A stretch of 64,000 bases of DNA from Blattabacterium cuenoti (GTDB taxonomy: Bacteria; Bacteroidota; Bacteroidia; Flavobacteriales; Blattabacteriaceae). A program made the translations under genes and the position numbers. The DNA lies in NCBI RefSeq assembly GCF_014252435.1, contig NZ_CP059220.1, forward strand, positions 1 to 64,000, read 5' to 3'. This document shows, piece by piece, positions 1 through 64,000 of the stretch. The notes under the pieces were generated by a model that ran no database searches, had not been told where the DNA came from, and worked only from the letters and a program-made list of their open reading frames with translations. Positions within the stretch are counted from its first letter, which is position 1. Every line of letters begins with the position of its first letter.

Positions 1-1251
1 ATGGATAATGAAGCTTTAATAGATTCTATTTCAAATTTTAAATATGAAAAAAAAATAGATAAAATAAATCTTATATCTATTTTGGAAGAATCTATACGAT
101 GCGTATTAAGAAAAAAATATGATTCTTCTAAAAATTATGACATTATTTTTAATCCAGATCAAGGAGATTTAGAAATTTGGAGAAATCGGGTAGTGGTTCC
201 AGATGGAATGATAAGAAATCCTAATAAAGAAATAGAATTAGCTCATGCGAAAAATATAGAAAAAGATTTTGAAATAGGAGAAGAAGTAACAGAAAAAGTA
301 GAATTACAATCATTAGGTAGAAGATCCATTTTGTCATTAAAACAAAATTTAAATGCAAAAATAAATGAATATGATAATACAAATATTTATAATAAATTCA
401 AACATAAAATAGGAGAAATTATCAATGTAGAAGTATATCATATTTTATCAAAACATGTCATTGTAAGAGATGATGAACAAAACGAAATGGTTTTACCGAA
501 AACAGAACAAATTCCTAAAGATTTTTTTATAAAAGGTGATCCAATTCGAGCATTAGTGAAAAAAGTAGAATGGAAAGATCATAAACCTTTTGTTATTCTG
601 ACTAGAAAAGATGATTCTTTTTTAGAAGAAATTTTTAAACTAGAAATACCAGAAATATCTGATGGATTAATTACTATAAAAAAAGTAGCAAGAATACCGG
701 GAGAAAAAGCGAAAATTTCGGTAGAATCTTACGATGATCGTATTGATCCAGTTGGAGCTTGTGTTGGAATGAAAGGGTCTCGAATCCATCCAATTGTCAG
801 AGAATTAAAAAATGAGAATATAGATGTAATAAATTATACATCTAATCTTCAATTATATATTACAAGATCCTTAAGTCCAGCTAAAGTATCTATGATGAAT
901 ATAAATGAAAAAGATAAAAATGTGAATGTATATGTTCAACTTGAAGAAATATCTAAAGCTATTGGAAAAAATGGACAAAATATCAAATTAGCAAGTCAGT
1001 TAACTGGTTATAAAATCCATATATTTAGAGATTTTCCATATGAAGATGATGTAGAATTATCGGAATTTTCTGATGAAATTAATTCAAAAATTTTGAGAAG
1101 TTTTTACAAAGCAGGATTAAGTACAGCTAAATCCATTTTAAATCATCAAAAAGATGATTTGAAAAAGATTACCCATCTTGAAGAAAAAGTAATAATAGAA
1201 GTCATTTCTATATTAAGAAAAGAATTTGAAGGAGAATTAAATAAAATATGA
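1..1251 (+). CDS. nusA: Transcription termination/antitermination factor NusA
   Basis: NusA binds RNA polymerase and nascent RNA and modulates pausing, termination and antitermination. The 416-residue product has the NusA N-terminal RNAP-binding domain (about 1-130, with the conserved core around WRNRVVVPDG), an S1 domain (about 135-205) and tandem KH domains (about 230-375) with GACVGMKGSRI and the second KH motif AIGKNGQNIKLA. It lacks the acidic C-terminal repeats of E. coli NusA, which is usual for Bacteroidota. The ATG is the first base of the window, and the start fits the family N-terminus, so the gene appears complete; anything upstream, such as rimP, is out of view. It is followed after 21 bp by infB, the classic nusA-infB order. 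Confidence 0.97.
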   Translation: MDNEALIDSISNFKYEKKIDKINLISILEESIRCVLRKKYDSSKNYDIIFNPDQGDLEIWRNRVVVPDGMIRNPNKEIELAHAKNIEKDFEIGEEVTEKVELQSLGRRSILSLKQNLNAKINEYDNTNIYNKFKHKIGEIINVEVYHILSKHVIVRDDEQNEMVLPKTEQIPKDFFIKGDPIRALVKKVEWKDHKPFVILTRKDDSFLEEIFKLEIPEISDGLITIKKVARIPGEKAKISVESYDDRIDPVGACVGMKGSRIHPIVRELKNENIDVINYTSNLQLYITRSLSPAKVSMMNINEKDKNVNVYVQLEEISKAIGKNGQNIKLASQLTGYKIHIFRDFPYEDDVELSEFSDEINSKILRSFYKAGLSTAKSILNHQKDDLKKITHLEEKVIIEVISILRKEFEGELNKI

Positions 1252-1272
1252 ATTTTTTGATAAATTGTTATT

Positions 1273-3801
1273 ATGACTAATAAAATCAGATTAAAAATAA
1301 TTTTAAGAAAACTTAATATTTCTTTGAAAAGAGTAATGAGTTTTTTAAAAAAAAAAGGAATTGAAATAGAAAATAATCCTAACGCAAAAATAGAAGAGAA
1401 ACTATATAAATCTATCGTAAAAGAATTTCAAAATTATAGAAATATTCAAAACAAATCAGAAAATACATTTTTGAAAAAAAAAATAGAAAAAGAAAAACCA
1501 ACAAAAAAACAATTAAAATCAAATAATAATCATCATGTTACAAATAATAAATATAAAAAATTAATTAGATTAAACAAAAGAAAAAACATTCAAGTTGATG
1601 AATTAAATAAAAAAAAATATGAAAATAAAAAAAAACCTGAACACATCAATACTATATATCAAAAATTAGAAGGTGTCATGTTAACTGGAGATCGTATTGA
1701 TTTATCTCAATTTGAGAAAAAAAAAACAAGAAAAAATAATTATAAAAAAAAAAGGAAAAGAATAAAAAAAGAAATTCTCATTCATGAAATGAAAAATACT
1801 TCTATTCAAAAAAAACAACATAGAAATGGAAAAAATAATTATAAAAATATATTTCATGATAAAAAAATAGAAAAATACAGAAATAAAAAAAAAATTACTG
1901 ATAAACAAGTAGAAAAACAAATAAAAGAAACTCTAGAAAAATTATCTTCTAAAGGAATAAAATCAAAACAATCCAAAATTAGAAGAGAAAAAAGACAAGA
2001 AAAAAAAGAAAAGAAAAATATTCAAAAAAATGTAGAAAAAAAAAAAAAAGAGAAATTATTAAAAATAGCCGAATTCACTACAGTAAATGAATTATCATCC
2101 ATGATGAATGTAAATGCAACTGATGTTATTATGTCTTGCATGTCTTTAGGAATTATGGTAACGATGAATCAAAGATTAGATGCTGAAATATTAACTTTAG
2201 TAGCGGATGAATTCGGATATGATGTTGAATTTATTGGATTAGATTTAGAAGAAGCAATACAAGAAAATAAAGATTTAGAAAAAGATTTAAAACCAAGAGC
2301 ACCTATTATAACAGTTATGGGTCATGTAGATCATGGAAAAACATCATTATTAGATTATATTAGGAATACAAATGTGATCGCAGGTGAATCTGGTGGAATA
2401 ACTCAACATATTGCAGCGTATAGTGTAGAATATTCTTCTTCTCAAAAAATTACATTTTTAGATACTCCAGGACATGAAGCTTTTACTGCTATGCGTGCAA
2501 GAGGCGCTCAAATAACAGATATTGTTATTATAGTTATAGCTGCAGATGATGAAGTGATGCCACAAACCAAAGAAGCAATTAGTCATGCTCAAGCAGCTAA
2601 TGTTCCTATTATTTTTGTCTTTAATAAAATAGATAAATCAAACGCAAATTCGGATAAAATTAGAGAACAATTATCAGGTTTAAATTTTTTAGTGAAAGAA
2701 TGGGGTGGAAAATATCCTACTCAAGAAATATCAGCAAAATATGGAAAAGGTATAGATATTTTATTAGAAAAAGTATTATTAGTATCTGATTTATTAAATT
2801 TAAAAGCAAATCCTAATAAACCAGCTTCAGGTACTGTGATAGAAGCTTCTTTAGATAAAGGTAGAGGTTACATTACGACTATACTTGTACAAAACGGTTC
2901 TTTGAAAATTGGAGATTATGTATTAGCAGGTATAAATCATGGAAAAATTAAAAATATGTTAGATGAAAGAGGACAATCCGTATCTATAGCAGAACCATCT
3001 AAACCTGTTACTGTATTGGGATTAAATGGAGCACCTACAGCAGGAGATAAATTTAAGGTTTTTGAAGATGAAAAAGAAGCCAAACAGATAGCTTCTAGAA
3101 GAGAACAATTACAAAGAGAACAAAATATACGTGCACAAAAACATCTAACCTTAGATGAAGTAGGTAGACGTATAGCTTTAGGAGATTTTAAAGAATTAAA
3201 AATAATCCTGAAAGGAGATGTAGATGGTTCAGTTGAAGCTATAGCAGATTCAATTCAAAGATTATCTACAGATAAAATTATGATTAATATTATTTATAAA
3301 GGAGTTGGACAAATTACAGAATCAGATGTCTTATTAGCTAGTGCTTCAGATGCTATTATAATTGGATTCAATGTACGACCCAATATTAGTTCTAAAAATA
3401 TAGCAAGAAAAGAAAATATAGAAATAAGAACTTATTCCGTAATATATGATATTACAAATGATCTAAAAGAAGCAATGGAAGGTCTACTTTCTCCAGAAAG
3501 AAGAGAAAATATATTAGGAAATGCTGAAGTAAGAGAAATTTTTAGAATTCCAAAAATGGGAACTATAGCTGGATGTATGGTGATAGAAGGTAAATTATTT
3601 AGAAAAGCAAAATTACGATTAATTCGTAATGGAATAGTTATCCATAATGGAGAATTTATTTCGTTAAAACGATTTAAAGAAGATGTAAGAGAGGTACAAA
3701 AAGGTTATGAATGTGGAATAGGTATTAAAAATTGTTATGATATAAAAAATGGAGATATTATTGAAGTATATGAAATTTTATCATCAGATGAAAAAAATTA
3801 A
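1273..3801 (+). CDS. infB: Translation initiation factor IF-2
   Basis: IF-2 is the GTPase that brings initiator fMet-tRNA to the 30S subunit and promotes 70S joining. The protein has 842 residues: a short N-terminal helical segment, a very Lys/Asn-rich low-complexity linker (about 45-260), the second IF2_N module (about 262-321), the G domain with GHVDHGKT (about 350-357), DTPGHE (about 397-402) and NKID (about 451-454), then the beta-barrel and C-terminal fMet-tRNA-binding domains. The linker contains an uninterrupted A14 run (2036-2049), a candidate slippage site, yet the frame stays open. It sits between nusA and aspS, 5 bp from the latter, and is probably cotranscribed with both. Confidence 0.97.
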   Translation: MTNKIRLKIILRKLNISLKRVMSFLKKKGIEIENNPNAKIEEKLYKSIVKEFQNYRNIQNKSENTFLKKKIEKEKPTKKQLKSNNNHHVTNNKYKKLIRLNKRKNIQVDELNKKKYENKKKPEHINTIYQKLEGVMLTGDRIDLSQFEKKKTRKNNYKKKRKRIKKEILIHEMKNTSIQKKQHRNGKNNYKNIFHDKKIEKYRNKKKITDKQVEKQIKETLEKLSSKGIKSKQSKIRREKRQEKKEKKNIQKNVEKKKKEKLLKIAEFTTVNELSSMMNVNATDVIMSCMSLGIMVTMNQRLDAEILTLVADEFGYDVEFIGLDLEEAIQENKDLEKDLKPRAPIITVMGHVDHGKTSLLDYIRNTNVIAGESGGITQHIAAYSVEYSSSQKITFLDTPGHEAFTAMRARGAQITDIVIIVIAADDEVMPQTKEAISHAQAANVPIIFVFNKIDKSNANSDKIREQLSGLNFLVKEWGGKYPTQEISAKYGKGIDILLEKVLLVSDLLNLKANPNKPASGTVIEASLDKGRGYITTILVQNGSLKIGDYVLAGINHGKIKNMLDERGQSVSIAEPSKPVTVLGLNGAPTAGDKFKVFEDEKEAKQIASRREQLQREQNIRAQKHLTLDEVGRRIALGDFKELKIILKGDVDGSVEAIADSIQRLSTDKIMINIIYKGVGQITESDVLLASASDAIIIGFNVRPNISSKNIARKENIEIRTYSVIYDITNDLKEAMEGLLSPERRENILGNAEVREIFRIPKMGTIAGCMVIEGKLFRKAKLRLIRNGIVIHNGEFISLKRFKEDVREVQKGYECGIGIKNCYDIKNGDIIEVYEILSSDEKN

Positions 3802-3806
3802 CATTT

Positions 3807-5507
3807 ATGTATAGAACTCATAATTGTGGAGAATTATGTAATAAATACTTAAATCAGGATGTAACCTTATCTGGATGGATCCATCAAATACGAAATTTTG
3901 GTTCTATATTTTTTGTAGATATTCGAGATTTTTTCGGTATAACTCAACTGATTATATCGAAAAAAATATTACATACTGATTTCTTTTTAAGAAAAGAATA
4001 CTTAATTCAAGTGAAAGGAAAAGTACTGAAAAGATTATCTCGTAATTATAATCTATATACAGGAGAAATTGAAATATTAGTATCTAAAATAGATATTTTA
4101 AATAAATCACTTTTACCTCCATTCTCTATAGAAGACAATACAGATGGAAAAGAAATAGATAGAATGAGATATCGATACCTTGATATCAGAAGAAATCCTA
4201 TAAAAAATAATTTAATTATTCGTCATAATTTAATGTTAGAAGTACGAAATTTTCTTTCTCAAAAAGGATTTTTGGAAATAGAAACACCTATTTTAGTTAA
4301 TTACACTCCTGAAGGTTCACGAAGTTTTTTAGTTCCTTCTAGAATACATATGGGAAAATTTTATGCTCTGCATCAATCTCCTCAGATATTCAAACAATTA
4401 TTAATGATTGGAGGAATTGATAAATATTTTCAAATTGTAAAATGTTTCCGTGATGAAGATTCGCGGTCGGATAGACAAATAGAATTTACTCAAATAGATT
4501 GTGAAATGTCTTTTGTTAAAGTTCATGATGTATTAGTTTTTTTTGAAAGTTTTATTAAACATATTTTTAAAACAATCAAAAATTATGAATGGAAAAAAAA
4601 AATACCTATAATTTCATATTGTGATGCTATTAAAATGTATGGATCTAATAATCCAGATATACGATTTGGAATGAAATTTGTGAAATTAAATCATATAGTG
4701 AAAGAAAATAACATCAACTTTCTTAAATCCAAAAAATTGGTAATAGGGATCAAAATTAAAAATATTGATGATATAGATAATAATTTAATTAATTTTTTAT
4801 TAAAAAAAATTAATAAAAAGAATAATTTTTTTTGGATAAAATGTTTGATTGAAAATCAAATATTATCATCAAATAATGTTCAAATAAACCAAAATTTTTC
4901 CAAATTTTTGATAAAATATTTTAAAGCAAATCCTGGAGATTTATTATTTGTATCTTATGGAGAAAAAAAAGATTCGCGAAAATTACTAAGCGAAATACGT
5001 ATAGAAATAATTAAAAAATTAAGTTTAAAAAACAAAAATAATTATGAACCATTATGGATCATAGATATTCCATTATTCAAATGGGAAAAAAAAGAAAAAA
5101 GATTTAAATCAGTTCATCATCCCTTTACGAAGCCAAAAGATGAAGATCTTCATTTTTTGTCTATCAACCCCAAAAAAGTTCGTTCTCAATCCTATGATTT
5201 AGTTATAAATGGAATGGAAATTGGAAGTGGTTCGATTCGAATTCATAACAAAAAAATCCAAAATTTAATTTTTCAACATTTAGGTTTTTCATTAAAAGAA
5301 ATTAAGTCAAATTTTGGTTTTTTTACCCATGCATTTGAATATGGAGCACCTCCTCATGGGGGAATTGCTTTTGGTCTAGATAGATTAATATCTATTTTGT
5401 TAGGAGGAGAAAATATAAAAAATTTTATTGCTTTTCCAAAAAATAATGAAGGAGAAGATGTAATGACAAATTCTCCAACTTTTTTCAATAACAATATATA
5501 TAATTAA
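3807..5507 (+). CDS. aspS: Aspartyl-tRNA synthetase
   Basis: This class II synthetase charges tRNA-Asp. In the 566 residues I see the N-terminal OB-fold anticodon-binding domain (about 1-105, opening MYRTHNCGEL), class II motif 1, motif 2 (FRDEDSRSDRQIEFTQID), a central insertion equivalent to the bacterial GAD domain that is diverged and Lys/Asn-rich, and motif 3 near the C-terminus (GIAFGLDRL). Length is slightly below the roughly 585 of free-living relatives, the difference lying in the insertion. The start is 5 bp after infB. Its stop region overlaps the 3' end of the convergent ppa gene by 4 bp. Confidence 0.96.
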   Translation: MYRTHNCGELCNKYLNQDVTLSGWIHQIRNFGSIFFVDIRDFFGITQLIISKKILHTDFFLRKEYLIQVKGKVLKRLSRNYNLYTGEIEILVSKIDILNKSLLPPFSIEDNTDGKEIDRMRYRYLDIRRNPIKNNLIIRHNLMLEVRNFLSQKGFLEIETPILVNYTPEGSRSFLVPSRIHMGKFYALHQSPQIFKQLLMIGGIDKYFQIVKCFRDEDSRSDRQIEFTQIDCEMSFVKVHDVLVFFESFIKHIFKTIKNYEWKKKIPIISYCDAIKMYGSNNPDIRFGMKFVKLNHIVKENNINFLKSKKLVIGIKIKNIDDIDNNLINFLLKKINKKNNFFWIKCLIENQILSSNNVQINQNFSKFLIKYFKANPGDLLFVSYGEKKDSRKLLSEIRIEIIKKLSLKNKNNYEPLWIIDIPLFKWEKKEKRFKSVHHPFTKPKDEDLHFLSINPKKVRSQSYDLVINGMEIGSGSIRIHNKKIQNLIFQHLGFSLKEIKSNFGFFTHAFEYGAPPHGGIAFGLDRLISILLGGENIKNFIAFPKNNEGEDVMTNSPTFFNNNIYN

Positions 5508-5992
5508 TGGTTTTTTTTATATCGTAGGCAAGATTTTTCATATGATTGAATAGCTTCTTTTTGATTTTTCCAATCTCCTATTTTTACTTTTTTATTTTCT
5601 AAATCTTTATATACCATAAAAAAATGTTCTATTTCTTTTTTCCTGTGTGAAGGAATTTCTTCTATATTATTAATCATATTATAATTTGGATCATGAATAG
5701 GAACACATATTATTTTTTCATCGTATCCTTTTTCATCTGTCATAGAAAAAAGTCCAATAGGTTTTACTGTGATTACACATCCTGGTACCGTAGATTCTGT
5801 TAAAAAAACTAATACATCAAGTGGATCTCCATCAAGAGAAAGTGTTTTTGGAATAAAACCATAATCAGTAGGGTAATTCATAGAAGAATATAAAACTCTA
5901 TCTAAACGAATGAGATTTAATTTTTTATCGAATTCATATTTATTTCTACTTCCCTTTGGAATTTCAATTAATACATCAAAATTTATTTCCAT
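5504..5992 (-). CDS. ppa: Inorganic pyrophosphatase (soluble, family I)
   Basis: It hydrolyses pyrophosphate to two phosphates, pulling biosynthetic reactions such as aminoacylation forward. The 162-residue protein shows the family I signature DGDPLDVLVF with the metal-binding aspartates, the N-terminal EIPKGSRNKYE motif and the DYGFIPKT segment. It is convergent with aspS (4 bp overlap at the ends) and lies 7 bp downstream of the E2 gene on the same strand, so it is probably cotranscribed with it. Confidence 0.96.
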   Translation of the reverse strand: MEINFDVLIEIPKGSRNKYEFDKKLNLIRLDRVLYSSMNYPTDYGFIPKTLSLDGDPLDVLVFLTESTVPGCVITVKPIGLFSMTDEKGYDEKIICVPIHDPNYNMINNIEEIPSHRKKEIEHFFMVYKDLENKKVKIGDWKNQKEAIQSYEKSCLRYKKNH

Positions 5993-5999
5993 AATATTT

Positions 6000-7232
6000 T
6001 TATATTTTTGTACAACAACTAAATTTTTCTAAATATAAAGCTACTTTTTTCACAAATTGACCTCCTAACATTCCGTCTATTACACGATGATCGTAAGAAT
6101 GTGACAAATAAATTTTATATCTTATTCCAAAAAAATCACCTTTGGAATCTTCTATTATAGATAGTTTTTTTTGTATCATTCCTATAGCCATAATAGCTAC
6201 TTGTGGTTGATGTATAATTGGAGTTCCAAAAATATTTCCGAAACTACCAATATTACTTATTGTATAAGTTCCACCTTGAGTTTCTTCAGGTTTTAATTTA
6301 TTGGATCTTGCTCTTTTTATTAAATCATTGATAATTTTTATTAATCCAAACAAATTATAAGAATCAGCATATTTAATAACAGGTACAATTAAATTTCCAT
6401 TAGGCAAAGAGGTTGCTATTCCAATATGGATTTCTTTTTTTTTAATAATATATTCACCATTTACAGAAATGTTAATCATAGGATGATCTTTTATAGCTTT
6501 TACTACGCTTTCTACAAAAAAAGACATTAACGTTAATTTTTCTCCTGTATTTCTTTGAAAAGATTCTTTCGTTTTTTCTCTCCATTTCACAATATTTGTA
6601 ATATCTGCTTCAACAAAAGAAGTTACATGAACTGATGTTCTTGTACTATTTATCATATTCATGGATGTTATCTTTCGAATCCTATCCATTTCTAAAATTT
6701 TATCATTTTTTTTATTGATATCATAATCATGTGAATATAAAGAAAAACTTTTTTGATGATTTTCTATATTATTCCAATTAGAAAATTGATTTGTTTCTTT
6801 TTTCTTTTTATGATAGATATATTCTAATATATCTTTTTTTGTAACACGACCATAATATCCAGTTCCTTTTATCGTATCTAATTCATAGATACTGATTCCT
6901 TCTTTATATGCAATTTTTCGAACAAGAGGAGAATAAAATCGTTTTGTTTTTTCTAAAAAAATTTTTTTATCATTTTTAATAATTTTTCCATTTTTTATTT
7001 CCAAAATAGCTATAGACATTCCTACTTTAACTACTTGATTAGGAGAAAATAATTTTTTTTTTAAAATGCCATTTACTGGAGAAAATATCTCAGAATCTAC
7101 CTTATCTGTAGCTATTTCTAATAAAACGTCTTCTTTGTTTATATAGTCTCCCTCTTTCTTTAACCAACGAATAATAGTTGCTTCGGATATACTTTCACCT
7201 ATGGATGGAAGTGGTAAATTATATTCAGCCAT
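6000..7232 (-). CDS. 2-oxoacid dehydrogenase E2 (dihydrolipoamide acyltransferase), pyruvate/branched-chain type
   Basis: E2 carries acyl groups on a lipoyl lysine and transfers them to CoA. The 410 residues contain one N-terminal lipoyl domain (lipoylated Lys in ATDKVDSEI, about residues 41-49), a peripheral-subunit-binding domain (about 105-140, SPLVRKIA...GTGYYGRVTKKDI), and the catalytic domain ending with SYDHRVIDG, where His and Asp are the active-site residues. The lipoyl motif TDKVDSEI is typical of pyruvate or branched-chain E2 enzymes of Bacteroidota rather than of SucB, which is present separately at about 44-45 kb. No E1 or E3 gene is adjacent, so substrate choice cannot be settled here; pyruvate is my preference for such a genome. 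Confidence 0.88.
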   Translation of the reverse strand: MAEYNLPLPSIGESISEATIIRWLKKEGDYINKEDVLLEIATDKVDSEIFSPVNGILKKKLFSPNQVVKVGMSIAILEIKNGKIIKNDKKIFLEKTKRFYSPLVRKIAYKEGISIYELDTIKGTGYYGRVTKKDILEYIYHKKKKETNQFSNWNNIENHQKSFSLYSHDYDINKKNDKILEMDRIRKITSMNMINSTRTSVHVTSFVEADITNIVKWREKTKESFQRNTGEKLTLMSFFVESVVKAIKDHPMINISVNGEYIIKKKEIHIGIATSLPNGNLIVPVIKYADSYNLFGLIKIINDLIKRARSNKLKPEETQGGTYTISNIGSFGNIFGTPIIHQPQVAIMAIGMIQKKLSIIEDSKGDFFGIRYKIYLSHSYDHRVIDGMLGGQFVKKVALYLEKFSCCTKI

Positions 7233-7346
7233 CTAAATTTATCGTTTTATATTTTTTTTAGACATTATTATAATAATCTAACTATATTAGTTTATAGAAT
7301 TAAAAGAAAAGTTATAGATTCAAAAATAATAAATTCATTTTAAAAA

Positions 7347-8861
7347 ATGAAAATTCTCTCTTCAGATCAAATAAAAAAAGTAGATCAATATTGTATTGAT
7401 TCCGAATCCATTTCTCGTATAGAGTTGATGGAAAAATCTGCAAAAAGTTGTTTTAACTGGATTATTCAACATTTAACAAAAAATAACACTCCATTTATAA
7501 TATTATCAGGTGTTGGAAATAATGGAGGGGATGGACTCGCATTAGCAAGAATATTATATATACATGGATTTCAAGTATCCGTATATATTCTCAATGTTTC
7601 TAATCATTATTCCGATGAATTTTTAATAAATAAAAATAAAGCTTTAAAATATGGAATAAAATTAGAGAATATTTATCAAGGAGATGTATTTCCTATTTTA
7701 AATAGAAAAAGTTATCTGATTGATTCCATTTTTGGAATAGGATTCAATCGAACAATAGGAAACTTTTGGAAGAAGTTTATTCATTTTATAAATGAAAAAA
7801 AATTTCGATCGATTATTTCTATAGATGTTCCTTCCGGTATTTTTATTGAAAAACAAAATCATACATATGACGATATTATACAATCAAATTATACATTAAC
7901 TTTTGAAGTACCTAAATTACCTTTTTTTTTACCATCTTATGATAAATATGTTGGAAAATGGTTTATATTAAATATTGGTTGGAAGAATCATTATATAAAA
8001 AAAATGTATACCAAAAATTTTTATATAGATGAATATTATATTAAAAAAATTAAAAAAAAAAGAGAAAAATTTTCACATAAAGGAAATTATGGTTATGGAG
8101 TTTTAATAGGTGGTAGTTATGGAATGATCGGATCTATTATCCTTTCTGGAAAAGCTAGTATTCGAAGTGGCATAGGAAAATTGATTTTATATACACCTCA
8201 TTGTGGATACTCCATTATTCAAAATCAGATACCAGAAGCAATCATTCAAACGGATAAAAATAAAAATTATATAAGTAATATTGTCTCATTGCCCAATAAT
8301 ATCAATTCTATAGGAATTGGAATGGGTATGGGGACTAATTACCATACAAAGTATGCATTAGAATCTTTTTTGATGAAATGTAATAAAAATATACCAATAG
8401 TTATTGACGCAGATGCTATAAATATTATAGCAAAACATTTAAATTTATTAAATTATCTTCCTCATGAATCTATTATTACTCCTCATCCAAAAGAATTTTC
8501 TAGAATATTTGGAATATGGAAAAACGATTATCAAAAACTACAAATGTTAACAAACATATCCAAAAAATATAATATTTTTATTATTTTAAAAGGTGCACAT
8601 ACTATCATATCTACTCCAGATAAAGAACTTTATTTCAATAGTACGGGAAATCCAGGTATGGCTACTGCAGGAAGTGGTGATGTACTTTCTGGTATCATTG
8701 TCAGTTTATTATCTCAAGGTTATTCTCCAAAAAATTCATGTATAATAAGTGTATATCTTCATGGATTATCAGGTGATATTGCAAAAAATCAATTTAATGA
8801 AGAATTTATCACATCTACAGATATTATTCATTATCTTTCAAAAGCCTTTCAAAAAATTTGA
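7347..8861 (+). CDS. nnrD: Bifunctional NAD(P)H-hydrate epimerase / ADP- or ATP-dependent NAD(P)H-hydrate dehydratase
   Basis: This is a metabolite-repair enzyme that restores damaged NADHX and NADPHX. The N-terminal half (about 1-215) is the YjeF_N epimerase domain with GVGNNGGDGLALAR; the C-terminal half (about 240-500) is the ribokinase-like dehydratase domain with a glycine-rich GGSYGMIGS, TPHPKEFSRIFG and the catalytic GSGD motif (GNPGMATAGSGDVLSG). At 504 residues it matches the usual fused length, so neither activity looks lost. It is divergent from the E2 gene across a 114 bp gap, and its 3' end overlaps lnt by 13 bp. Confidence 0.94.
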   Translation: MKILSSDQIKKVDQYCIDSESISRIELMEKSAKSCFNWIIQHLTKNNTPFIILSGVGNNGGDGLALARILYIHGFQVSVYILNVSNHYSDEFLINKNKALKYGIKLENIYQGDVFPILNRKSYLIDSIFGIGFNRTIGNFWKKFIHFINEKKFRSIISIDVPSGIFIEKQNHTYDDIIQSNYTLTFEVPKLPFFLPSYDKYVGKWFILNIGWKNHYIKKMYTKNFYIDEYYIKKIKKKREKFSHKGNYGYGVLIGGSYGMIGSIILSGKASIRSGIGKLILYTPHCGYSIIQNQIPEAIIQTDKNKNYISNIVSLPNNINSIGIGMGMGTNYHTKYALESFLMKCNKNIPIVIDADAINIIAKHLNLLNYLPHESIITPHPKEFSRIFGIWKNDYQKLQMLTNISKKYNIFIILKGAHTIISTPDKELYFNSTGNPGMATAGSGDVLSGIIVSLLSQGYSPKNSCIISVYLHGLSGDIAKNQFNEEFITSTDIIHYLSKAFQKI

Positions 8862-10534
8862 ATTTTAATTTTCCGAAATATATAATAAGTAATTGCATAA
8901 GATATAATTATAATTTCTATTAAAAAACTAATTATATAAATGTAATCTCCATGTTTTGTATAAAAAGTTTTTATATTATTTACAGAAATTTTTCTATATA
9001 GAAATCCTTTTTTTCCATAAGGAAACATAGATAAAATATCTCCTCTTTCATTAATAAAACAAGAAACGCCTGTATTTGCAGATCTTGCTATACATTTTCT
9101 ATTTTCAATAGCTCGGAGACGAGCATAATATAAATGTTGTTTATGACCTTGAGATTTTCCCCACCATCCATCATTAGTAATGATAACCATTAAACCTGCA
9201 TTTTTTCTAAAAAATTTTGAAACGTACTCACCAAATACAGATTCGTAACAAATAATAGGAGCTATTTTCATTTTTAAATACGGATGTTGAAAAACTGATA
9301 TATTGTTGTCTTTTCCAAGTTCAATCACCCCACCTCCAAAATCTAACATTAAATCATCACCAAATATAGATGAAAAAAAATCTTTATAAGGAAAAATTTC
9401 TACAGCAGGTACTAATTTTGATTTGTGATGATAATATACTTTTTTTTGATATGCTCCTATTTGAATTACTGAATTAAAAATATTAATCCATTCAATACTA
9501 TCCATACATTCACTTATAAAAAAAGAAATGGGAAATTTATTTCTACCATATTTTTCTTGTCCTTTTTTATAAGCAAATGCAAATAGTTCTATGCCTGTAA
9601 TAAATATTGTTTTTGGAGATTTTTTTTTCAAGTATCTTTTGAAGAGACAAATCATTCTATTTTTATTAATCTCATTGATTGAAATTTTATATCCATATCC
9701 AGGAAAAGCAGTTTCAGGTGCTACTACTATCATTGATTTATTCTTAGATATTTTTTTATCCATTAATCTCTGAAATTCATAAATCAATCTTTGTGTTGTA
9801 TAATGATATTTTTGATGATATGGATCAATATTGGGTTGCAAAATTAACATATCAACAGAATTTTTATACTTTTTTACTCCATATTGTATATATAAAATAC
9901 TTGAAAGACATATCATTAAAAAAATCTTTGCAAGATTGATCAAAATGTTATTATATAAAATAAAATGATTTTTTTCTTTTTGATATTTCAATATAGTTTT
10001 TAAAAACCCTATGTTCACTAACCATATCCATAAAGTTCCTCCTAAAGTACCTGTATATTCATACCATTGAATCCATTCTACTCGATTAGAAAATCCATTA
10101 CCTAAATTTAACCATGGCCAAGATAATTCCCATTCTAAATGAAGTTTTTCAAATAAAATCCATAAACACACTAAACAGATATATCCTATATTTCTATTTT
10201 TTGCCATTCTTTTTATACATGAAAACAAAGTAAAAACAAATGACATCATAAAAGAATTTAAACATACAGGAAATAAATATGCTATTAAAACAATAGATCC
10301 ATTACGTTTTTTTGCATAATGTAACCACCATGTCGTTACTGAGTTCCATATTGAAAAAGAAACTAAAGAAAGTATAAAAACGAACAATAAAGAATTTTTA
10401 TTCAATTTTTCCTCTATATAAAGTAAAGGAAGAAATGCAATAAACAAATAAATAGGATTTCCTTCTGTAGGCCATCCAATAGATAATAAAATTCCTGAAA
10501 AGATACTATATAATAAAAAATGAATTTTTTTTAT
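8849..10534 (-). CDS. lnt: Apolipoprotein N-acyltransferase, start codon non-standard
   Basis: Lnt adds the third acyl chain to lipoproteins at the inner membrane. The N-terminal part is a multi-helix membrane region; the C-terminal part is a nitrilase-fold domain with the catalytic Glu (APETAFPG, residue 245 counted from the internal TTG), Lys (KSKLVPAVE) and Cys (ICYESVFG, residue 400). The first NTG start is TTG at 10447, but the open frame continues upstream with a family-like N-terminus (YSIFSGILLSIGWPTEGNP) and reaches ATA-AAA-AAA at 10534, which looks like an ancestral ATG-AAA-AAA changed to ATA. No ATG, GTG or in-frame TTG lies farther upstream before the tmRNA. I extended the gene to 10534; the conservative alternative is 8849-10447. 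It overlaps the convergent nnrD by 13 bp. Confidence 0.9.
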   Translation of the reverse strand: MKKIHFLLYSIFSGILLSIGWPTEGNPIYLFIAFLPLLYIEEKLNKNSLLFVFILSLVSFSIWNSVTTWWLHYAKKRNGSIVLIAYLFPVCLNSFMMSFVFTLFSCIKRMAKNRNIGYICLVCLWILFEKLHLEWELSWPWLNLGNGFSNRVEWIQWYEYTGTLGGTLWIWLVNIGFLKTILKYQKEKNHFILYNNILINLAKIFLMICLSSILYIQYGVKKYKNSVDMLILQPNIDPYHQKYHYTTQRLIYEFQRLMDKKISKNKSMIVVAPETAFPGYGYKISINEINKNRMICLFKRYLKKKSPKTIFITGIELFAFAYKKGQEKYGRNKFPISFFISECMDSIEWINIFNSVIQIGAYQKKVYYHHKSKLVPAVEIFPYKDFFSSIFGDDLMLDFGGGVIELGKDNNISVFQHPYLKMKIAPIICYESVFGEYVSKFFRKNAGLMVIITNDGWWGKSQGHKQHLYYARLRAIENRKCIARSANTGVSCFINERGDILSMFPYGKKGFLYRKISVNNIKTFYTKHGDYIYIISFLIEIIIISYAITYYIFRKIKIQIF

Positions 10535-10567
10535 TTTGTGTATAATATTTGAATAGTCAAAAAAAAA

Positions 10568-10977
10568 TGGAGTTGGCGGGATTTGAACCCGCGTCCAAAC
10601 AATTAATGTAAAAAATTTCTACATATTTATTCAAGATCTATTATTTCCATTTTTATTCAAATCTTGAATTCCGAATAAAAAGTAAGATTCCAAAAAAAAA
10701 TATCAGAAAATTTAAGAATCATTCATTTTCCTATCCTTATAAATTATCCAGTATTTCTATTTCAGAAATCATAAGGAAAAACTTCTGAGAAATACTTTGC
10801 TTCTACTTTATTTGTAGATAAAGCTTAAAAATAAAAATCCTAAGCAGCAAAAGCGTATTGTTCTTTTTCGCCGTTTATTATATAATGTTGTAACGTTGGA
10901 TTTTCGTGTAAAACCTTACGTAACACGATATGCTTATTTCTACATTTATTTTTGTCTGTCAAATCCAAATCAACCCC
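10568..10977 (-). ncRNA. ssrA: Transfer-messenger RNA (tmRNA)
   Basis: tmRNA rescues stalled ribosomes by trans-translation. The 5' end on the minus strand reads GGGGTTGATTTGGATTTGAC from 10977, the conserved tmRNA start. The 3' end has the T arm GCGGGTTCAAATCCCGC and CAACTCC-A, which pairs with GGGGTTG to form a 7-bp acceptor stem (one G-U). CCA is not encoded, and a run of seven T residues on the minus strand follows directly, a possible terminator U-tract. The tag reading frame is at 10840-10872. Total length is about 410 nt. The gene lies between lnt and rodA on the same strand. Confidence 0.95.
10840..10872 (-). other. tmRNA proteolysis-tag reading frame
   Basis: Within ssrA the minus strand reads GGC GAA AAA GAA CAA TAC GCT TTT GCT GCT TAG, encoding the tag G-E-K-E-Q-Y-A-F-A-A. 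The preceding AAC could add an Asn, so the resume codon is not certain. The hydrophobic Ala-rich C-terminus ending in Ala-Ala is the typical degron for ClpP-type proteases, and clpP and clpC are both in this window. Confidence 0.85.
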
Positions 10978-10991
10978 AAATCAATAATTTA

Positions 10992-10999
10992 CAAAATTA
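10992..10999 (-). promoter_or_regulatory. Candidate -7 promoter element of ssrA
   Basis: The minus strand reads TAATTTTG, matching the Bacteroidota sigma -7 consensus TAnnTTTG, 14 nt before the mature tmRNA 5' end. That leaves room for a short leader removed by RNase P. A clear -33 TTG partner is not evident. Such an 8-mer can occur by chance in AT-rich DNA. Confidence 0.4.
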
Positions 11000-11044
11000 A
11001 ATATTTTTTTCTAAATCAGAAAATTTTTTAGAAAATACCATTTT

Positions 11045-12310
11045 TTAAACAAAATTTATCCGATTAGATAAATCCAATCTTAAAAATAAAAAAATTAAAA
11101 TAGTAAAAGACCATAATGAAGAACCTCCATAACTGAAAAATGGAAGAACAATTCCTATTGTTGGAAAAATTCCCATAGCCATTCCTAAATTTATAATTAA
11201 ATGAATTAAAAAAATATTTCCTACAGAATATCCAAATATTCTTCCAAAAGAATCATTTTGTTTTTCAGATAAAAAATAAATACGACTAATAAATAGTAAA
11301 TAAAATATGATTAATAAAGTACTACCCAAAAAACCCCATTCTTCTCCTACAGTGCAAAAAATATAATCAGTATGTTGTTCAGGAACAAATCTTCCTTTTG
11401 TAATAGTACCTCTACGAAATCCTTTTCCTATCAATTTACCAGATCCAATAGCTGTTTTAGAATATAATAAATTATATCCTATATTGTCTCGATATTTTTT
11501 ATTGGATTCATCGCGAAATAATATATTAATTCTATCTCTATGATGTTTTTTTAAAAAATTATGAAACAATATGGGAGAAGTTATAGAAAAAATAGAAAAA
11601 ATTATAAACAAAAAAGTATAGAAACACATTTTAAAATAGATATTTTTTTTTTTTTTTAAAAGAAAAAAAACGAAAAATATAACAAATAAAATAGGAATAA
11701 CAATCCATTGTGATATATTTATAGATATTAAAAATAAAAATATAAAACATAATAAATAAAATATGAAAGAAATAGATATAAAATTTTCTCTATATAAAGT
11801 TAAAATAAAAGATGAAAAAATTATAGAAGATCCTGGATCAGGTTGCATAAGTATTAAAATCAAAGGAAAGATTAATATTATATAGACATATATGTATATA
11901 TATCTCATTTGTTTTACCTTATGTTTATTAAGAATATAAGATATCATAAGAGACGTTGTAATTTTTGCAAATTCGGAAGGTTGAAAACTAATAGGACCTA
12001 ATACATACCATGATTTTGATCCATTAATACTCTTACCAAAAAAGAAAATACTAATTAATAAAACTAATGTATATATAAATAAAAATGGAGATAATTTTTT
12101 ATATTGAATTGGTTTCAATAAAAAGATAAAAAATATAAAAATAAAACTAAATAAAATCCATAAAATTTGTTTTTCATATTTTTCTTGAGATACAGAATAT
12201 AAATTAATACATCCAAAAAACACGATAAAAGTATAAAAAATAACAATAATATAATCTATATTTTTAAATAATAGACTAATATTTCTTTTTATCAAAGGAT
12301 TGTTTTCCAT
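11045..12310 (-). CDS. rodA: Rod-shape SEDS peptidoglycan polymerase RodA
   Basis: RodA is the SEDS-family glycosyltransferase that polymerises lateral-wall peptidoglycan with PBP2. The 421-residue protein is almost entirely transmembrane helices and keeps SEDS signatures such as GPISFQPSEFAKI, QPDPGSS, FVPEQHTDYIFCTVGEEWGFLG and the C-terminal LPFFSYGGSS. A cytoplasmic stretch is Lys-rich and encoded by an unbroken 15-nt homopolymer (T on the plus strand, 11643-11657), a likely slippage site. The start ATG lies inside the 3' end of mrdA (35-bp overlap), implying translational coupling. Confidence 0.95.
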   Translation of the reverse strand: MENNPLIKRNISLLFKNIDYIIVIFYTFIVFFGCINLYSVSQEKYEKQILWILFSFIFIFFIFLLKPIQYKKLSPFLFIYTLVLLISIFFFGKSINGSKSWYVLGPISFQPSEFAKITTSLMISYILNKHKVKQMRYIYIYVYIILIFPLILILMQPDPGSSIIFSSFILTLYRENFISISFIFYLLCFIFLFLISINISQWIVIPILFVIFFVFFLLKKKKNIYFKMCFYTFLFIIFSIFSITSPILFHNFLKKHHRDRINILFRDESNKKYRDNIGYNLLYSKTAIGSGKLIGKGFRRGTITKGRFVPEQHTDYIFCTVGEEWGFLGSTLLIIFYLLFISRIYFLSEKQNDSFGRIFGYSVGNIFLIHLIINLGMAMGIFPTIGIVLPFFSYGGSSLWSFTILIFLFLRLDLSNRINFV

Positions 12311-14183
12311 ATAAATTATTCATTCTTTTTATTTTCGCTATAGTAGAATAAACATTATGTAATCCCGAATTCATTATTCTATTTTCTAAACTTTTTCTAT
12401 TTATATTATTATTTATATATTTCTCTGCAACTAAACTAGCTATAGGACCTGCCCATTTTGATCCAAAACCACCATTCTCTATAATAACTGATATCGCAAT
12501 TTGAGGATGATTTACAGGAGCAAATAATATAAAAATAGAATGATCAGGTAACGATACAATTTTATGATTTTTTTTAATAAAATTTTGAGAAGTTCCTGTT
12601 TTTCCTGCCATTTTAAGATTTGAAGACCTAAAATTTTTTCCGGTTCCAATTAAAAATACTTTTTCCATTCCGTGAATAATAAAATCAAAATACTTTTTAT
12701 TTACTTTAGTAAATTTAGCTTGAATAAAATGAGAATTATATACTTTTTTATGATTAATTTTTTTTACAAGATGTGGTGTATAAAAAAAACCTTTATTTGC
12801 TATTGCACAAACCATATTAGCTAATTGAACAGGTGTTACGTTTATTTCACCTTGTCCAATACTATTGGATATAATAGTAATAGCATTCCATTTTTTTTTA
12901 CCATATTTTTTATTGTAATAATCCCCAGAAGGAATCATTCCTTTTTCTCCAGTTGCTAAATCATTATAAAAATAACTTCCAAATCCAAAACTTTTCATAA
13001 TATGATACCATTCATTGACACCTTTTGCTAAATCTTTAGGATATTTTTCCACAATACGTTTATATACTTGTGCAAAATAATTATTACAAGAAATTGCTGT
13101 AGCAGTTTCAATACCTATAGGAACTCCATGAATACCAGAATGACAATGAATTATTTTATTTCCATATCGAAACCCTTTATAACATATAAAAGTGGTATTA
13201 TTTTTTACTACACCCATTTGAAGTCCAGCTAATTCTATTAATAATTTAAATGGAGATGCAGGAGGATAACGAACTTGTGTTGTTCGATCTAAAAATGGAT
13301 TATCAATCGTATCTTGTATTAATCTTCTAAATTCTCTATTTCTATTTATGCCTACAAATAAATTAGGATTATTAATAGGGCTAGAAACTAATGAAAGTAT
13401 TTCTCCATTTTTAGGATTGATAGCTACTATACTTCCTTTTTTTTGGAACATCAGTTTTTCTGCATAGTTTTGTAAACTTTGGTCTATAGTTAATGAAATG
13501 TCATAGCCACTTATAGATTTTATATTATTTTTTTTATTATTATAACTTCCTATGATACGTCCATTTCTATCTTTCATCCAATATTTAATTCCTTTTTTTC
13601 CTCTTAGAACTTTTTCATAAGATTTTTCGACACCAGTCCATCCAATCATATCTCCTATCTGATAATAATTAGATTCATTTTGAATATTTTTTGGAGAAAC
13701 TTCTCCAATATATCCTAAAATATTAGTAGATCCTTTTACTTTATAATCTCTCAAGAATCTTTTTGTACAATCAAATCCTCTATATTTATAGAGTTTTTCT
13801 TGAATAGTAGCAAATTGTTCTTTTGAAATAAATGGAATTAAAACGGAAGGTAGATATTTTGAATAGGATTTAGCCTTGTTCAAATTTTGAAAAAAAATAT
13901 TTTTTTTAATTCCTATCAAATTGCAAAATTCTATTACATTAAAATTATCCTCTATAAGAACTGGTATAACAATTAATTCATAAATTGATTTATTAAATAC
14001 TAATAATTTTTCGTTTCTATCAAAAATTAAACCTCTTTCAGGTATAATCGTTTCTTGTTTAATAGAAGTATTAAAAGCATTCAAAATATATTTATCAGTA
14101 TAGATTTGCAAATAATACAATCTTCCTATAAAAACTATTCCTATAAAAATTAGAAGAGTATAAAATTTATGTAATTTTTTCAA
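12276..14183 (-). CDS. mrdA: Penicillin-binding protein 2 (elongasome transpeptidase)
   Basis: PBP2 cross-links lateral-wall peptidoglycan together with RodA. The 635 residues begin with a single membrane anchor (about 8-27), then the PBP dimerisation domain (PERGLIFDRN), then the transpeptidase domain with the SxxK motif SPFK (catalytic Ser310, Lys313), SCN (in AISCNNYF) and KTG (in AGKTGTSQN, about 525). Length is normal for the family. It is 2 bp from mreD and overlaps rodA by 35 bp in the order mreB-mreC-mreD-mrdA-rodA. Confidence 0.96.
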   Translation of the reverse strand: MKKLHKFYTLLIFIGIVFIGRLYYLQIYTDKYILNAFNTSIKQETIIPERGLIFDRNEKLLVFNKSIYELIVIPVLIEDNFNVIEFCNLIGIKKNIFFQNLNKAKSYSKYLPSVLIPFISKEQFATIQEKLYKYRGFDCTKRFLRDYKVKGSTNILGYIGEVSPKNIQNESNYYQIGDMIGWTGVEKSYEKVLRGKKGIKYWMKDRNGRIIGSYNNKKNNIKSISGYDISLTIDQSLQNYAEKLMFQKKGSIVAINPKNGEILSLVSSPINNPNLFVGINRNREFRRLIQDTIDNPFLDRTTQVRYPPASPFKLLIELAGLQMGVVKNNTTFICYKGFRYGNKIIHCHSGIHGVPIGIETATAISCNNYFAQVYKRIVEKYPKDLAKGVNEWYHIMKSFGFGSYFYNDLATGEKGMIPSGDYYNKKYGKKKWNAITIISNSIGQGEINVTPVQLANMVCAIANKGFFYTPHLVKKINHKKVYNSHFIQAKFTKVNKKYFDFIIHGMEKVFLIGTGKNFRSSNLKMAGKTGTSQNFIKKNHKIVSLPDHSIFILFAPVNHPQIAISVIIENGGFGSKWAGPIASLVAEKYINNNINRKSLENRIMNSGLHNVYSTIAKIKRMNNLYGKQSFDKKKY

Positions 14184-14185
14184 TG

Positions 14186-14686
14186 TTAAATTCTTCTAAA
14201 GAAGAAATATATAATACATAAAATAGTTGTAAAAATACTTATAAATATTTTTCTTAAAAAAAAAATACTATGAAAATTATGAATATTTTTGAATGATTCT
14301 AATGTCCATAATGTTATATTATGTAATATAACTATTGAAAATATATAACAAATTTTTTTTAGAAAAGATAAATGATAAACCGATAAATATTTTTTATTTG
14401 TAAAATGATTACCATTAAATAATTGAATAACATATGATCTTAAAAATGCACATAATGTAATAGAAAAAGCATGAAACCCTATTGTATTCATGCAATGATC
14501 CATAATCCATCCCAATAAACATGAAATACATAAAAATAGATATTTATTCCATTTATGTGGATATACCAAAATAAATAGAATATAAAAGTAACACCCTACA
14601 AAAAAAATTTTTAATACCAATATTTGAATAAATAAAAGAAAAAAAATGCAAAATGTAGAAATAAAAAAATTTTTAATAAAATTCAT
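14186..14686 (-). CDS. mreD: Rod-shape-determining protein MreD
   Basis: A small integral membrane protein of 166 residues, predicted to have about five hydrophobic segments and rich in Ile, Phe and Leu. The sequence is poorly conserved, as usual for MreD, and the call rests on size, topology and its exact place between mreC (4-bp overlap, 14683-14686) and mrdA. MreD is thought to help MreC activate the PBP2-RodA pair. Confidence 0.85.
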   Translation of the reverse strand: MNFIKNFFISTFCIFFLLFIQILVLKIFFVGCYFYILFILVYPHKWNKYLFLCISCLLGWIMDHCMNTIGFHAFSITLCAFLRSYVIQLFNGNHFTNKKYLSVYHLSFLKKICYIFSIVILHNITLWTLESFKNIHNFHSIFFLRKIFISIFTTILCIIYFFFRRI

Positions 14687-15513
14687 TCTTTATTCTCAAC
14701 TATATGAACAGAATCCCATTCTTTCTTCAAAAGATTTTTAACAACGTAAGCATTTCCCACAGTATAAAAATTAGAAAATAATCTTACTTTGATAACATAA
14801 GAAGAATTTTCTTCATCAAATTTATAAGAATCTACGGTTCCAATTGGTATTCCTTCAGGAAAAGTAGAAGATTTTCCATCTGTTTCCACTAAATCTCCTT
14901 TATGAATTAAACAATATTTAGGTATGTCATATAAAATAACATGTTTATAATCTATACCATCCCAACTAAGAATTCCAAAATATTTATTTTTTTTTAATCT
15001 AGCGTTTACTTTTATTTTAGAATTTAAAATAGAAATAGCAGTGCTAAAATGTTTAGTTGTTTTAATAATAATTCCACCTATTCCATTTGGAAATATAATA
15101 CCCATATCTGGATATACTCCATTAATACTACCTTTATTTATAGTTAAATAATTTTCTTTCTCATGAATACTATTATTAATAATTTTTACCGGTGTGAATA
15201 CATATTCTTGTAAATAATTCACATCCTCTTTTTTAAAATCTTTAGATATTGTATCAATTTTAGATAAAATATTTTCGTTATGTAAACGGGTATTTTCTTC
15301 TATAAGTTTTTGATTTTCAATTTTCAAAAGTAAAAAATCCTGTATTTTATATATATTTTCATATATATTTCCTATTATATAATGAGAAGAACCATAATAA
15401 ACATTTTGAATTAATTTTGAGTTTGAAAAGGAAATAACTAAAGCTATAGTTTCTAAAATAAAAAAAAATATAAAAAAACGGAATTTTAAAATGATAATAA
15501 AAAATTCACGCAT
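14683..15513 (-). CDS. mreC: Rod-shape-determining protein MreC
   Basis: MreC is a periplasmic scaffold of the elongasome that links MreB filaments to PBP2. The 276 residues start with one transmembrane segment (about 9-30), continue with a coiled-coil stretch (about 60-90, LKIENQKLIEENTRLHNEN), and end with the beta-barrel MreC core that keeps INKGSINGVYPDMGII and the GDLVETDGKSSTFPEGIPIG loop. It lies 8 bp after mreB and overlaps mreD by 4 bp. Confidence 0.94.
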   Translation of the reverse strand: MREFFIIILKFRFFIFFFILETIALVISFSNSKLIQNVYYGSSHYIIGNIYENIYKIQDFLLLKIENQKLIEENTRLHNENILSKIDTISKDFKKEDVNYLQEYVFTPVKIINNSIHEKENYLTINKGSINGVYPDMGIIFPNGIGGIIIKTTKHFSTAISILNSKIKVNARLKKNKYFGILSWDGIDYKHVILYDIPKYCLIHKGDLVETDGKSSTFPEGIPIGTVDSYKFDEENSSYVIKVRLFSNFYTVGNAYVVKNLLKKEWDSVHIVENKE

Positions 15514-15521
15514 TATTATAA

Positions 15522-16562
15522 TTATTTCATTAAAAATGTAAACTTATCAATATTTTTTAAAGCTACTCCAGTTCCTTTTACAACAGATCTTAATGGATCT
15601 TCTACTAAAAAAACAGGTAATCCCGTTTTTTTAGAAATTCTCTGATTTAAACCTCTTAAAAGAGATCCACCTCCAGCCATGTAAATACCAGTCTTATATA
15701 TGTCTGCTGCTAATTCTGGAGGAGTTCTTGATAAGGTTTCCATGACTGCATCTTCAATCCTCAAAATTGATTTGTCAAGTGCTGGAATAGTTTCTTTATA
15801 AGAAATACTCATTTCTTTCGGTTTTCCTGTTGGTAAATCTATTCCTTGTATATGAATATCCTCTGGCGGAATTTCTATATCTTCTATTGCAGCTCCTATA
15901 TCTATTTTTATTTTTTCTGCAGTTCTTTCTCCAATATAAAAATTGTATTTAGAACGAAGAAAATAAGCAATATCATTAGTAAAAACATCTCCAGCTATTT
16001 TTATAGATTTTTGACAAACAATTCCACCTAAAGCAATTACGCCACATTCTGTAGTTCCTCCTCCTATATCTATAATCATATTACCTTCCGCTTTAGTTAC
16101 AGAAATACCAGAACCTATAGCTGCAGCCATAGGTTCTTCAATAAGATATACATCTTTTGCATTCAAATGTTGAGCAGAATCTTTCACTGCTCTTTTTTCT
16201 ACTTCAGTTATTCCTGATGGAATACATATAACCATTGTTAATGATGGATTAAATATTTTATTATTTATTCCTGGAATTTTTTTAATAAACTCTCTTATCA
16301 TAAGTTCTGCAACTTGATAATCCGCAATTACTCCATCTTTTAATGGTTTGTATATTTTAATATTTTCATGTGTTTTTCCTTGCATTTTTTTTGCTTTATC
16401 TCCTACTGCTAAAACTTTTTTAGTTCTTACATCTATAGCAATGATAGATGGTAAATCAACTATAATTTTATCATTATGCATAATAAGCGTATTGGCAGTA
16501 CCTAAATCAATAGCTATTCCTTGATTAAATAAACCTTTCATAAAATTTACGACTAATCCCAT
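15522..16562 (-). CDS. mreB: Actin-like rod-shape protein MreB
   Basis: MreB forms membrane-bound filaments that orient cell-wall synthesis. The 346-residue protein is full length and has the actin-fold nucleotide motifs: phosphate 1 (AIDLGTANTLI), connect 1, phosphate 2 (MIIDIGGGTTECGVIALGG) and the adenosine motif (GIYMAGGGSLLRG). The ATG at 16562 gives a 7-residue leader before a second possible start (MKGLFNQG); either is possible. It is the first gene of the five-gene elongasome operon and divergent from folK across about 100 bp that must hold both promoters. Confidence 0.97.
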   Translation of the reverse strand: MGLVVNFMKGLFNQGIAIDLGTANTLIMHNDKIIVDLPSIIAIDVRTKKVLAVGDKAKKMQGKTHENIKIYKPLKDGVIADYQVAELMIREFIKKIPGINNKIFNPSLTMVICIPSGITEVEKRAVKDSAQHLNAKDVYLIEEPMAAAIGSGISVTKAEGNMIIDIGGGTTECGVIALGGIVCQKSIKIAGDVFTNDIAYFLRSKYNFYIGERTAEKIKIDIGAAIEDIEIPPEDIHIQGIDLPTGKPKEMSISYKETIPALDKSILRIEDAVMETLSRTPPELAADIYKTGIYMAGGGSLLRGLNQRISKKTGLPVFLVEDPLRSVVKGTGVALKNIDKFTFLMK

Positions 16563-16660
16563 GAATATATTTTTTATGAAAATATTTCTTTCTAATTTAA
16601 ATAAAAAATACAGTTTTTCAGTATATTAATATTTTATATAAGTTATTTTAATTTTTTTTT

Positions 16661-17176
16661 ATGAAGAAAAAACATTATGTCTTTTTAATGCAGGGAAGTA
16701 ATAATGGCGATAGAAAAAAATATTTAGAGGATTCTTTCATTTTGATACAAAAAAATATTGGAAATATCATTCAAAAATCATCTTATTTTGAAAGTGAAGC
16801 ATGGAATATGAAAAAAAATACTCCTTTATTTTATAATAGAGTTTTACATGTGGAAACAATATATTCTCCTATTTTCATTTTGAAAACTATTTTTAGTATC
16901 GAAAAAATGATAGGAAAAGAAACCCATATTCAATCTATGAAAAAAACAGTTTATAAGAATAGAAAAATAGATATAGATATTTTATTGTATGATTCGATTA
17001 TCATGAATAGTAATTTATTAACAATACCACATCCTATGCTTCATTTGCGAAAATTTGTTTTATTACCTATGTCTAATATAATTCCAGAAAAAATTCATCC
17101 TATATTGAATAAAAGTATTGTAGAAATTTTAGGATTATGTTCAGATAGTTTAATAGTAAAAAAAATAAATATTTAA
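16661..17176 (+). CDS. folK: 2-amino-4-hydroxy-6-hydroxymethyldihydropteridine pyrophosphokinase (HPPK)
   Basis: HPPK transfers pyrophosphate from ATP to the pterin alcohol in folate synthesis. The 171 residues contain the N-terminal GSNNGDRKKYL, the metal-binding signature RKIDIDILLYD and the PHPMLHLRKFVLLPM segment diagnostic of FolK. It stands alone, with a gene-free 351 bp downstream. Folate made by this route would serve the glycine cleavage system encoded by gcvP at about 24-26 kb. Confidence 0.94.
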   Translation: MKKKHYVFLMQGSNNGDRKKYLEDSFILIQKNIGNIIQKSSYFESEAWNMKKNTPLFYNRVLHVETIYSPIFILKTIFSIEKMIGKETHIQSMKKTVYKNRKIDIDILLYDSIIMNSNLLTIPHPMLHLRKFVLLPMSNIIPEKIHPILNKSIVEILGLCSDSLIVKKINI

Positions 17177-17527
17177 AATAATTTTTTTTTGAATAAACTA
17201 GTTTTAGTGTCAAATTATAATCCTAATTTTTAATTCAATGTTAATAAATTTAATTTAAAAAAATATTATTATTATTACTATTTTAAATGCTAGAATTATG
17301 AACAATGTAAAATTTTTAATTTATTTTCTATCATTCTTTTTACCAAAAAAAAATATTTTAAATATCAATAATTTATTTTCATCGTTTAATACAAATTGAA
17401 GTATTATAACAAAATCATATTATATTATTTATATGTTTCATATCCTGATAAAAAAAAGGATACTATTCTTAAAAAAAAAAAAACAAGTATTTTTAAAAAA
17501 AATTATAAGTTATAATCAAAAAAAAAT
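17177..17527 (+). other. Gene-free intergenic region folK-ridA
   Basis: These 351 bp have stops in all frames and long A and T runs. I find no RNA gene, no recognisable protein remnant and no convincing promoter. A weak 5-bp hairpin (TATCC...GGATA near 17438-17460) before an A-rich run is the only structure. It may be an eroded gene, but nothing identifies it. Confidence 0.6.
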
Positions 17528-17923
17528 ATGAGTTTAAAGAAAATATCGATCAATAAAATTCCTTCTTATGGAGCGTATAGCACATGTGTACTTGTCCATA
17601 ATTTTTTGTTTATTTCCGGACAAATAGGTATAAATATGAATGAAAATTTTAAAAAAAAAAATTCAAATTCTATAGAAATCGAAACAAAAAAAATAATGAA
17701 TAATTTAAAAATCATTCTTTTAGAAAATCGAATGAATTTTCAAAACATAGTAAAAACAACGATATTTTTAATTGATATTCAACAGATTCAAAAGGTGAAT
17801 CAAATATATTCTAACTTTTTTAAAAATAAAGAATATCCTTCTAGAGAAATAATAGAAGCATCAGCACTCCCAAAAAATGCTAACATAGAAATATCTATGA
17901 TCGCATATAAATCCAAGTTATAA
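17528..17923 (+). CDS. ridA: RidA family reactive enamine/imine deaminase
   Basis: RidA proteins hydrolyse reactive enamines and imines released by PLP enzymes such as threonine dehydratase. The 131-residue product has the family N-terminal pattern (PSYGAYSTCV, FISGQIGIN) and the C-terminal signature YPSREIIEASALPKNANIEI, whose Arg matches the substrate-binding arginine of the active subfamily. The length is typical. It is isolated between gene-free gaps. Confidence 0.92.
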   Translation: MSLKKISINKIPSYGAYSTCVLVHNFLFISGQIGINMNENFKKKNSNSIEIETKKIMNNLKIILLENRMNFQNIVKTTIFLIDIQQIQKVNQIYSNFFKNKEYPSREIIEASALPKNANIEISMIAYKSKL

Positions 17924-17975
17924 AATTGAATATTATTTTATTTTCTTGAAAAAAAAATTCTTTGAATTAAAAAAT

Positions 17976-18143
17976 ATGAATGAATTAGAGAAAAAATTGA
18001 TTCCATATCAAATTCAATTCAATCTTATTTTGATGAAAATCATAGTAGATCTTTTGAGAAGAAATTATATATATCCTCTTGATGAATCTCATTGCAAAAT
18101 GATAGAAAAAAAATATCGAACCATTTCATTCCTATTTATTTAG
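17976..18143 (+). CDS. Unrecognised short ORF, possible gene remnant
   Basis: A 55-residue frame from ATG at 17976 (or TTG at 17946, 65 residues) encodes a moderately hydrophobic peptide containing IIVDLLRRNYIYPLDESHC. I do not recognise a family. Composition is less Lys/Asn-only than random intergenic frames here, and it starts 52 bp after ridA, but it is followed by 640 bp of stop-rich sequence. It could be a true small protein, the 5' end of a decayed gene, or chance. Confidence 0.25.
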   Translation: MNELEKKLIPYQIQFNLILMKIIVDLLRRNYIYPLDESHCKMIEKKYRTISFLFI

Positions 18144-18785
18144 TCTCAATTAGCAATTGATTTTATACAAAGTATTTAAAAATTATCTAGATGTTATACT
18201 GGAATCTAACAATAGATATATTGCAAAAATGTTTATTATGATAATAAATATATTTTTATGAATAGAATGAAAAATAAAAAAATGAATAATCGTTTAAAAT
18301 CCTTTTTTCCTTGTATTAAACTTAATTAAATCAATTATTTATATAATACTTTAACAGTAAAATCATTTTGTATTAAATTAAAATCTATTTAATATCCTTA
18401 TGTAATTATATGACAAAATATACATTTTTTAGAAAAAAATGTACCCAAAAAAAGTATGAATAATTTTATATGAAACACCAATGAAATTGGAACAAAAATA
18501 AAAAATTCTTTCATTTGAATATTATAAATTATTTTCTCTATTTTGATAATAGAAAAAAAAATCAAATATGAAAATCCTATTATAGTGAATTTATATTCTA
18601 TAATAGAATTATGAATTTTTTTTGGAAAAATGATGAAATAATTGTATTATAAATGGGGATATTTTATTGTTTATTCTGTATAAATTCTTTTCGTATTTTA
18701 CCTTCTGTTAAATATTTCTAAAAAAAAAATACAAAAAGTATATTCGCTTATTCTTAATAGTTTTAATTAAAAATAAATAACATCA
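18144..18785 (+). other. Gene-free intergenic region upstream of truA
   Basis: This stretch of 642 bp has no ORF of note on either strand and no RNA signature. It holds one perfect 9-bp inverted repeat (18577-18606). Its size suggests a lost gene, but the sequence has drifted beyond recognition. Confidence 0.6.
18577..18606. repeat. Perfect 9-bp inverted repeat with 12-nt loop
   Basis: CTATTATAG at 18577-18585 and its exact reverse complement CTATAATAG at 18598-18606 can form a hairpin. An A/T-rich run follows with a T tract a little farther on. It might be a terminator or a regulatory hairpin, but an AT-rich stem of this size is weak and may be chance. Confidence 0.35.
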
Positions 18786-19535
18786 TTGAGATTTTTTATT
18801 GAATTGTCCTATAATGGAAAAAATTTTCATGGATGGCAAATACAAAAAAGGGTAAAAACAATAGAGGATACTGTTGAATATTGTTTATCTAAATTATTAA
18901 AAGAATCAATTAATATAATTGGTGCTGGAAGAACAGATAAAGGAGTACATGCAAAACAAATGTTTGCTCATTTTGATTATGAAAAAAATATAAAAAATAA
19001 TTTTGTAAAAAGAATCAATATATTTTTACCTAAACATATTAAAATTATCAAAATTATTCCAGTGAAGAAAAATATACATGCTAGATTTCATGCTATAAGT
19101 AGAACATATAAATACTACATTGAAAATGTAAAAAATCCATTTAATCAAGATTTTTCTTGGTATTGTGCTTATTCATTAGATTATGAAAAAATGAATAAAG
19201 CATCTAAAATATTATTATCTTATAAAGACTTTAGCACTTTCCGAAAAGGAGAAAAAAAAAAGATAATTGGACAAAATAACATATGTCATATATATTATGT
19301 TTCTTGGAAAAAAATATATGATACTTTATGTTTTACTATTGAATCTAATAGATTTTTAAGGTCTATGGTTAGATCTATTATTGGAACACTTATTGATGTT
19401 GGAAGAAATAAAATTACTATAAATGAATTTATAAAAATTATCGAATTAAAAAATTCTGATTATTGCAGTTCAATAGTTCCAGCTTGTGGTTTATTTTTAT
19501 ATAAAATATCTTATCCAGACAATATATTTTTATGA
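18786..19535 (+). CDS. truA: tRNA pseudouridine synthase A
   Basis: TruA converts uridines 38-40 of the anticodon stem to pseudouridine. The 249 residues begin MRFFIELSYNGKNFHGWQIQ, carry the catalytic Asp in the GAGRTDKGVHA motif (about residues 46-56), the RTYKYYI segment and the C-terminal RFLRSMVRSIIGTLIDVGR. The start is TTG at 18786; an in-frame stop lies four codons upstream and the family N-terminus begins exactly here, so the non-ATG start is likely real. Confidence 0.94.
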   Translation: MRFFIELSYNGKNFHGWQIQKRVKTIEDTVEYCLSKLLKESINIIGAGRTDKGVHAKQMFAHFDYEKNIKNNFVKRINIFLPKHIKIIKIIPVKKNIHARFHAISRTYKYYIENVKNPFNQDFSWYCAYSLDYEKMNKASKILLSYKDFSTFRKGEKKKIIGQNNICHIYYVSWKKIYDTLCFTIESNRFLRSMVRSIIGTLIDVGRNKITINEFIKIIELKNSDYCSSIVPACGLFLYKISYPDNIFL

Positions 19536-19786
19536 AATAAAAATAGATATATTATGATTGAACCAATACATAATAAATATTGATTGTTATTGAAAATAAA
19601 ATGAATTCTTTATTAAGAATAATATATTTATTTTGTTCAACGTTTTATACGTACAAAAAATATTTGTAATTATTATAATTCATGGGTTTTGATTATGTAA
19701 TATAAATAATTAAATCAAGATATGAAAATATATATGAATTTTTATAAAAAATAAATAATGAAACAAATATTATACAATAAACTAAT

Positions 19787-21055
19787 TTATACTTGAATAC
19801 TTATATATGTTTTTTTGATCATTTTATGAAACCAATTTTCCATTACATTTTGTATTTTTACTTCTTTAATAATAGATTCTATTTTTTTAAAATCCTGATC
19901 TGATAAGCTCGAATCTGATTTAATTCGATCTATTAGTTGAATAATAAAAAAAGCTTTTTTTCCATCAAAATTTCCAAGAAAAGGTCTTGTAATTTCACCT
20001 TTTTTTATAGTATGAAGCATTTCTTTGATATCTTTTGGAAGTTGTTTTTCATTAATCCAATTTTTATATTGAAAATAATTCTTCACACATTTATTTTTTA
20101 TTCCTATATCTTCTAATTTTATCCAATTTCTTAAAACCATTTTTCTAGACAATTCTAAAAATGATTTTGTTTTGAAATAATCATTATTAGAATATTTTTT
20201 TTGAATAGAAATACAATCTATATCAATAAAATTTTTTTCTTTCTTAATTAATTTTATCAAATAGAACTTATCCCCATGTTTGAATGGTCCAAATACTTGA
20301 TTTTTTTTTGAATGAAAAAATAATTTTTTATATGAATACGGTATTATATTTATATTTATTTTTTTAAATGACATATTTTTACAAATAAAAAAACGTAAAA
20401 ATGGATGTTTAAATAAAATAGACGGATCAACTCCTTTCACCATTTTTGTTTTGATCTGTGTTAAAAAATTTAAAATTTTTTTTTGTTTTATTTTATTTTT
20501 TTTTATAAAAAAAATGGAAGAATTTATATACATTTTTTCTTGATCATCAAAAATTTTGTTTTTGTGTTTGATGATAAAATATTTAATTTCATCTGGAGAT
20601 ACTTCTATATTACTTGTTATTTTATAATATAATTCTTCTATATACATATTATTTCTTACTACATCCCTGATTGTATTGAATAAATCTTTTTCATTGTTCT
20701 TATTATTGAAATAATATTCTTTATTTTCACATTGATTAATTTTGTCTAAAAAAATTAAATTAATTCTGAATTTCAATTCTTTTTCATTAATTTCAATATT
20801 TGGATCTCTTTTTGCATGATACATCATTAATTTTTGCAGTAATAAATCATTAAATATTTTAAAAAAATCTTTATTTTTACTGATTTTTCTCATTTCAGAT
20901 TCTAAAATGATTTCATCACCTACTATAGCGTATATTCCATCTACTTTTTCCATAGAAAAAGATATTTGAAACAATCCAATGGTTATTATTAAAAATAACA
21001 ATATCATGAAAATACGTTTCATAAAATATTTATTAAAAATAATATAGACTTTCAT
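19787..21055 (-). CDS. surA: SurA-like periplasmic chaperone with degenerate parvulin domain
   Basis: SurA escorts outer-membrane proteins across the periplasm. The 422 residues have a signal peptide (the better start is the second Met at 21022, MKRIFMILLFLI), the SurA N-domain opening VDGIYAIVGDEIILESEM, and a C-terminal SurA helix. The first parvulin domain (about 155-270) has lost the usual HILI and GGDLGW signatures; the second is reduced to KKGEITRPFLGNFDGKKAFFIIQL, so chaperone rather than isomerase activity is likely. It is divergent from lptB across 26 bp. Confidence 0.8.
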   Translation of the reverse strand: MKVYIIFNKYFMKRIFMILLFLIITIGLFQISFSMEKVDGIYAIVGDEIILESEMRKISKNKDFFKIFNDLLLQKLMMYHAKRDPNIEINEKELKFRINLIFLDKINQCENKEYYFNNKNNEKDLFNTIRDVVRNNMYIEELYYKITSNIEVSPDEIKYFIIKHKNKIFDDQEKMYINSSIFFIKKNKIKQKKILNFLTQIKTKMVKGVDPSILFKHPFLRFFICKNMSFKKININIIPYSYKKLFFHSKKNQVFGPFKHGDKFYLIKLIKKEKNFIDIDCISIQKKYSNNDYFKTKSFLELSRKMVLRNWIKLEDIGIKNKCVKNYFQYKNWINEKQLPKDIKEMLHTIKKGEITRPFLGNFDGKKAFFIIQLIDRIKSDSSLSDQDFKKIESIIKEVKIQNVMENWFHKMIKKTYISIQV

Positions 21056-21081
21056 TCGAAAATTAAATAAAAATAAAAATT

Positions 21082-21810
21082 ATGATACTAAAAACAAAAA
21101 ATTTATACAAAAAATACAATAAAAAATATATAATAAAAAATATTTCTTTACAATTAAAACAGGGTGAAATAGTAGGTTTAATTGGACCTAATGGTGCAGG
21201 AAAAACTACTATTTTTTACACTTTAATAGGATTAATCCATCCAGAAAAGGGCTCTCTATTTCTTGATACAGAGGATATAACAAATCTTCCTTTATATAAA
21301 CGTTCTCGAAAAGGTCTTGGATATTTATCTCAAGATCCATCTATTTTCAGAAGATTATCTGTAGAAGATAATATTTTATCCATATTAGAAATGCATAAAA
21401 AATATTTTAAAAATAAAAAAGAAATAACGGAAAAACTTTTAAAAGAATTAGGAATACAAAAAATTAGAAAAAATCAAGGCTATTCTCTTTCTGGAGGAGA
21501 AAGAAAAAAAACTGAAATTGCTCGATGTCTAGCTATAAATCCTAAATTAATTTTATTAGATGAACCTTTTTCTGGGATAGATCCTATGACAATAGAAGAA
21601 TTACAAAAAATTTTTATTACATTGAAAAAAAAAAATATAGGAATTTTAATTACAGATCATAATATCAAAGAACTGTTTTCTATAACAGATCGTATGTATT
21701 TAATATATAAAGGAAAAATTTTAAAAGAAGGTACTTCAAAAGAAGTAATGAAAGATCCATTTGTAATAAAAATTTATTTAGGAAGTTATTTTAAAAAATG
21801 GAAAATTTAA
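21082..21810 (+). CDS. lptB: Lipopolysaccharide export ABC transporter ATP-binding protein LptB
   Basis: LptB powers extraction of lipopolysaccharide from the inner membrane. The 242-residue ATPase has Walker A (GPNGAGKTT, about 37-45), a Q-loop in YLSQDPSIFRRLSVEDNI, an LSGGE signature, Walker B (LILLDEPFSG) and the switch His (ITDHN). The SQDPSIFRRLSVEDN region is typical of LptB rather than of importer ATPases. It abuts thiN with stop and start codons directly adjacent. Confidence 0.93.
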   Translation: MILKTKNLYKKYNKKYIIKNISLQLKQGEIVGLIGPNGAGKTTIFYTLIGLIHPEKGSLFLDTEDITNLPLYKRSRKGLGYLSQDPSIFRRLSVEDNILSILEMHKKYFKNKKEITEKLLKELGIQKIRKNQGYSLSGGERKKTEIARCLAINPKLILLDEPFSGIDPMTIEELQKIFITLKKKNIGILITDHNIKELFSITDRMYLIYKGKILKEGTSKEVMKDPFVIKIYLGSYFKKWKI

Positions 21811-22434
21811 ATGTATCATCGTTTTAAAGGCCCAGAAATAGAATTATTCCTTAATGGAACTCCACCTCCTTTTAATAAAGATTTTTGTGGAAAAAAAATA
21901 TTTTCTGTGAATGGTTCATTTTATTATTTAAAAAAATATGGAATACCAATTGATTATATTATTGGAGATTTTGATTCTCTATTAAAAAAAGATATTCATA
22001 TGAAAAAAATTACACAATATAACACTTATAATCAAAAATATACAGATTTTGATAAAGCTTTGAATATTATCCAAAAAAAGGGTTTTTTAAACGTCAACGT
22101 TTGGGGTGCTAGTGGAAAAGAACAAGATCATTTTTTAGGAAATTTATCTACGGCTTTAAAATATAAAAAACAATTATCTATCATTTTTCATGATGAATAT
22201 CATGTATATTTTTTTTCTGAAAAAATAAATTATTTTTATATAAAACAAAACAAAAAAGTATCGTTATTTCCATTTCCAAAAGTAAATGGATTAAAAACGA
22301 CGGGTCTCCAATATTGTATTCAAAATGAAATACTAGAAATAGGTAGAAATATAGGAATAAGAAACATATCTATCGATAAAAAAATTCAAATTAAATATAA
22401 AAAAGGAGAATTATTAATTTTTATAGAAAAATAA
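21811..22434 (+). CDS. thiN: Thiamine pyrophosphokinase
   Basis: It makes thiamine diphosphate from thiamine and ATP. The 207 residues show the TPK catalytic-domain signatures: an early NG segment, YIIGDFDSL (about 50-58), KYTDFDKAL (about 72-80) and GASGKEQDHFLGNL, plus a small C-terminal thiamine-binding domain. Thiamine diphosphate is required by SucA and other E1 enzymes, so the gene links to the 2-oxoacid dehydrogenases of this window. The start directly follows the lptB stop. Confidence 0.92.
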   Translation: MYHRFKGPEIELFLNGTPPPFNKDFCGKKIFSVNGSFYYLKKYGIPIDYIIGDFDSLLKKDIHMKKITQYNTYNQKYTDFDKALNIIQKKGFLNVNVWGASGKEQDHFLGNLSTALKYKKQLSIIFHDEYHVYFFSEKINYFYIKQNKKVSLFPFPKVNGLKTTGLQYCIQNEILEIGRNIGIRNISIDKKIQIKYKKGELLIFIEK

Positions 22435-22464
22435 CAAATTCATTTTTTTTGATAAAAACTGAGA

Positions 22465-23388
22465 TTAGGTACGCAACCTATATATTATTTTCTGTATTTG
22501 TTTTTCAGATTGTTTTAAAAGATATTTTTCTTTTTCATTTAATTTTAATTCTATAATTCGATCGATTCCACTTTTTCCTATAACAACAGGAACTCCTAAA
22601 CATATATTATGTATATTATATTCTCCTTTTAATAATATAGAACAAGGAAATATTCGTTTACTATCTTTTATAATAGCTTCAATTATTTCCACAATCGATA
22701 TACTGGGAGCCATCCAAGCAGAATTTCCTATATAATTAATAATTTCTTCTCCTCCTTTTTTTGTCTTATTTATAAGAATATCATTTTCTATTTCTGATAT
22801 GAATTCGGTAATTGGAATACCAGATATAGATGTATATCTATATAAAGGGACCATTGTATCACCATGACTTCCTAAGAATAAAGATTGTATATCATAAGAT
22901 GATACATTTAATTTCTTAGATAAAAAATATTTATATCTTGCACAATCTAAAATTCCAGCCATACCTATGATGCGAAAACGACTAATTTTTGCATTTATAT
23001 AACATATGTATGTCATAATATCTAATGGATTGGATACAACTATAAATTTAGCATTTGGAGATAAATGTTGAGATTTTTTAGTAACAGAAGCAATAATATT
23101 CATATTACATTGAACTAAATCATCACGACTCATATTTGCTTTCCTTGTGATTCCACAAGTAATAATGATTATTTCAGAATTTCTCGATTTAGAAAAATCA
23201 CAGTGAAATCCCCATACTTTTGTATTTGATCTTGTAATTGGAGTCATTTGTGATATATCTAAACTTTTACCTTCAGATAGTTTTTCTTTAGAATCTAATA
23301 AAATAATTTCATCGACTATGTCCTTTTGAGCTAAAATACTAGCACAAGTAGCACCTACATTTCCAGAACCAATAATAGTAACTTTCAT
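22465..23388 (-). CDS. mdh: Malate dehydrogenase (LDH-like type)
   Basis: It interconverts malate and oxaloacetate with NAD in the TCA cycle. The 307-residue protein has the Rossmann motif GSGNVGATCA, an NAD-specific Asp after the second strand, the substrate loop GITRKANMSRDDL with the arginines characteristic of malate rather than lactate specificity, and the catalytic His in GSHGDTMVPL. It is convergent with thiN (30 bp apart) and divergent from gcvP. Confidence 0.95.
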   Translation of the reverse strand: MKVTIIGSGNVGATCASILAQKDIVDEIILLDSKEKLSEGKSLDISQMTPITRSNTKVWGFHCDFSKSRNSEIIIITCGITRKANMSRDDLVQCNMNIIASVTKKSQHLSPNAKFIVVSNPLDIMTYICYINAKISRFRIIGMAGILDCARYKYFLSKKLNVSSYDIQSLFLGSHGDTMVPLYRYTSISGIPITEFISEIENDILINKTKKGGEEIINYIGNSAWMAPSISIVEIIEAIIKDSKRIFPCSILLKGEYNIHNICLGVPVVIGKSGIDRIIELKLNEKEKYLLKQSEKQIQKIIYRLRT

Positions 23389-23526
23389 TTACTTTTTTAA
23401 TTATTACAAATATAATAAAATACCATATCAAATCGATCAAATTTGAATGAAATAATAACATAAAATTTACAATATTTATTTTTTTAAATTTGTATTTCCT
23501 GATTAAATGTAACATAATTTTTGTAT

Positions 23527-26400
23527 ATGAAAGAACATAATAAAAGAAAATTTCTTTCTAGACATATAGGTCCATCTCGTAAGGAGATAAATGAAATGTT
23601 AAAAGAATTAAAAAGCTCCTCTATAAAGAATTTTATTGAAAAAACTGTTCCTAATGATATATATATTAAAAAAAAATTAAATATTCCAAATTCTATTTCA
23701 GAATATGAATATTTAAATCACATTAATAAAATTAGTAAAAAGAATAAAAATTACCGTTCTTACATTGGATTAGGATACAAAAATACTATCACACCAAGCG
23801 TCATTCAACGGAATATATTAGAAAATCCAGGATGGTATACCCCATATACACCATATCAATCAGAGATATCTCAAGGTCGTTTAGAAGCTCTTCTAAATTT
23901 TCAAACAATGATATCCGATCTTACTGGTATGGAAATTAGCAATGCATCTATGTTAGATGAATCTTCATCTGCTGCAGATGCTATGTTTATGATATATCAA
24001 GAAAAAATTAAAAAAAAAAAAATAGATAATAGTTATTGTTTTTATATTTCTGAAGAAGTACTTCCTCAAACTTTTTTTGTTATCAAAACAAGATGTTTTG
24101 GATTAGGAATTCAGTTAATACAAGATTCTCATGAAAATTTATTCCGAAAAAAATATAAAAAAATATTTGGATTAATGTTATCTTATCCTACTTCTTTAGG
24201 AGAAATATATAATTATGAAGAAACTATTGAATATGCAAAACAAAATAATATATCAATTATTATATCAACAGATCTTCTTGCTTTATCTCTATTAAAACCT
24301 CCTGGAGAATGGGGAGCAGATGTAGTTATAGGATCTAGTCAATCTTTTGGAATTCCGATGGGATATGGAGGTCCACATGCTGCATTTTTTTCTACTCATG
24401 AACAATATAAAAGGTTTCTTCCTGGAAGAATTATTGGCATATCTAAAGACAAAAATAACAATCAAGCGTATCGCATGTCTTTACAAACAAGAGAACAACA
24501 TATCAGAAGAGAAAAAGCGACTTCTAACATTTGTACATCTCAAGTTCTTCCTGCTATAATGGCTTCCATGTATGGAATATATCATGGGAAAAAAGGACTA
24601 ATTAATATAGCAAATTTGATTCATAAATTATCTAAAAAATTAGAATCGATGTTATTAAATAATATTAATAATATTGATCAAGTCAATAAATTTTATTTTG
24701 ATACTCTTAGAATTAAAAATCATCATTCGAATGGATATATCCAAAATATAGCAAAACAAAAAAAAATTAATTTTAGATATATAAATAACAATTACTTAAC
24801 TATTACTCTTGATGAAACAACTTCTCAAAAAGATATAAATGACATTTTTTCTATATTTGATAAATATCAAAAAAAGAATAAACAATATATTTCGTATAAA
24901 AAAAAAAATTATAATAAAATTCCTAACTGTTTAATCAGATCCTCTAATTTTCTAGAAAATAAAATATTTAAAGAATATCAATCTGAAACAAATCTTATCC
25001 GTTATATCAAACAATTAGAAAGAAAAGATATTTCATTAAATCATTCCATGATTCCATTAGGATCTTGTACGATGAAATTAAATTCTTCTACAGAATTATT
25101 ATCTATAAGTCAAAAACAATGGAATAATATTCATCCTTTTGTTCCTGATGAACAAGCAAAAGGATATCAATTTCTCATTAAAATGTTAACAAAATATTTT
25201 CAAGAAATTACTGGTTTTTCTGGAGTTTCTTTTCAACCAAATTCGGGGGCACAAGGGGAATATGCTGGATTAATGGTTATTAAACATTACCATCATTCAT
25301 TAGGACAAAATCAAAGAAATATAGCGTTAATTCCTTCATCTTCTCATGGAACTAATCCAGCTTCAGCTACAATGGCAGGGTTAAATATTATATCAATTAA
25401 TACAAAAAAAAATGGATCCATTGATGAAATGGATTTAAATACAAAAATTAAAAAATATCAAAAATCAATATCTGTATTAATGATTACTTATCCATCCACT
25501 TACGGTGTATATGAAACAAATATTAGGGAGATTATCCATGTTATTCATAAAAATGGAGGACAAGTATATATGGATGGAGCGAACATGAATGCTCAAATAG
25601 GATTAATGAACCCATATGATTTAGGAGCTGATATTTGTCATCTCAATTTACATAAAACTTTTTCTATTCCTCATGGTGGAGGTGGTCCTGGTATGGGTCC
25701 TATTTGTGTTGGACCACATTTAGTTCCTTTTTTACCAAAAAATCCATTTTATAACGAATATAAAAAATATAAAAACAAACAAATATTATCCGTTTCTTCT
25801 TCTCCGTATGGATCATCAATGATTTTGACAATACCATACGCTTATATACGTTTGTTAGGTTCATATGGATTAAAAAAATGTACAGAAATAGCTATATTGA
25901 ATGCTAATTATATCAGAGAAAAAATAAAAAACTATTATAAAATATTATATATTGGAAAAAATAAAACCGTAGCACATGAATTAGTTATAGATTGTAACCC
26001 TTTTAAAAGGTTTAATATAGAAGTTACAGATATAGCAAAAAGAATGATGGATTATGGATTCCATGCTCCTACTATTTCTTTTCCTATAGATGGATGTATG
26101 ATGATTGAACCAACAGAAAGTGAATCAAAAAAAGAAATAGACTTTTTTATAGATACATTAATTAATATAAGAAAAGAAATTCAAGAAATTGAAGATGGAA
26201 TTTATTCTACTAAAGATAATGTTTTAAAAAACGCGCCACATAGTGTTGAAACATTAACACATGATAATTGGATTTATCCATACAGTAGAAAAAAAGCATC
26301 ATATCCACTAACTTGGATCAAAAAAAGAAAGTTTTGGATTCCAATAGATCGTGTGAATGATGTATATGGAGATAGAAATTTTATATGTAGATGTATTTGA
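23527..26400 (+). CDS. gcvP: Glycine dehydrogenase (decarboxylating), P-protein
   Basis: The P-protein decarboxylates glycine and passes the aminomethyl group to the lipoylated H-protein. It is the fused single-chain form of about 957 residues. The N-terminal half has RHIGPS, YTPYTPYQSEISQGRLE and GYGGPHAAFF; the C-terminal half has SMIPLGSCTMKLN, FQPNSGAQGEYAG and the PLP lysine in NLHKTFSIPHGGGGPG. I prefer ATG at 23527 over the TTG two codons earlier. The stop is only 4 bp from the convergent tsaD. The other gcv genes are not in the window. Confidence 0.96.
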   Translation: MKEHNKRKFLSRHIGPSRKEINEMLKELKSSSIKNFIEKTVPNDIYIKKKLNIPNSISEYEYLNHINKISKKNKNYRSYIGLGYKNTITPSVIQRNILENPGWYTPYTPYQSEISQGRLEALLNFQTMISDLTGMEISNASMLDESSSAADAMFMIYQEKIKKKKIDNSYCFYISEEVLPQTFFVIKTRCFGLGIQLIQDSHENLFRKKYKKIFGLMLSYPTSLGEIYNYEETIEYAKQNNISIIISTDLLALSLLKPPGEWGADVVIGSSQSFGIPMGYGGPHAAFFSTHEQYKRFLPGRIIGISKDKNNNQAYRMSLQTREQHIRREKATSNICTSQVLPAIMASMYGIYHGKKGLINIANLIHKLSKKLESMLLNNINNIDQVNKFYFDTLRIKNHHSNGYIQNIAKQKKINFRYINNNYLTITLDETTSQKDINDIFSIFDKYQKKNKQYISYKKKNYNKIPNCLIRSSNFLENKIFKEYQSETNLIRYIKQLERKDISLNHSMIPLGSCTMKLNSSTELLSISQKQWNNIHPFVPDEQAKGYQFLIKMLTKYFQEITGFSGVSFQPNSGAQGEYAGLMVIKHYHHSLGQNQRNIALIPSSSHGTNPASATMAGLNIISINTKKNGSIDEMDLNTKIKKYQKSISVLMITYPSTYGVYETNIREIIHVIHKNGGQVYMDGANMNAQIGLMNPYDLGADICHLNLHKTFSIPHGGGGPGMGPICVGPHLVPFLPKNPFYNEYKKYKNKQILSVSSSPYGSSMILTIPYAYIRLLGSYGLKKCTEIAILNANYIREKIKNYYKILYIGKNKTVAHELVIDCNPFKRFNIEVTDIAKRMMDYGFHAPTISFPIDGCMMIEPTESESKKEIDFFIDTLINIRKEIQEIEDGIYSTKDNVLKNAPHSVETLTHDNWIYPYSRKKASYPLTWIKKRKFWIPIDRVNDVYGDRNFICRCI

Positions 26401-26404
26401 TTTT

Positions 26405-27442
26405 TCAAAATTTTTTTAATTTTGAAAATGGAGATGTGTCTAATGATTCAAACATTTTTCTTTCATATTTAAAAATACCTGAAATTCCAATCATTGCTGC
26501 ATTATCCGTTGCATATTCTATTTTAGGAAGGAATAATTCCCATTTTTTTGTTTTTTTTTTAAAAAAAGATAAAAAAGTATTTTGAATTTCATGATTAGCA
26601 GAAACACCACCTGATAAAGATACTCTAAAGATATTAGTTTGTAAAATAGCTTGATAGACTTTTTCTAAAAGAATTTCCGATATAATTTTTTGCATTGAAG
26701 CACATATATCATGAATATGTTTTTTTATAAAAAAAGGATCGTTTTTGATATTATTTTCGATAAATTTTCTAATTTGAGATTTTAACCCACTAAAACTAAA
26801 ATTTAGACCATTAACTAATGGTTTTGAGAAATGAAATTTGTTTTTATTTCCATATTTTGAAAAAAAATCTATCATAGGACCTCCTGGATAATGAATTCCT
26901 AAAATGCGAGCAATTTGATCAAAAACATTTCCAACAGAATCATCTAGAGTAGATCCTAATATTTTCATATGAAAAAAATGATTAACCTCTATTATTAGAG
27001 TATGACCTCCACTAATGACTAAACTTAAAAATGGAAATTTAGGATAAGAATTATTATTAATATTTGCATTTTCTATAAAATGAGTAAAAATATGAGATTG
27101 AATATGATTTGCAGATAATAAAGGTACTCCTAATCCCATAGAAAAAGACTTTGCAAAAGAAGATCCTACTAACAAAGGACCTATTAATCCAGGTCCAAAA
27201 GTGACTGATACTCCATCAATTTGATTTTGATCTATTTTTGATAAAAAAATTGCTTTTTTAGTAGCTAACGGTAGTTTTTTTTCATGTAATCTTGAAGCTA
27301 ATTCTGGTACAACACCTCCATATTTTTTGTGAATATTTTGATGAAAAATAATATTAGATAAAACTTTTCTACCTTTGATTATAGATACAGCTGTATCATC
27401 ACATGATGATTCAATTCCAATAATAATTAATTCTTTTTGCAT
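26405..27442 (-). CDS. tsaD: tRNA N6-adenosine threonylcarbamoyltransferase TsaD
   Basis: TsaD makes the t6A modification at position 37 of ANN-decoding tRNAs. The 345 residues open with GIESSCDDTAVSI, carry the metal-binding HxxxH motif in ANHIQSHIFTH, the SGGHT motif, SLSGGVSAN and the C-terminal TDNAAMIG. All expected metal and ATP-binding elements are present, and the length is normal. Confidence 0.95.
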   Translation of the reverse strand: MQKELIIIGIESSCDDTAVSIIKGRKVLSNIIFHQNIHKKYGGVVPELASRLHEKKLPLATKKAIFLSKIDQNQIDGVSVTFGPGLIGPLLVGSSFAKSFSMGLGVPLLSANHIQSHIFTHFIENANINNNSYPKFPFLSLVISGGHTLIIEVNHFFHMKILGSTLDDSVGNVFDQIARILGIHYPGGPMIDFFSKYGNKNKFHFSKPLVNGLNFSFSGLKSQIRKFIENNIKNDPFFIKKHIHDICASMQKIISEILLEKVYQAILQTNIFRVSLSGGVSANHEIQNTFLSFFKKKTKKWELFLPKIEYATDNAAMIGISGIFKYERKMFESLDTSPFSKLKKF

Positions 27443-27873
27443 ACAAAAAATAACAATATATTTGAAAAAAAATAAATCATTTTTTCTTCAACCATAAAAA
27501 ATTCATAATTATATAATTTACAGAATAGATATCCTAGTGAAAAAAATTTATTTTATCATAAAAAATAATATTTTTATTAACTTATCATCTTTTTACAAAA
27601 AAATATATATGTTTTTAATATGAAATCATTGATGAATATTCAAATTTATAATTCTAATTTTATAGAAGTAGAAATTTCGATTTTTCATTTAATTTTTAAA
27701 ATTCTGAATAAAAATACAATCAAAAATCGTAAATAATTCATATATGTTTTGTATTAAAAAGAATTCATAAATGTATATCATCCTAAAATTAAATTATTCT
27801 CGATATAAATAAATAATAACAAATTCATTTATTTGTTTATTTAATATATCTATTTTAGATTTGTATTTCTCTT
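27443..27873 (+). other. Gene-free region between tsaD and tRNA-Ser
   Basis: These 431 bp hold the tsaD promoter region on one side and the upstream of the tRNA cluster on the other. A 38-codon frame at 27620-27736 starts with ATG but matches nothing I know. No other structure is visible. Confidence 0.55.
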
Positions 27874-27961
27874 GGAGAATTGCCGGAGTGGTTAACGGAA
27901 CAGTTTGCTAAACTGTCGGTATATAAAAAATACTTCGTGGGTTCGAATCCCACATTCTCCG
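27874..27961 (+). tRNA. tRNA-Ser (anticodon GCU)
   Basis: The 88-nt gene has acceptor stem GGAGAAT/ATTCTCC, a class II long variable arm (CGGTATATAAAAAATACTTCG region), T arm GTGGGTTCGAATCCCAC and an anticodon loop TTGCTAA giving GCU, which reads AGC/AGU. The discriminator is G, as needed for SerRS. CCA is not encoded. Confidence 0.96.
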
Positions 27962-27982
27962 CATGAATTGATTGTTTCAATA

Positions 27983-28057
27983 CGGGGTATAGCGTAGTTT
28001 GGTCATCGCGCCTGGTTTGGGACCAGGAGATCGTAGGTTCAAATCCTGCTACCCCGA
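27983..28057 (+). tRNA. tRNA-Pro (anticodon UGG)
   Basis: Acceptor stem CGGGGTA/TACCCCG with discriminator A, anticodon stem CCTGG/CCAGG around loop TTTGGGA giving UGG, and T arm TAGGTTCAAATCCTG. It lies 21 bp after tRNA-Ser. CCA is not encoded. The UGG anticodon can read all four CCN codons by wobble in reduced genomes. Confidence 0.96.
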
Positions 28058-28061
28058 TACT

Positions 28062-28135
28062 GATCACGTAGCTCAAATGGATAGAGCTACTGCCTTCTAA
28101 GCAGTAGGTTACAGGTTCGAATCCTGTCGTGATCA
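28062..28135 (+). tRNA. tRNA-Arg (anticodon UCU)
   Basis: Acceptor stem GATCACG/CGTGATC with discriminator A, anticodon stem ACTGC/GCAGT around loop CTTCTAA giving UCU for AGA/AGG, and T arm ACAGGTTCGAATCCTGT. It follows tRNA-Pro by 4 bp, so the three tRNAs are probably one transcript. Its last three bases are the reverse complement of the clpP stop codon, giving a 3-bp convergent overlap. Confidence 0.96.
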
Positions 28136-28816
28136 TCTTTTTTTAGAATGTTTTTTTTCTAAAACTTCATCAATCATTCCATATTTTTTTGCATCATAAG
28201 ATGTCATCCAATAATCTCTATTTGAATCTTTTTCAATTTTTTCAATTGGCAATCCAGTATGATGTGATATAATTTCATAAAGTTCTTCTCTTAACTTTAA
28301 TAGTTCTCGAACTGTAATTTCGATATCTGAAGTTTGTCCTTCCGTTTTTCCTATAGGTTGATGAATCATAATCCTAGAATGTTTTAATGAAGATCTCTTA
28401 TTTTTCATACCTGAACATAATAAAATTGCAGCCATAGATGCAGCCATACCAGTACAAATAGTAGAGACATCTGGTTCTATGATTTGTATCGTATCATATA
28501 TTCCTAAACCTGCGTAAACATTTCCTCCTGGTGAGTTTATATATATTTGTATATCTTTTTTAGGATCAGTAGATTGCAAAAAAAGTAATTGAGCTTGTAT
28601 AATATTAGCTATGTTATCTTCAATTACAGTACCTAGAAATATAATTCGATCCATCATCAAACGCGAAAAAACATCCATTTGAGCTATATTCAATTTTCTT
28701 TCTTCGACAATATAAGGTGTCATTAATTTGACATATTCATGAATCCTTAAACTATTAATATTTTGATGTTTTACTGCATATTTTATAAATTCTTTAGATT
28801 CTTTATGGTAATTCAT
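28133..28816 (-). CDS. clpP: ATP-dependent Clp protease proteolytic subunit
   Basis: ClpP is the serine-protease tetradecamer that works with ClpC or ClpX. Translation from ATG at 28816 gives 227 residues beginning [10 protein letters not shown]; the open frame extends to a TTG at 28909, but that part is not family-like and would overlap the divergent flippase gene. The catalytic triad is visible: Ser in [10 protein letters not shown], His in IMIHQP and Asp in the DRDYWMT region ([16 protein letters not shown]). The stop codon falls inside the 3' end of tRNA-Arg. Confidence 0.95.
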
Positions 28817-28890
28817 TTTGTTATTTATAAATATTTTAATTATTTCATATATAAAATTACTTTTTTTAATTTTTTGAAAAAAAACTGAAT

Positions 28891-30351
28891 TTGTATAAAA
28901 AATTAGCAAAACAAACCATTATTTATTCGATAGGATCTATTTTTCCAAAAATTATCAATTATATTTTTCTAAAATTTTTTACTTTTTCTTTAAGAAGAGG
29001 AGAGTTTTCTCTTTATACGGATATGTATTCTTTATCTTTTCTAGCTATAGGATTTGTTTCTTTTGGATTAGAAAGTGCATATTTTCGATTTTTATATGAA
29101 AAAAAATATGATAAAAAAACTGTTTTTTCAACTGGATTAATCCTACAATTTTTCATTTCTACTATATTTTTTATTATATCTACAAATTGTAAAAATTATT
29201 TAATTCACATATCAGGATATTCAAATCATTCGGAATATTTTATCATGTTTTTTTTAATTGTTTTTTTTGATACCATATCCATTATTCCTATGGCTTGGTT
29301 ACGTGTAAATGAAAAACCACTTTATTATATAACTATCAATATTATTGTTGTATTCATACAGTCTATTTTGGTTTTTTACATGTTTTTTGTATATAAAAAT
29401 TTTAGAATGTCTCATAATCACTATTTACTTATTATATACAAAATAGTCAATTCTTTTACAGATAGAACTGGTTATATATTTTTTTCAAATGTAATTTCTT
29501 CTATTATAAATTTTTTATTGGTAATTCCTATTCTTTTTTATGAGTTTTTTCTCTATAAATTCAATAAAGTTCTTGCAAGAAAGATGTTATACTATGGTAT
29601 GTCTATTATGTTTGGAACAATCATTTATTCTATCAATGAAAATTTAGATAAAATTTTGATTAAAAGATTCATTTCAGATGAAATTAACGGAGCCTATTCT
29701 GCTTGTTACAAAATTTCATCTTTTATAAGTTTATATCAAAAAGTATTTCGATTAGGCATTGAACCTTTTTTTTTTAAAAAATCTAATGATTCTGATGCAA
29801 TATATTATTATGAAGAAATTACTTATTTTTTTATGTTATTTGGATTGATATTTTATGTTTTATTATGTAGTAATATTCCCATTTTTATTCAAAATATTAT
29901 TAGTAAAAAATATCATTCAGCTATTTCTATTATTCCTATTATAATGATGGGATATTTATTGTTAGGAATTTACACTAACTTATCAATTTTGTATAAAACA
30001 ATCAATAAACCCTTTGTTGGTACTTTTTGTTCTTTAATTGGATTGTTTATCACGCTATTTTTTAATACTATTTTCATATTAATTTCAAAAAAAAATTTTA
30101 TGATTCCTGCTTGGGGAACTTTTTTCTCATATGGAAGTATGCTATTTGCATTATATATTTGGATTTTAAAAAAATTTAGGAATTTTTTCACTAAAAAAAT
30201 AAAAAATATCCTATTTCATTTATTTTTAGCAATATTTACCATATTTTCTACAAAAAAAAATGAAGTAGAAATAAATTTTATTTATCAATTTTTATATTTA
30301 TTCATTATTTTCATCTTTGAAAAAAAAAGATTGTTAAATCTATTTAAATAA
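28891..30351 (+). CDS. Oligosaccharide flippase family membrane protein (Wzx/MATE-like)
   Basis: A 486-residue polytopic membrane protein with about 12-14 hydrophobic segments, in the MOP superfamily of lipid-linked oligosaccharide flippases. The N-terminus [20 protein letters not shown] is the pattern of a conserved Bacteroidota flippase found next to dut and a sugar nucleotidyltransferase, the same order as here. The start is TTG. Substrate is unknown; cell-envelope polysaccharide or lipid II are options. It is divergent from clpP (74 bp) and 18 bp from the next gene. Confidence 0.8.
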
Positions 30352-30369
30352 AATGAAGTTTTTGATACC

Positions 30370-30735
30370 GTGAAAACAAATAATCAGTCGAAATTAGTTT
30401 ATTCTAATAATAAAAAATCTATTTTTATTAATTTTCTAGAAAGAAAATTAATACCTACAGGATTAATCCTATGCAATTTAGATAAAAAAATATTTTTATT
30501 TTTAAAAAAAACTTTTATAAAATCTATTTGCATAATTCATATTGAAAGTAATAAGGAAATAAAAATTATTGTAATTAATACTTTTTGGAAAAAAAAACCT
30601 TTAATAATTAAACCTAATGAAAAACTAGCCATCATCTCCATTATCTACAATATAAAAAATGTTTATTGGAATAATACTTTCATTTTAAAAAAAAGTATAA
30701 GAGGGAATAAATCTTTTGGAAGTACCGGAATATAA
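30370..30735 (+). CDS. dut: Degenerate dUTPase-like protein, catalytic motifs lost
   Basis: Position and residual sequence identify this as a relic of dUTP diphosphatase: RKLIPTGLILCNL (about 25-37) matches the stretch after motif I, IKPNEKLAIISI (about 80-91) matches motif IV, and SIRGNKSFGSTGI (109-121) matches motif V. Motif I (AGxDL), motif II (PRSG) and motif III (the Asp-containing GxIDxxYRGE) are gone, and the protein has 121 residues against about 145. It therefore should not bind dUTP-Mg or catalyse hydrolysis. The start is GTG. The frame is open with no stops or frameshift. It could be a late-stage pseudogene, a repurposed trimer protein, or an ORF kept by chance. Confidence 0.72.
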   Translation: MKTNNQSKLVYSNNKKSIFINFLERKLIPTGLILCNLDKKIFLFLKKTFIKSICIIHIESNKEIKIIVINTFWKKKPLIIKPNEKLAIISIIYNIKNVYWNNTFILKKSIRGNKSFGSTGI

Positions 30736-30758
30736 AAAAATAATCAAAAAATTAGATA

Positions 30759-31775
30759 ATGAAAATTATAATTCCTATGGCTGGTAAAGGAGTACGTCTT
30801 TATCCACATACTATAAATACACTTAAACCATTTTTAATTATTTCTGGAAAAACTATTTTAAATAGATTTTTATATAACTTTCAAAGGTTAATTAAATTTT
30901 TTTCAATAAAAGAAATCATTTTTATTATTCCATATTCTAAAAAAAAAATAGAAGAAAAAATATTAAATATAACTCATAGTATTATTGGAATGAATCCAAT
31001 TGTTTATTATCAAACATATCCAATCGGTACAGCAGATGCTTTACTAAAAGCAAAAAAAAATTTATCAGGTCCATTGTTTATTGCATATCCTGATTCTTTG
31101 TTTTATAATAATTCTTTTGAAAAAGAAATATATCATAAAAAAAATGTTATATGGACAAAACAGGTAAAAGATCCTCATTTATTTGGAGTTATTCAATGTG
31201 ATTCTTATGGAAAAATTATTCATTTTATAGAAAAACCAAGAAAATATCAATCTAATTTAGCTATGGTAGGTTGTTATTATTTTCATGACGGTTTTTTATT
31301 GATGAAAGAACTTGAATATTTATTAAAAAATAAAATAAAAAATAAAGAAGAATATCAACTAACATCTGTTTTAGAAAATATGAGAAAAAAAGGTGAAATA
31401 TTTATAAATAAAAATACGAATATATGGATAGATTTTGGAAATAAAAACAAAATTATTGATTCTCATTCTAAATTACTTTCTATTGAATCTAAAGAGTTAG
31501 ATTTAATTAGTAAAAAGGCTATACTAAAAAATAGTTTGATTATAAAACCTTGTTATATTGGGGATCATACTTTCATAGAAAATTCTATTATCGGTCCATT
31601 TGTTTCGATAGAACAACATGCTATAATAAAAAATAGCAATATTAAAAAATCTATTATTCAAAAATATACTAATATATCATCTGCTAATTTAACCAAAAGT
31701 ATTTTTGGAAAGTTTTCTTATTATAAAAATACTGAAAAAGAAATCAATATTGGAGATTACTCCATTTTCAACTAA
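30759..31775 (+). CDS. NDP-sugar nucleotidyltransferase (sugar-1-phosphate type)
   Basis: The 338 residues have the nucleotidyltransferase signature MAGKGVRLYPHTINTLKPFL at the N-terminus, the YQTYPIGTADALL and AYPDSLF segments of the active site, and a C-terminal stretch of hexapeptide-like repeats suggesting a short left-handed beta-helix. The family includes glucose-1-phosphate thymidylyl- and mannose-1-phosphate guanylyltransferases; the exact sugar cannot be told. It follows the dUTPase-like gene by 23 bp and likely shares its transcript with the flippase. Confidence 0.85.
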   Translation: MKIIIPMAGKGVRLYPHTINTLKPFLIISGKTILNRFLYNFQRLIKFFSIKEIIFIIPYSKKKIEEKILNITHSIIGMNPIVYYQTYPIGTADALLKAKKNLSGPLFIAYPDSLFYNNSFEKEIYHKKNVIWTKQVKDPHLFGVIQCDSYGKIIHFIEKPRKYQSNLAMVGCYYFHDGFLLMKELEYLLKNKIKNKEEYQLTSVLENMRKKGEIFINKNTNIWIDFGNKNKIIDSHSKLLSIESKELDLISKKAILKNSLIIKPCYIGDHTFIENSIIGPFVSIEQHAIIKNSNIKKSIIQKYTNISSANLTKSIFGKFSYYKNTEKEINIGDYSIFN

Positions 31776-31820
31776 AAAAATTCGTAATTTTTTTTTATAT
31801 TTGATAAAAAATTCCATTTG

Positions 31821-32018
31821 ATGGATTTTATTTCTATTGTATTTTTAATATTTTTAGGTACTTTTGGAACAACAGAAATTGTTGTGATTGTTGTTCTTGC
31901 TCTTTTACTTTTTGGTGGTAAAAAAATACCAGAATTAATGAAAGGTTTAGGTACGGGATTAAAAGAATTTAAAAAAGCTTCAGAAGAAAAAAATTCTGAA
32001 TCTGAAGAAAAAAAATAA
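31821..32018 (+). CDS. tatA: Sec-independent (twin-arginine) translocase TatA/TatE
   Basis: A 65-residue protein with a short N-terminal membrane helix ([18 protein letters not shown]) followed by the amphipathic [15 protein letters not shown] helix and an acidic, Lys-rich tail, exactly the TatA architecture. The start is ATG at 31821, preceded directly by an in-frame TTG. TatC is not in this window. A plausible substrate, ActB with its twin-arginine motif, is encoded at about 58 kb. Confidence 0.93.
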
Positions 32019-32092
32019 ATCTTTTTTTTTACGTATTATTCCGTTTGTTCATTCACATTTATTTATAAAAAAAAAATTTTCAAAAATTAATA

Positions 32093-33178
32093 GTGGAAAC
32101 GATAACGACTAAAAATATTATGTTTTTTATATTTATTATAAAAAGCTTGATTGTCCAATCATTTTCCAAACCGTTTTCGGAACAAAATCGTATTTTAATC
32201 CATCCTAAAAATTTATTTATTCAAAGAGCTTATATTCGAAATATAGAAAAACTTTGTATGATAGTTATAGGATGCCAATCACAATTTTCATATTGTAAAA
32301 AAAACAATAAAAAAAAACAGTTTACCATAATTAATATCAATTCGGATAAATTAAAATTCAGAATTAATAGTATTAATAAAAAATCCCAAATGAGGATATT
32401 AAAATATAATACGATGGTACATGCATCCGTAGAAAAATATTTACGTATGGGAAAATATATGGGAAAAATTATATCATTATCCGATTTTTACCTTCCTATG
32501 TTTGAAGAAAAACTGAATGAATATAAACTTCCAAAAGAATTAAAATATCTACCTATTGTAGAATCTAATCTAAATCCCACTATTACATCAAAATCTGGAG
32601 CAAAAGGAATTTGGCAATTTATGCCAAAAACTGGAAAAATTTATAATTTAAATATTTTTAGAAATATAGATGATCGAAATGATCCCGTGAAATCTACAAT
32701 AGCCGCTTGTCGATATTTAAAATTTTTATACAAAAAAATAAAGAATTGGGAATTAGTCTTAGCAGCTTATAATTCTGGTATTAAAAATATATACAAAATT
32801 TTAAAGAATCACAATAAAAAAGATTTTTGGATTTTATTAAATTTTTTTTCAAAAGAAACTCAAAATTATATTCCTAATTTTATTGCCATCAATTATATAA
32901 TGAACTATTATAAAGAACATAAAATACCCGTATTCAATTATTATTGTCATAAATATAAATATAAAGAAACCATTTTAATTCCCATAAAAGAGCAAATATC
33001 TATGAGATTTTTTTCTTATAGTTTAAATATATCTCATCAAGATTTATTTTTTTTAAATCCAAAATATATTATTTTTAAATTAATACCTTATAAAAAAAGA
33101 TTGTTTCTAAGATTACCAAAACAAAAAAAAAACTATATGATTAAAAAAAAATTTAATTGGAATAATAAAAAACACTAA
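32093..33178 (+). CDS. mltD: Membrane-bound lytic murein transglycosylase (MltD-like)
   Basis: It cleaves peptidoglycan glycan strands to form anhydro ends. The 361 residues start with a hydrophobic export segment (GTG at 32093, or ATG at 32120), followed by a divergent linker and an SLT domain (about 145-260) with the catalytic Glu157 in PIVESNLNP, GAKGIWQFMP and AAYNSGIKNI. The C-terminal 90 residues resemble a single eroded LysM-like module, fewer than in free-living MltD. Retention fits the retained elongasome. Confidence 0.88.
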   Translation: METITTKNIMFFIFIIKSLIVQSFSKPFSEQNRILIHPKNLFIQRAYIRNIEKLCMIVIGCQSQFSYCKKNNKKKQFTIININSDKLKFRINSINKKSQMRILKYNTMVHASVEKYLRMGKYMGKIISLSDFYLPMFEEKLNEYKLPKELKYLPIVESNLNPTITSKSGAKGIWQFMPKTGKIYNLNIFRNIDDRNDPVKSTIAACRYLKFLYKKIKNWELVLAAYNSGIKNIYKILKNHNKKDFWILLNFFSKETQNYIPNFIAINYIMNYYKEHKIPVFNYYCHKYKYKETILIPIKEQISMRFFSYSLNISHQDLFFLNPKYIIFKLIPYKKRLFLRLPKQKKNYMIKKKFNWNNKKH

Positions 33179-33229
33179 TTATTATAAAAATTATTTTTTA
33201 TATAGATAAAAAAATTGTAATAAGGGTCT

Positions 33230-34231
33230 ATGAAGGAAAAAACTGAACAAAAAAAAAAATCTCTAAAGTTTGTATTGGATAAAATGGATAAGATTTATGG
33301 AAAAGGAACTGTTATGCAAATGGGAGATTCAAAAATTAATCATATAGAGGTTATATCTTCAGGATCCATCAGTTTAGATATAGCATTGGGAATTAAGGGT
33401 TTTCCAAAAGGTAGAATTATTGAAATATTTGGACCAGAATCTTCTGGAAAAACAACATTAGCATTACATGCAATCAAACAATCGCAACAATTAGGAGGTT
33501 TTGCAAGTTTTATAGATGCAGAACATGCTTTTGATTGTTTTTATGCTAAAAAAATTGGTGTAAATATAAACGAATTAATAATATCTCAACCAGATAATGG
33601 AGAACAAGCTTTAGATATAGTAGATAATTTGGTTAGATCTAATATTATTGATCTTATAGTTGTAGATTCTGTTGCTGCTTTAACTCCTAAAAGTGAAATA
33701 GAAGGATATATAGGAGATACTAAAATTGGATTACAAGCAAGATTAATGTCGCAAGCTTTAAGGAGGCTAACTTCTAGTATAGGAAAATCTAAAAGTATAT
33801 TAATATTTATTAATCAATTAAGAGAAAAAATAGGAGTTTATGGTAATCCAGAAGTAACAACTGGAGGAAATGCTTTAAAATTTTATTCATCAATACGATT
33901 AGATATTCGAAAAGGATTTCAAATCCGAAATGGAGAACAAATATTAGGAAATAGAACAAAAGTAAAGGTCGTAAAAAATAAATTATCTCCTCCTTTTAAA
34001 ATTGCTGAATTTGATATTTTATACGGAGAAGGAATTTCTAAAATGGGAGAAATCATCGATATGGGGGTAGAATTAGGTCTTATTAAAAAAAATGGGTCAT
34101 GGTTTAGTTATGAAAATTTTCGATTAGGACAAGGACGTGAATCTGTTAAGGATTTTTTAAAAAAGAAAGAAAATATTACCATTAAAATAGAAAATAATAT
34201 AATGAACCAATATTTCAAAATGTTATTATAA
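33230..34231 (+). CDS. recA: Recombinase RecA
   Basis: RecA catalyses homologous strand exchange and, where present, SOS induction. The 333 residues include Walker [10 protein letters not shown] (about 69-77), FIDAEHAFD, Walker [11 protein letters not shown], loop L1 around [20 protein letters not shown], and loop L2 with [22 protein letters not shown]. All DNA- and ATP-binding motifs are intact; only the acidic C-terminal tail is reduced. The retained RecA implies recombination is kept in this reduced genome. Confidence 0.97.
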
Positions 34232-34238
34232 GTATAAA

Positions 34239-35033
34239 ATGAAAATTACGTTTTTAGGAACTGGAACATCTCAAGGTATTCCTATTATTGGATCTAATCA
34301 TCCAGTATGTTTATCAAACAATTCAAAAGATCAAAGATTAAGAAGTTCTATATTAATTGAAAAAAATACAAAAATATTGTTAATAGATTGTAGTCCTGAT
34401 TTTCGTTATCAAATGATTCAAAATAATCAAAAAAATATAGATGCAGTCCTTATCACACATGAACACTATGATCATATTGGTGGATTAGAAGATTTAAGAC
34501 CTATGAATTATTTTTATGATAAAAATGGAACTTTGATGATGAAATTTATACCTATTTATGGATTAGTTCGAGTTTTAGATAACTTAAAAAAAAGATATTC
34601 TTATATTTTTTCATCGGATCAAAAAAAAACTAACATAATAAAAATTTCACTAAATAAATTAACAGAAAACAATTATCCTTTTTCCATATTAAATATTAAT
34701 ATTTATCCATTAATTATATATCATGACCATATTCCTATTTTAGGATTTCGCATAAATAATTTTGCATATATAACCGATGCTAGTTATATCCCATCTTATA
34801 CTATTAATCAATTACAAGGATTAGATATTTTAGTCATAAATATATTAAGACAAAAAATTCATTCATATTCTTTTGCTATAAAAGAAACATTAAATATCAT
34901 TCAAATGATATCTTCTAAAAAAACATTTTTAACACATATTAGTCATTTAGTTGGATTTCATGATAAAATACAAAAAAAATTACCAAGAAATGTGTATTTA
35001 GCTTATGATGGTTTAAAAATTACAATAAAATAA
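34239..35033 (+). CDS. MBL-fold metallo-hydrolase (PhnP-like)
   Basis: The 264 residues begin MKITFLGTGTSQGIPIIG and contain the beta-lactamase-fold metal motif THEHYDHIGG (HxHxDH, about 75-84), a second His in LIIYHDHIPILGFRI, an Asp in YITDASYI and a final His in THISHLVGFH. This is the set of metal ligands needed for a phosphodiesterase-type hydrolase related to PhnP. The biological substrate is unknown. Its TAA stop shares one base with the ccsBA start. Confidence 0.85.
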   Translation: MKITFLGTGTSQGIPIIGSNHPVCLSNNSKDQRLRSSILIEKNTKILLIDCSPDFRYQMIQNNQKNIDAVLITHEHYDHIGGLEDLRPMNYFYDKNGTLMMKFIPIYGLVRVLDNLKKRYSYIFSSDQKKTNIIKISLNKLTENNYPFSILNINIYPLIIYHDHIPILGFRINNFAYITDASYIPSYTINQLQGLDILVINILRQKIHSYSFAIKETLNIIQMISSKKTFLTHISHLVGFHDKIQKKLPRNVYLAYDGLKITIK

Positions 35034-38000
35034 TGAAAATATTAAAATATGTATTTTTTTCATCAAAAATCCCCCCTTTTTTATTTTTAATATTTGCATG
35101 TTCCATGTCTATTGCTACTTTCTTAGAAAAAATATATTCTACAGATGTAGCTCACGTTTTTATTTATAATTCGTTGTGGTTTGAAGTTTTAATGTTTTGT
35201 ATTTTATTAAGTTTAATAGGAAATATATGGAAATATAAATTATGGAATTTTAAGAAAATTCCTATTTTTATTTTTCATATATCATTTATATTTATTTTTA
35301 TTGGAGGTTTTTTTTCTAGATATTATAATTCGGAAGGGATTCTTTCAATAAGAGAAGGGTTTGCTAGTCGAAAAATCATTTCGCAAAAAAGTTATGTAAA
35401 ATTGGAAATAAAACATAATAATTTCAAAAAAAATTATAATGTACCTTATATTTTAACTCAATTTCATGATAGATTTGAAAAAAAATTTTTATTTCAAAGT
35501 CATCCTATAAAAATAAAAATTATTAAATATATTCCATATGCAAAAGAATTTTTATCAAGGATCAAACCAATCAATCAATTTATTAGAATTGTTTCAACAA
35601 ATAATAGTGGAGAAAGAATAGAATTATTTATTAAAAGTGGAGAAAAAAAAAATATAAATGGTGTTGATTGTTCATTTAATCATGAAATACCTTTTGGTAT
35701 AAATATTTTTGAAAAAAATAATAAACTATATATAAAATCATCTTTCGATGGAAAATGTTTTAATATGATAAATCAAAAACATTTTCATATCTTAAAAAAG
35801 AACGTAAATAGTATTTTAGAATTAAAAAAATTATATCAAATTTATAATAAAAATCATTCGATTATTCATTTAGTCCTTCCAGAAGGAATTATAAAAGGAG
35901 AAATCACATATATAGAGGATAAAAAAAAACAAGATGGGAATGAAAATACTTTAAGTGCTATTACTACATTAGTTTCTTTTAAGAAACAAAATAGGTTGAT
36001 TACTTTTTTAGGAGGTAAAAATTTTGTCAAAATGAGTACTCCTTTATATATTGACAATCATCAAATATCAATTGGATATGGATCAATAGAATTAGATCTC
36101 CCGTTTTATTTAAAATTGAACAAATTTTACATAAAAAATTATCCAGGATCTAACTTACCTTCTTTTTTTAGAAGTTATATTACATTAATAGATAAAAATA
36201 AAAAAAGAAATTATTCCATTTATATGAACAATATCCTAAAATATAAAGGATACCGATTTTTTCAATCTGGATACGATCCAGACCAAAAAGGAACACATCT
36301 TTTTGTAAATAATGACTATTTAGGTACTTTTTTTTCTTATACAGGTTATATTTTTATGTTTTTTGGAATGTTATTTACTTTATTTTGGAAAGGAACAAGA
36401 TTTTCTTTATTAAAAAAAAAATTAAAAAAAATAACATATAAAAAACATATATTTTTTTTCATCATATTTATGATGCATAACCAATTGTATTCAAATAATC
36501 CTCATCAATTGGAAAATAACATTGATTTAAACGATCTATCTGATGTTATTCATATACCTAAAAAACATTCAGAAGATTTTGGTAAATTATTAGTACAAGA
36601 TTATAAAGGAAGAATTAAACCAATAAATACTTTAGCAATAGATTTACTTAGAAAAATATATAAAAAAGATTCTATAGGAGATATTGATGCAAATCAATGG
36701 TTTATATCTATACATCAAGATAATATATTTTGGACTAAAATACCTTTTATAAAAGTTGATAAAAAAGGTAGGAATAAACTTTCCGAAAAAATAAAAATGA
36801 ATAAACATTATTATGTTTCAATGATTGATTTATATCAAATAGATCCTGTTACATTAAAATTAAAATTTATTCTCGAAGAAGATTATAAAAAAGCTTTTTC
36901 AAAAGATCCAATTCAAAGAAATGAATATGATAAAACAATCATTAACCTTATAGAACGTATTGGTATTATTCATGAAATTTTTCAAGGTAAATATATCCGA
37001 ATATTTCCTATTCCATATGATAAAAATCATACATGGTCTAGTTGGATTGTATTAGATTCTAATCATCTAAATCTTGATGGTTTTTCTATGTTTAATCATT
37101 ATCTTCAATCTTTATCAGATTCTTATAATGCAAAAAATTGGAAAATTGCAGATCATGAAATAGATAAAATAAGAACGTATCAAAAAAAATATGCAAAATA
37201 TATTTTACCTGTAGATAAAAAAATATCTTTAGAAATATTTTACAACAAATTCAATATATTGTATTATCTATCTTTTTTATACGTTATTATAGGATCTATC
37301 ATTCTCATTCTTTCTTTTGTAAATATTTTTCTTGATAAAAAATATTTATTAAATTTTTCTAAATTTTTAGTTTTCATATTATGTATTTTTTTTATTTTTC
37401 AATCAGTAAGTTTAATCATAAGATGGTATATATCTGGACATGCTCCATGGACTAATGGATATGAATCTTCTGTTTTTATAAGCTGGGTTACTATTATTAT
37501 AGGTCTTTTTTTCTATAAAAATCAATTTGTTACCGGAATATCATCTATTATTTCTTCTCTATTACTAATGATTGCACATGGAAGTTCTATGGATCCAGAA
37601 ATAACTAATTTAATACCAGTGTTAAAATCTAACTGGCTTATTATCCACGTTTCTACTATTACAATGAGTTATGCATTTTTTTTTATAGGATCTTATTTAG
37701 GTTTTTTAGTTTTAATTTTATGTATAGTAAAAAAAATTTTTCCTTTATTTTATAAAAAAATCCAAATATATATAGAAAAATTAACTATAATTAATGAAAT
37801 GTGTTTAACTGTAGGTTTGTTTCTTTTAACTATAGGTACTTTTTTAGGATCTATTTGGGCGAATAACAGTTGGGGCCGTTATTGGAGTTGGGACCCAAAA
37901 GAAACATGGGCTCTTATTAGTATTATGATTTATGCATTTGTATTGCATGTTCGGTTAATACCATATATAAATAAAAATATATTATATTTTAATTCTTTGA

Positions 38001-38203
38001 GTGTTTTTTCAATAAGTTCTATAATCATGACTTATTTTGGAGTAAATTATTATTTATCTGGACTTCATTCTTATGCAAAAGGCGATCCTATTTTAATATC
38101 AAATTGGATTTATTATATATTAATTCTATTATCCATTATAACAATATTAGCATTTTATTTTGAAAAACAAGAAAAAAATATTAAACATCATATATTAAAA
38201 TGA
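35033..38203 (+). CDS. ccsBA: Fused cytochrome c synthase CcsBA (System II)
   Basis: CcsBA exports haem and attaches it to CXXCH motifs of periplasmic c-type cytochromes. The 1056-residue chain has an N-terminal CcsB/ResB half with four or so membrane helices around a large periplasmic domain (to about 460), a long periplasmic linker, and a C-terminal CcsA/ResC half with at least six helices containing the conserved GHAPWTNGYES His region and the tryptophan-rich WWD haem-handling motif SWGRYWSWDPKETW. The fusion is typical of Bacteroidota. Its clients would be ActA and ActE, encoded at 56.6-63.4 kb. Confidence 0.95.
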   Translation: MKILKYVFFSSKIPPFLFLIFACSMSIATFLEKIYSTDVAHVFIYNSLWFEVLMFCILLSLIGNIWKYKLWNFKKIPIFIFHISFIFIFIGGFFSRYYNSEGILSIREGFASRKIISQKSYVKLEIKHNNFKKNYNVPYILTQFHDRFEKKFLFQSHPIKIKIIKYIPYAKEFLSRIKPINQFIRIVSTNNSGERIELFIKSGEKKNINGVDCSFNHEIPFGINIFEKNNKLYIKSSFDGKCFNMINQKHFHILKKNVNSILELKKLYQIYNKNHSIIHLVLPEGIIKGEITYIEDKKKQDGNENTLSAITTLVSFKKQNRLITFLGGKNFVKMSTPLYIDNHQISIGYGSIELDLPFYLKLNKFYIKNYPGSNLPSFFRSYITLIDKNKKRNYSIYMNNILKYKGYRFFQSGYDPDQKGTHLFVNNDYLGTFFSYTGYIFMFFGMLFTLFWKGTRFSLLKKKLKKITYKKHIFFFIIFMMHNQLYSNNPHQLENNIDLNDLSDVIHIPKKHSEDFGKLLVQDYKGRIKPINTLAIDLLRKIYKKDSIGDIDANQWFISIHQDNIFWTKIPFIKVDKKGRNKLSEKIKMNKHYYVSMIDLYQIDPVTLKLKFILEEDYKKAFSKDPIQRNEYDKTIINLIERIGIIHEIFQGKYIRIFPIPYDKNHTWSSWIVLDSNHLNLDGFSMFNHYLQSLSDSYNAKNWKIADHEIDKIRTYQKKYAKYILPVDKKISLEIFYNKFNILYYLSFLYVIIGSIILILSFVNIFLDKKYLLNFSKFLVFILCIFFIFQSVSLIIRWYISGHAPWTNGYESSVFISWVTIIIGLFFYKNQFVTGISSIISSLLLMIAHGSSMDPEITNLIPVLKSNWLIIHVSTITMSYAFFFIGSYLGFLVLILCIVKKIFPLFYKKIQIYIEKLTIINEMCLTVGLFLLTIGTFLGSIWANNSWGRYWSWDPKETWALISIMIYAFVLHVRLIPYINKNILYFNSLSVFSISSIIMTYFGVNYYLSGLHSYAKGDPILISNWIYYILILLSIITILAFYFEKQEKNIKHHILK

Positions 38204-38573
38204 AAATATTTTATTTAAATATGAATTAGTATATTTATTTTATAAAATATTTAAAATTTTTTTTATTTTTATTTATATATTTTATTACTAATAAATTCAT
38301 TATAACAATTCTTTTTAATATTATCTATTTTTTGAACCAATCTCTGTATATGAAAGAAAAAGATGAATAATATACGTTTGATTGTGTTCAAAAAATTATA
38401 AAAGCGTTTTTTTCATGAAAAGAATAATACAATTTTATTATAATCTTTATTTTAATACATGCATTTTAAAAATTTTATAATTACAAAAAGTGTCACAAAA
38501 AAACAATACATCTTATAAAGATAACATATAATTATAAAATAACCAGTTATTTACAAAATAAGTGTATGATAAT
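38204..38573 (+). other. Gene-free region upstream of alaS
   Basis: About 370 bp with stops in all frames. No T-box, tRNA or recognisable remnant is seen. It presumably holds the alaS promoter, but no convincing TTG/TAnnTTTG pair could be fixed by eye. Confidence 0.55.
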
Positions 38574-41252
38574 ATGAAATATACAACGATAAAAAATAGA
38601 TTTCTTGATTTTTTTCAGAAAAAACAACATAAAATTATTTCTTCTTATCCAATTTTTTCAGAAAATGACCCTTCTCTATTTTTTGTTAATGCTGGGATGA
38701 ATCCTTTTAAAGATTATTTTTTAGGAAATCGAATTCCTAAATATTCTAGAATAGCAAATATTCAAAAATGTCTTAGAATTGATGGAAAACATAATGATCT
38801 AAAACATGTTGGATATGATAGTTATCATCATACTCTTTTTGAAATGTTAGGTAATTGGTCTTTTGGAGATTATTCAAGAGAAAAAGCGATTAAATGGGCA
38901 TGGGATTTATTAATTAATGTATACAATATTCCTAAAAAAAATATGTATATCTCTATTTTTGTAGGAGATAAAAAAGATAATTTATCTTTAGATAAAGAAA
39001 CTCTAACATATTGGAGTCTTTTAGTAGACAAAGATCATATACTTTTTTTTGGAAAACAAGATAATTTTTGGGAAATGGGAGAAACAGGTCCATGTGGACC
39101 ATGTACTGAAATACATGTAGATATTCGTAGTGAAAAAGAAAAAAAAATGATTTCTGGAAAAAATTTGATTAATCAAAATAATCCAGGTGTAATAGAAATA
39201 TGGAATATTGTTTTTATAGAATTTTTTCGAAAATTAGATGGGACCCTAGAATACCTTTCTAAAAAACATGTAGATACAGGAATGGGATTAGAAAGAATAT
39301 GTATGGTTTTACAAGAAAAATCATCTAGTTATGACACTGATCTTTTTCTTCCAATTATTCAAGATATAAAAAAATATGTTCATGAAAAAACCTCTAATGA
39401 ATTATATCAAAAAATAACTATACAAATGATTTCAGATCATTTAAGAGCTATTATTTGTTCTATCCTTGATGGACAATTACCATCAAATAATGGAGCCGGA
39501 TACGTAATAAGAAAAATTTTAAGAAGATCAATTATTTATATGAATCGTTTTTTAGGTAAAGAAAATCCTTTTATATATCAATTTGTCGATTCTTTTTCAA
39601 AAAAAATGAAGGATTATTTTCCACTACTAGAACATAAAAAAAATTATATAAAACAAGTAATCGAAGAAGAGGAAATATCTTTTCTTAATGTAATTAAAAG
39701 AGGAAATAAAAAAATTCAACATGTTATTAAAAAATATAAAGAACAAAATGAAAATATTATTAGTGGAAAAATTATTTTTCAATTATATGATACATATGGA
39801 TATCCTTTTGAATTATCCAAAATAATTGCTCATAAAAACAATTTATTAATCGATGAAAAATTATTTCAAAAAAAATTGTTAGAACAAAAAAAAAGATCTA
39901 GAAAAAAAGATAAAATTATAAAAAAAGATTGGATTCGTATAAATCATCATATATCTATTTCTGATGAAAATCATTTTGTAGGATATGATTGCATAAGATG
40001 TAATATTTTTATTATAAAATATAGAAAAGTAATAAATAATCTGGAAAATAATCATTACTATGAATTAGTTTTTTCTCACACACCTTTTTATCCTATAGGT
40101 GGAGGACAATTGTGTGATATTGGATATATAAAAAATCAATTTAATAAAGTTGTTATTTTTGATGTTAAAAAAGAAAATTCTATTATTATTCATTTAGCTC
40201 GAGTATTGCCAATAAATATAAAAAATTCTTTTCAAGCAGTAGTCAATCAGAATAGAAGAAGTAAAATAGAAAAAAATCATACATCTACTCATTTATTATA
40301 TTTTGCATTAAAAAAAATTTTAGGAAAACATGTTCAACAAAAAGGATCTTATATAGGAGAAAATTATTTACGTTTTGATTTTTATCATTTTAAAAAAATA
40401 ACTTTAATCGAGTTACAAAATATAGAAATTCTTGTTCAGGATATGATTATTCAAAATATTCCAATGAAAGAAAAAAAATTTAATACCTTGAAAGAAGCTA
40501 AAAAATATATGGATTTGTACCAAGGATCATTTGAAAACAAATATCCAAATCAACAAATACGTATTGTAAATTTTGGAGATTCTCATGAATTTTGTATAGG
40601 TACTCATGTAAAAAATACGGGATTAATTCATTTGTTTAAAATTTTATCAGATCGTTCTATCTCCTATGGAATTCGAAGAATAAAAGCAATAACTTCCGAT
40701 AAGGCTATTCAATATATACGAAATATTTGTAATGAATATCAATCATTAATGATAACAATGAACAATCCTAAATCTATTGAAAATAGTATTTCATATTTAA
40801 AAAATCAAAATAAAAATTTTAAAAAAGAAATATCCAAACTTCATGTACAATTTATAAAAATTCTGAAAAAAAAATATATTTCAAAAATTGTTTCTTTAAA
40901 AAATATGAAATATATTCTTGATTTCAATTTTTATAAAGAAAGTAATAATAATTTTGATTTGAATATGATTAGAAAAACTATTCTTCTTTTAAAAAAAGAT
41001 ATTCAAAATTTATTTATGGTAGTGGGTTTTGTAAAAGATAAAAAATCCATAGTTTTCATTTCTATATCAGATTCTGTAATTAAAATGAAAAATATACATG
41101 CTTGTAAAATAATGAAAAAAATTCAACATCATATTTGTGGAAAATGTTGGGGAGATTCTGCATTTTCTACTGCTATAGGAACAAAAATAGATGGATTATC
41201 TCTATTACATGATGATATCATGATATATTTAAAAAAAAATGTTTTACACTAA
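38574..41252 (+). CDS. alaS: Alanyl-tRNA synthetase
   Basis: This class II synthetase charges and proof-reads tRNA-Ala. From ATG at 38574 it has 892 residues; a GTG four codons earlier is less likely. The N-terminal catalytic domain carries FVNAGMNPFKD and GPCGPCTEIH, followed by the tRNA-recognition helices, the editing domain with zinc ligands HTSTHLL and CIGTHV (Cys and His retained, although the usual second residue Gly is Ile), and a C-terminal oligomerisation domain in diverged form. Length is close to normal. Confidence 0.96.
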   Translation: MKYTTIKNRFLDFFQKKQHKIISSYPIFSENDPSLFFVNAGMNPFKDYFLGNRIPKYSRIANIQKCLRIDGKHNDLKHVGYDSYHHTLFEMLGNWSFGDYSREKAIKWAWDLLINVYNIPKKNMYISIFVGDKKDNLSLDKETLTYWSLLVDKDHILFFGKQDNFWEMGETGPCGPCTEIHVDIRSEKEKKMISGKNLINQNNPGVIEIWNIVFIEFFRKLDGTLEYLSKKHVDTGMGLERICMVLQEKSSSYDTDLFLPIIQDIKKYVHEKTSNELYQKITIQMISDHLRAIICSILDGQLPSNNGAGYVIRKILRRSIIYMNRFLGKENPFIYQFVDSFSKKMKDYFPLLEHKKNYIKQVIEEEEISFLNVIKRGNKKIQHVIKKYKEQNENIISGKIIFQLYDTYGYPFELSKIIAHKNNLLIDEKLFQKKLLEQKKRSRKKDKIIKKDWIRINHHISISDENHFVGYDCIRCNIFIIKYRKVINNLENNHYYELVFSHTPFYPIGGGQLCDIGYIKNQFNKVVIFDVKKENSIIIHLARVLPINIKNSFQAVVNQNRRSKIEKNHTSTHLLYFALKKILGKHVQQKGSYIGENYLRFDFYHFKKITLIELQNIEILVQDMIIQNIPMKEKKFNTLKEAKKYMDLYQGSFENKYPNQQIRIVNFGDSHEFCIGTHVKNTGLIHLFKILSDRSISYGIRRIKAITSDKAIQYIRNICNEYQSLMITMNNPKSIENSISYLKNQNKNFKKEISKLHVQFIKILKKKYISKIVSLKNMKYILDFNFYKESNNNFDLNMIRKTILLLKKDIQNLFMVVGFVKDKKSIVFISISDSVIKMKNIHACKIMKKIQHHICGKCWGDSAFSTAIGTKIDGLSLLHDDIMIYLKKNVLH

Positions 41253-41307
41253 AAAAATATTGATTATTAACATATTTTGAAAATATTTAAATTAAAAAAA
41301 ATGATAT

Positions 41308-44049
41308 ATGACCGATAATTATTCTTTTCTAAATGCAATTTATATTGAACATATAGAATTTTTGTATAAAAAATATATGAAAAATCCTCAATCTGTAGAA
41401 TCAAGTTGGATGTATTTTTTTCATGGATTTAATTTTGGAAAAGAAAATTATAATACGTTGTATAACAAAAAAAATTATTCTTTTTTAAAAAATGTTAAAA
41501 TTGATGATCACGTAAAAAAAGAACTTTTAGTTTATCATTTAATTCAATTTTTTAGATATAAAGGACATTTTTTTGCTAAGAATAACCCTATAGAAAATCA
41601 GAATAGAAATTTTCCAGACTTGAATAATTTTAATTTATCTCATCAAGATCTTGATAGATTTTTTGAATCTGGAAAATCTATAGGAATTAAAAAAAATTCC
41701 TTAAAAAATATAATTTTTTATCTAAAAAATATATATTGTGGCACTATAGGAATAGAATATCCTAATATTTTATGTTTTGAAAACATTCAGTGGATTGAAA
41801 AGTGGTTTCAGAATAAAAAACAATTTTCTACAAAAGAAAAAAAAAATTTTTTAAAAAAATTAAATCATTCTATTTTATTTGAAAATTTTATTCATAATAA
41901 ATTTATAGGACAAAAAAGATTTTCGATAGAAGGAAATGAATCAATATTACCTGCATTATCTGATATGATTGAATATGCCTCTATTGAATATAATACTGAA
42001 ATTTTTGTAGTAGGAATGTCACATAGAGGACGGTTAAATGTTCTATTTAATTTATTTCAAAAAGATTGTTCTCATATATTTAATGAATTTCAAGGAAAAG
42101 AATATAAAGAACAAAATATTTCCGGAGATGTCAAATATCACTTAGGTTATTCCAAAATTATAGAGAATATAAATCGAAAAAGTGTAACGATTCACTTAGT
42201 TCCTAATCCATCTCATTTAGAATCAGTGAATCCTATTGTAGAAGGTATAGTTCGAGCAAAAATTGATATACATTATTATAATAATAAAAATAAGTATCAA
42301 AAAGTTATACCTATTATTATTCATGGAGATGCAGCTATATCTGGACAAGGAATTGTATATGAAGTATTACAGTTATCACAATTAAATGGATATAAAACAG
42401 GAGGAACTATTCATATAGTTATTAATAATCAAATAGGATTTACTACTTCTTGTATTGAAGGACGTTCTAGTTTATATTGTACAGATGTAGCTAAAGTAAC
42501 TTCTTCTCCAGTCTTACATGTTAATGCAAATGATGTTGAATCCGTAGTAAGATCGATACGTTTTGCTATAGATTTTAGAATGCGGTATAATAAGGATATT
42601 TTTATAGATCTTATAGGATATAGAAAATATGGTCATAATGAAGGTGATGAACCAAAATTTTCTCATCCCATTTTATATAAAATTATATCCAAATTTTCCA
42701 ATTCATATGAATTATATAAAAAAAAATTACAAGAAAATGGAGATATTAATGAAAAAGAAATTCACAATATAGAAAATGAATATCAACATATTCTCAATAA
42801 AGGATATCAAAAATCACAATATACGAAATGGAATATATTGAATTCGTTTTTAGAAAAAAACTGGACAAATTTTCCTATAGTATCTAATGATGAAAATATT
42901 TTCCAAAAAGTTAATACAAAATTTTCAAAATCCGATATAATCAAAATATCTAACAAGATTTTTAGACTTCCTGAAAAAAAAAAATTCTTCAAAAAAATAA
43001 CATCTATTTTTCAAAACAGATTAAGGATGATTGAAAATAATTTAGTTGATTGGAGTATGGCCGAGCTTTTAGCCTATGGTACTTTGTTATTTGAAGGATT
43101 TCATATTCGTTTATCAGGAGAAGATGTATCTAGAGGAACTTTTTCTCAACGTCATATTATTGTGAAAACAGAAAATGAAGAAAAAATCCTTCTATTAAAC
43201 AAAATAGGAAAAGGAAAAATACAAGTTTTTAATTCTCCACTTTCCGAATATGGTGTTTTAGGATTTGATTATGGATACGCAATGGTATCTCCTAATGTTT
43301 TAACATTATGGGAAGCCCAATTTGGAGATTTTGTTAATGGAGGACAAATTATTATAGATCAATATATTTCTTCTGGAGAAGATAAATGGAAAATTAGAAA
43401 TGGAATTGTTTTATTATTACCACATGGATACGAAGGGCAAGGACCAGAACATTCTTCTGCACGTATAGAAAGATATTTACAACTTTGTGCAAAAAATAAT
43501 CAATTTTTAGCAAATTGTACTTCTCCTTCCAACTTTTATCATTTATTAAGAAGACATATGAAACTAAATTTTCGAAAACCTCTTATTATTTTTACTCCAA
43601 AAAGTTTATTACGAAATAAAAAATGTTTATCTACTATAGATGATTTATCCAAAGGGTTTTTTCAAGAAATCATAGATGATCCTAATATTACATATAAAGA
43701 TGAAATAAAAAAATTAATTTTCTGTTCTGGTAAGATTTATTATGATTTATTAGATAAAAGACGTCATATTCAAGATAAACAAACAGCCATTATTCGAATA
43801 GAACAAATATATCCATTAAAAATAAAAGAAATTCATGATATCATTTTACGATATAAAAATAAAAAAAAAATTTTATGGATTCAAGAAGAACCAGAGAATA
43901 TGGGTTTGTGGAGTTATATTTTAAGAAAAATAGGTAGATCTCTTCCAATAGATTTAGTTTCTCCTTGTGAAAACTCTAGTCCATCTACAGGTTCTTATAT
44001 AAATTTTTTAAAAATACAAAATCAAATTTTACAAAAGGCTTTCATTTAA
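41308..44049 (+). CDS. sucA: 2-oxoglutarate dehydrogenase E1 component
   Basis: E1 decarboxylates 2-oxoglutarate on thiamine diphosphate and passes the succinyl group to SucB. The 913 residues open with the E1 N-terminal region (SFLNAIYIEHIEFLYKKY...SWMYFFHGF), and contain VVGMSHRGRLNVL, HGDAAISGQG, the ThDP motif ending in VINNQIGFTT, GYRKYGHNEGDEP and the C-terminal GQGPEHSSARIERYLQL. It is complete and 29 bp upstream of sucB, with which it forms an operon. Confidence 0.97.
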   Translation: MTDNYSFLNAIYIEHIEFLYKKYMKNPQSVESSWMYFFHGFNFGKENYNTLYNKKNYSFLKNVKIDDHVKKELLVYHLIQFFRYKGHFFAKNNPIENQNRNFPDLNNFNLSHQDLDRFFESGKSIGIKKNSLKNIIFYLKNIYCGTIGIEYPNILCFENIQWIEKWFQNKKQFSTKEKKNFLKKLNHSILFENFIHNKFIGQKRFSIEGNESILPALSDMIEYASIEYNTEIFVVGMSHRGRLNVLFNLFQKDCSHIFNEFQGKEYKEQNISGDVKYHLGYSKIIENINRKSVTIHLVPNPSHLESVNPIVEGIVRAKIDIHYYNNKNKYQKVIPIIIHGDAAISGQGIVYEVLQLSQLNGYKTGGTIHIVINNQIGFTTSCIEGRSSLYCTDVAKVTSSPVLHVNANDVESVVRSIRFAIDFRMRYNKDIFIDLIGYRKYGHNEGDEPKFSHPILYKIISKFSNSYELYKKKLQENGDINEKEIHNIENEYQHILNKGYQKSQYTKWNILNSFLEKNWTNFPIVSNDENIFQKVNTKFSKSDIIKISNKIFRLPEKKKFFKKITSIFQNRLRMIENNLVDWSMAELLAYGTLLFEGFHIRLSGEDVSRGTFSQRHIIVKTENEEKILLLNKIGKGKIQVFNSPLSEYGVLGFDYGYAMVSPNVLTLWEAQFGDFVNGGQIIIDQYISSGEDKWKIRNGIVLLLPHGYEGQGPEHSSARIERYLQLCAKNNQFLANCTSPSNFYHLLRRHMKLNFRKPLIIFTPKSLLRNKKCLSTIDDLSKGFFQEIIDDPNITYKDEIKKLIFCSGKIYYDLLDKRRHIQDKQTAIIRIEQIYPLKIKEIHDIILRYKNKKKILWIQEEPENMGLWSYILRKIGRSLPIDLVSPCENSSPSTGSYINFLKIQNQILQKAFI

Positions 44050-44078
44050 TTTTTTAGAATATATTCAATTAACAAAAT

Positions 44079-45260
44079 ATGATAATACAAATAAAAGTGC
44101 CATCTCCTGGTGAATCAGTTACAGAAGTGGAAATTTCTTCATGGTTTGTTCAAAATGGAGATTATGTTCAGAAAGGACAAATTCTAGCCGAAATAGAATC
44201 AGATAAAGCTACATTAGAAATTCCTTCGGAATATGATGGATTAATCAAATTTTCCAAAAAAGTTGGAGATAAAATCAAAGTTGGAGATATTTTATGCTAT
44301 ATTGATATTTTAAAAAAAAAAAATAAAGAAAAAATAACAAATAATTATATAGAAAAAAAAATTTCTCCAGCATCGAGAAAAATGTTACAAGAAAAAAAAA
44401 TATCTTTAGATCTTATAAAAGGAACAGGAAAACATGGAGCTATAACAAAACAAGATTGTATCAATTATGAATTGGAACAAAATTCTTTTCTATCTAACAA
44501 AAATCATCAAATAAAAAAAAAAAACATTCGTTTAGAACGAACCACTCCATTATCTTCTCTTAGAAAAAAAATATCTGATCGATTAGTATCGATAAAAAAT
44601 AAAACAGCATCTCTTACAACTTTTAATGAGGTAGATATGAATGAAATATTTATAATCAGAAAAAGATATAAAGATATTTTTAAAAAAAAACATGGATTAA
44701 GCTTAGGTTTTATGTCTTTTTTTACTATTTCTTGTGTTAGATCATTAAAAATGTATCCAGATATAAATGCTATGATTGAAGGTTCTAATAAAGTGAATTT
44801 TGAATACTATGATATTAGTATTGCTATATCTGGACCTAAAGGGTTATTTGTACCTGTAATAAAAAATGTAGAATATATGTCTTTTAAGGAAATAGAAAAG
44901 GAAATAGATAGATTATCTAAACGAGTGAAAAATGGAAAAATATCCATTAACGAAATGACAGGTGGAACTTTTACTATTACTAATGGAGGAATATTTGGAT
45001 CTATGTTATCTACTCCAATAATTAATCCACCTCAAAGTGCTATTTTAGGTATGCATCAAATCAAAAATAGAGTTGTCGTAATTAACGGATCTATTCAGAT
45101 ACGTCCTATTATGTATTTAGCTTTAACGTATGATCATAGAATTATTGATGGAAAAGAAGCCGTTGGATTTTTATCATCTATTAAAGAATCAATAGAGAAT
45201 CCAATTAAATTTCTTATGGGAGGAAAAGTATCAAATATAAATCAAACATTAGATTTATAA
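44079..45260 (+). CDS. sucB: 2-oxoglutarate dehydrogenase E2 (dihydrolipoamide succinyltransferase)
   Basis: SucB accepts the succinyl group from SucA on its lipoyl arm and makes succinyl-CoA. The 393 residues have one lipoyl domain (Lys in ESDKATLEIP), a subunit-binding domain (about 105-140, SPASRKMLQEKKISLDLI...GKHGAITKQD) and the acyltransferase core ending with TYDHRIIDGKEAV. The SDKATLEIP lipoyl motif and its position behind sucA distinguish it from the other E2 at about 6-7 kb. It is convergent with the next gene, 10 bp away. Confidence 0.96.
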   Translation: MIIQIKVPSPGESVTEVEISSWFVQNGDYVQKGQILAEIESDKATLEIPSEYDGLIKFSKKVGDKIKVGDILCYIDILKKKNKEKITNNYIEKKISPASRKMLQEKKISLDLIKGTGKHGAITKQDCINYELEQNSFLSNKNHQIKKKNIRLERTTPLSSLRKKISDRLVSIKNKTASLTTFNEVDMNEIFIIRKRYKDIFKKKHGLSLGFMSFFTISCVRSLKMYPDINAMIEGSNKVNFEYYDISIAISGPKGLFVPVIKNVEYMSFKEIEKEIDRLSKRVKNGKISINEMTGGTFTITNGGIFGSMLSTPIINPPQSAILGMHQIKNRVVVINGSIQIRPIMYLALTYDHRIIDGKEAVGFLSSIKESIENPIKFLMGGKVSNINQTLDL

Positions 45261-45270
45261 AAAAAATGAT

Positions 45271-45831
45271 TTAATATTTATTTCGAATGAAAGGATTTTG
45301 CATATTGTTAATTCCCAAATTTATTTTTTTCATTTGCATTTTTATTATTTGTATTTGATTTTGAAACAATTTATTTTTATCCATTTTTTTAACTTCCATT
45401 AATAAAATTTTAGCATTTCTTTTGTCCCCTTTTGATAAAGAAGCTATAACCAAATTTAGTTTAGCTATAATAATATTTTGATTAAATTTTAATCCACTAT
45501 CTAATGCTTTATTCATATAATTTTCTGATTGAAATATATTTTTATTTGAATAAAATATTCCATTTAAAAAATAATAATAAGCTATCTGATTTTTAGTAAG
45601 TTGTAATTTAGGATTTTTAATATGTTCTAACCATATTTTTAATCCTTTCATATCACTTTTCGTAATTCTAAAAAATGCCAATATCAAAAATTCATTTCTA
45701 AAAATAAAAAAAATTGGAATCATACTTATAAAAAATAAAATAGATCCTAATATGTAATTTTTTTGAAAAAAAAATAAAATAGAAATTAAAAATATTATAA
45801 AAAAAAATATGATTTTTGTAATTATTCTCAT
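45271..45831 (-). CDS. Conserved membrane protein with TPR-like repeats, function unknown
   Basis: The 186 residues begin with two hydrophobic helices (about 5-25 and 29-48) and continue with a helical region (about 75-160) resembling two to three degenerate tetratricopeptide repeats (YYFLNGIFYSNKNIFQSENY, KLNLVIASLSKGDKRNAKIL). I recognise the architecture from flavobacterial hypothetical proteins but no function is known to me. It sits 8 bp after the esterase gene on the same strand, so the two are likely cotranscribed. Confidence 0.6.
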   Translation of the reverse strand: MRIITKIIFFFIIFLISILFFFQKNYILGSILFFISMIPIFFIFRNEFLILAFFRITKSDMKGLKIWLEHIKNPKLQLTKNQIAYYYFLNGIFYSNKNIFQSENYMNKALDSGLKFNQNIIIAKLNLVIASLSKGDKRNAKILLMEVKKMDKNKLFQNQIQIIKMQMKKINLGINNMQNPFIRNKY

Positions 45832-45839
45832 GTTATATT

Positions 45840-46508
45840 CTAATTTTGGTTATTTATCCAATTAATAATATCTTTATAATTTGTTTCACACAAAGTATGT
45901 TCTGAATTATATTCATTATAACATAAATTATTGGAAGAAACTCCTATTTTATTTAGGATTTTTATACTCTGTCTTGCTAAATTTATAGGAATGATATTAT
46001 CATATTTTCCGTGAGAAATGAAGAAATCCAAATTATCATAACAATTTGAATTTTTATGTAATTTAGAAAATATGTTATTTTCTACATATCCACTTAATGC
46101 AATAATTTTTTTTACTTTTTTGAAATTTTTTAAAGCAATAGCATAACTTAATATAGCTCCTTGACTAAATCCACATAACCAAACATTATGATTATTTAAT
46201 TGATATTTTTGGATTATATCATTTATCAACATGGATATTTTATCAATAGATACTTTAGCTTGTTCAATATTAATAAATTTTTTTTTATCCGAAAAATCAA
46301 TATCATACCAATGATATGCATTTTGTTCTTTTTTAAAAAGACCTCTTATACTCACAACAAATAAATTTTTAGGTATATCTTTTGTCATAAAAAAGAGATT
46401 ATTTTCATTACTTCCGTATCCATGAATCATAAGAAAAAGAGAAGAATCCTTTATAATATTAGATTTTCTCATAATATATTTAATAGAACAATTTTTTTTA
46501 GAAAACAT
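45840..46508 (-). CDS. Alpha/beta-hydrolase, phospholipase/carboxylesterase family
   Basis: The 222-residue protein has the oxyanion strand LMIHGYGSNENNLF, the nucleophile elbow GFSQGA, an Asp in HGKYDNIIPI and a His in NSEHTLCE, which complete a Ser-Asp-His triad of the YpfH/acyl-protein-thioesterase-like family. No signal peptide is evident, so it should be cytosolic. The substrate is unknown. Confidence 0.82.
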   Translation of the reverse strand: MFSKKNCSIKYIMRKSNIIKDSSLFLMIHGYGSNENNLFFMTKDIPKNLFVVSIRGLFKKEQNAYHWYDIDFSDKKKFINIEQAKVSIDKISMLINDIIQKYQLNNHNVWLCGFSQGAILSYAIALKNFKKVKKIIALSGYVENNIFSKLHKNSNCYDNLDFFISHGKYDNIIPINLARQSIKILNKIGVSSNNLCYNEYNSEHTLCETNYKDIINWINNQN

Positions 46509-46703
46509 TTTATATAATTTTATTTTGTATTTTTAATTTGATATTATAAATATTTAATTTTTTTAAAAGAAACTTCAATTATTGAAAAATATTTATAATA
46601 TTTTTATGTATTATATATTCGTATACATTGTATATTGAATAAAATATATATTTTAAAAATAAACGATTTTTAATTTAAATTTACTATTTAAAAACTTTAT
46701 TTA

Positions 46704-47903
46704 ATGAATTTATATGAATATCAGGGAAAAGAAATATTAAAATATTTTTCAATCCATGTTCCTAATGGAATAATGGTAAAAACACCGGAAAAAGCTGTTC
46801 AAGCTGCTAAAATTTTATTTCAAAAAACAAATAAAACATCTTTAGTAATTAAAGCTCAAATTCATGCAGGTGGACGAGGTAAGGCAGGTGGAATTAAAAT
46901 AGTAAAATCATTAGATGACGTATATAAAGAATCTACCAATATGTTAGGAAAATATTTATCTACTCATCAAACTTCTAAAAAAGGAATTCAAGTAAAAAAA
47001 ATTTTATTATCTGAAGATGTATATAATTCAGAACCTACTCCTCCAATAGAATTATATTTATCAATTTTATTAAATCGTGAAATAGAAAAAAATATTATTC
47101 TTTATTCCAAAAAAGGAGGAGTTAATATTGAAGATTTATCAAAAAAAAAACCTAATGAAATATATAAAGAAGAAATTGATCCATTATTAGGATTACAATA
47201 TTTTCAAATTAGAAAAATAGCTTTTCATTTAGGTATGGATAATAATGATTCATTAAAAAATTTTCAAAATTTTTTAATGAATCTCGTCAAGGCATATCAA
47301 TATTATAATGCTTTATTAATAGAAATCAATCCATTAATTAAAACATTTGATAATCATATTACACCAATAGATGTAAAAATCATATTAGATGATAATGCGT
47401 TATCTCGTCATAAAATGTATAAAAAAAAATATCATTTCTTTAATAAAATCACAGAATCAAGATCAAAACTTAATTTCGTAAAACTTACAGGAGGAAATGT
47501 AGGATGTATGGTAAATGGAGCTGGATTAGCCATGGCTACTATGGATATGATCAAATCTTGCGGAGGAATCCCTGCTAATTTTTTGGATATAGGAGGAAAT
47601 GCTGATAAAAAAAGAGTGGAAAATGCTTTTTCTCTTATAATAAGTGATAAAACGGTGAAAATTGTATTAATTAATATATTTGGAGGTATTGTAAGATGTG
47701 ATATTGTTGCAAAAGGAATTATTGATTCTTATTCAAAAAAACATAAAAGTTATATAAATCAAATTCCTTTAATTATTCGATTGCAAGGAACAAATGAAAA
47801 ATTGGCTAAATCAATACTTCAAAATCATTTACTATTAATTTATTATGTTTCTTCTCTAAAAGAAGCTTCGGATAAAATTAAAAATATTTTATTTAATAAG
47901 TAA
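46704..47903 (+). CDS. sucC: Succinyl-CoA ligase beta subunit
   Basis: The beta subunit carries the nucleotide-binding ATP-grasp domain of succinyl-CoA synthetase, a substrate-level phosphorylation step of the TCA cycle. The 399 residues begin MNLYEYQGKEIL, contain KAQIHAGGRGKAGGIK, LIEINPL and the C-terminal CoA-ligase half with ANFLDIGGNADKKRV and NIFGGIVRCD. The alpha subunit gene sucD is not adjacent; in Bacteroidota the two are often unlinked. Confidence 0.96.
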   Translation: MNLYEYQGKEILKYFSIHVPNGIMVKTPEKAVQAAKILFQKTNKTSLVIKAQIHAGGRGKAGGIKIVKSLDDVYKESTNMLGKYLSTHQTSKKGIQVKKILLSEDVYNSEPTPPIELYLSILLNREIEKNIILYSKKGGVNIEDLSKKKPNEIYKEEIDPLLGLQYFQIRKIAFHLGMDNNDSLKNFQNFLMNLVKAYQYYNALLIEINPLIKTFDNHITPIDVKIILDDNALSRHKMYKKKYHFFNKITESRSKLNFVKLTGGNVGCMVNGAGLAMATMDMIKSCGGIPANFLDIGGNADKKRVENAFSLIISDKTVKIVLINIFGGIVRCDIVAKGIIDSYSKKHKSYINQIPLIIRLQGTNEKLAKSILQNHLLLIYYVSSLKEASDKIKNILFNK

Positions 47904-48528
47904 AATATTGATTTTAATATAAATGAAAACATTTTTAATCAACTAATTATTGCATAATAAATATCAATATAAAAAATTGAGGAAAATAATTGATTAAAAA
48001 AAATCTTATATATTAAGTTATGTAATGAAAATAATTTGTTTTGAAATATTATTTTTTCATGACCCATATAAAGTTGAAAACAATATATGTACTTATCTAT
48101 TTTGTTATACATAAGATAGAATAATTTATATCAATTAAAAAATATTTTAATATTCTGATTATTCAATCAGTCTTTAAACAATTATGAAAATTATAATATT
48201 ACACAATATATATTTGTAATAATGAAATTTTTTACATTATTATTTTTAATAAAATAAATGAACGTCATTAATTTATGAAAATTACATAAAAAATATATTT
48301 ATATATTATTACTATAATAGATTTGTATCTATCCGAAAAATATTGATATATGATATTTTTTTATGGTTTTTGTTTAAAAATAAAATATAAAAGTAGAAAA
48401 TTTATTATGATTGATATTTTTTCAAATATGTATATAAATATATTGTGTAATAAATAAATATATATAAAAATTTTATGTTTTATTATATTAATTTGAATAA
48501 TATTTAAACTAAACATATAATAATAAAC
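47904..48528 (+). other. Gene-free region between sucC and truncated dnaX
   Basis: These 625 bp lie where the 5' two-thirds of dnaX would be expected. All frames are stop-filled and I could not find any AAA+ motif (no GxxGxGKT or DEVH-like codon string) on either strand. The region is also shorter than the missing coding sequence (about 1 kb), so part has been deleted and the rest has drifted. Confidence 0.6.
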
Positions 48529-49275
48529 GTGTTACAATCTTTTGATTCCTATTTTTTTTTAAAATTAATCAATTCATTATTAGAAGATAATGTAGATAAA
48601 ATCTTTATTCTTTTAAACCATATTTCTCATAAAGAAATCAACTTTAAAAATTTTTTACATGGACTCATTCATCATTTTAAATGTATTTTTCTATCAAAAA
48701 AAAATAAAATAACTTCATTTATCAAATATGATAAAAAAATAATACAACTTTATATTGATCAATCAAAAAAATTATCTTATTTAATGTTGAATCAAGCTAT
48801 AGAAACTTGTATTCATATAATACATAAAAACGATAATTCTAAATTAATGATAGATATATGCATTATTCAATTATCATATATATTTTCTATACAACATAAT
48901 AAAGATATAAATGACTTGAATTTAAATGATAAAACTTATTTAGTCCAAATAATTTGGAAAAAATTTATCAATAAAATTCGAGAAAAAATGAATCCTATTT
49001 ATTTAAATATTTTTGAACGAAGAATTGATTTTCAAATTTTTAATGAAAAAACTTTCTTAGTTTTATCTTCCAAATTAGAAAAAGATGTTGTTATTTTAAT
49101 TCATCATGAATTTAGAAAATTTGTTCAATACGAATTAAAAAGTTCTTTTTTAAAATTTGGAATAATAAGAAAAAGTATTATGGATAAATATCATTTTTTA
49201 TATCAAGAAAACAAATTTTTGGAAAATTTAATAAAAAAATTAAATTTAAGAATATTTTGTTCTTTTTCATCATGA
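48529..49275 (+). pseudogene. dnaX: DnaX (DNA polymerase III gamma/tau) C-terminal part only
   Basis: The 248-residue frame aligns with domain III and the tau-like tail of flavobacterial DnaX: FDSYFFLKLINSLLEDNVDK, then FLHGLIHHFKCIFL, YIDQSKKLSYLMLNQAIE and the helical tail with IWKKFINKIREKMNPIYL. The AAA+ ATPase, Walker A/B and zinc finger are absent, and an in-frame stop lies eight codons before the GTG start, so at least about 350 N-terminal residues are missing. Either the gene is a 5'-truncated pseudogene with a long surviving frame, or DnaX is split and the ATPase half is encoded elsewhere. The frame itself shows no internal damage over 747 bp. Confidence 0.7.
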
Positions 49276-49346
49276 AAAAATATATCATTTTTATTTTTTA
49301 ATAATTATTTGAAATAGTAATTCATTATTTATTAAAGAATATTTTC

Positions 49347-49370
49347 ATATTATTATTTATATAATAATAT
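49347..49370. repeat. Perfect 10-bp hairpin directly before clpC
   Basis: ATATTATTAT (49347-49356), loop TTAT, and its exact complement ATAATAATAT (49361-49370), 5 bp before the clpC ATG. It could influence clpC translation or end dnaX transcription; being all A/T the stem is weak. Confidence 0.45.
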
Positions 49371-49375
49371 CGAAA

Positions 49376-51418
49376 ATGATCATAATTTTTTATGGATCTT
49401 ACGGTATAAAAACAACTAGTAACTTTAGTTCTGATATGAGATCTTCAATTCGTAGTAAAACTCCTATTTTAGATAAATTTGGTAAAGATTTAAATATTAT
49501 GGGTCTAAATCAAAAGTTAGATCCTGTAATAGGGAGAAATTTAGAATTAGAACGATTAGCTCAAATATTGAGTAGAAGAAAAAAAAATAATCCATTGTTA
49601 ATAGGAGAACCGGGAGTAGGTAAGTCTGCAATTGTTGAAGGTTTAGCTTTACGAATCGTTCAAAAAAAAATATCTAGAGTACTTTATAATAAACGAATTA
49701 TAGTTCTAGATTTATCAAATTTAGTAGCAGGAACAAAATATCGAGGTCAATTTGAAGAAAGAATGAAGTCTATTATCAATGAATCGGAAAAAAATCCAGA
49801 ATTAATTTTATTCATTGATGAAATTCATACTTTAGTTGGAGCAGGAAGTACTACAGGATCATTAGATGCTTCTAATATATTTAAACCAGCATTAGCAAGA
49901 GGTGAAATACAATGTATAGGAGCTACGACATTGAATGAATATAGACAATATCTTGAAAAAGATGGAGCATTAGAAAGAAGATTTCAAAAAGTCATGATAC
50001 ATCCATCTTCAGAAAATGAAACTATTGAAATTTTAAAACAAATAAAAGGAAAATACGAAAGCCATCATAATGTTATATATACAGAAAATGCAATCAATAC
50101 ATGTGTTTATCTTACTCAAAGATATATTGTAGATCGATTTTTACCAGATAAAGCAATTGATGCATTAGATGAATCAGGGGCTCGTATTCATATAACAAAT
50201 ATAAAAGTACCTCAAGAAATTATTTCTTTAGAAAAAAAATTAGAAAATGTTCGAAAAGAAAAATCAAAAGTAGTAAAAAATCAAAAATATGAAGAAGCAG
50301 CTAAATTACGAGATTCCGAAAAAAATATAGAAAAAGAATTAATTCGTGCTCAAAAAAAATGGGATGAATCTTCTAAAAAGAAAAAAGAAATTGTATATAG
50401 CGAGAATGTTGAAAAAGTTGTATCCATGATGAGTGAAATTCCAATTAGTAGAATTGATCAAAATGAAATGAAAAGATTAAAAGAAATGAAAAATAAATTA
50501 AAAAAACAAATAATTGGACAAGATGAAGCAGTAGAAAAAATCGTTAAATCTATACAAAGAAATAGAACTGGATTAAGAAATTATAATTCACCTATAGGTT
50601 CTTTCATTTTTTTAGGTAAAACTGGAGTAGGAAAAACTTATCTAGCAAAAATATTTTCTCAAGAATTATTTGGTTCAGATGAGTCATTAGTTCGTATTGA
50701 TATGAGTGAATATCAAGAACGTCACTCAATCAGTAGATTAATAGGAGCACCTCCAGGATATGTAGGACATGAAGAAGGTGGACAACTAACAGAAACTATA
50801 CGTCGTAGACCTTATGCTATCATATTATTAGATGAAATAGAAAAAGCTCATCATGATATTTTCAACTTATTATTACAAATATTAGATAATGGATTTATTA
50901 CAGATAGTATAGGAAGAAAAGTAAATTTTAAAAATACCGTATTTATTCTTACATCCAATATTGGAATACAACAATTGAGAGAATTTGGTACTGGCATTGG
51001 ATTTAATACTAAAGCTAAAAAACATGATGATTCTACAAAATATATATTAAAACGTTCTTTAAAACAACAATTTTCTTATGAGTTTTTAAATAGAATAGAT
51101 GATATTATTATTTTTAATTCTTTAAAAGAACAAGATATATATAATATAACTATTATAGAATTAAAAAAAATAATTGATTATATGATGTCATTTATGCAAT
51201 GTCAACTTATTATATCTAATAATGTTCAATATTTTATACAAAAAAAAGGATTTCATCATGAATATGGAGTCCGTCCTTTAAAAAGAGCAATAGAAGAATT
51301 TATAAAAAATCCTATATCGGAATGTATTATAAATGGAAAATTAAAAATAGGACATAAAATTTCTATAGAAATGAATCATACAAAAAATGATACAATTGCT
51401 ATTATTCAGAAAATATGA
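49376..51418 (+). CDS. clpC: Clp protease ATPase ClpC lacking the N-terminal domain
   Basis: ClpC unfolds proteins and feeds them to ClpP. The 680 residues contain D1 (Walker A GEPGVGKS, 77-84; [15 protein letters not shown]), the coiled-coil middle domain with a UVR-like motif (about 285-345), and D2 (Walker A GKTGVGKT, 414-421; [11 protein letters not shown]). A GIGF loop (Ile541-Phe543) fits the ClpP-docking tripeptide. The two-repeat Clp_N adaptor domain, about 150 residues in flavobacterial ClpC, is missing; only the linker before [13 protein letters not shown] remains. The family length is about 850. Both ATPase rings look functional. It overlaps nth by 4 bp. Confidence 0.93.
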
Positions 51419-52050
51419 ATGTAAAAAATAAAATTAATATTATTGAAAAAACATTAGATCTTTTATATCCTAATCCAACTATTAGTTTATACTATACTAA
51501 TGAGTATACATTATTACTTGCAATTATACTAACTGCAAAAAGCAAAGAAAAAAGAGTAAATCATATTACAAAAGAATTATTTAAAATAATAAGTTCTCCA
51601 TTAGATTTTATCAATTTAGATAGCAAAATAATCAAACATCATATACGACATATAGGTTTATACAATAAAAAATATAAAAGTATATATAATTTGTCCATTA
51701 TTTTAATAAAAAAATATAAAAAATGTATTCCTAAAAACATAATAGATCTTGAAAAATTACCTGGAGTTGGACACAAAACTGCTTCTGTTTTTTTATCTTA
51801 TATATCTGATAATAACTTTTTTTTTCCTATTGATACTCATATACACAGACTAATGAAACGTTGGAAATTAAGTTGTGGTAGCAATGTAAAAAAAACTGAA
51901 AAAGATGCAAAATATTTTTTTGCCAAAAAAAATTGGAAAAAACTACATATTCAAATGATTCTTTATGGTCGAACTTATTCTCCTTCAAGAAAATGGATCA
52001 TTAAGAATGATATCATTTATCAAAAATTACTGCATTATAATTTATTGTAA
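51415..52050 (+). CDS. nth: Endonuclease III (Nth) without iron-sulfur cysteines
   Basis: Endonuclease III removes oxidised pyrimidines and nicks abasic sites. The 211 residues keep the helix-hairpin-helix LPGVGHKTA with catalytic Lys121 and the catalytic Asp140 in PIDTHIHRL. The C-terminal 4Fe-4S loop, normally C-x6-C-x2-C-x5-C after GR, here reads GRTYSPSRKWIIKNDIIYQK (185-204) with no cysteine at all, so the cluster must be absent. Cluster-free Nth/MutY relatives are known, so activity is possible. Translation is coupled to clpC by an ATGA overlap. Confidence 0.92.
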   Translation: MNVKNKINIIEKTLDLLYPNPTISLYYTNEYTLLLAIILTAKSKEKRVNHITKELFKIISSPLDFINLDSKIIKHHIRHIGLYNKKYKSIYNLSIILIKKYKKCIPKNIIDLEKLPGVGHKTASVFLSYISDNNFFFPIDTHIHRLMKRWKLSCGSNVKKTEKDAKYFFAKKNWKKLHIQMILYGRTYSPSRKWIIKNDIIYQKLLHYNLL

Positions 52051-52057
52051 TTTGTTT

Positions 52058-52402
52058 TCAAAATGGAAGATCATCAAAATCATCAGATGACAAAGGAGAA
52101 GAAGGAACGGATGAAGATTTTTTTGCAAGGTCTTTTTTCTCTATTTTCCATCCTTGAATAGAATTAAAATATTTTTTGATTCCTTCAGAATTAGTCCACT
52201 CTCTACCTCTAATATTAATAAATACTTTTATTTTTTCACATAATTTTATATGAGTTAATAAGTCAGTTTTATCTTGTATAAATTCGATTAATATATTCTG
52301 AGAATAAGGACCTTCTGTTTGAATTACCATTTCTCTTTTTTTAAATCCACTATCAAATTTTTGAAGATCAAAAATTTTTTTAACTTCTCCTATTATTTCC
52401 AT
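52058..52402 (-). CDS. DUF3127 OB-fold protein with SSB-like acidic tail
   Basis: The 114 residues match the Bacteroidota DUF3127 family: a small beta-rich, OB-like domain (about 1-90, MEIIGEVKKIFDLQKFDSGF, REMVIQTEG) with a Ser/Pro linker and the C-terminal tail DDFDDLPF. The tail resembles the acidic-aromatic tip of single-stranded DNA-binding proteins (DDDIPF), which docks repair and replication partners. No experimental function is known to me. It is convergent with nth (7 bp) and lies 6 bp after the SPFH gene on the same strand. Confidence 0.82.
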   Translation of the reverse strand: MEIIGEVKKIFDLQKFDSGFKKREMVIQTEGPYSQNILIEFIQDKTDLLTHIKLCEKIKVFINIRGREWTNSEGIKKYFNSIQGWKIEKKDLAKKSSSVPSSPLSSDDFDDLPF

Positions 52403-52408
52403 AAATAA

Positions 52409-53353
52409 TTATTTTTTTTGAATTTTTTTATTATTTTTTTTTCTAAATGCTTCACCAATTTTGTTGGATATATTAAATGAAGTTATCATATTATTTAACA
52501 TATCATTAGCAGATCCTGGATTATTAGGCAATAAAATCATATTTGTATTTCCTTTTTCTCCCATAGATTGCAATGTATCATAGTGTTGGGTCACGACAAT
52601 TAATGCTGATGCTTCTTGGGAATTAATTCCTACATTATTCAATACTTCTACAGATTCTAAAATTCCTCTAGCAATTTCTCTTCTTTGATCTGCAGTTCCT
52701 TTTCCTTGTAATTTTTTACTTTCAGCTTCAGCTTTGGCTTTTGCTACAATTTTTATTCTTTCAGCTTCAGCCTTATATTCAGCTGCTACTTTTTCTCTTT
52801 CAGCAGTGTTAATCCGATTCATAGCTTGTTTTACTTGATCATCAGGATCTAGATCTGTTACTAATGCTTTGATAATAGAATATCCATAATCTAACATAGC
52901 TTCTTTTAATTCACCTTTAACAGCAGAAGCTATATGATCTTTACGTTCAAAAACATCATCTAAACGCATTTTAGGAACCTCAGCTCGAACTACATCAAAT
53001 ATATAAGAAGTAATTTGAGAATGAGGATTATCTAATTTATAAAAAGCATCAAATACTTTATGTTGAATTACCTTAAATTGAACAGATACTTTCACTTTTA
53101 CAAAAACATTATCTTTAGTTTTTGTATCTACTAAAACATCCAGTTGTTGTATTTTTAATGTTAATTTTCCTTCTATATTATCTAAGAAAGGAATTTTAAA
53201 ATTTAAACCAGCATGTCTAATACTGTGAAATTTTCCCATTCTTTCAACAATAGCAGATGTTTGTTGGTTAACTATAAAAACAAAATTTGAGAAAAAAGAT
53301 AGAAATAAAAGAATAACTAATATACTATAAAATAATAAACTAAAAATACTCAT
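52409..53353 (-). CDS. SPFH/band-7 membrane protein (stomatin/QmcA-like)
   Basis: The 314 residues have one N-terminal transmembrane helix (about 7-28), an SPFH domain (VNQQTSAIVERMGKFHSIRHAGLNFKIPF) and a long Ala/Glu/Lys coiled coil (about 190-240, KVAAEYKAEAERIKIVAKAK). Such proteins form large membrane-associated rings and often attend membrane proteases. The partner NfeD-type protein is not adjacent. It stands 12 bp after the DUF59 gene and may share its transcript. Confidence 0.9.
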   Translation of the reverse strand: MSIFSLLFYSILVILLFLSFFSNFVFIVNQQTSAIVERMGKFHSIRHAGLNFKIPFLDNIEGKLTLKIQQLDVLVDTKTKDNVFVKVKVSVQFKVIQHKVFDAFYKLDNPHSQITSYIFDVVRAEVPKMRLDDVFERKDHIASAVKGELKEAMLDYGYSIIKALVTDLDPDDQVKQAMNRINTAEREKVAAEYKAEAERIKIVAKAKAEAESKKLQGKGTADQRREIARGILESVEVLNNVGINSQEASALIVVTQHYDTLQSMGEKGNTNMILLPNNPGSANDMLNNMITSFNISNKIGEAFRKKNNKKIQKK

Positions 53354-53365
53354 ATTTAAATAATT

Positions 53366-53689
53366 TTATAATAAACCTAATTCTAAACGTGCCTCTTCAC
53401 TCATAAATTCTTTAGACCAAGGTGGATCAAACGTTAAAATAACATCTACTTTTTTTACTGTTTTTATACATTCAATTTTTTGTTTTACTTCCATAGGCAA
53501 ATTATCTATAACTGGACAATTAGGAGAAGTTAATGTCATAATTATTTTTACATTATTTTTACTGGAAATTTGAATATCATAAATTAATCCAAGTTCATAA
53601 ATATCTATAGATATTTCTGGATCATATATATTTTTTAATGTAGATATAATTTTATCCTCTAAAGAACAACTGTTTTGATTTTTTTCCAT
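53366..53689 (-). CDS. MIP18/DUF59 family iron-sulfur assembly factor (SufT-like)
   Basis: A 107-residue single-domain protein with the DUF59 pattern: IYDPEISIDIYELGLIYDI, LTSPNCPVIDNLP with the conserved Cys, and LTFDPPWSKEFMSEEARLELGL. Homologues support Fe-S protein maturation. Clients in this window could include ActB, with its Fe-S centres. It sits 3 bp from the M16 peptidase gene. Confidence 0.88.
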   Translation of the reverse strand: MEKNQNSCSLEDKIISTLKNIYDPEISIDIYELGLIYDIQISSKNNVKIIMTLTSPNCPVIDNLPMEVKQKIECIKTVKKVDVILTFDPPWSKEFMSEEARLELGLL

Positions 53690-53692
53690 TAT

Positions 53693-55096
53693 TTATTTTT
53701 CTTTTTTTAACAAAGTTCCATTTCGATCAAAATATCGAATAGGATATCCTAATTTTTTTATGAAATGAAGGATTTTTTTCATATTTCCTAAAATAAACAT
53801 TCTTCCATTTTTCATATCAAAAAATTTTTTACATGATCGATGAATGTCTTTTTCAGTTACGGATTCAACTTTATTTAAATAATTTTTAAAAAATCCAGAT
53901 GGAAGATTATTTTTTAATTCACAAATAAATAAATCTTGTATTCTTTCAGGATATTCTAAATTTAGAATAAATTGTCCAATAATTTCTTTCTTTTTAATAT
54001 CTAATTCTTCTTTTGAAACTTGTTTATCTACCAATTTCTTGATTTCAGATATAATTGTTTTGACCGCTTCATATGTCACATCGTATCCAACAGTAGTTAT
54101 AACTGAAAACTTACCAATATATTGATCAGATTCTAAGCTAGAATGAATATCATAAGTGAATCCTTTTTCTTCTCTGATTATTGAAAATAATCTACTTTGA
54201 GGTCCTTCACCTAATATTCCATTTGCTAAAATAGAAGGAATATAATCAGAGTCACTTTTTTCTAGATTCACAGGTTTTCCTATACAAATATAAGATTGAT
54301 TTACAAAAGGAAAATCAATTACATTGACTTCAAATTGACTAGGTTTATTATTCAAAGAAAATTTAGGTATAGGTTCATATTGATAAATCTTTTTTTTCCA
54401 TTCAGAAAAAAATTCATTACAAAGATTTTGTGCTTCTTTTTTAGAAATATCTCCAACAAAAGAAAGATAAAAATTATTTGGAACGTAATATTTCTCATGC
54501 AATTTTTTTAAATCATGAATAGTAATATTTTTGATAGTATCTATAGTTTCACTTTCTCCATAAGGATGATTTTTTCCATAAAAACATAGATTACTAATCT
54601 TTTGTAAAATACAATTTGGTTCTTTATCGGAAAGACGAATTGTTGCATTTCTTTGTTTTACTATTTTATTAAATTCTTTATAATTATCAAATTTTGAATG
54701 GATTAAAATATCACTTAAAATATGTAAAGATTTTTGTAGATATTTTTTCATAGTAAAAATTGAACTTTCATGAAAATATGTATATAAATCTATACCTAGA
54801 TAATCTACTATGTTTTCTAATTGTTCTTTTGAATAGTGCAAACTACCTGCACGAAGCATAGTCCCAAATATATTTTTTATACCTGTTTTTTCTTGTTCTA
54901 AAAATGGAATATATTCTAATTCTGCTGATACCCTTACTAATGGTAATTTAGTATGTTCAATGACTAATATTTTTAATCCATTTTTCATGGAAAAAAAATC
55001 AGGATCTTTCCAATTGATAGAAATATTTTTTTGATTATTATGTTTAATATTAGATTGTATTTGCATTCTATGAATTTTATTTTTCTTTTCTAACAT
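53693..55096 (-). CDS. M16 peptidase family protein, inactive (no zinc motif)
   Basis: The 467 residues have the two-lobed M16 fold but the N-terminal zinc motif HxxEH is replaced (QEKTGIKNIFGTMLRAGS), so it cannot bind catalytic zinc. It retains FSIIREEKGFTYDIHSSLE in the second half, the M16 substrate-side motif. Paired inactive and active M16 subunits form heterodimers in processing-peptidase-like enzymes, and the active partner is the next gene upstream (42 bp). There is no clear signal peptide in the N-terminal 25 residues. Confidence 0.85.
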   Translation of the reverse strand: MLEKKNKIHRMQIQSNIKHNNQKNISINWKDPDFFSMKNGLKILVIEHTKLPLVRVSAELEYIPFLEQEKTGIKNIFGTMLRAGSLHYSKEQLENIVDYLGIDLYTYFHESSIFTMKKYLQKSLHILSDILIHSKFDNYKEFNKIVKQRNATIRLSDKEPNCILQKISNLCFYGKNHPYGESETIDTIKNITIHDLKKLHEKYYVPNNFYLSFVGDISKKEAQNLCNEFFSEWKKKIYQYEPIPKFSLNNKPSQFEVNVIDFPFVNQSYICIGKPVNLEKSDSDYIPSILANGILGEGPQSRLFSIIREEKGFTYDIHSSLESDQYIGKFSVITTVGYDVTYEAVKTIISEIKKLVDKQVSKEELDIKKKEIIGQFILNLEYPERIQDLFICELKNNLPSGFFKNYLNKVESVTEKDIHRSCKKFFDMKNGRMFILGNMKKILHFIKKLGYPIRYFDRNGTLLKKEK

Positions 55097-55138
55097 AGTT
55101 TGAAAAATGAATCCAATAAAATTGGATGTAAAATAAGT

Positions 55139-56407
55139 TTATTTGTAAAATTTTGGAACATTATATAAACGAACTCTACTATTTTTATCTAAATATTGAT
55201 TAGCTATTCTTTTTATATCATCTACTGAAATTTTTTTGTAGTTTTCAATATCCGTATTAATTAAATTTATATCATCAAAATAAACGTGATAATGAAGTAA
55301 TTTAGAATTTATTTTATTCATAGAATTATTTTCAGAAATTAAATTTTTTTCAATAATATTTTTATATTTTTCTAATTCATATTCAGTTAATTCTTGATTT
55401 TTTAATTTTTCAATTTCTTGATCAAATTCACTTGTTAACTCATCTAAACTTACTCTAGGATTGGGTAGTCCATATATAGTAAAAATTCCATATTCTTCCA
55501 TGGTTTCTGATAATGGTCCAACATAAGAAGCTAGTTGTTTGGAATTGACTACATTTTGAACGATTCTAGAACTTTCTCCTAAAAGAAGGATATAATGGAT
55601 CATTTCTAATACATATGAATCATAATGATTCATTTCAGGAACTCTATATGATAAAAATACAGCGGGTATTTGCACATTTTCATCTTTAATCAAAGAATAT
55701 ATTTCTTCTTTTATTGGTTGTTCAATAATTTTCTTTTTTATATCCATATTTTTCATTTCTTTTGGAATAAAATCAAAATATTTATGAACAAGGTTGATTG
55801 CCTCATTTATATTTAAATCACCAGATATTGCTATTGTAGCATTATTTGGAACATAATATGTGTCATAAAAATCTAAAAAATCTTTTTCTGTCGAAGAATT
55901 AATATCTTTTTCAAATCCAATAATTGGATATCTATATGGATGTTTTTTAAAAAGTAAAGAAGGTATTATTTCTGAAATGGTTTTTGCATACGGAATATTT
56001 TTCACACGCATACTATTTTCTTCTTTTACCACTTTTTTTTGTGTTTCAATACTTATTTGATTTACTTGAGCATGAAACATTCTTTCAGATTCTAACCATA
56101 ATGCTAAATCTAATTTATTTGATGGTAATAATTCATAATAATAAGTTTGGTCATGATTAGTATATGCATTATTTTGACCTCCATTAGATGCAATATATTT
56201 GAAAAATTCTCCTCTTTTTACATTTTTTGTACCTTCAAACATAAGATGTTCAAAAAAATGAGCAAATCCTTTTTTTCCTTTATCTTCATCTTTACTTCCT
56301 ACATGATATAGAACCGCTACAGAAATGATAGGATGAGTACAATCTTGATGGATGAGTAGATTCATTCCATTTTGAAATGTTTCTTTTGTGAATTTAATTT
56401 TTTTCAA
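55139..56407 (-). CDS. M16 zinc metallopeptidase (active subunit)
   Basis: The 422 residues carry the zinc motif HFFEH in KGFAHFFEHLMFEGT (about 49-63) and the downstream Glu (EENSMR region), plus the C-terminal M16_C lobe. This is the catalytic partner of the inactive M16 protein. I see no signal peptide: the first residues are MKKIKFTKETFQNG, so it may be cytosolic here, whereas many relatives are periplasmic. It begins a minus-strand group that runs through the inactive partner, DUF59, SPFH and DUF3127 genes. Confidence 0.9.
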   Translation of the reverse strand: MKKIKFTKETFQNGMNLLIHQDCTHPIISVAVLYHVGSKDEDKGKKGFAHFFEHLMFEGTKNVKRGEFFKYIASNGGQNNAYTNHDQTYYYELLPSNKLDLALWLESERMFHAQVNQISIETQKKVVKEENSMRVKNIPYAKTISEIIPSLLFKKHPYRYPIIGFEKDINSSTEKDFLDFYDTYYVPNNATIAISGDLNINEAINLVHKYFDFIPKEMKNMDIKKKIIEQPIKEEIYSLIKDENVQIPAVFLSYRVPEMNHYDSYVLEMIHYILLLGESSRIVQNVVNSKQLASYVGPLSETMEEYGIFTIYGLPNPRVSLDELTSEFDQEIEKLKNQELTEYELEKYKNIIEKNLISENNSMNKINSKLLHYHVYFDDINLINTDIENYKKISVDDIKRIANQYLDKNSRVRLYNVPKFYK

Positions 56408-56592
56408 TTTATTATATTTCAGATTTTTTAATCATATAATCATTCATAAAAAAATAAAAATGATTTTTTAAACGATACATATTTAAAAAAATCAATTTGG
56501 GAATTTACAATTTTTTTATCCAAAAAATGGTATTTTTTTATTTTATTTTGTACATACTATAAAACATATGGAAATATGAATTCATTCTTACT

Positions 56593-57915
56593 ATGAATAA
56601 AAAACAAATACTCATCCTTTTTATTTTTTTTCAATGTTTATTTTTTTCAAACATAAAATCTGAAAATGTTTTCAATGGAAATGCTGAAAATGGAAAAGAT
56701 TTATTTAAAAAAAATTGTACATCATGTCATTCGATAGAATTAGAAAAAAAAATGATTGGTCCTGCTTTATCAGGAATAACAACCAAAAGAAGTCGTGAAT
56801 GGTTACATAAATGGATAAAAAATAATAAATCTTTAAGAGAAAGTGGTGATAAAGAAGCTCAATCAATTTATAAAGAATATGGTAATATAGAGATGAATTC
56901 ATTCCCCAAATTATCCGAACAAGAAATAGATGATATTCTTTTTTTCACTAAAAAACCACTTCCTATAAAAGAGGAAAAAAAAATTACCAATCAAAACAAC
57001 TTTCATCCAAAATTCGAAGAAATAGAAGAAAAGAACTTTTTAACAAAATTATTTATATTTTGTTTCGGAATTTTATTTGTTATATTAACTTGGACTTTGT
57101 ATAAAGTTCAAATATTAATCAGATTAATTAATGAAAAAAAAGAGAAATCTTTTATAGAACATACTAATTTTTTCGTACATATTTTATACAAAAAAATTTT
57201 AGGTCGAAAAAAAATAAGTTGGTATCTTTTTTCTTCTTTATTGATTGTTTTTATAATATTAAGTATTTATGGAATGTGGAGTTTTGCAATGAAAATTGAT
57301 GTAAATAAAGGATATGAGCCAAGTCAACCTATTTATTTTTCTCATAAAATTCATTCCGGAATTAATAAAATTGATTGTCAATATTGTCATTCTTCTGCTA
57401 AATATGGAAAAGTTGCTGGAATTCCATCTACAAATATTTGTATGAATTGTCATATTACTATTGATCAATACAAAGGTAATTATATAGAAGTCGGAAAAAC
57501 TCGAGATGAATACAATAAAGAAATTCATAAAATTTATCATTCAATAGGATGGAATTCAGAAACAAGAAAATATATTAACAAAAAATATCCTATAAAATGG
57601 ATAAGAATTCATAATATGCCTGATTTTGTATATTTCGATCATTCACAACATATTATTTCTGGCAATAAATCAATTAAAAATTTCAAAAAAGTAGATTTAA
57701 TTTGTAATGCTTGTCATGGAAAAGTTCAAGAAATGGATCAAATAAAAATGACAGAAGATTTTACCATGGAATGGTGTATTACTTGTCATAGGAATGTATC
57801 GATTGATCAAAACAATCAATACTATAAAAAATATTTTTTAAATAAAAAAACAAATCCTGAAAAAATAACGGTAGATATGATTGGCGGGACTGAATGTGCT
57901 AAATGTCATTATTAA
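56593..57915 (+). CDS. actA: Alternative complex III subunit ActA (multihaem cytochrome c)
   Basis: ActA carries electrons in the quinol:electron acceptor oxidoreductase that replaces the bc1 complex. The 440 residues have a signal peptide, a monohaem domain (CTSCH, 42-46), a transmembrane helix (about 155-175), a second (about 215-235), and a multihaem domain with CQYCH (262), CMNCH (283), CNACH (371), CITCH (395) and CAKCH (435). That makes six CXXCH motifs, one more than the pentahaem ActA of Rhodothermus, matching the flavobacterial form with an extra N-terminal cytochrome. First gene of actABCDEF. Confidence 0.93.
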   Translation: MNKKQILILFIFFQCLFFSNIKSENVFNGNAENGKDLFKKNCTSCHSIELEKKMIGPALSGITTKRSREWLHKWIKNNKSLRESGDKEAQSIYKEYGNIEMNSFPKLSEQEIDDILFFTKKPLPIKEEKKITNQNNFHPKFEEIEEKNFLTKLFIFCFGILFVILTWTLYKVQILIRLINEKKEKSFIEHTNFFVHILYKKILGRKKISWYLFSSLLIVFIILSIYGMWSFAMKIDVNKGYEPSQPIYFSHKIHSGINKIDCQYCHSSAKYGKVAGIPSTNICMNCHITIDQYKGNYIEVGKTRDEYNKEIHKIYHSIGWNSETRKYINKKYPIKWIRIHNMPDFVYFDHSQHIISGNKSIKNFKKVDLICNACHGKVQEMDQIKMTEDFTMEWCITCHRNVSIDQNNQYYKKYFLNKKTNPEKITVDMIGGTECAKCHY

Positions 57916-57938
57916 TTCATTATTTTAATTAAATATTT

Positions 57939-60893
57939 ATGAAATCAAATAAAAAAAAAGATATTGAAAACATAAAAAAATTTTTTAATATAAAAAGTTC
58001 TCGAAGAGATTTCCTAAAATGGATAGGATTTAGTACTGCATCAGTTACATTGGCAGCTTGCAAAGGTCCCGTTATTAAATCCATTCCTTATGTGACGAAA
58101 CCAGAGCAAATAACTCCAGGTGTACCTAATTATTACGCTTCAACGATGGTTGATTCTTTTGATATGGGATGTGTTTTAGTAAAAACAAGAGAAGGTCGTC
58201 CTATAAAAATAGAACCAAATAAAAATTCAAGATATTTTAATACCACTTCAGTGAGAAAACAATCTTCTTTATTATCTATTTACGATGAAGAAAGATTAAA
58301 ACATCCATATTTGAAAAATAAAAAATGTTCTTGGAACAAATTAGATAATTATGTTATTTCACATTTAAAAAATATTGATCAAAAAAATCAAGATATTTTT
58401 ATTTTATCTTCTTCTTTTTCAAGTTTTTCTACAAAAAAAATATTTCAAGAATTTCAAAAAAAGTATAAAAAATCTCAATGGATTACGTATGATGCAATTT
58501 CATATTCTAAAGTTTTAAATGCTGCAAACAATATTTTTGGAACTCGCGCTATTCCTTTTTTCAATTTAGAACGAACAAATTTAATTATATCATTTGATGC
58601 TGACTTTTTATCAGATTGGAGTCCAGAAAATATAGAAAAATATTATACAAAAAATAGAAATCCAGAAAAATCGATGTCTCAACATATCCAAATAGAAAGT
58701 AATATGACTATTACTGGAGCTAATGCAGATATACGGATTCCAAAAAAACCTTCTGAGATTAAAAAAATATTAATTGAAGTTTATCAAAAAATTTTGTTTG
58801 GTTCCAAACCAAAAAATGATCATGCACAACAAATATCCAATTTAATAATTCAAAAAGGATCAAAAAGTGTTATTTTTGCAGATGGAGATCAAGAAACTTA
58901 TGAATTATCTTTTTTAATTAACCAAAAAATTAATAGTAATTCTTTAAAAGAAAAAATTTTTATTTTTTTAAAAGAAAGCAATGATGAAAAATTTTATGAA
59001 TTTCTAAACAAATTAGAAATGAATAATGTAGGAGCTTTATTTATTCATGATACAGATCCTATTTATAGTCTTCCTAAGAATATTCGAGATATATTCAAAA
59101 ATAATATTAAAAAAATTCCATTAAAAGTTTTATTTTCAATGAAAAGAAATGAAACAAGTAATTTTGTAGATATTTTAGCATCAACACCTCATTGGCTGGA
59201 ATCTTGGGGAGATGTCAACCCATGTTCAGATTATTATACATTAATTCAACCTACAATATCATCTATTTTCGATACTAGACAATTTCAAGATTCTTTAATG
59301 ATTTGGTCAGATATCAAAGAAAAAAATTATTATGAATATCTCAAAAAAACTTGGGAAAAATATATTATACCCAAATCATTAGATCAATATTCTTTTAATA
59401 AAGCTTTATATTATGGTTTTCTAAAAACGTTTTCAAATAAAAAAAAAATCAATAATACAAAAGAAATAGTTTACAATAAATACAGAAAAAAAATAAATTA
59501 TCCAAAAATTAAAAATCATAATAAATTTGAACTAAAATTATATACAAAAATAGGAATTGGAGATGGATATCAATATAATAATCCATGGCTACATGAATTT
59601 CCAGATCCTATTACACGTACAACTTGGGATAATTATTTAACAATATCGTATTTTGATGCAAAAAAAATAAAATTAAATAACTGGAAATCAATGGATGGAT
59701 CTTTAAATGGAAATTGTGTAAATATCATCCAAGATGATGAAATTTTCATTCAAGATCTTCCTATTTTTATTCAGCCTGGACAGACTATAGGTACTCTGGG
59801 TTTAGCATTTGGATATGGAAAAAAAATGGGTAAATTTTATATTGGAAAAAATTCATATACAATTTATAAAAATTTTAATTCAATTCAAAAAAATATCAAA
59901 ATTCAAAAAACATTGAAAATTCATAAATTTGCATGTGTTCAATTACAAAATACAACAGTAGGAAGAGATATTATTAAAGAAACAAACATAAATACTTTTC
60001 ATACCAAAGAAGCAGATATATGGAATAAAAAAGAAAAAATATATACCCATGAAGGATTTGTTCCATTGGATAAAATTAGTTCATATTTAAATAAGAAAAA
60101 AAAAGAATATAAAGGACATCATTTTAACTTATCAATAGATCTTAATGCATGCATTGGTTGTGGATCTTGTGTTATAGCATGTCATTCGGAAAATAATGTT
60201 CCTATTGTAGGAAAAGATGAAGTATCTAAATTTCGAGATATGCATTGGATTCGTATTGATAGATATTATTCTCATAATAAAATGAAAAATAAAAAAAATT
60301 CTAGCTATGTAAAAGAAGATTCAGAAAATGAAATAATTCAATATCCAAAAGTATCTTTTCAACCTGTAATGTGTCAACATTGCGAAAATGCTCCTTGTGA
60401 ACCTGTATGTCCTGTAGGAGCTACTACTCATGGAAAACAAGGACAAAATATGATGACTTATAACCGTTGTATTGGAACACGATATTGTGCTAATAATTGT
60501 CCATATAAAGTAAGACGTTTTAATTGGTTTAATTATTCGAATAATTCAAAATTTGATTTTTACATGAATAATAATTTAGGAAAAATGATTCTTAATCCTG
60601 ATGTAGTTGTTAGAACTAGAGGGGTTATGGAAAAATGTTCTTTATGTATACAAAGAACACAATTCACGATAAATAATGCAAAAAAAGAAAATAAAATAAT
60701 AAAAGATGAAGAATTTGAAACAGCTTGTAGTATATCTTGTCCAACTAAAGCCATTACTTTTGGAGATATTAATGATAAAACAAGTGTAATTTCTAATAAA
60801 ATTAAAGATAAAAGATCTTATAAACTTCTTGAATTTATAGGAATTAATCCTAATGTAACCTATCTTATGAAGATAAGAAATAATAAAGAATAA
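57939..60893 (+). CDS. actB: Alternative complex III subunit ActB (molybdopterin-oxidoreductase-like, Fe-S)
   Basis: ActB is the large periplasmic subunit: a molybdopterin oxidoreductase fold without cofactor (about 50-700) fused to a ferredoxin-like domain with four cysteine groups, CIGCGSCVIACH (from Cys738), CQHCENAPCEPVCP, CIGTRYCANNCP and CSLCIQ...CSISCP. The N-terminus has the extended Tat motif SSRRDFLKW (Arg22-Arg23) and, at residues 38-41, LAAC, a lipobox-like Cys41, suggesting Tat export with lipidation. The 984 residues are full length for Bacteroidota. It is 23 bp after actA. Confidence 0.93.
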   Translation: MKSNKKKDIENIKKFFNIKSSRRDFLKWIGFSTASVTLAACKGPVIKSIPYVTKPEQITPGVPNYYASTMVDSFDMGCVLVKTREGRPIKIEPNKNSRYFNTTSVRKQSSLLSIYDEERLKHPYLKNKKCSWNKLDNYVISHLKNIDQKNQDIFILSSSFSSFSTKKIFQEFQKKYKKSQWITYDAISYSKVLNAANNIFGTRAIPFFNLERTNLIISFDADFLSDWSPENIEKYYTKNRNPEKSMSQHIQIESNMTITGANADIRIPKKPSEIKKILIEVYQKILFGSKPKNDHAQQISNLIIQKGSKSVIFADGDQETYELSFLINQKINSNSLKEKIFIFLKESNDEKFYEFLNKLEMNNVGALFIHDTDPIYSLPKNIRDIFKNNIKKIPLKVLFSMKRNETSNFVDILASTPHWLESWGDVNPCSDYYTLIQPTISSIFDTRQFQDSLMIWSDIKEKNYYEYLKKTWEKYIIPKSLDQYSFNKALYYGFLKTFSNKKKINNTKEIVYNKYRKKINYPKIKNHNKFELKLYTKIGIGDGYQYNNPWLHEFPDPITRTTWDNYLTISYFDAKKIKLNNWKSMDGSLNGNCVNIIQDDEIFIQDLPIFIQPGQTIGTLGLAFGYGKKMGKFYIGKNSYTIYKNFNSIQKNIKIQKTLKIHKFACVQLQNTTVGRDIIKETNINTFHTKEADIWNKKEKIYTHEGFVPLDKISSYLNKKKKEYKGHHFNLSIDLNACIGCGSCVIACHSENNVPIVGKDEVSKFRDMHWIRIDRYYSHNKMKNKKNSSYVKEDSENEIIQYPKVSFQPVMCQHCENAPCEPVCPVGATTHGKQGQNMMTYNRCIGTRYCANNCPYKVRRFNWFNYSNNSKFDFYMNNNLGKMILNPDVVVRTRGVMEKCSLCIQRTQFTINNAKKENKIIKDEEFETACSISCPTKAITFGDINDKTSVISNKIKDKRSYKLLEFIGINPNVTYLMKIRNNKE

Positions 60894-60905
60894 AATAAAT
60901 TCAAT

Positions 60906-62285
60906 ATGTTAGAAAATCGTCAAAATATAGTTATAAGAAAACGATTAATATTAGGAAATAAAACCATAAAAGAGATTACTAATGATATTCTATCTCCTAT
61001 AGAAAAAAAACCTGGTACATTATGGTGGATTTCCTTATTATTTTCATTTTTTGCCTTTTTTTGGGGATTGTGTTGTATTATTTATACAATTTCTACAGGA
61101 ATTGGAGTATGGGGTCTAAATAAAACAATTAATTGGGCTTGGGATATTACAAATTTTGTATGGTGGGTTGGGATTGGACATGCAGGGACCTTAATTTCAG
61201 CTGTTTTATTATTATTTCGTCAAAAATGGAGATTATCAATTAATCGATCTGCAGAAGCTATGACGATTTTTGCTGTAATACAAGCTGGGTTATTCCCTAT
61301 AATTCATATGGGAAGACCATGGAATGCTCACTGGGTTTTACCTATTCCTAACCAGTTTGGATCATTATGGCCTAATTTTAATTCTCCATTATTATGGGAT
61401 GTTTTTGCTATTAGTACATACTTTTCTGTATCAACAGTTTTTTGGTACATGGGGTTAATTCCAGATTTTGCTATGGTACGTGATAGAATAACAAACCCTT
61501 TTCAAAAGAAAATATATACTATTTTAAGTTTTGGTTGGAGTGGAAGTGCAAAAGAATGGCAAAGATTTGAAGAAATATCTTTAGTATTAGCAGGATTGTG
61601 TACTCCATTAGTTTTTTCTGTTCATACTATAGTTTCTTTTGATTTTTCTACTTCTGTTATTAAAGGATGGCATAGTACTATATTTCCACCTTACTTTGTA
61701 GCAGGTGCAATCTTTTCAGGATTTGCGATGGTACAAACATTATTAGGTGTTGCAAGAAAAGTTCTACATCTAGAAGATTATATAACGAGGGATCATATTG
61801 AATATATGAATATGATTATTCTTTTCACAGGAGGAATAGTTATTTTAGCGTATATTTCCGAATATATTCTTGCATGGTATTCTAGTAATATTTTTGAAAA
61901 ATTTATTTATTTTTCTAAAAAAGCGTCTCAAGGACCATTTTGGTGGGCTTTTTGGGCTTTAATTATTTGCAATGTTATTATTCCTCAATTGTTATGGATA
62001 AAAACTATACGTAGAAGTTTTTTCTGTTCTTATTTAATAGCTTTTATTATAAATATTGGTATGTGGTTTGAAAGATTTGATATTATTGTGTTAAATCTCA
62101 GTCATGACTACCTACCTTCATCTTGGACTGGTTTTATTCCTTCATTTGTAGATGTAGGTATTTTTATAGGAACAATTGGTTTATTTTTTGTATTATATTT
62201 GCTTTATATACGTACTTTCCCAGTAATTTCTCAATCAGAGTTAAAAACAATATTAAAAGAACCTGAAAATTGTTCTAGTAAATGA
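60906..62285 (+). CDS. actC: Alternative complex III subunit ActC (NrfD-type quinone-binding protein)
   Basis: ActC is an integral membrane protein of the NrfD/PsrC family, predicted to have about ten transmembrane helices in 459 residues, and binds the quinol substrate. Family features include WWVGIGHAGTLISAVLLLFRQ, HMGRPWNAHWVLP and VHTIVSFDFSTS. It is 12 bp after actB and overlaps actD by 4 bp (ATGA). Confidence 0.94.
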   Translation: MLENRQNIVIRKRLILGNKTIKEITNDILSPIEKKPGTLWWISLLFSFFAFFWGLCCIIYTISTGIGVWGLNKTINWAWDITNFVWWVGIGHAGTLISAVLLLFRQKWRLSINRSAEAMTIFAVIQAGLFPIIHMGRPWNAHWVLPIPNQFGSLWPNFNSPLLWDVFAISTYFSVSTVFWYMGLIPDFAMVRDRITNPFQKKIYTILSFGWSGSAKEWQRFEEISLVLAGLCTPLVFSVHTIVSFDFSTSVIKGWHSTIFPPYFVAGAIFSGFAMVQTLLGVARKVLHLEDYITRDHIEYMNMIILFTGGIVILAYISEYILAWYSSNIFEKFIYFSKKASQGPFWWAFWALIICNVIIPQLLWIKTIRRSFFCSYLIAFIINIGMWFERFDIIVLNLSHDYLPSSWTGFIPSFVDVGIFIGTIGLFFVLYLLYIRTFPVISQSELKTILKEPENCSSK

Positions 62286-62833
62286 ATCATTATATGTTTT
62301 ATATACAAATATTATATGATAACGAAAATTTACTTGTAAATAGTATTCAAAATTTATTAAATAAAAAGAAAAAAAATGTAAAAATACATAATGTTTATTC
62401 TCCATATCCTATTCATCATATGGAAAAATTAATCCATTTAAAAGAAACAAAATTATCATTTTTATCCTTTTTATATGGATTATTAGGTTTTTCCATTGCA
62501 AGTATTTTAACTTGGTACACTATGATTTTTGATTGGCCTCAAAATATAGGTGGAAAACCTTCTTACTCATGGATTCAAAATGTTCCCTCTTTTATTCCTG
62601 TAATATTTGAAGTATCAATATTTTTTTCTGCACATTTCATGTGTATCACATATTTAATTCAATGTAAATTATTTCCTGGTTCTATTTCAAAAAATCCAGA
62701 TAAAAGAACTACTGATAATATGTTTCTTATAGAAATATATAGTGAACAAGAACAAAAAGTAAAAGAGTTAACATATTTTTTTAAACAAAACGGAGCAAAA
62801 GAAATAAATATAAAAAAAATACAAAATGTATGA
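62282..62833 (+). CDS. actD: Alternative complex III subunit ActD (DUF3341)
   Basis: The 183-residue product has a cytoplasmic N-terminal domain (about 1-55, with VYSPYPIHHMEKLI) and two transmembrane helices (about 60-80 and 95-120) separated by DWPQNIGGKPSYSW, the DUF3341 pattern. It is a structural subunit without cofactors. Both ends overlap neighbours by 4 bp (actC, actE), indicating translational coupling. Confidence 0.92.
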   Translation: MNHYMFYIQILYDNENLLVNSIQNLLNKKKKNVKIHNVYSPYPIHHMEKLIHLKETKLSFLSFLYGLLGFSIASILTWYTMIFDWPQNIGGKPSYSWIQNVPSFIPVIFEVSIFFSAHFMCITYLIQCKLFPGSISKNPDKRTTDNMFLIEIYSEQEQKVKELTYFFKQNGAKEINIKKIQNV

Positions 62834-63441
62834 AAAATTTATTTTTTATTTTTATAAAAATATGGATGTTTTCTTTTTTATTCATTTCTTGTAGTTCTTA
62901 TAAAAAAAAAGTGACTCCTAGTAGAGTATATATGCCTGATATGTATTATTCAGATGCATATGAACCATATTCTGATCCAAATTTCGAATACAATAAAAAA
63001 AATAAAAAAATAGAAATTCCTATCTTTTCTAAAGAAAAAACATCTGCACTTATACCTGTACCACATACTATTTCTAGAGAAAATGAATATGAAAAAATTT
63101 CATATTTTATTTCAGAAAAAGGATTGAATTATTCTAAAAAAATCAATCACTCTCCTATTATAAATTCCAAAAATAATCAAAAAATAATTAATGAAGGAAA
63201 GCTTTTATACAAAATCAATTGTTCTATATGTCATGGTGATAAAGGAAATGGACAAGGTATATTAGTGAAAAATGAAAAAATTTTTGGAATACCAGATTAT
63301 AAAGATAGGGATCTTACGGTTGGTAGTGTATATTATGTAATTACATATGGAAAAAATAATATGAATTCTTATGCATCTCAATTAAATAAAATTGATCGAT
63401 GGAAAACATCTGAATATGTCATGTATTTAAAAAATAAATAA
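62830..63441 (+). CDS. actE: Alternative complex III subunit ActE (monohaem cytochrome c lipoprotein)
   Basis: The 203 residues start with a lipoprotein signal ending FISC-SS (lipobox Cys at about 21), a periplasmic linker with the conserved YMPDMYYSDAYEPY segment, and a cytochrome c domain with CSICHGDKGNGQG (haem motif 131-135) and an axial Met probably in NNMNSYASQ. Maturation needs CcsBA and, for acylation, Lnt, both encoded in the window. Confidence 0.92.
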   Translation: MKNLFFIFIKIWMFSFLFISCSSYKKKVTPSRVYMPDMYYSDAYEPYSDPNFEYNKKNKKIEIPIFSKEKTSALIPVPHTISRENEYEKISYFISEKGLNYSKKINHSPIINSKNNQKIINEGKLLYKINCSICHGDKGNGQGILVKNEKIFGIPDYKDRDLTVGSVYYVITYGKNNMNSYASQLNKIDRWKTSEYVMYLKNK

Positions 63442-63445
63442 AAAA

Positions 63446-64000
63446 ATGCGTCTATTTTTTCAAAAAGAAAAAAAAATAATCCGTTGTATTATTATATTGG
63501 GGCTATTATTGATTTTATTTCATAAATGTTATCGACTATTTTTTGATAGTGAAAAAAATTTTATTACTTTCTTGAAAGAAGAAAGTATTTGGTATGGATT
63601 TTACATTTCTATTTTTTATTTTATTTCTATATCTATAGGATCATTTTTATTTCTCACAATACAAAATGTTTCAAAATCAGGATGGTCTACTATCATTCAT
63701 CCTATTATGGAGGAAATTTCTCATTTTATTCCCTATGGATTTACCATGATTTTTTTCATACATATGTTGTGTATTACCAATAATATTCATATGTTCCATT
63801 GGATGGATCCATTTGTATATGATATTACTTCATCGAAATATGATGAAATGATTGCGAGTAAAAGAATATTTCTAAATAAACCATTTTTTATCATCAGAAA
63901 CATTATTTATATAATAATTATTAATTTTTTTTATTTCCAAATAACTAGATTATCTAAGAAAATGAATATATCGTTTTCTATAAAAAAATATAACAAAATA
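63446..64000 (+). CDS. actF: Alternative complex III subunit ActF, 5' part (cut by window end)
   Basis: An open frame starts at ATG 63446, 4 bp after actE, and runs without a stop to the window end (185 codons). It has hydrophobic segments near residues 12-26 (IIRCIIILGLLLILF), 51-71 (YGFYISIFYFISISIGSFLF) and 90-112, with GWSTIIHPIMEEISHFIPYG and a NNIHMFHWMDP-like region between helices, as in ActF, a second membrane quinone-subunit homologue of ActC. The rest of the gene lies beyond the window. Confidence 0.88.
   Translation, partial: MRLFFQKEKKIIRCIIILGLLLILFHKCYRLFFDSEKNFITFLKEESIWYGFYISIFYFISISIGSFLFLTIQNVSKSGWSTIIHPIMEEISHFIPYGFTMIFFIHMLCITNNIHMFHWMDPFVYDITSSKYDEMIASKRIFLNKPFFIIRNIIYIIIINFFYFQITRLSKKMNISFSIKKYNKI

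Follow-up and report, generated by a model that had tools for sequence, protein, structure and literature searches.

A dnaX gene reduced to an intact, probably selected non-ATPase half in a Blattabacterium genome without a detectable sliding clamp

Domain III of DnaX assembles the clamp loader. In E. coli, DnaX (gamma/tau) of the Pol III clamp loader (1jr3, 8giy) combines this domain with domains I and II, which form the AAA+ ATPase and its lid, and with a C-terminal domain that ends in a conserved helix, and the loader further contains delta and delta-prime and acts on the beta clamp. Much of this machinery can be missing in endosymbionts: dnaN, holA and holB are absent from Carsonella (PMC2175510) and from Portiera of Bemisia tabaci (PMC5322561), in which replication rests on DnaE and dnaX is reported to be wholly absent. 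Some Bacteroidetes have a DnaE1 without a clamp-binding motif, and the part of that survey considered here leaves processivity open and does not link the missing motif to DnaX or to loss of the clamp (PMC3919608). We analysed a window of 64,000 nucleotides (contig NZ_CP059220.1, positions 1 to 64,000) from Blattabacterium cuenoti, a cockroach endosymbiont with a genome of 586 kb (henceforth G000). The frame at its dnaX locus resembles E. coli DnaX in the predicted fold of domain III and in a C-terminal domain with a conserved helix at its end, but has neither domain I nor domain II, and the genome contains no match to delta, delta-prime or the beta clamp. Unlike Carsonella and Portiera, G000 keeps the non-ATPase half of DnaX as an intact frame. 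Whereas loss of the clamp and of the whole loader in endosymbionts is already known, a DnaX that keeps its non-ATPase half alone may be new: a literature search, which did not take in Kinjo 2021, reportedly the principal survey of gene losses across Blattabacterium, returned no dnaX of this kind.

As shown in Table 1, the frame is a single undamaged open frame that lies between sucC and a clpC-like gene, the usual place of dnaX across the genus. Residues 6-124 of its product align with positions 247-368 of the 614 in the NCBIfam DnaX model PRK14971 (E 2e-10), and the match to TIGR02397 covers model positions 240-352 of 355, so that both matches are confined to domain III; the Pfam models did not recognise the fragment. 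Full-length DnaX proteins of the same genus (459-515 aa) are encoded at the same locus, and the fragment is homologous to them along its whole length, their C-terminal halves being 33-42% identical to it, far above chance. The first-pass annotation had read the frame as DnaX reduced to its C-terminal part, with an in-frame stop just upstream of the GTG; both claims were borne out, as domain III and the C-terminal tail are all that is left and the TAA is where it was said to be. ATA codons occupy 48517-48525, upstream of the GTG, and the first in-frame ATG is at 48784, with none earlier, so that translation of the whole fragment needs the GTG or another non-ATG start; we assume that it would begin at the GTG. 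The neighbouring ClpC apparently lacks its usual N-terminal domain throughout the genus: judged by eye, the gene in the window and those at other Blattabacterium loci open with a short low-complexity stretch.

Table 1. Coordinates of features at the dnaX locus, as positions in the window.
Feature	Coordinates	Strand	Remarks
sucC	46704..47903	+	upstream neighbour of dnaX genus-wide
Spacer at the expected place of the AAA+ half	47904..48504	+	12% GC, no detectable AAA+ similarity; relatives have ~700 bp of coding sequence there
In-frame TAA upstream of the dnaX remnant	48505..48507	+	seven codons before the GTG
Stretch between TAA and GTG	48508..48528	+	seven codons; DnaX homology continues; no ATG
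dnaX remnant, open frame with DnaX domain III and C-terminal domain	48529..49275	+	248 aa (248 codons), begins with GTG, lacks the AAA+ module
Domain III (collar), residues 2-124	48532..48900	+	predicted fold like that of E. coli DnaX 242-364
C-terminal alpha/beta domain, residues 129-214	48913..49170	+	predicted model; takes the place that tau domain V has in E. coli DnaX
Extreme C-terminal helix, residues 215-238	49171..49242	+	proposed DnaE-binding tail; conservation within the C-terminal domain is highest here
clpC-like gene	49376..51418	+	downstream neighbour of dnaX genus-wide

In the AlphaFold2 model of the 248-aa fragment (mean pLDDT 72.5) the collar fold of domain III is predicted to be intact, with pLDDT mostly 75-89 and a superposition onto 8giy_D of 1.8 Å over 116 residues (Z 16.6; E. 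coli residues 242-361). For the second predicted domain, the C-terminal alpha/beta domain, the top solved match in a fold search was 4tps_D (Z 8.9), from a complex of DnaA domain I. Searched alone, it gave matches of Z 6-9 to DnaA domain I, to RbfA and to OsmC-like folds, tau domain V not being among the matches listed; a sequence profile of this domain gave chance-level matches only against the PDB.

The ATPase half of DnaX was not found anywhere in the 586 kb of G000 by three kinds of query (TIGR02397, the full DnaX of a relative and a genus-specific AAA+ profile), and neither the frame nor any other place in the genome holds a DnaX-type AAA+ module with Walker A and Walker B. Away from the locus, DnaX and AAA+ queries matched RuvB, ClpX, ClpB and ClpC (the last two identified by length and similarity) and, weakly, FtsY. 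At the place where the ATPase half is expected lies a spacer of 604 bp with 12.4% GC, compared to 16% in the other intergenic DNA of the window, and against the AAA+ profile it scores no differently from shuffled versions of itself. Bacteroidetes-type promoter-like matches in the spacer (2, with 0.7 expected) are not telling. We rejected a sequencing frameshift as the cause of the truncation, as the spacer shows no resemblance to AAA+ in any frame. Since the spacer has about the right length and stands where the ATPase half should be, it most likely represents the AAA+ half rotted in place; this is the simplest reading, with replacement by unrelated DNA as a residual possibility. The zinc finger that the first-pass annotation had expected in the AAA+ part is found neither in the DnaX of the genus nor in seven of the eight free-living relatives inspected.

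Other Blattabacterium DnaX proteins keep the AAA+ module, of which the G000 remnant has none, but have lost Walker B: the DE pair is absent from all 20 full-length proteins, 18 of which also have GKN in place of GKT/S, whereas GKT/S and the Walker B DE pair are both present in the eight free-living DnaX. The partner subunits appear to be missing as well. No match to holA or holB was detected in G000, where PF13177 matched ClpB only, and in 16 Blattabacterium genomes the corresponding profiles matched DnaX and unrelated proteins only, although very divergent delta and delta-prime may escape such searches in either case. The clamp gene dnaN was not found in G000, G009, G010, G017 and G020 (TIGR00663, and a genus profile for all five), and these genomes form one clade in a DnaE tree (support 100/98). 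Clamp-bearing genomes have the order HU, pdxH, dnaN, pheT (pheT identified by sequence start and length), and in the five clamp-less genomes only dnaN is gone from it. The clamp-binding motif Q-x-x-L/M-F of the DnaE linker is present in none of 25 Blattabacterium genomes, compared to six of eight free-living relatives, and loss of both this motif and the Walker B acids across the genus suggests that the DnaX ATPase was probably already idle before the AAA+ half was lost. DnaE itself is intact in all 25 genomes, G000 included, with the possible exception of part of the fused exonuclease in G010, and DnaB, examined in nine genomes that again include G000, is intact in each of them. In G010 (L133) the DnaE frame from its ATG is ~170-200 codons shorter than those of the other genomes and apparently lacks part of the fused N-terminal exonuclease. 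Outside the clamp-less clade, dnaN is interrupted in G002 (L107, L109) and G018 (L101, L108), and a dnaN pseudogene has been published for the Blattabacterium of Periplaneta japonica (PMC6039017).

Whether the remaining frame is under selection was approached by simulating neutral decay (F81-type model, spacer composition, assumed indel ratio 0.08). At 0.01 changes per site 27% of runs still had an undisrupted C-terminal frame, at 0.03 this fell to 2.5% and at 0.05 to 0 of 400, whereas the AAA+ half became undetectable only near 0.3-0.4 neutral changes per site, a comparison that is valid only on the assumption that the spacer derives from the AAA+ half. The fragment has not evolved faster than intact genes: on the DnaE topology its distance relative to DnaE is 2.93, compared to 2.85-3.34 for the full-length dnaX of clamp-less sisters, and it keeps 27 of the 41 residues that are invariant in 15 clamp-bearing genomes, whereas the sisters keep 20-24. 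Conservation is unevenly spread, since less of the domain III consensus is kept in G000 (0.49) than in the sisters (0.53-0.61), whereas conservation of its C-terminal domain and tail equals or exceeds theirs, the tail keeping 10 of 20 consensus residues compared to 5-6, albeit in small numbers. Overall, the quick breakage of the frame set against the slow erasure of the AAA+ half, together with a rate no faster than that of the sisters, suggests that the C-terminal half is probably kept by selection, and the three indirect tests agree in this. The earlier remark that an undamaged 747-bp frame would be unexpected for a freely decaying pseudogene is one that we share, as the state of the frame argues against free decay.

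We considered whether the frame could instead be a transient relic, a large deletion or replacement having lately taken out the AAA+ half, with too little time since then for the C-terminal frame to break. No dnaX is recognisable in G020, the sister of G000, or in G021, so that the gene is dispensable in some backgrounds, and the frame is interrupted in G003 and G022; a recent removal would also leave no positive AAA+ trace in the spacer, as is the case. However, the spacer is about as long as the missing half and its GC content does not exceed that of the other intergenic DNA in the window, as in old neutral DNA, the frame would last only ~0.03-0.05 neutral changes per site, and conserved sites are better kept in the fragment than in the intact sister genes. 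We therefore regard a relic as unlikely, though a reading to be reckoned with. In G021 (L136), dnaX is missing though dnaN is present, and only ~200 bp are left between sucC and clpC.

It is also conceivable that the tau-type C-terminal domain alone matters and that translation starts at the internal ATG, giving a 163-aa product with half of domain III and the polymerase-binding domain. This would agree with 48784 being the first in-frame ATG and with the uneven conservation of domain III and the C-terminal region described above, but the frame is open across the whole of domain III, the predicted fold of which is intact, and an untranslated AT-rich stretch of 85 codons should have gained stops, which makes this improbable. 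The first-pass annotation had proposed a split clamp loader, in which an ATPase half encoded elsewhere would act in trans. An intact frame without its AAA+ half is what such a loader would leave at this locus, but the genome has no DnaX-type AAA+ domain and no beta clamp to load, and published gene lists of Blattabacterium plasmids, on one of which the missing half might have escaped the assembly, name neither dnaX nor dnaN (PMC6039017); we find this hardly credible. The related idea that the frame is the leftover duplicate of a full-length dnaX fails for want of the original, as whole-genome searches of G000 found no second or full-length copy.

We favour, with a probability of roughly 60%, the reading that the frame is a retained functional remnant of DnaX, made up of domain III and the tau-type C-terminal domain, that acts as an ATPase-free tether of the polymerase. 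Loss of the beta clamp gene in the clade would have ended clamp loading, after which the AAA+ half, the catalytic residues of which were already gone across the genus, would have decayed into noncoding DNA. The remnant would probably still oligomerise through domain III and bind DnaE through its C-terminal tail, thereby holding polymerases together or keeping them at the fork; a tether is proposed because the conserved extreme C-terminal helix sits where the alpha-binding element of E. coli DnaX sits. Against this reading stand above all the complete loss of dnaX in G020 and G021, and further the broken frames of G003 and G022, the need for a non-ATG start and the weaker conservation of domain III than in the sisters, which hold our confidence at the level given. 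The wider view, that selection maintains DnaX here purely as a scaffold, with neither ATPase nor sliding clamp, in a clamp-free replisome where the former loader only tethers polymerases and as the last step after DnaX had become a dead ATPase across Blattabacterium, has in our judgement an even chance of being right. If true, it would represent a natural separation of function in which the polymerase-coupling half of DnaX outlives the clamp-loading motor, and would open to experiment the question of how a bacterial replisome that has no clamp replicates a chromosome of 0.6 Mb. The genus may then hold a stepwise series, in which partner subunits, catalytic residues and the DnaE clamp motif were lost genus-wide, then the clamp in one clade, and then the ATPase half in one genome.

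Breaks of the dnaX frame in other genomes fall at runs of A. In G022 (L079) and G003 (L048) the break lies in an A11 run that separates domain III from the C-terminal domain, the latter being intact in another frame; slippage might or might not rescue the frame, or gamma and tau may be made as separate products. In four free-living genomes, G027, G025, G029 and G026 (L050, L051, L053, L055), dnaX ends at 361-363 codons, shortly past a run of about ten A, and the tau-type C-terminal domain goes on in the -1 frame, which suggests that tau is made by frameshifting or slippage in these bacteria.
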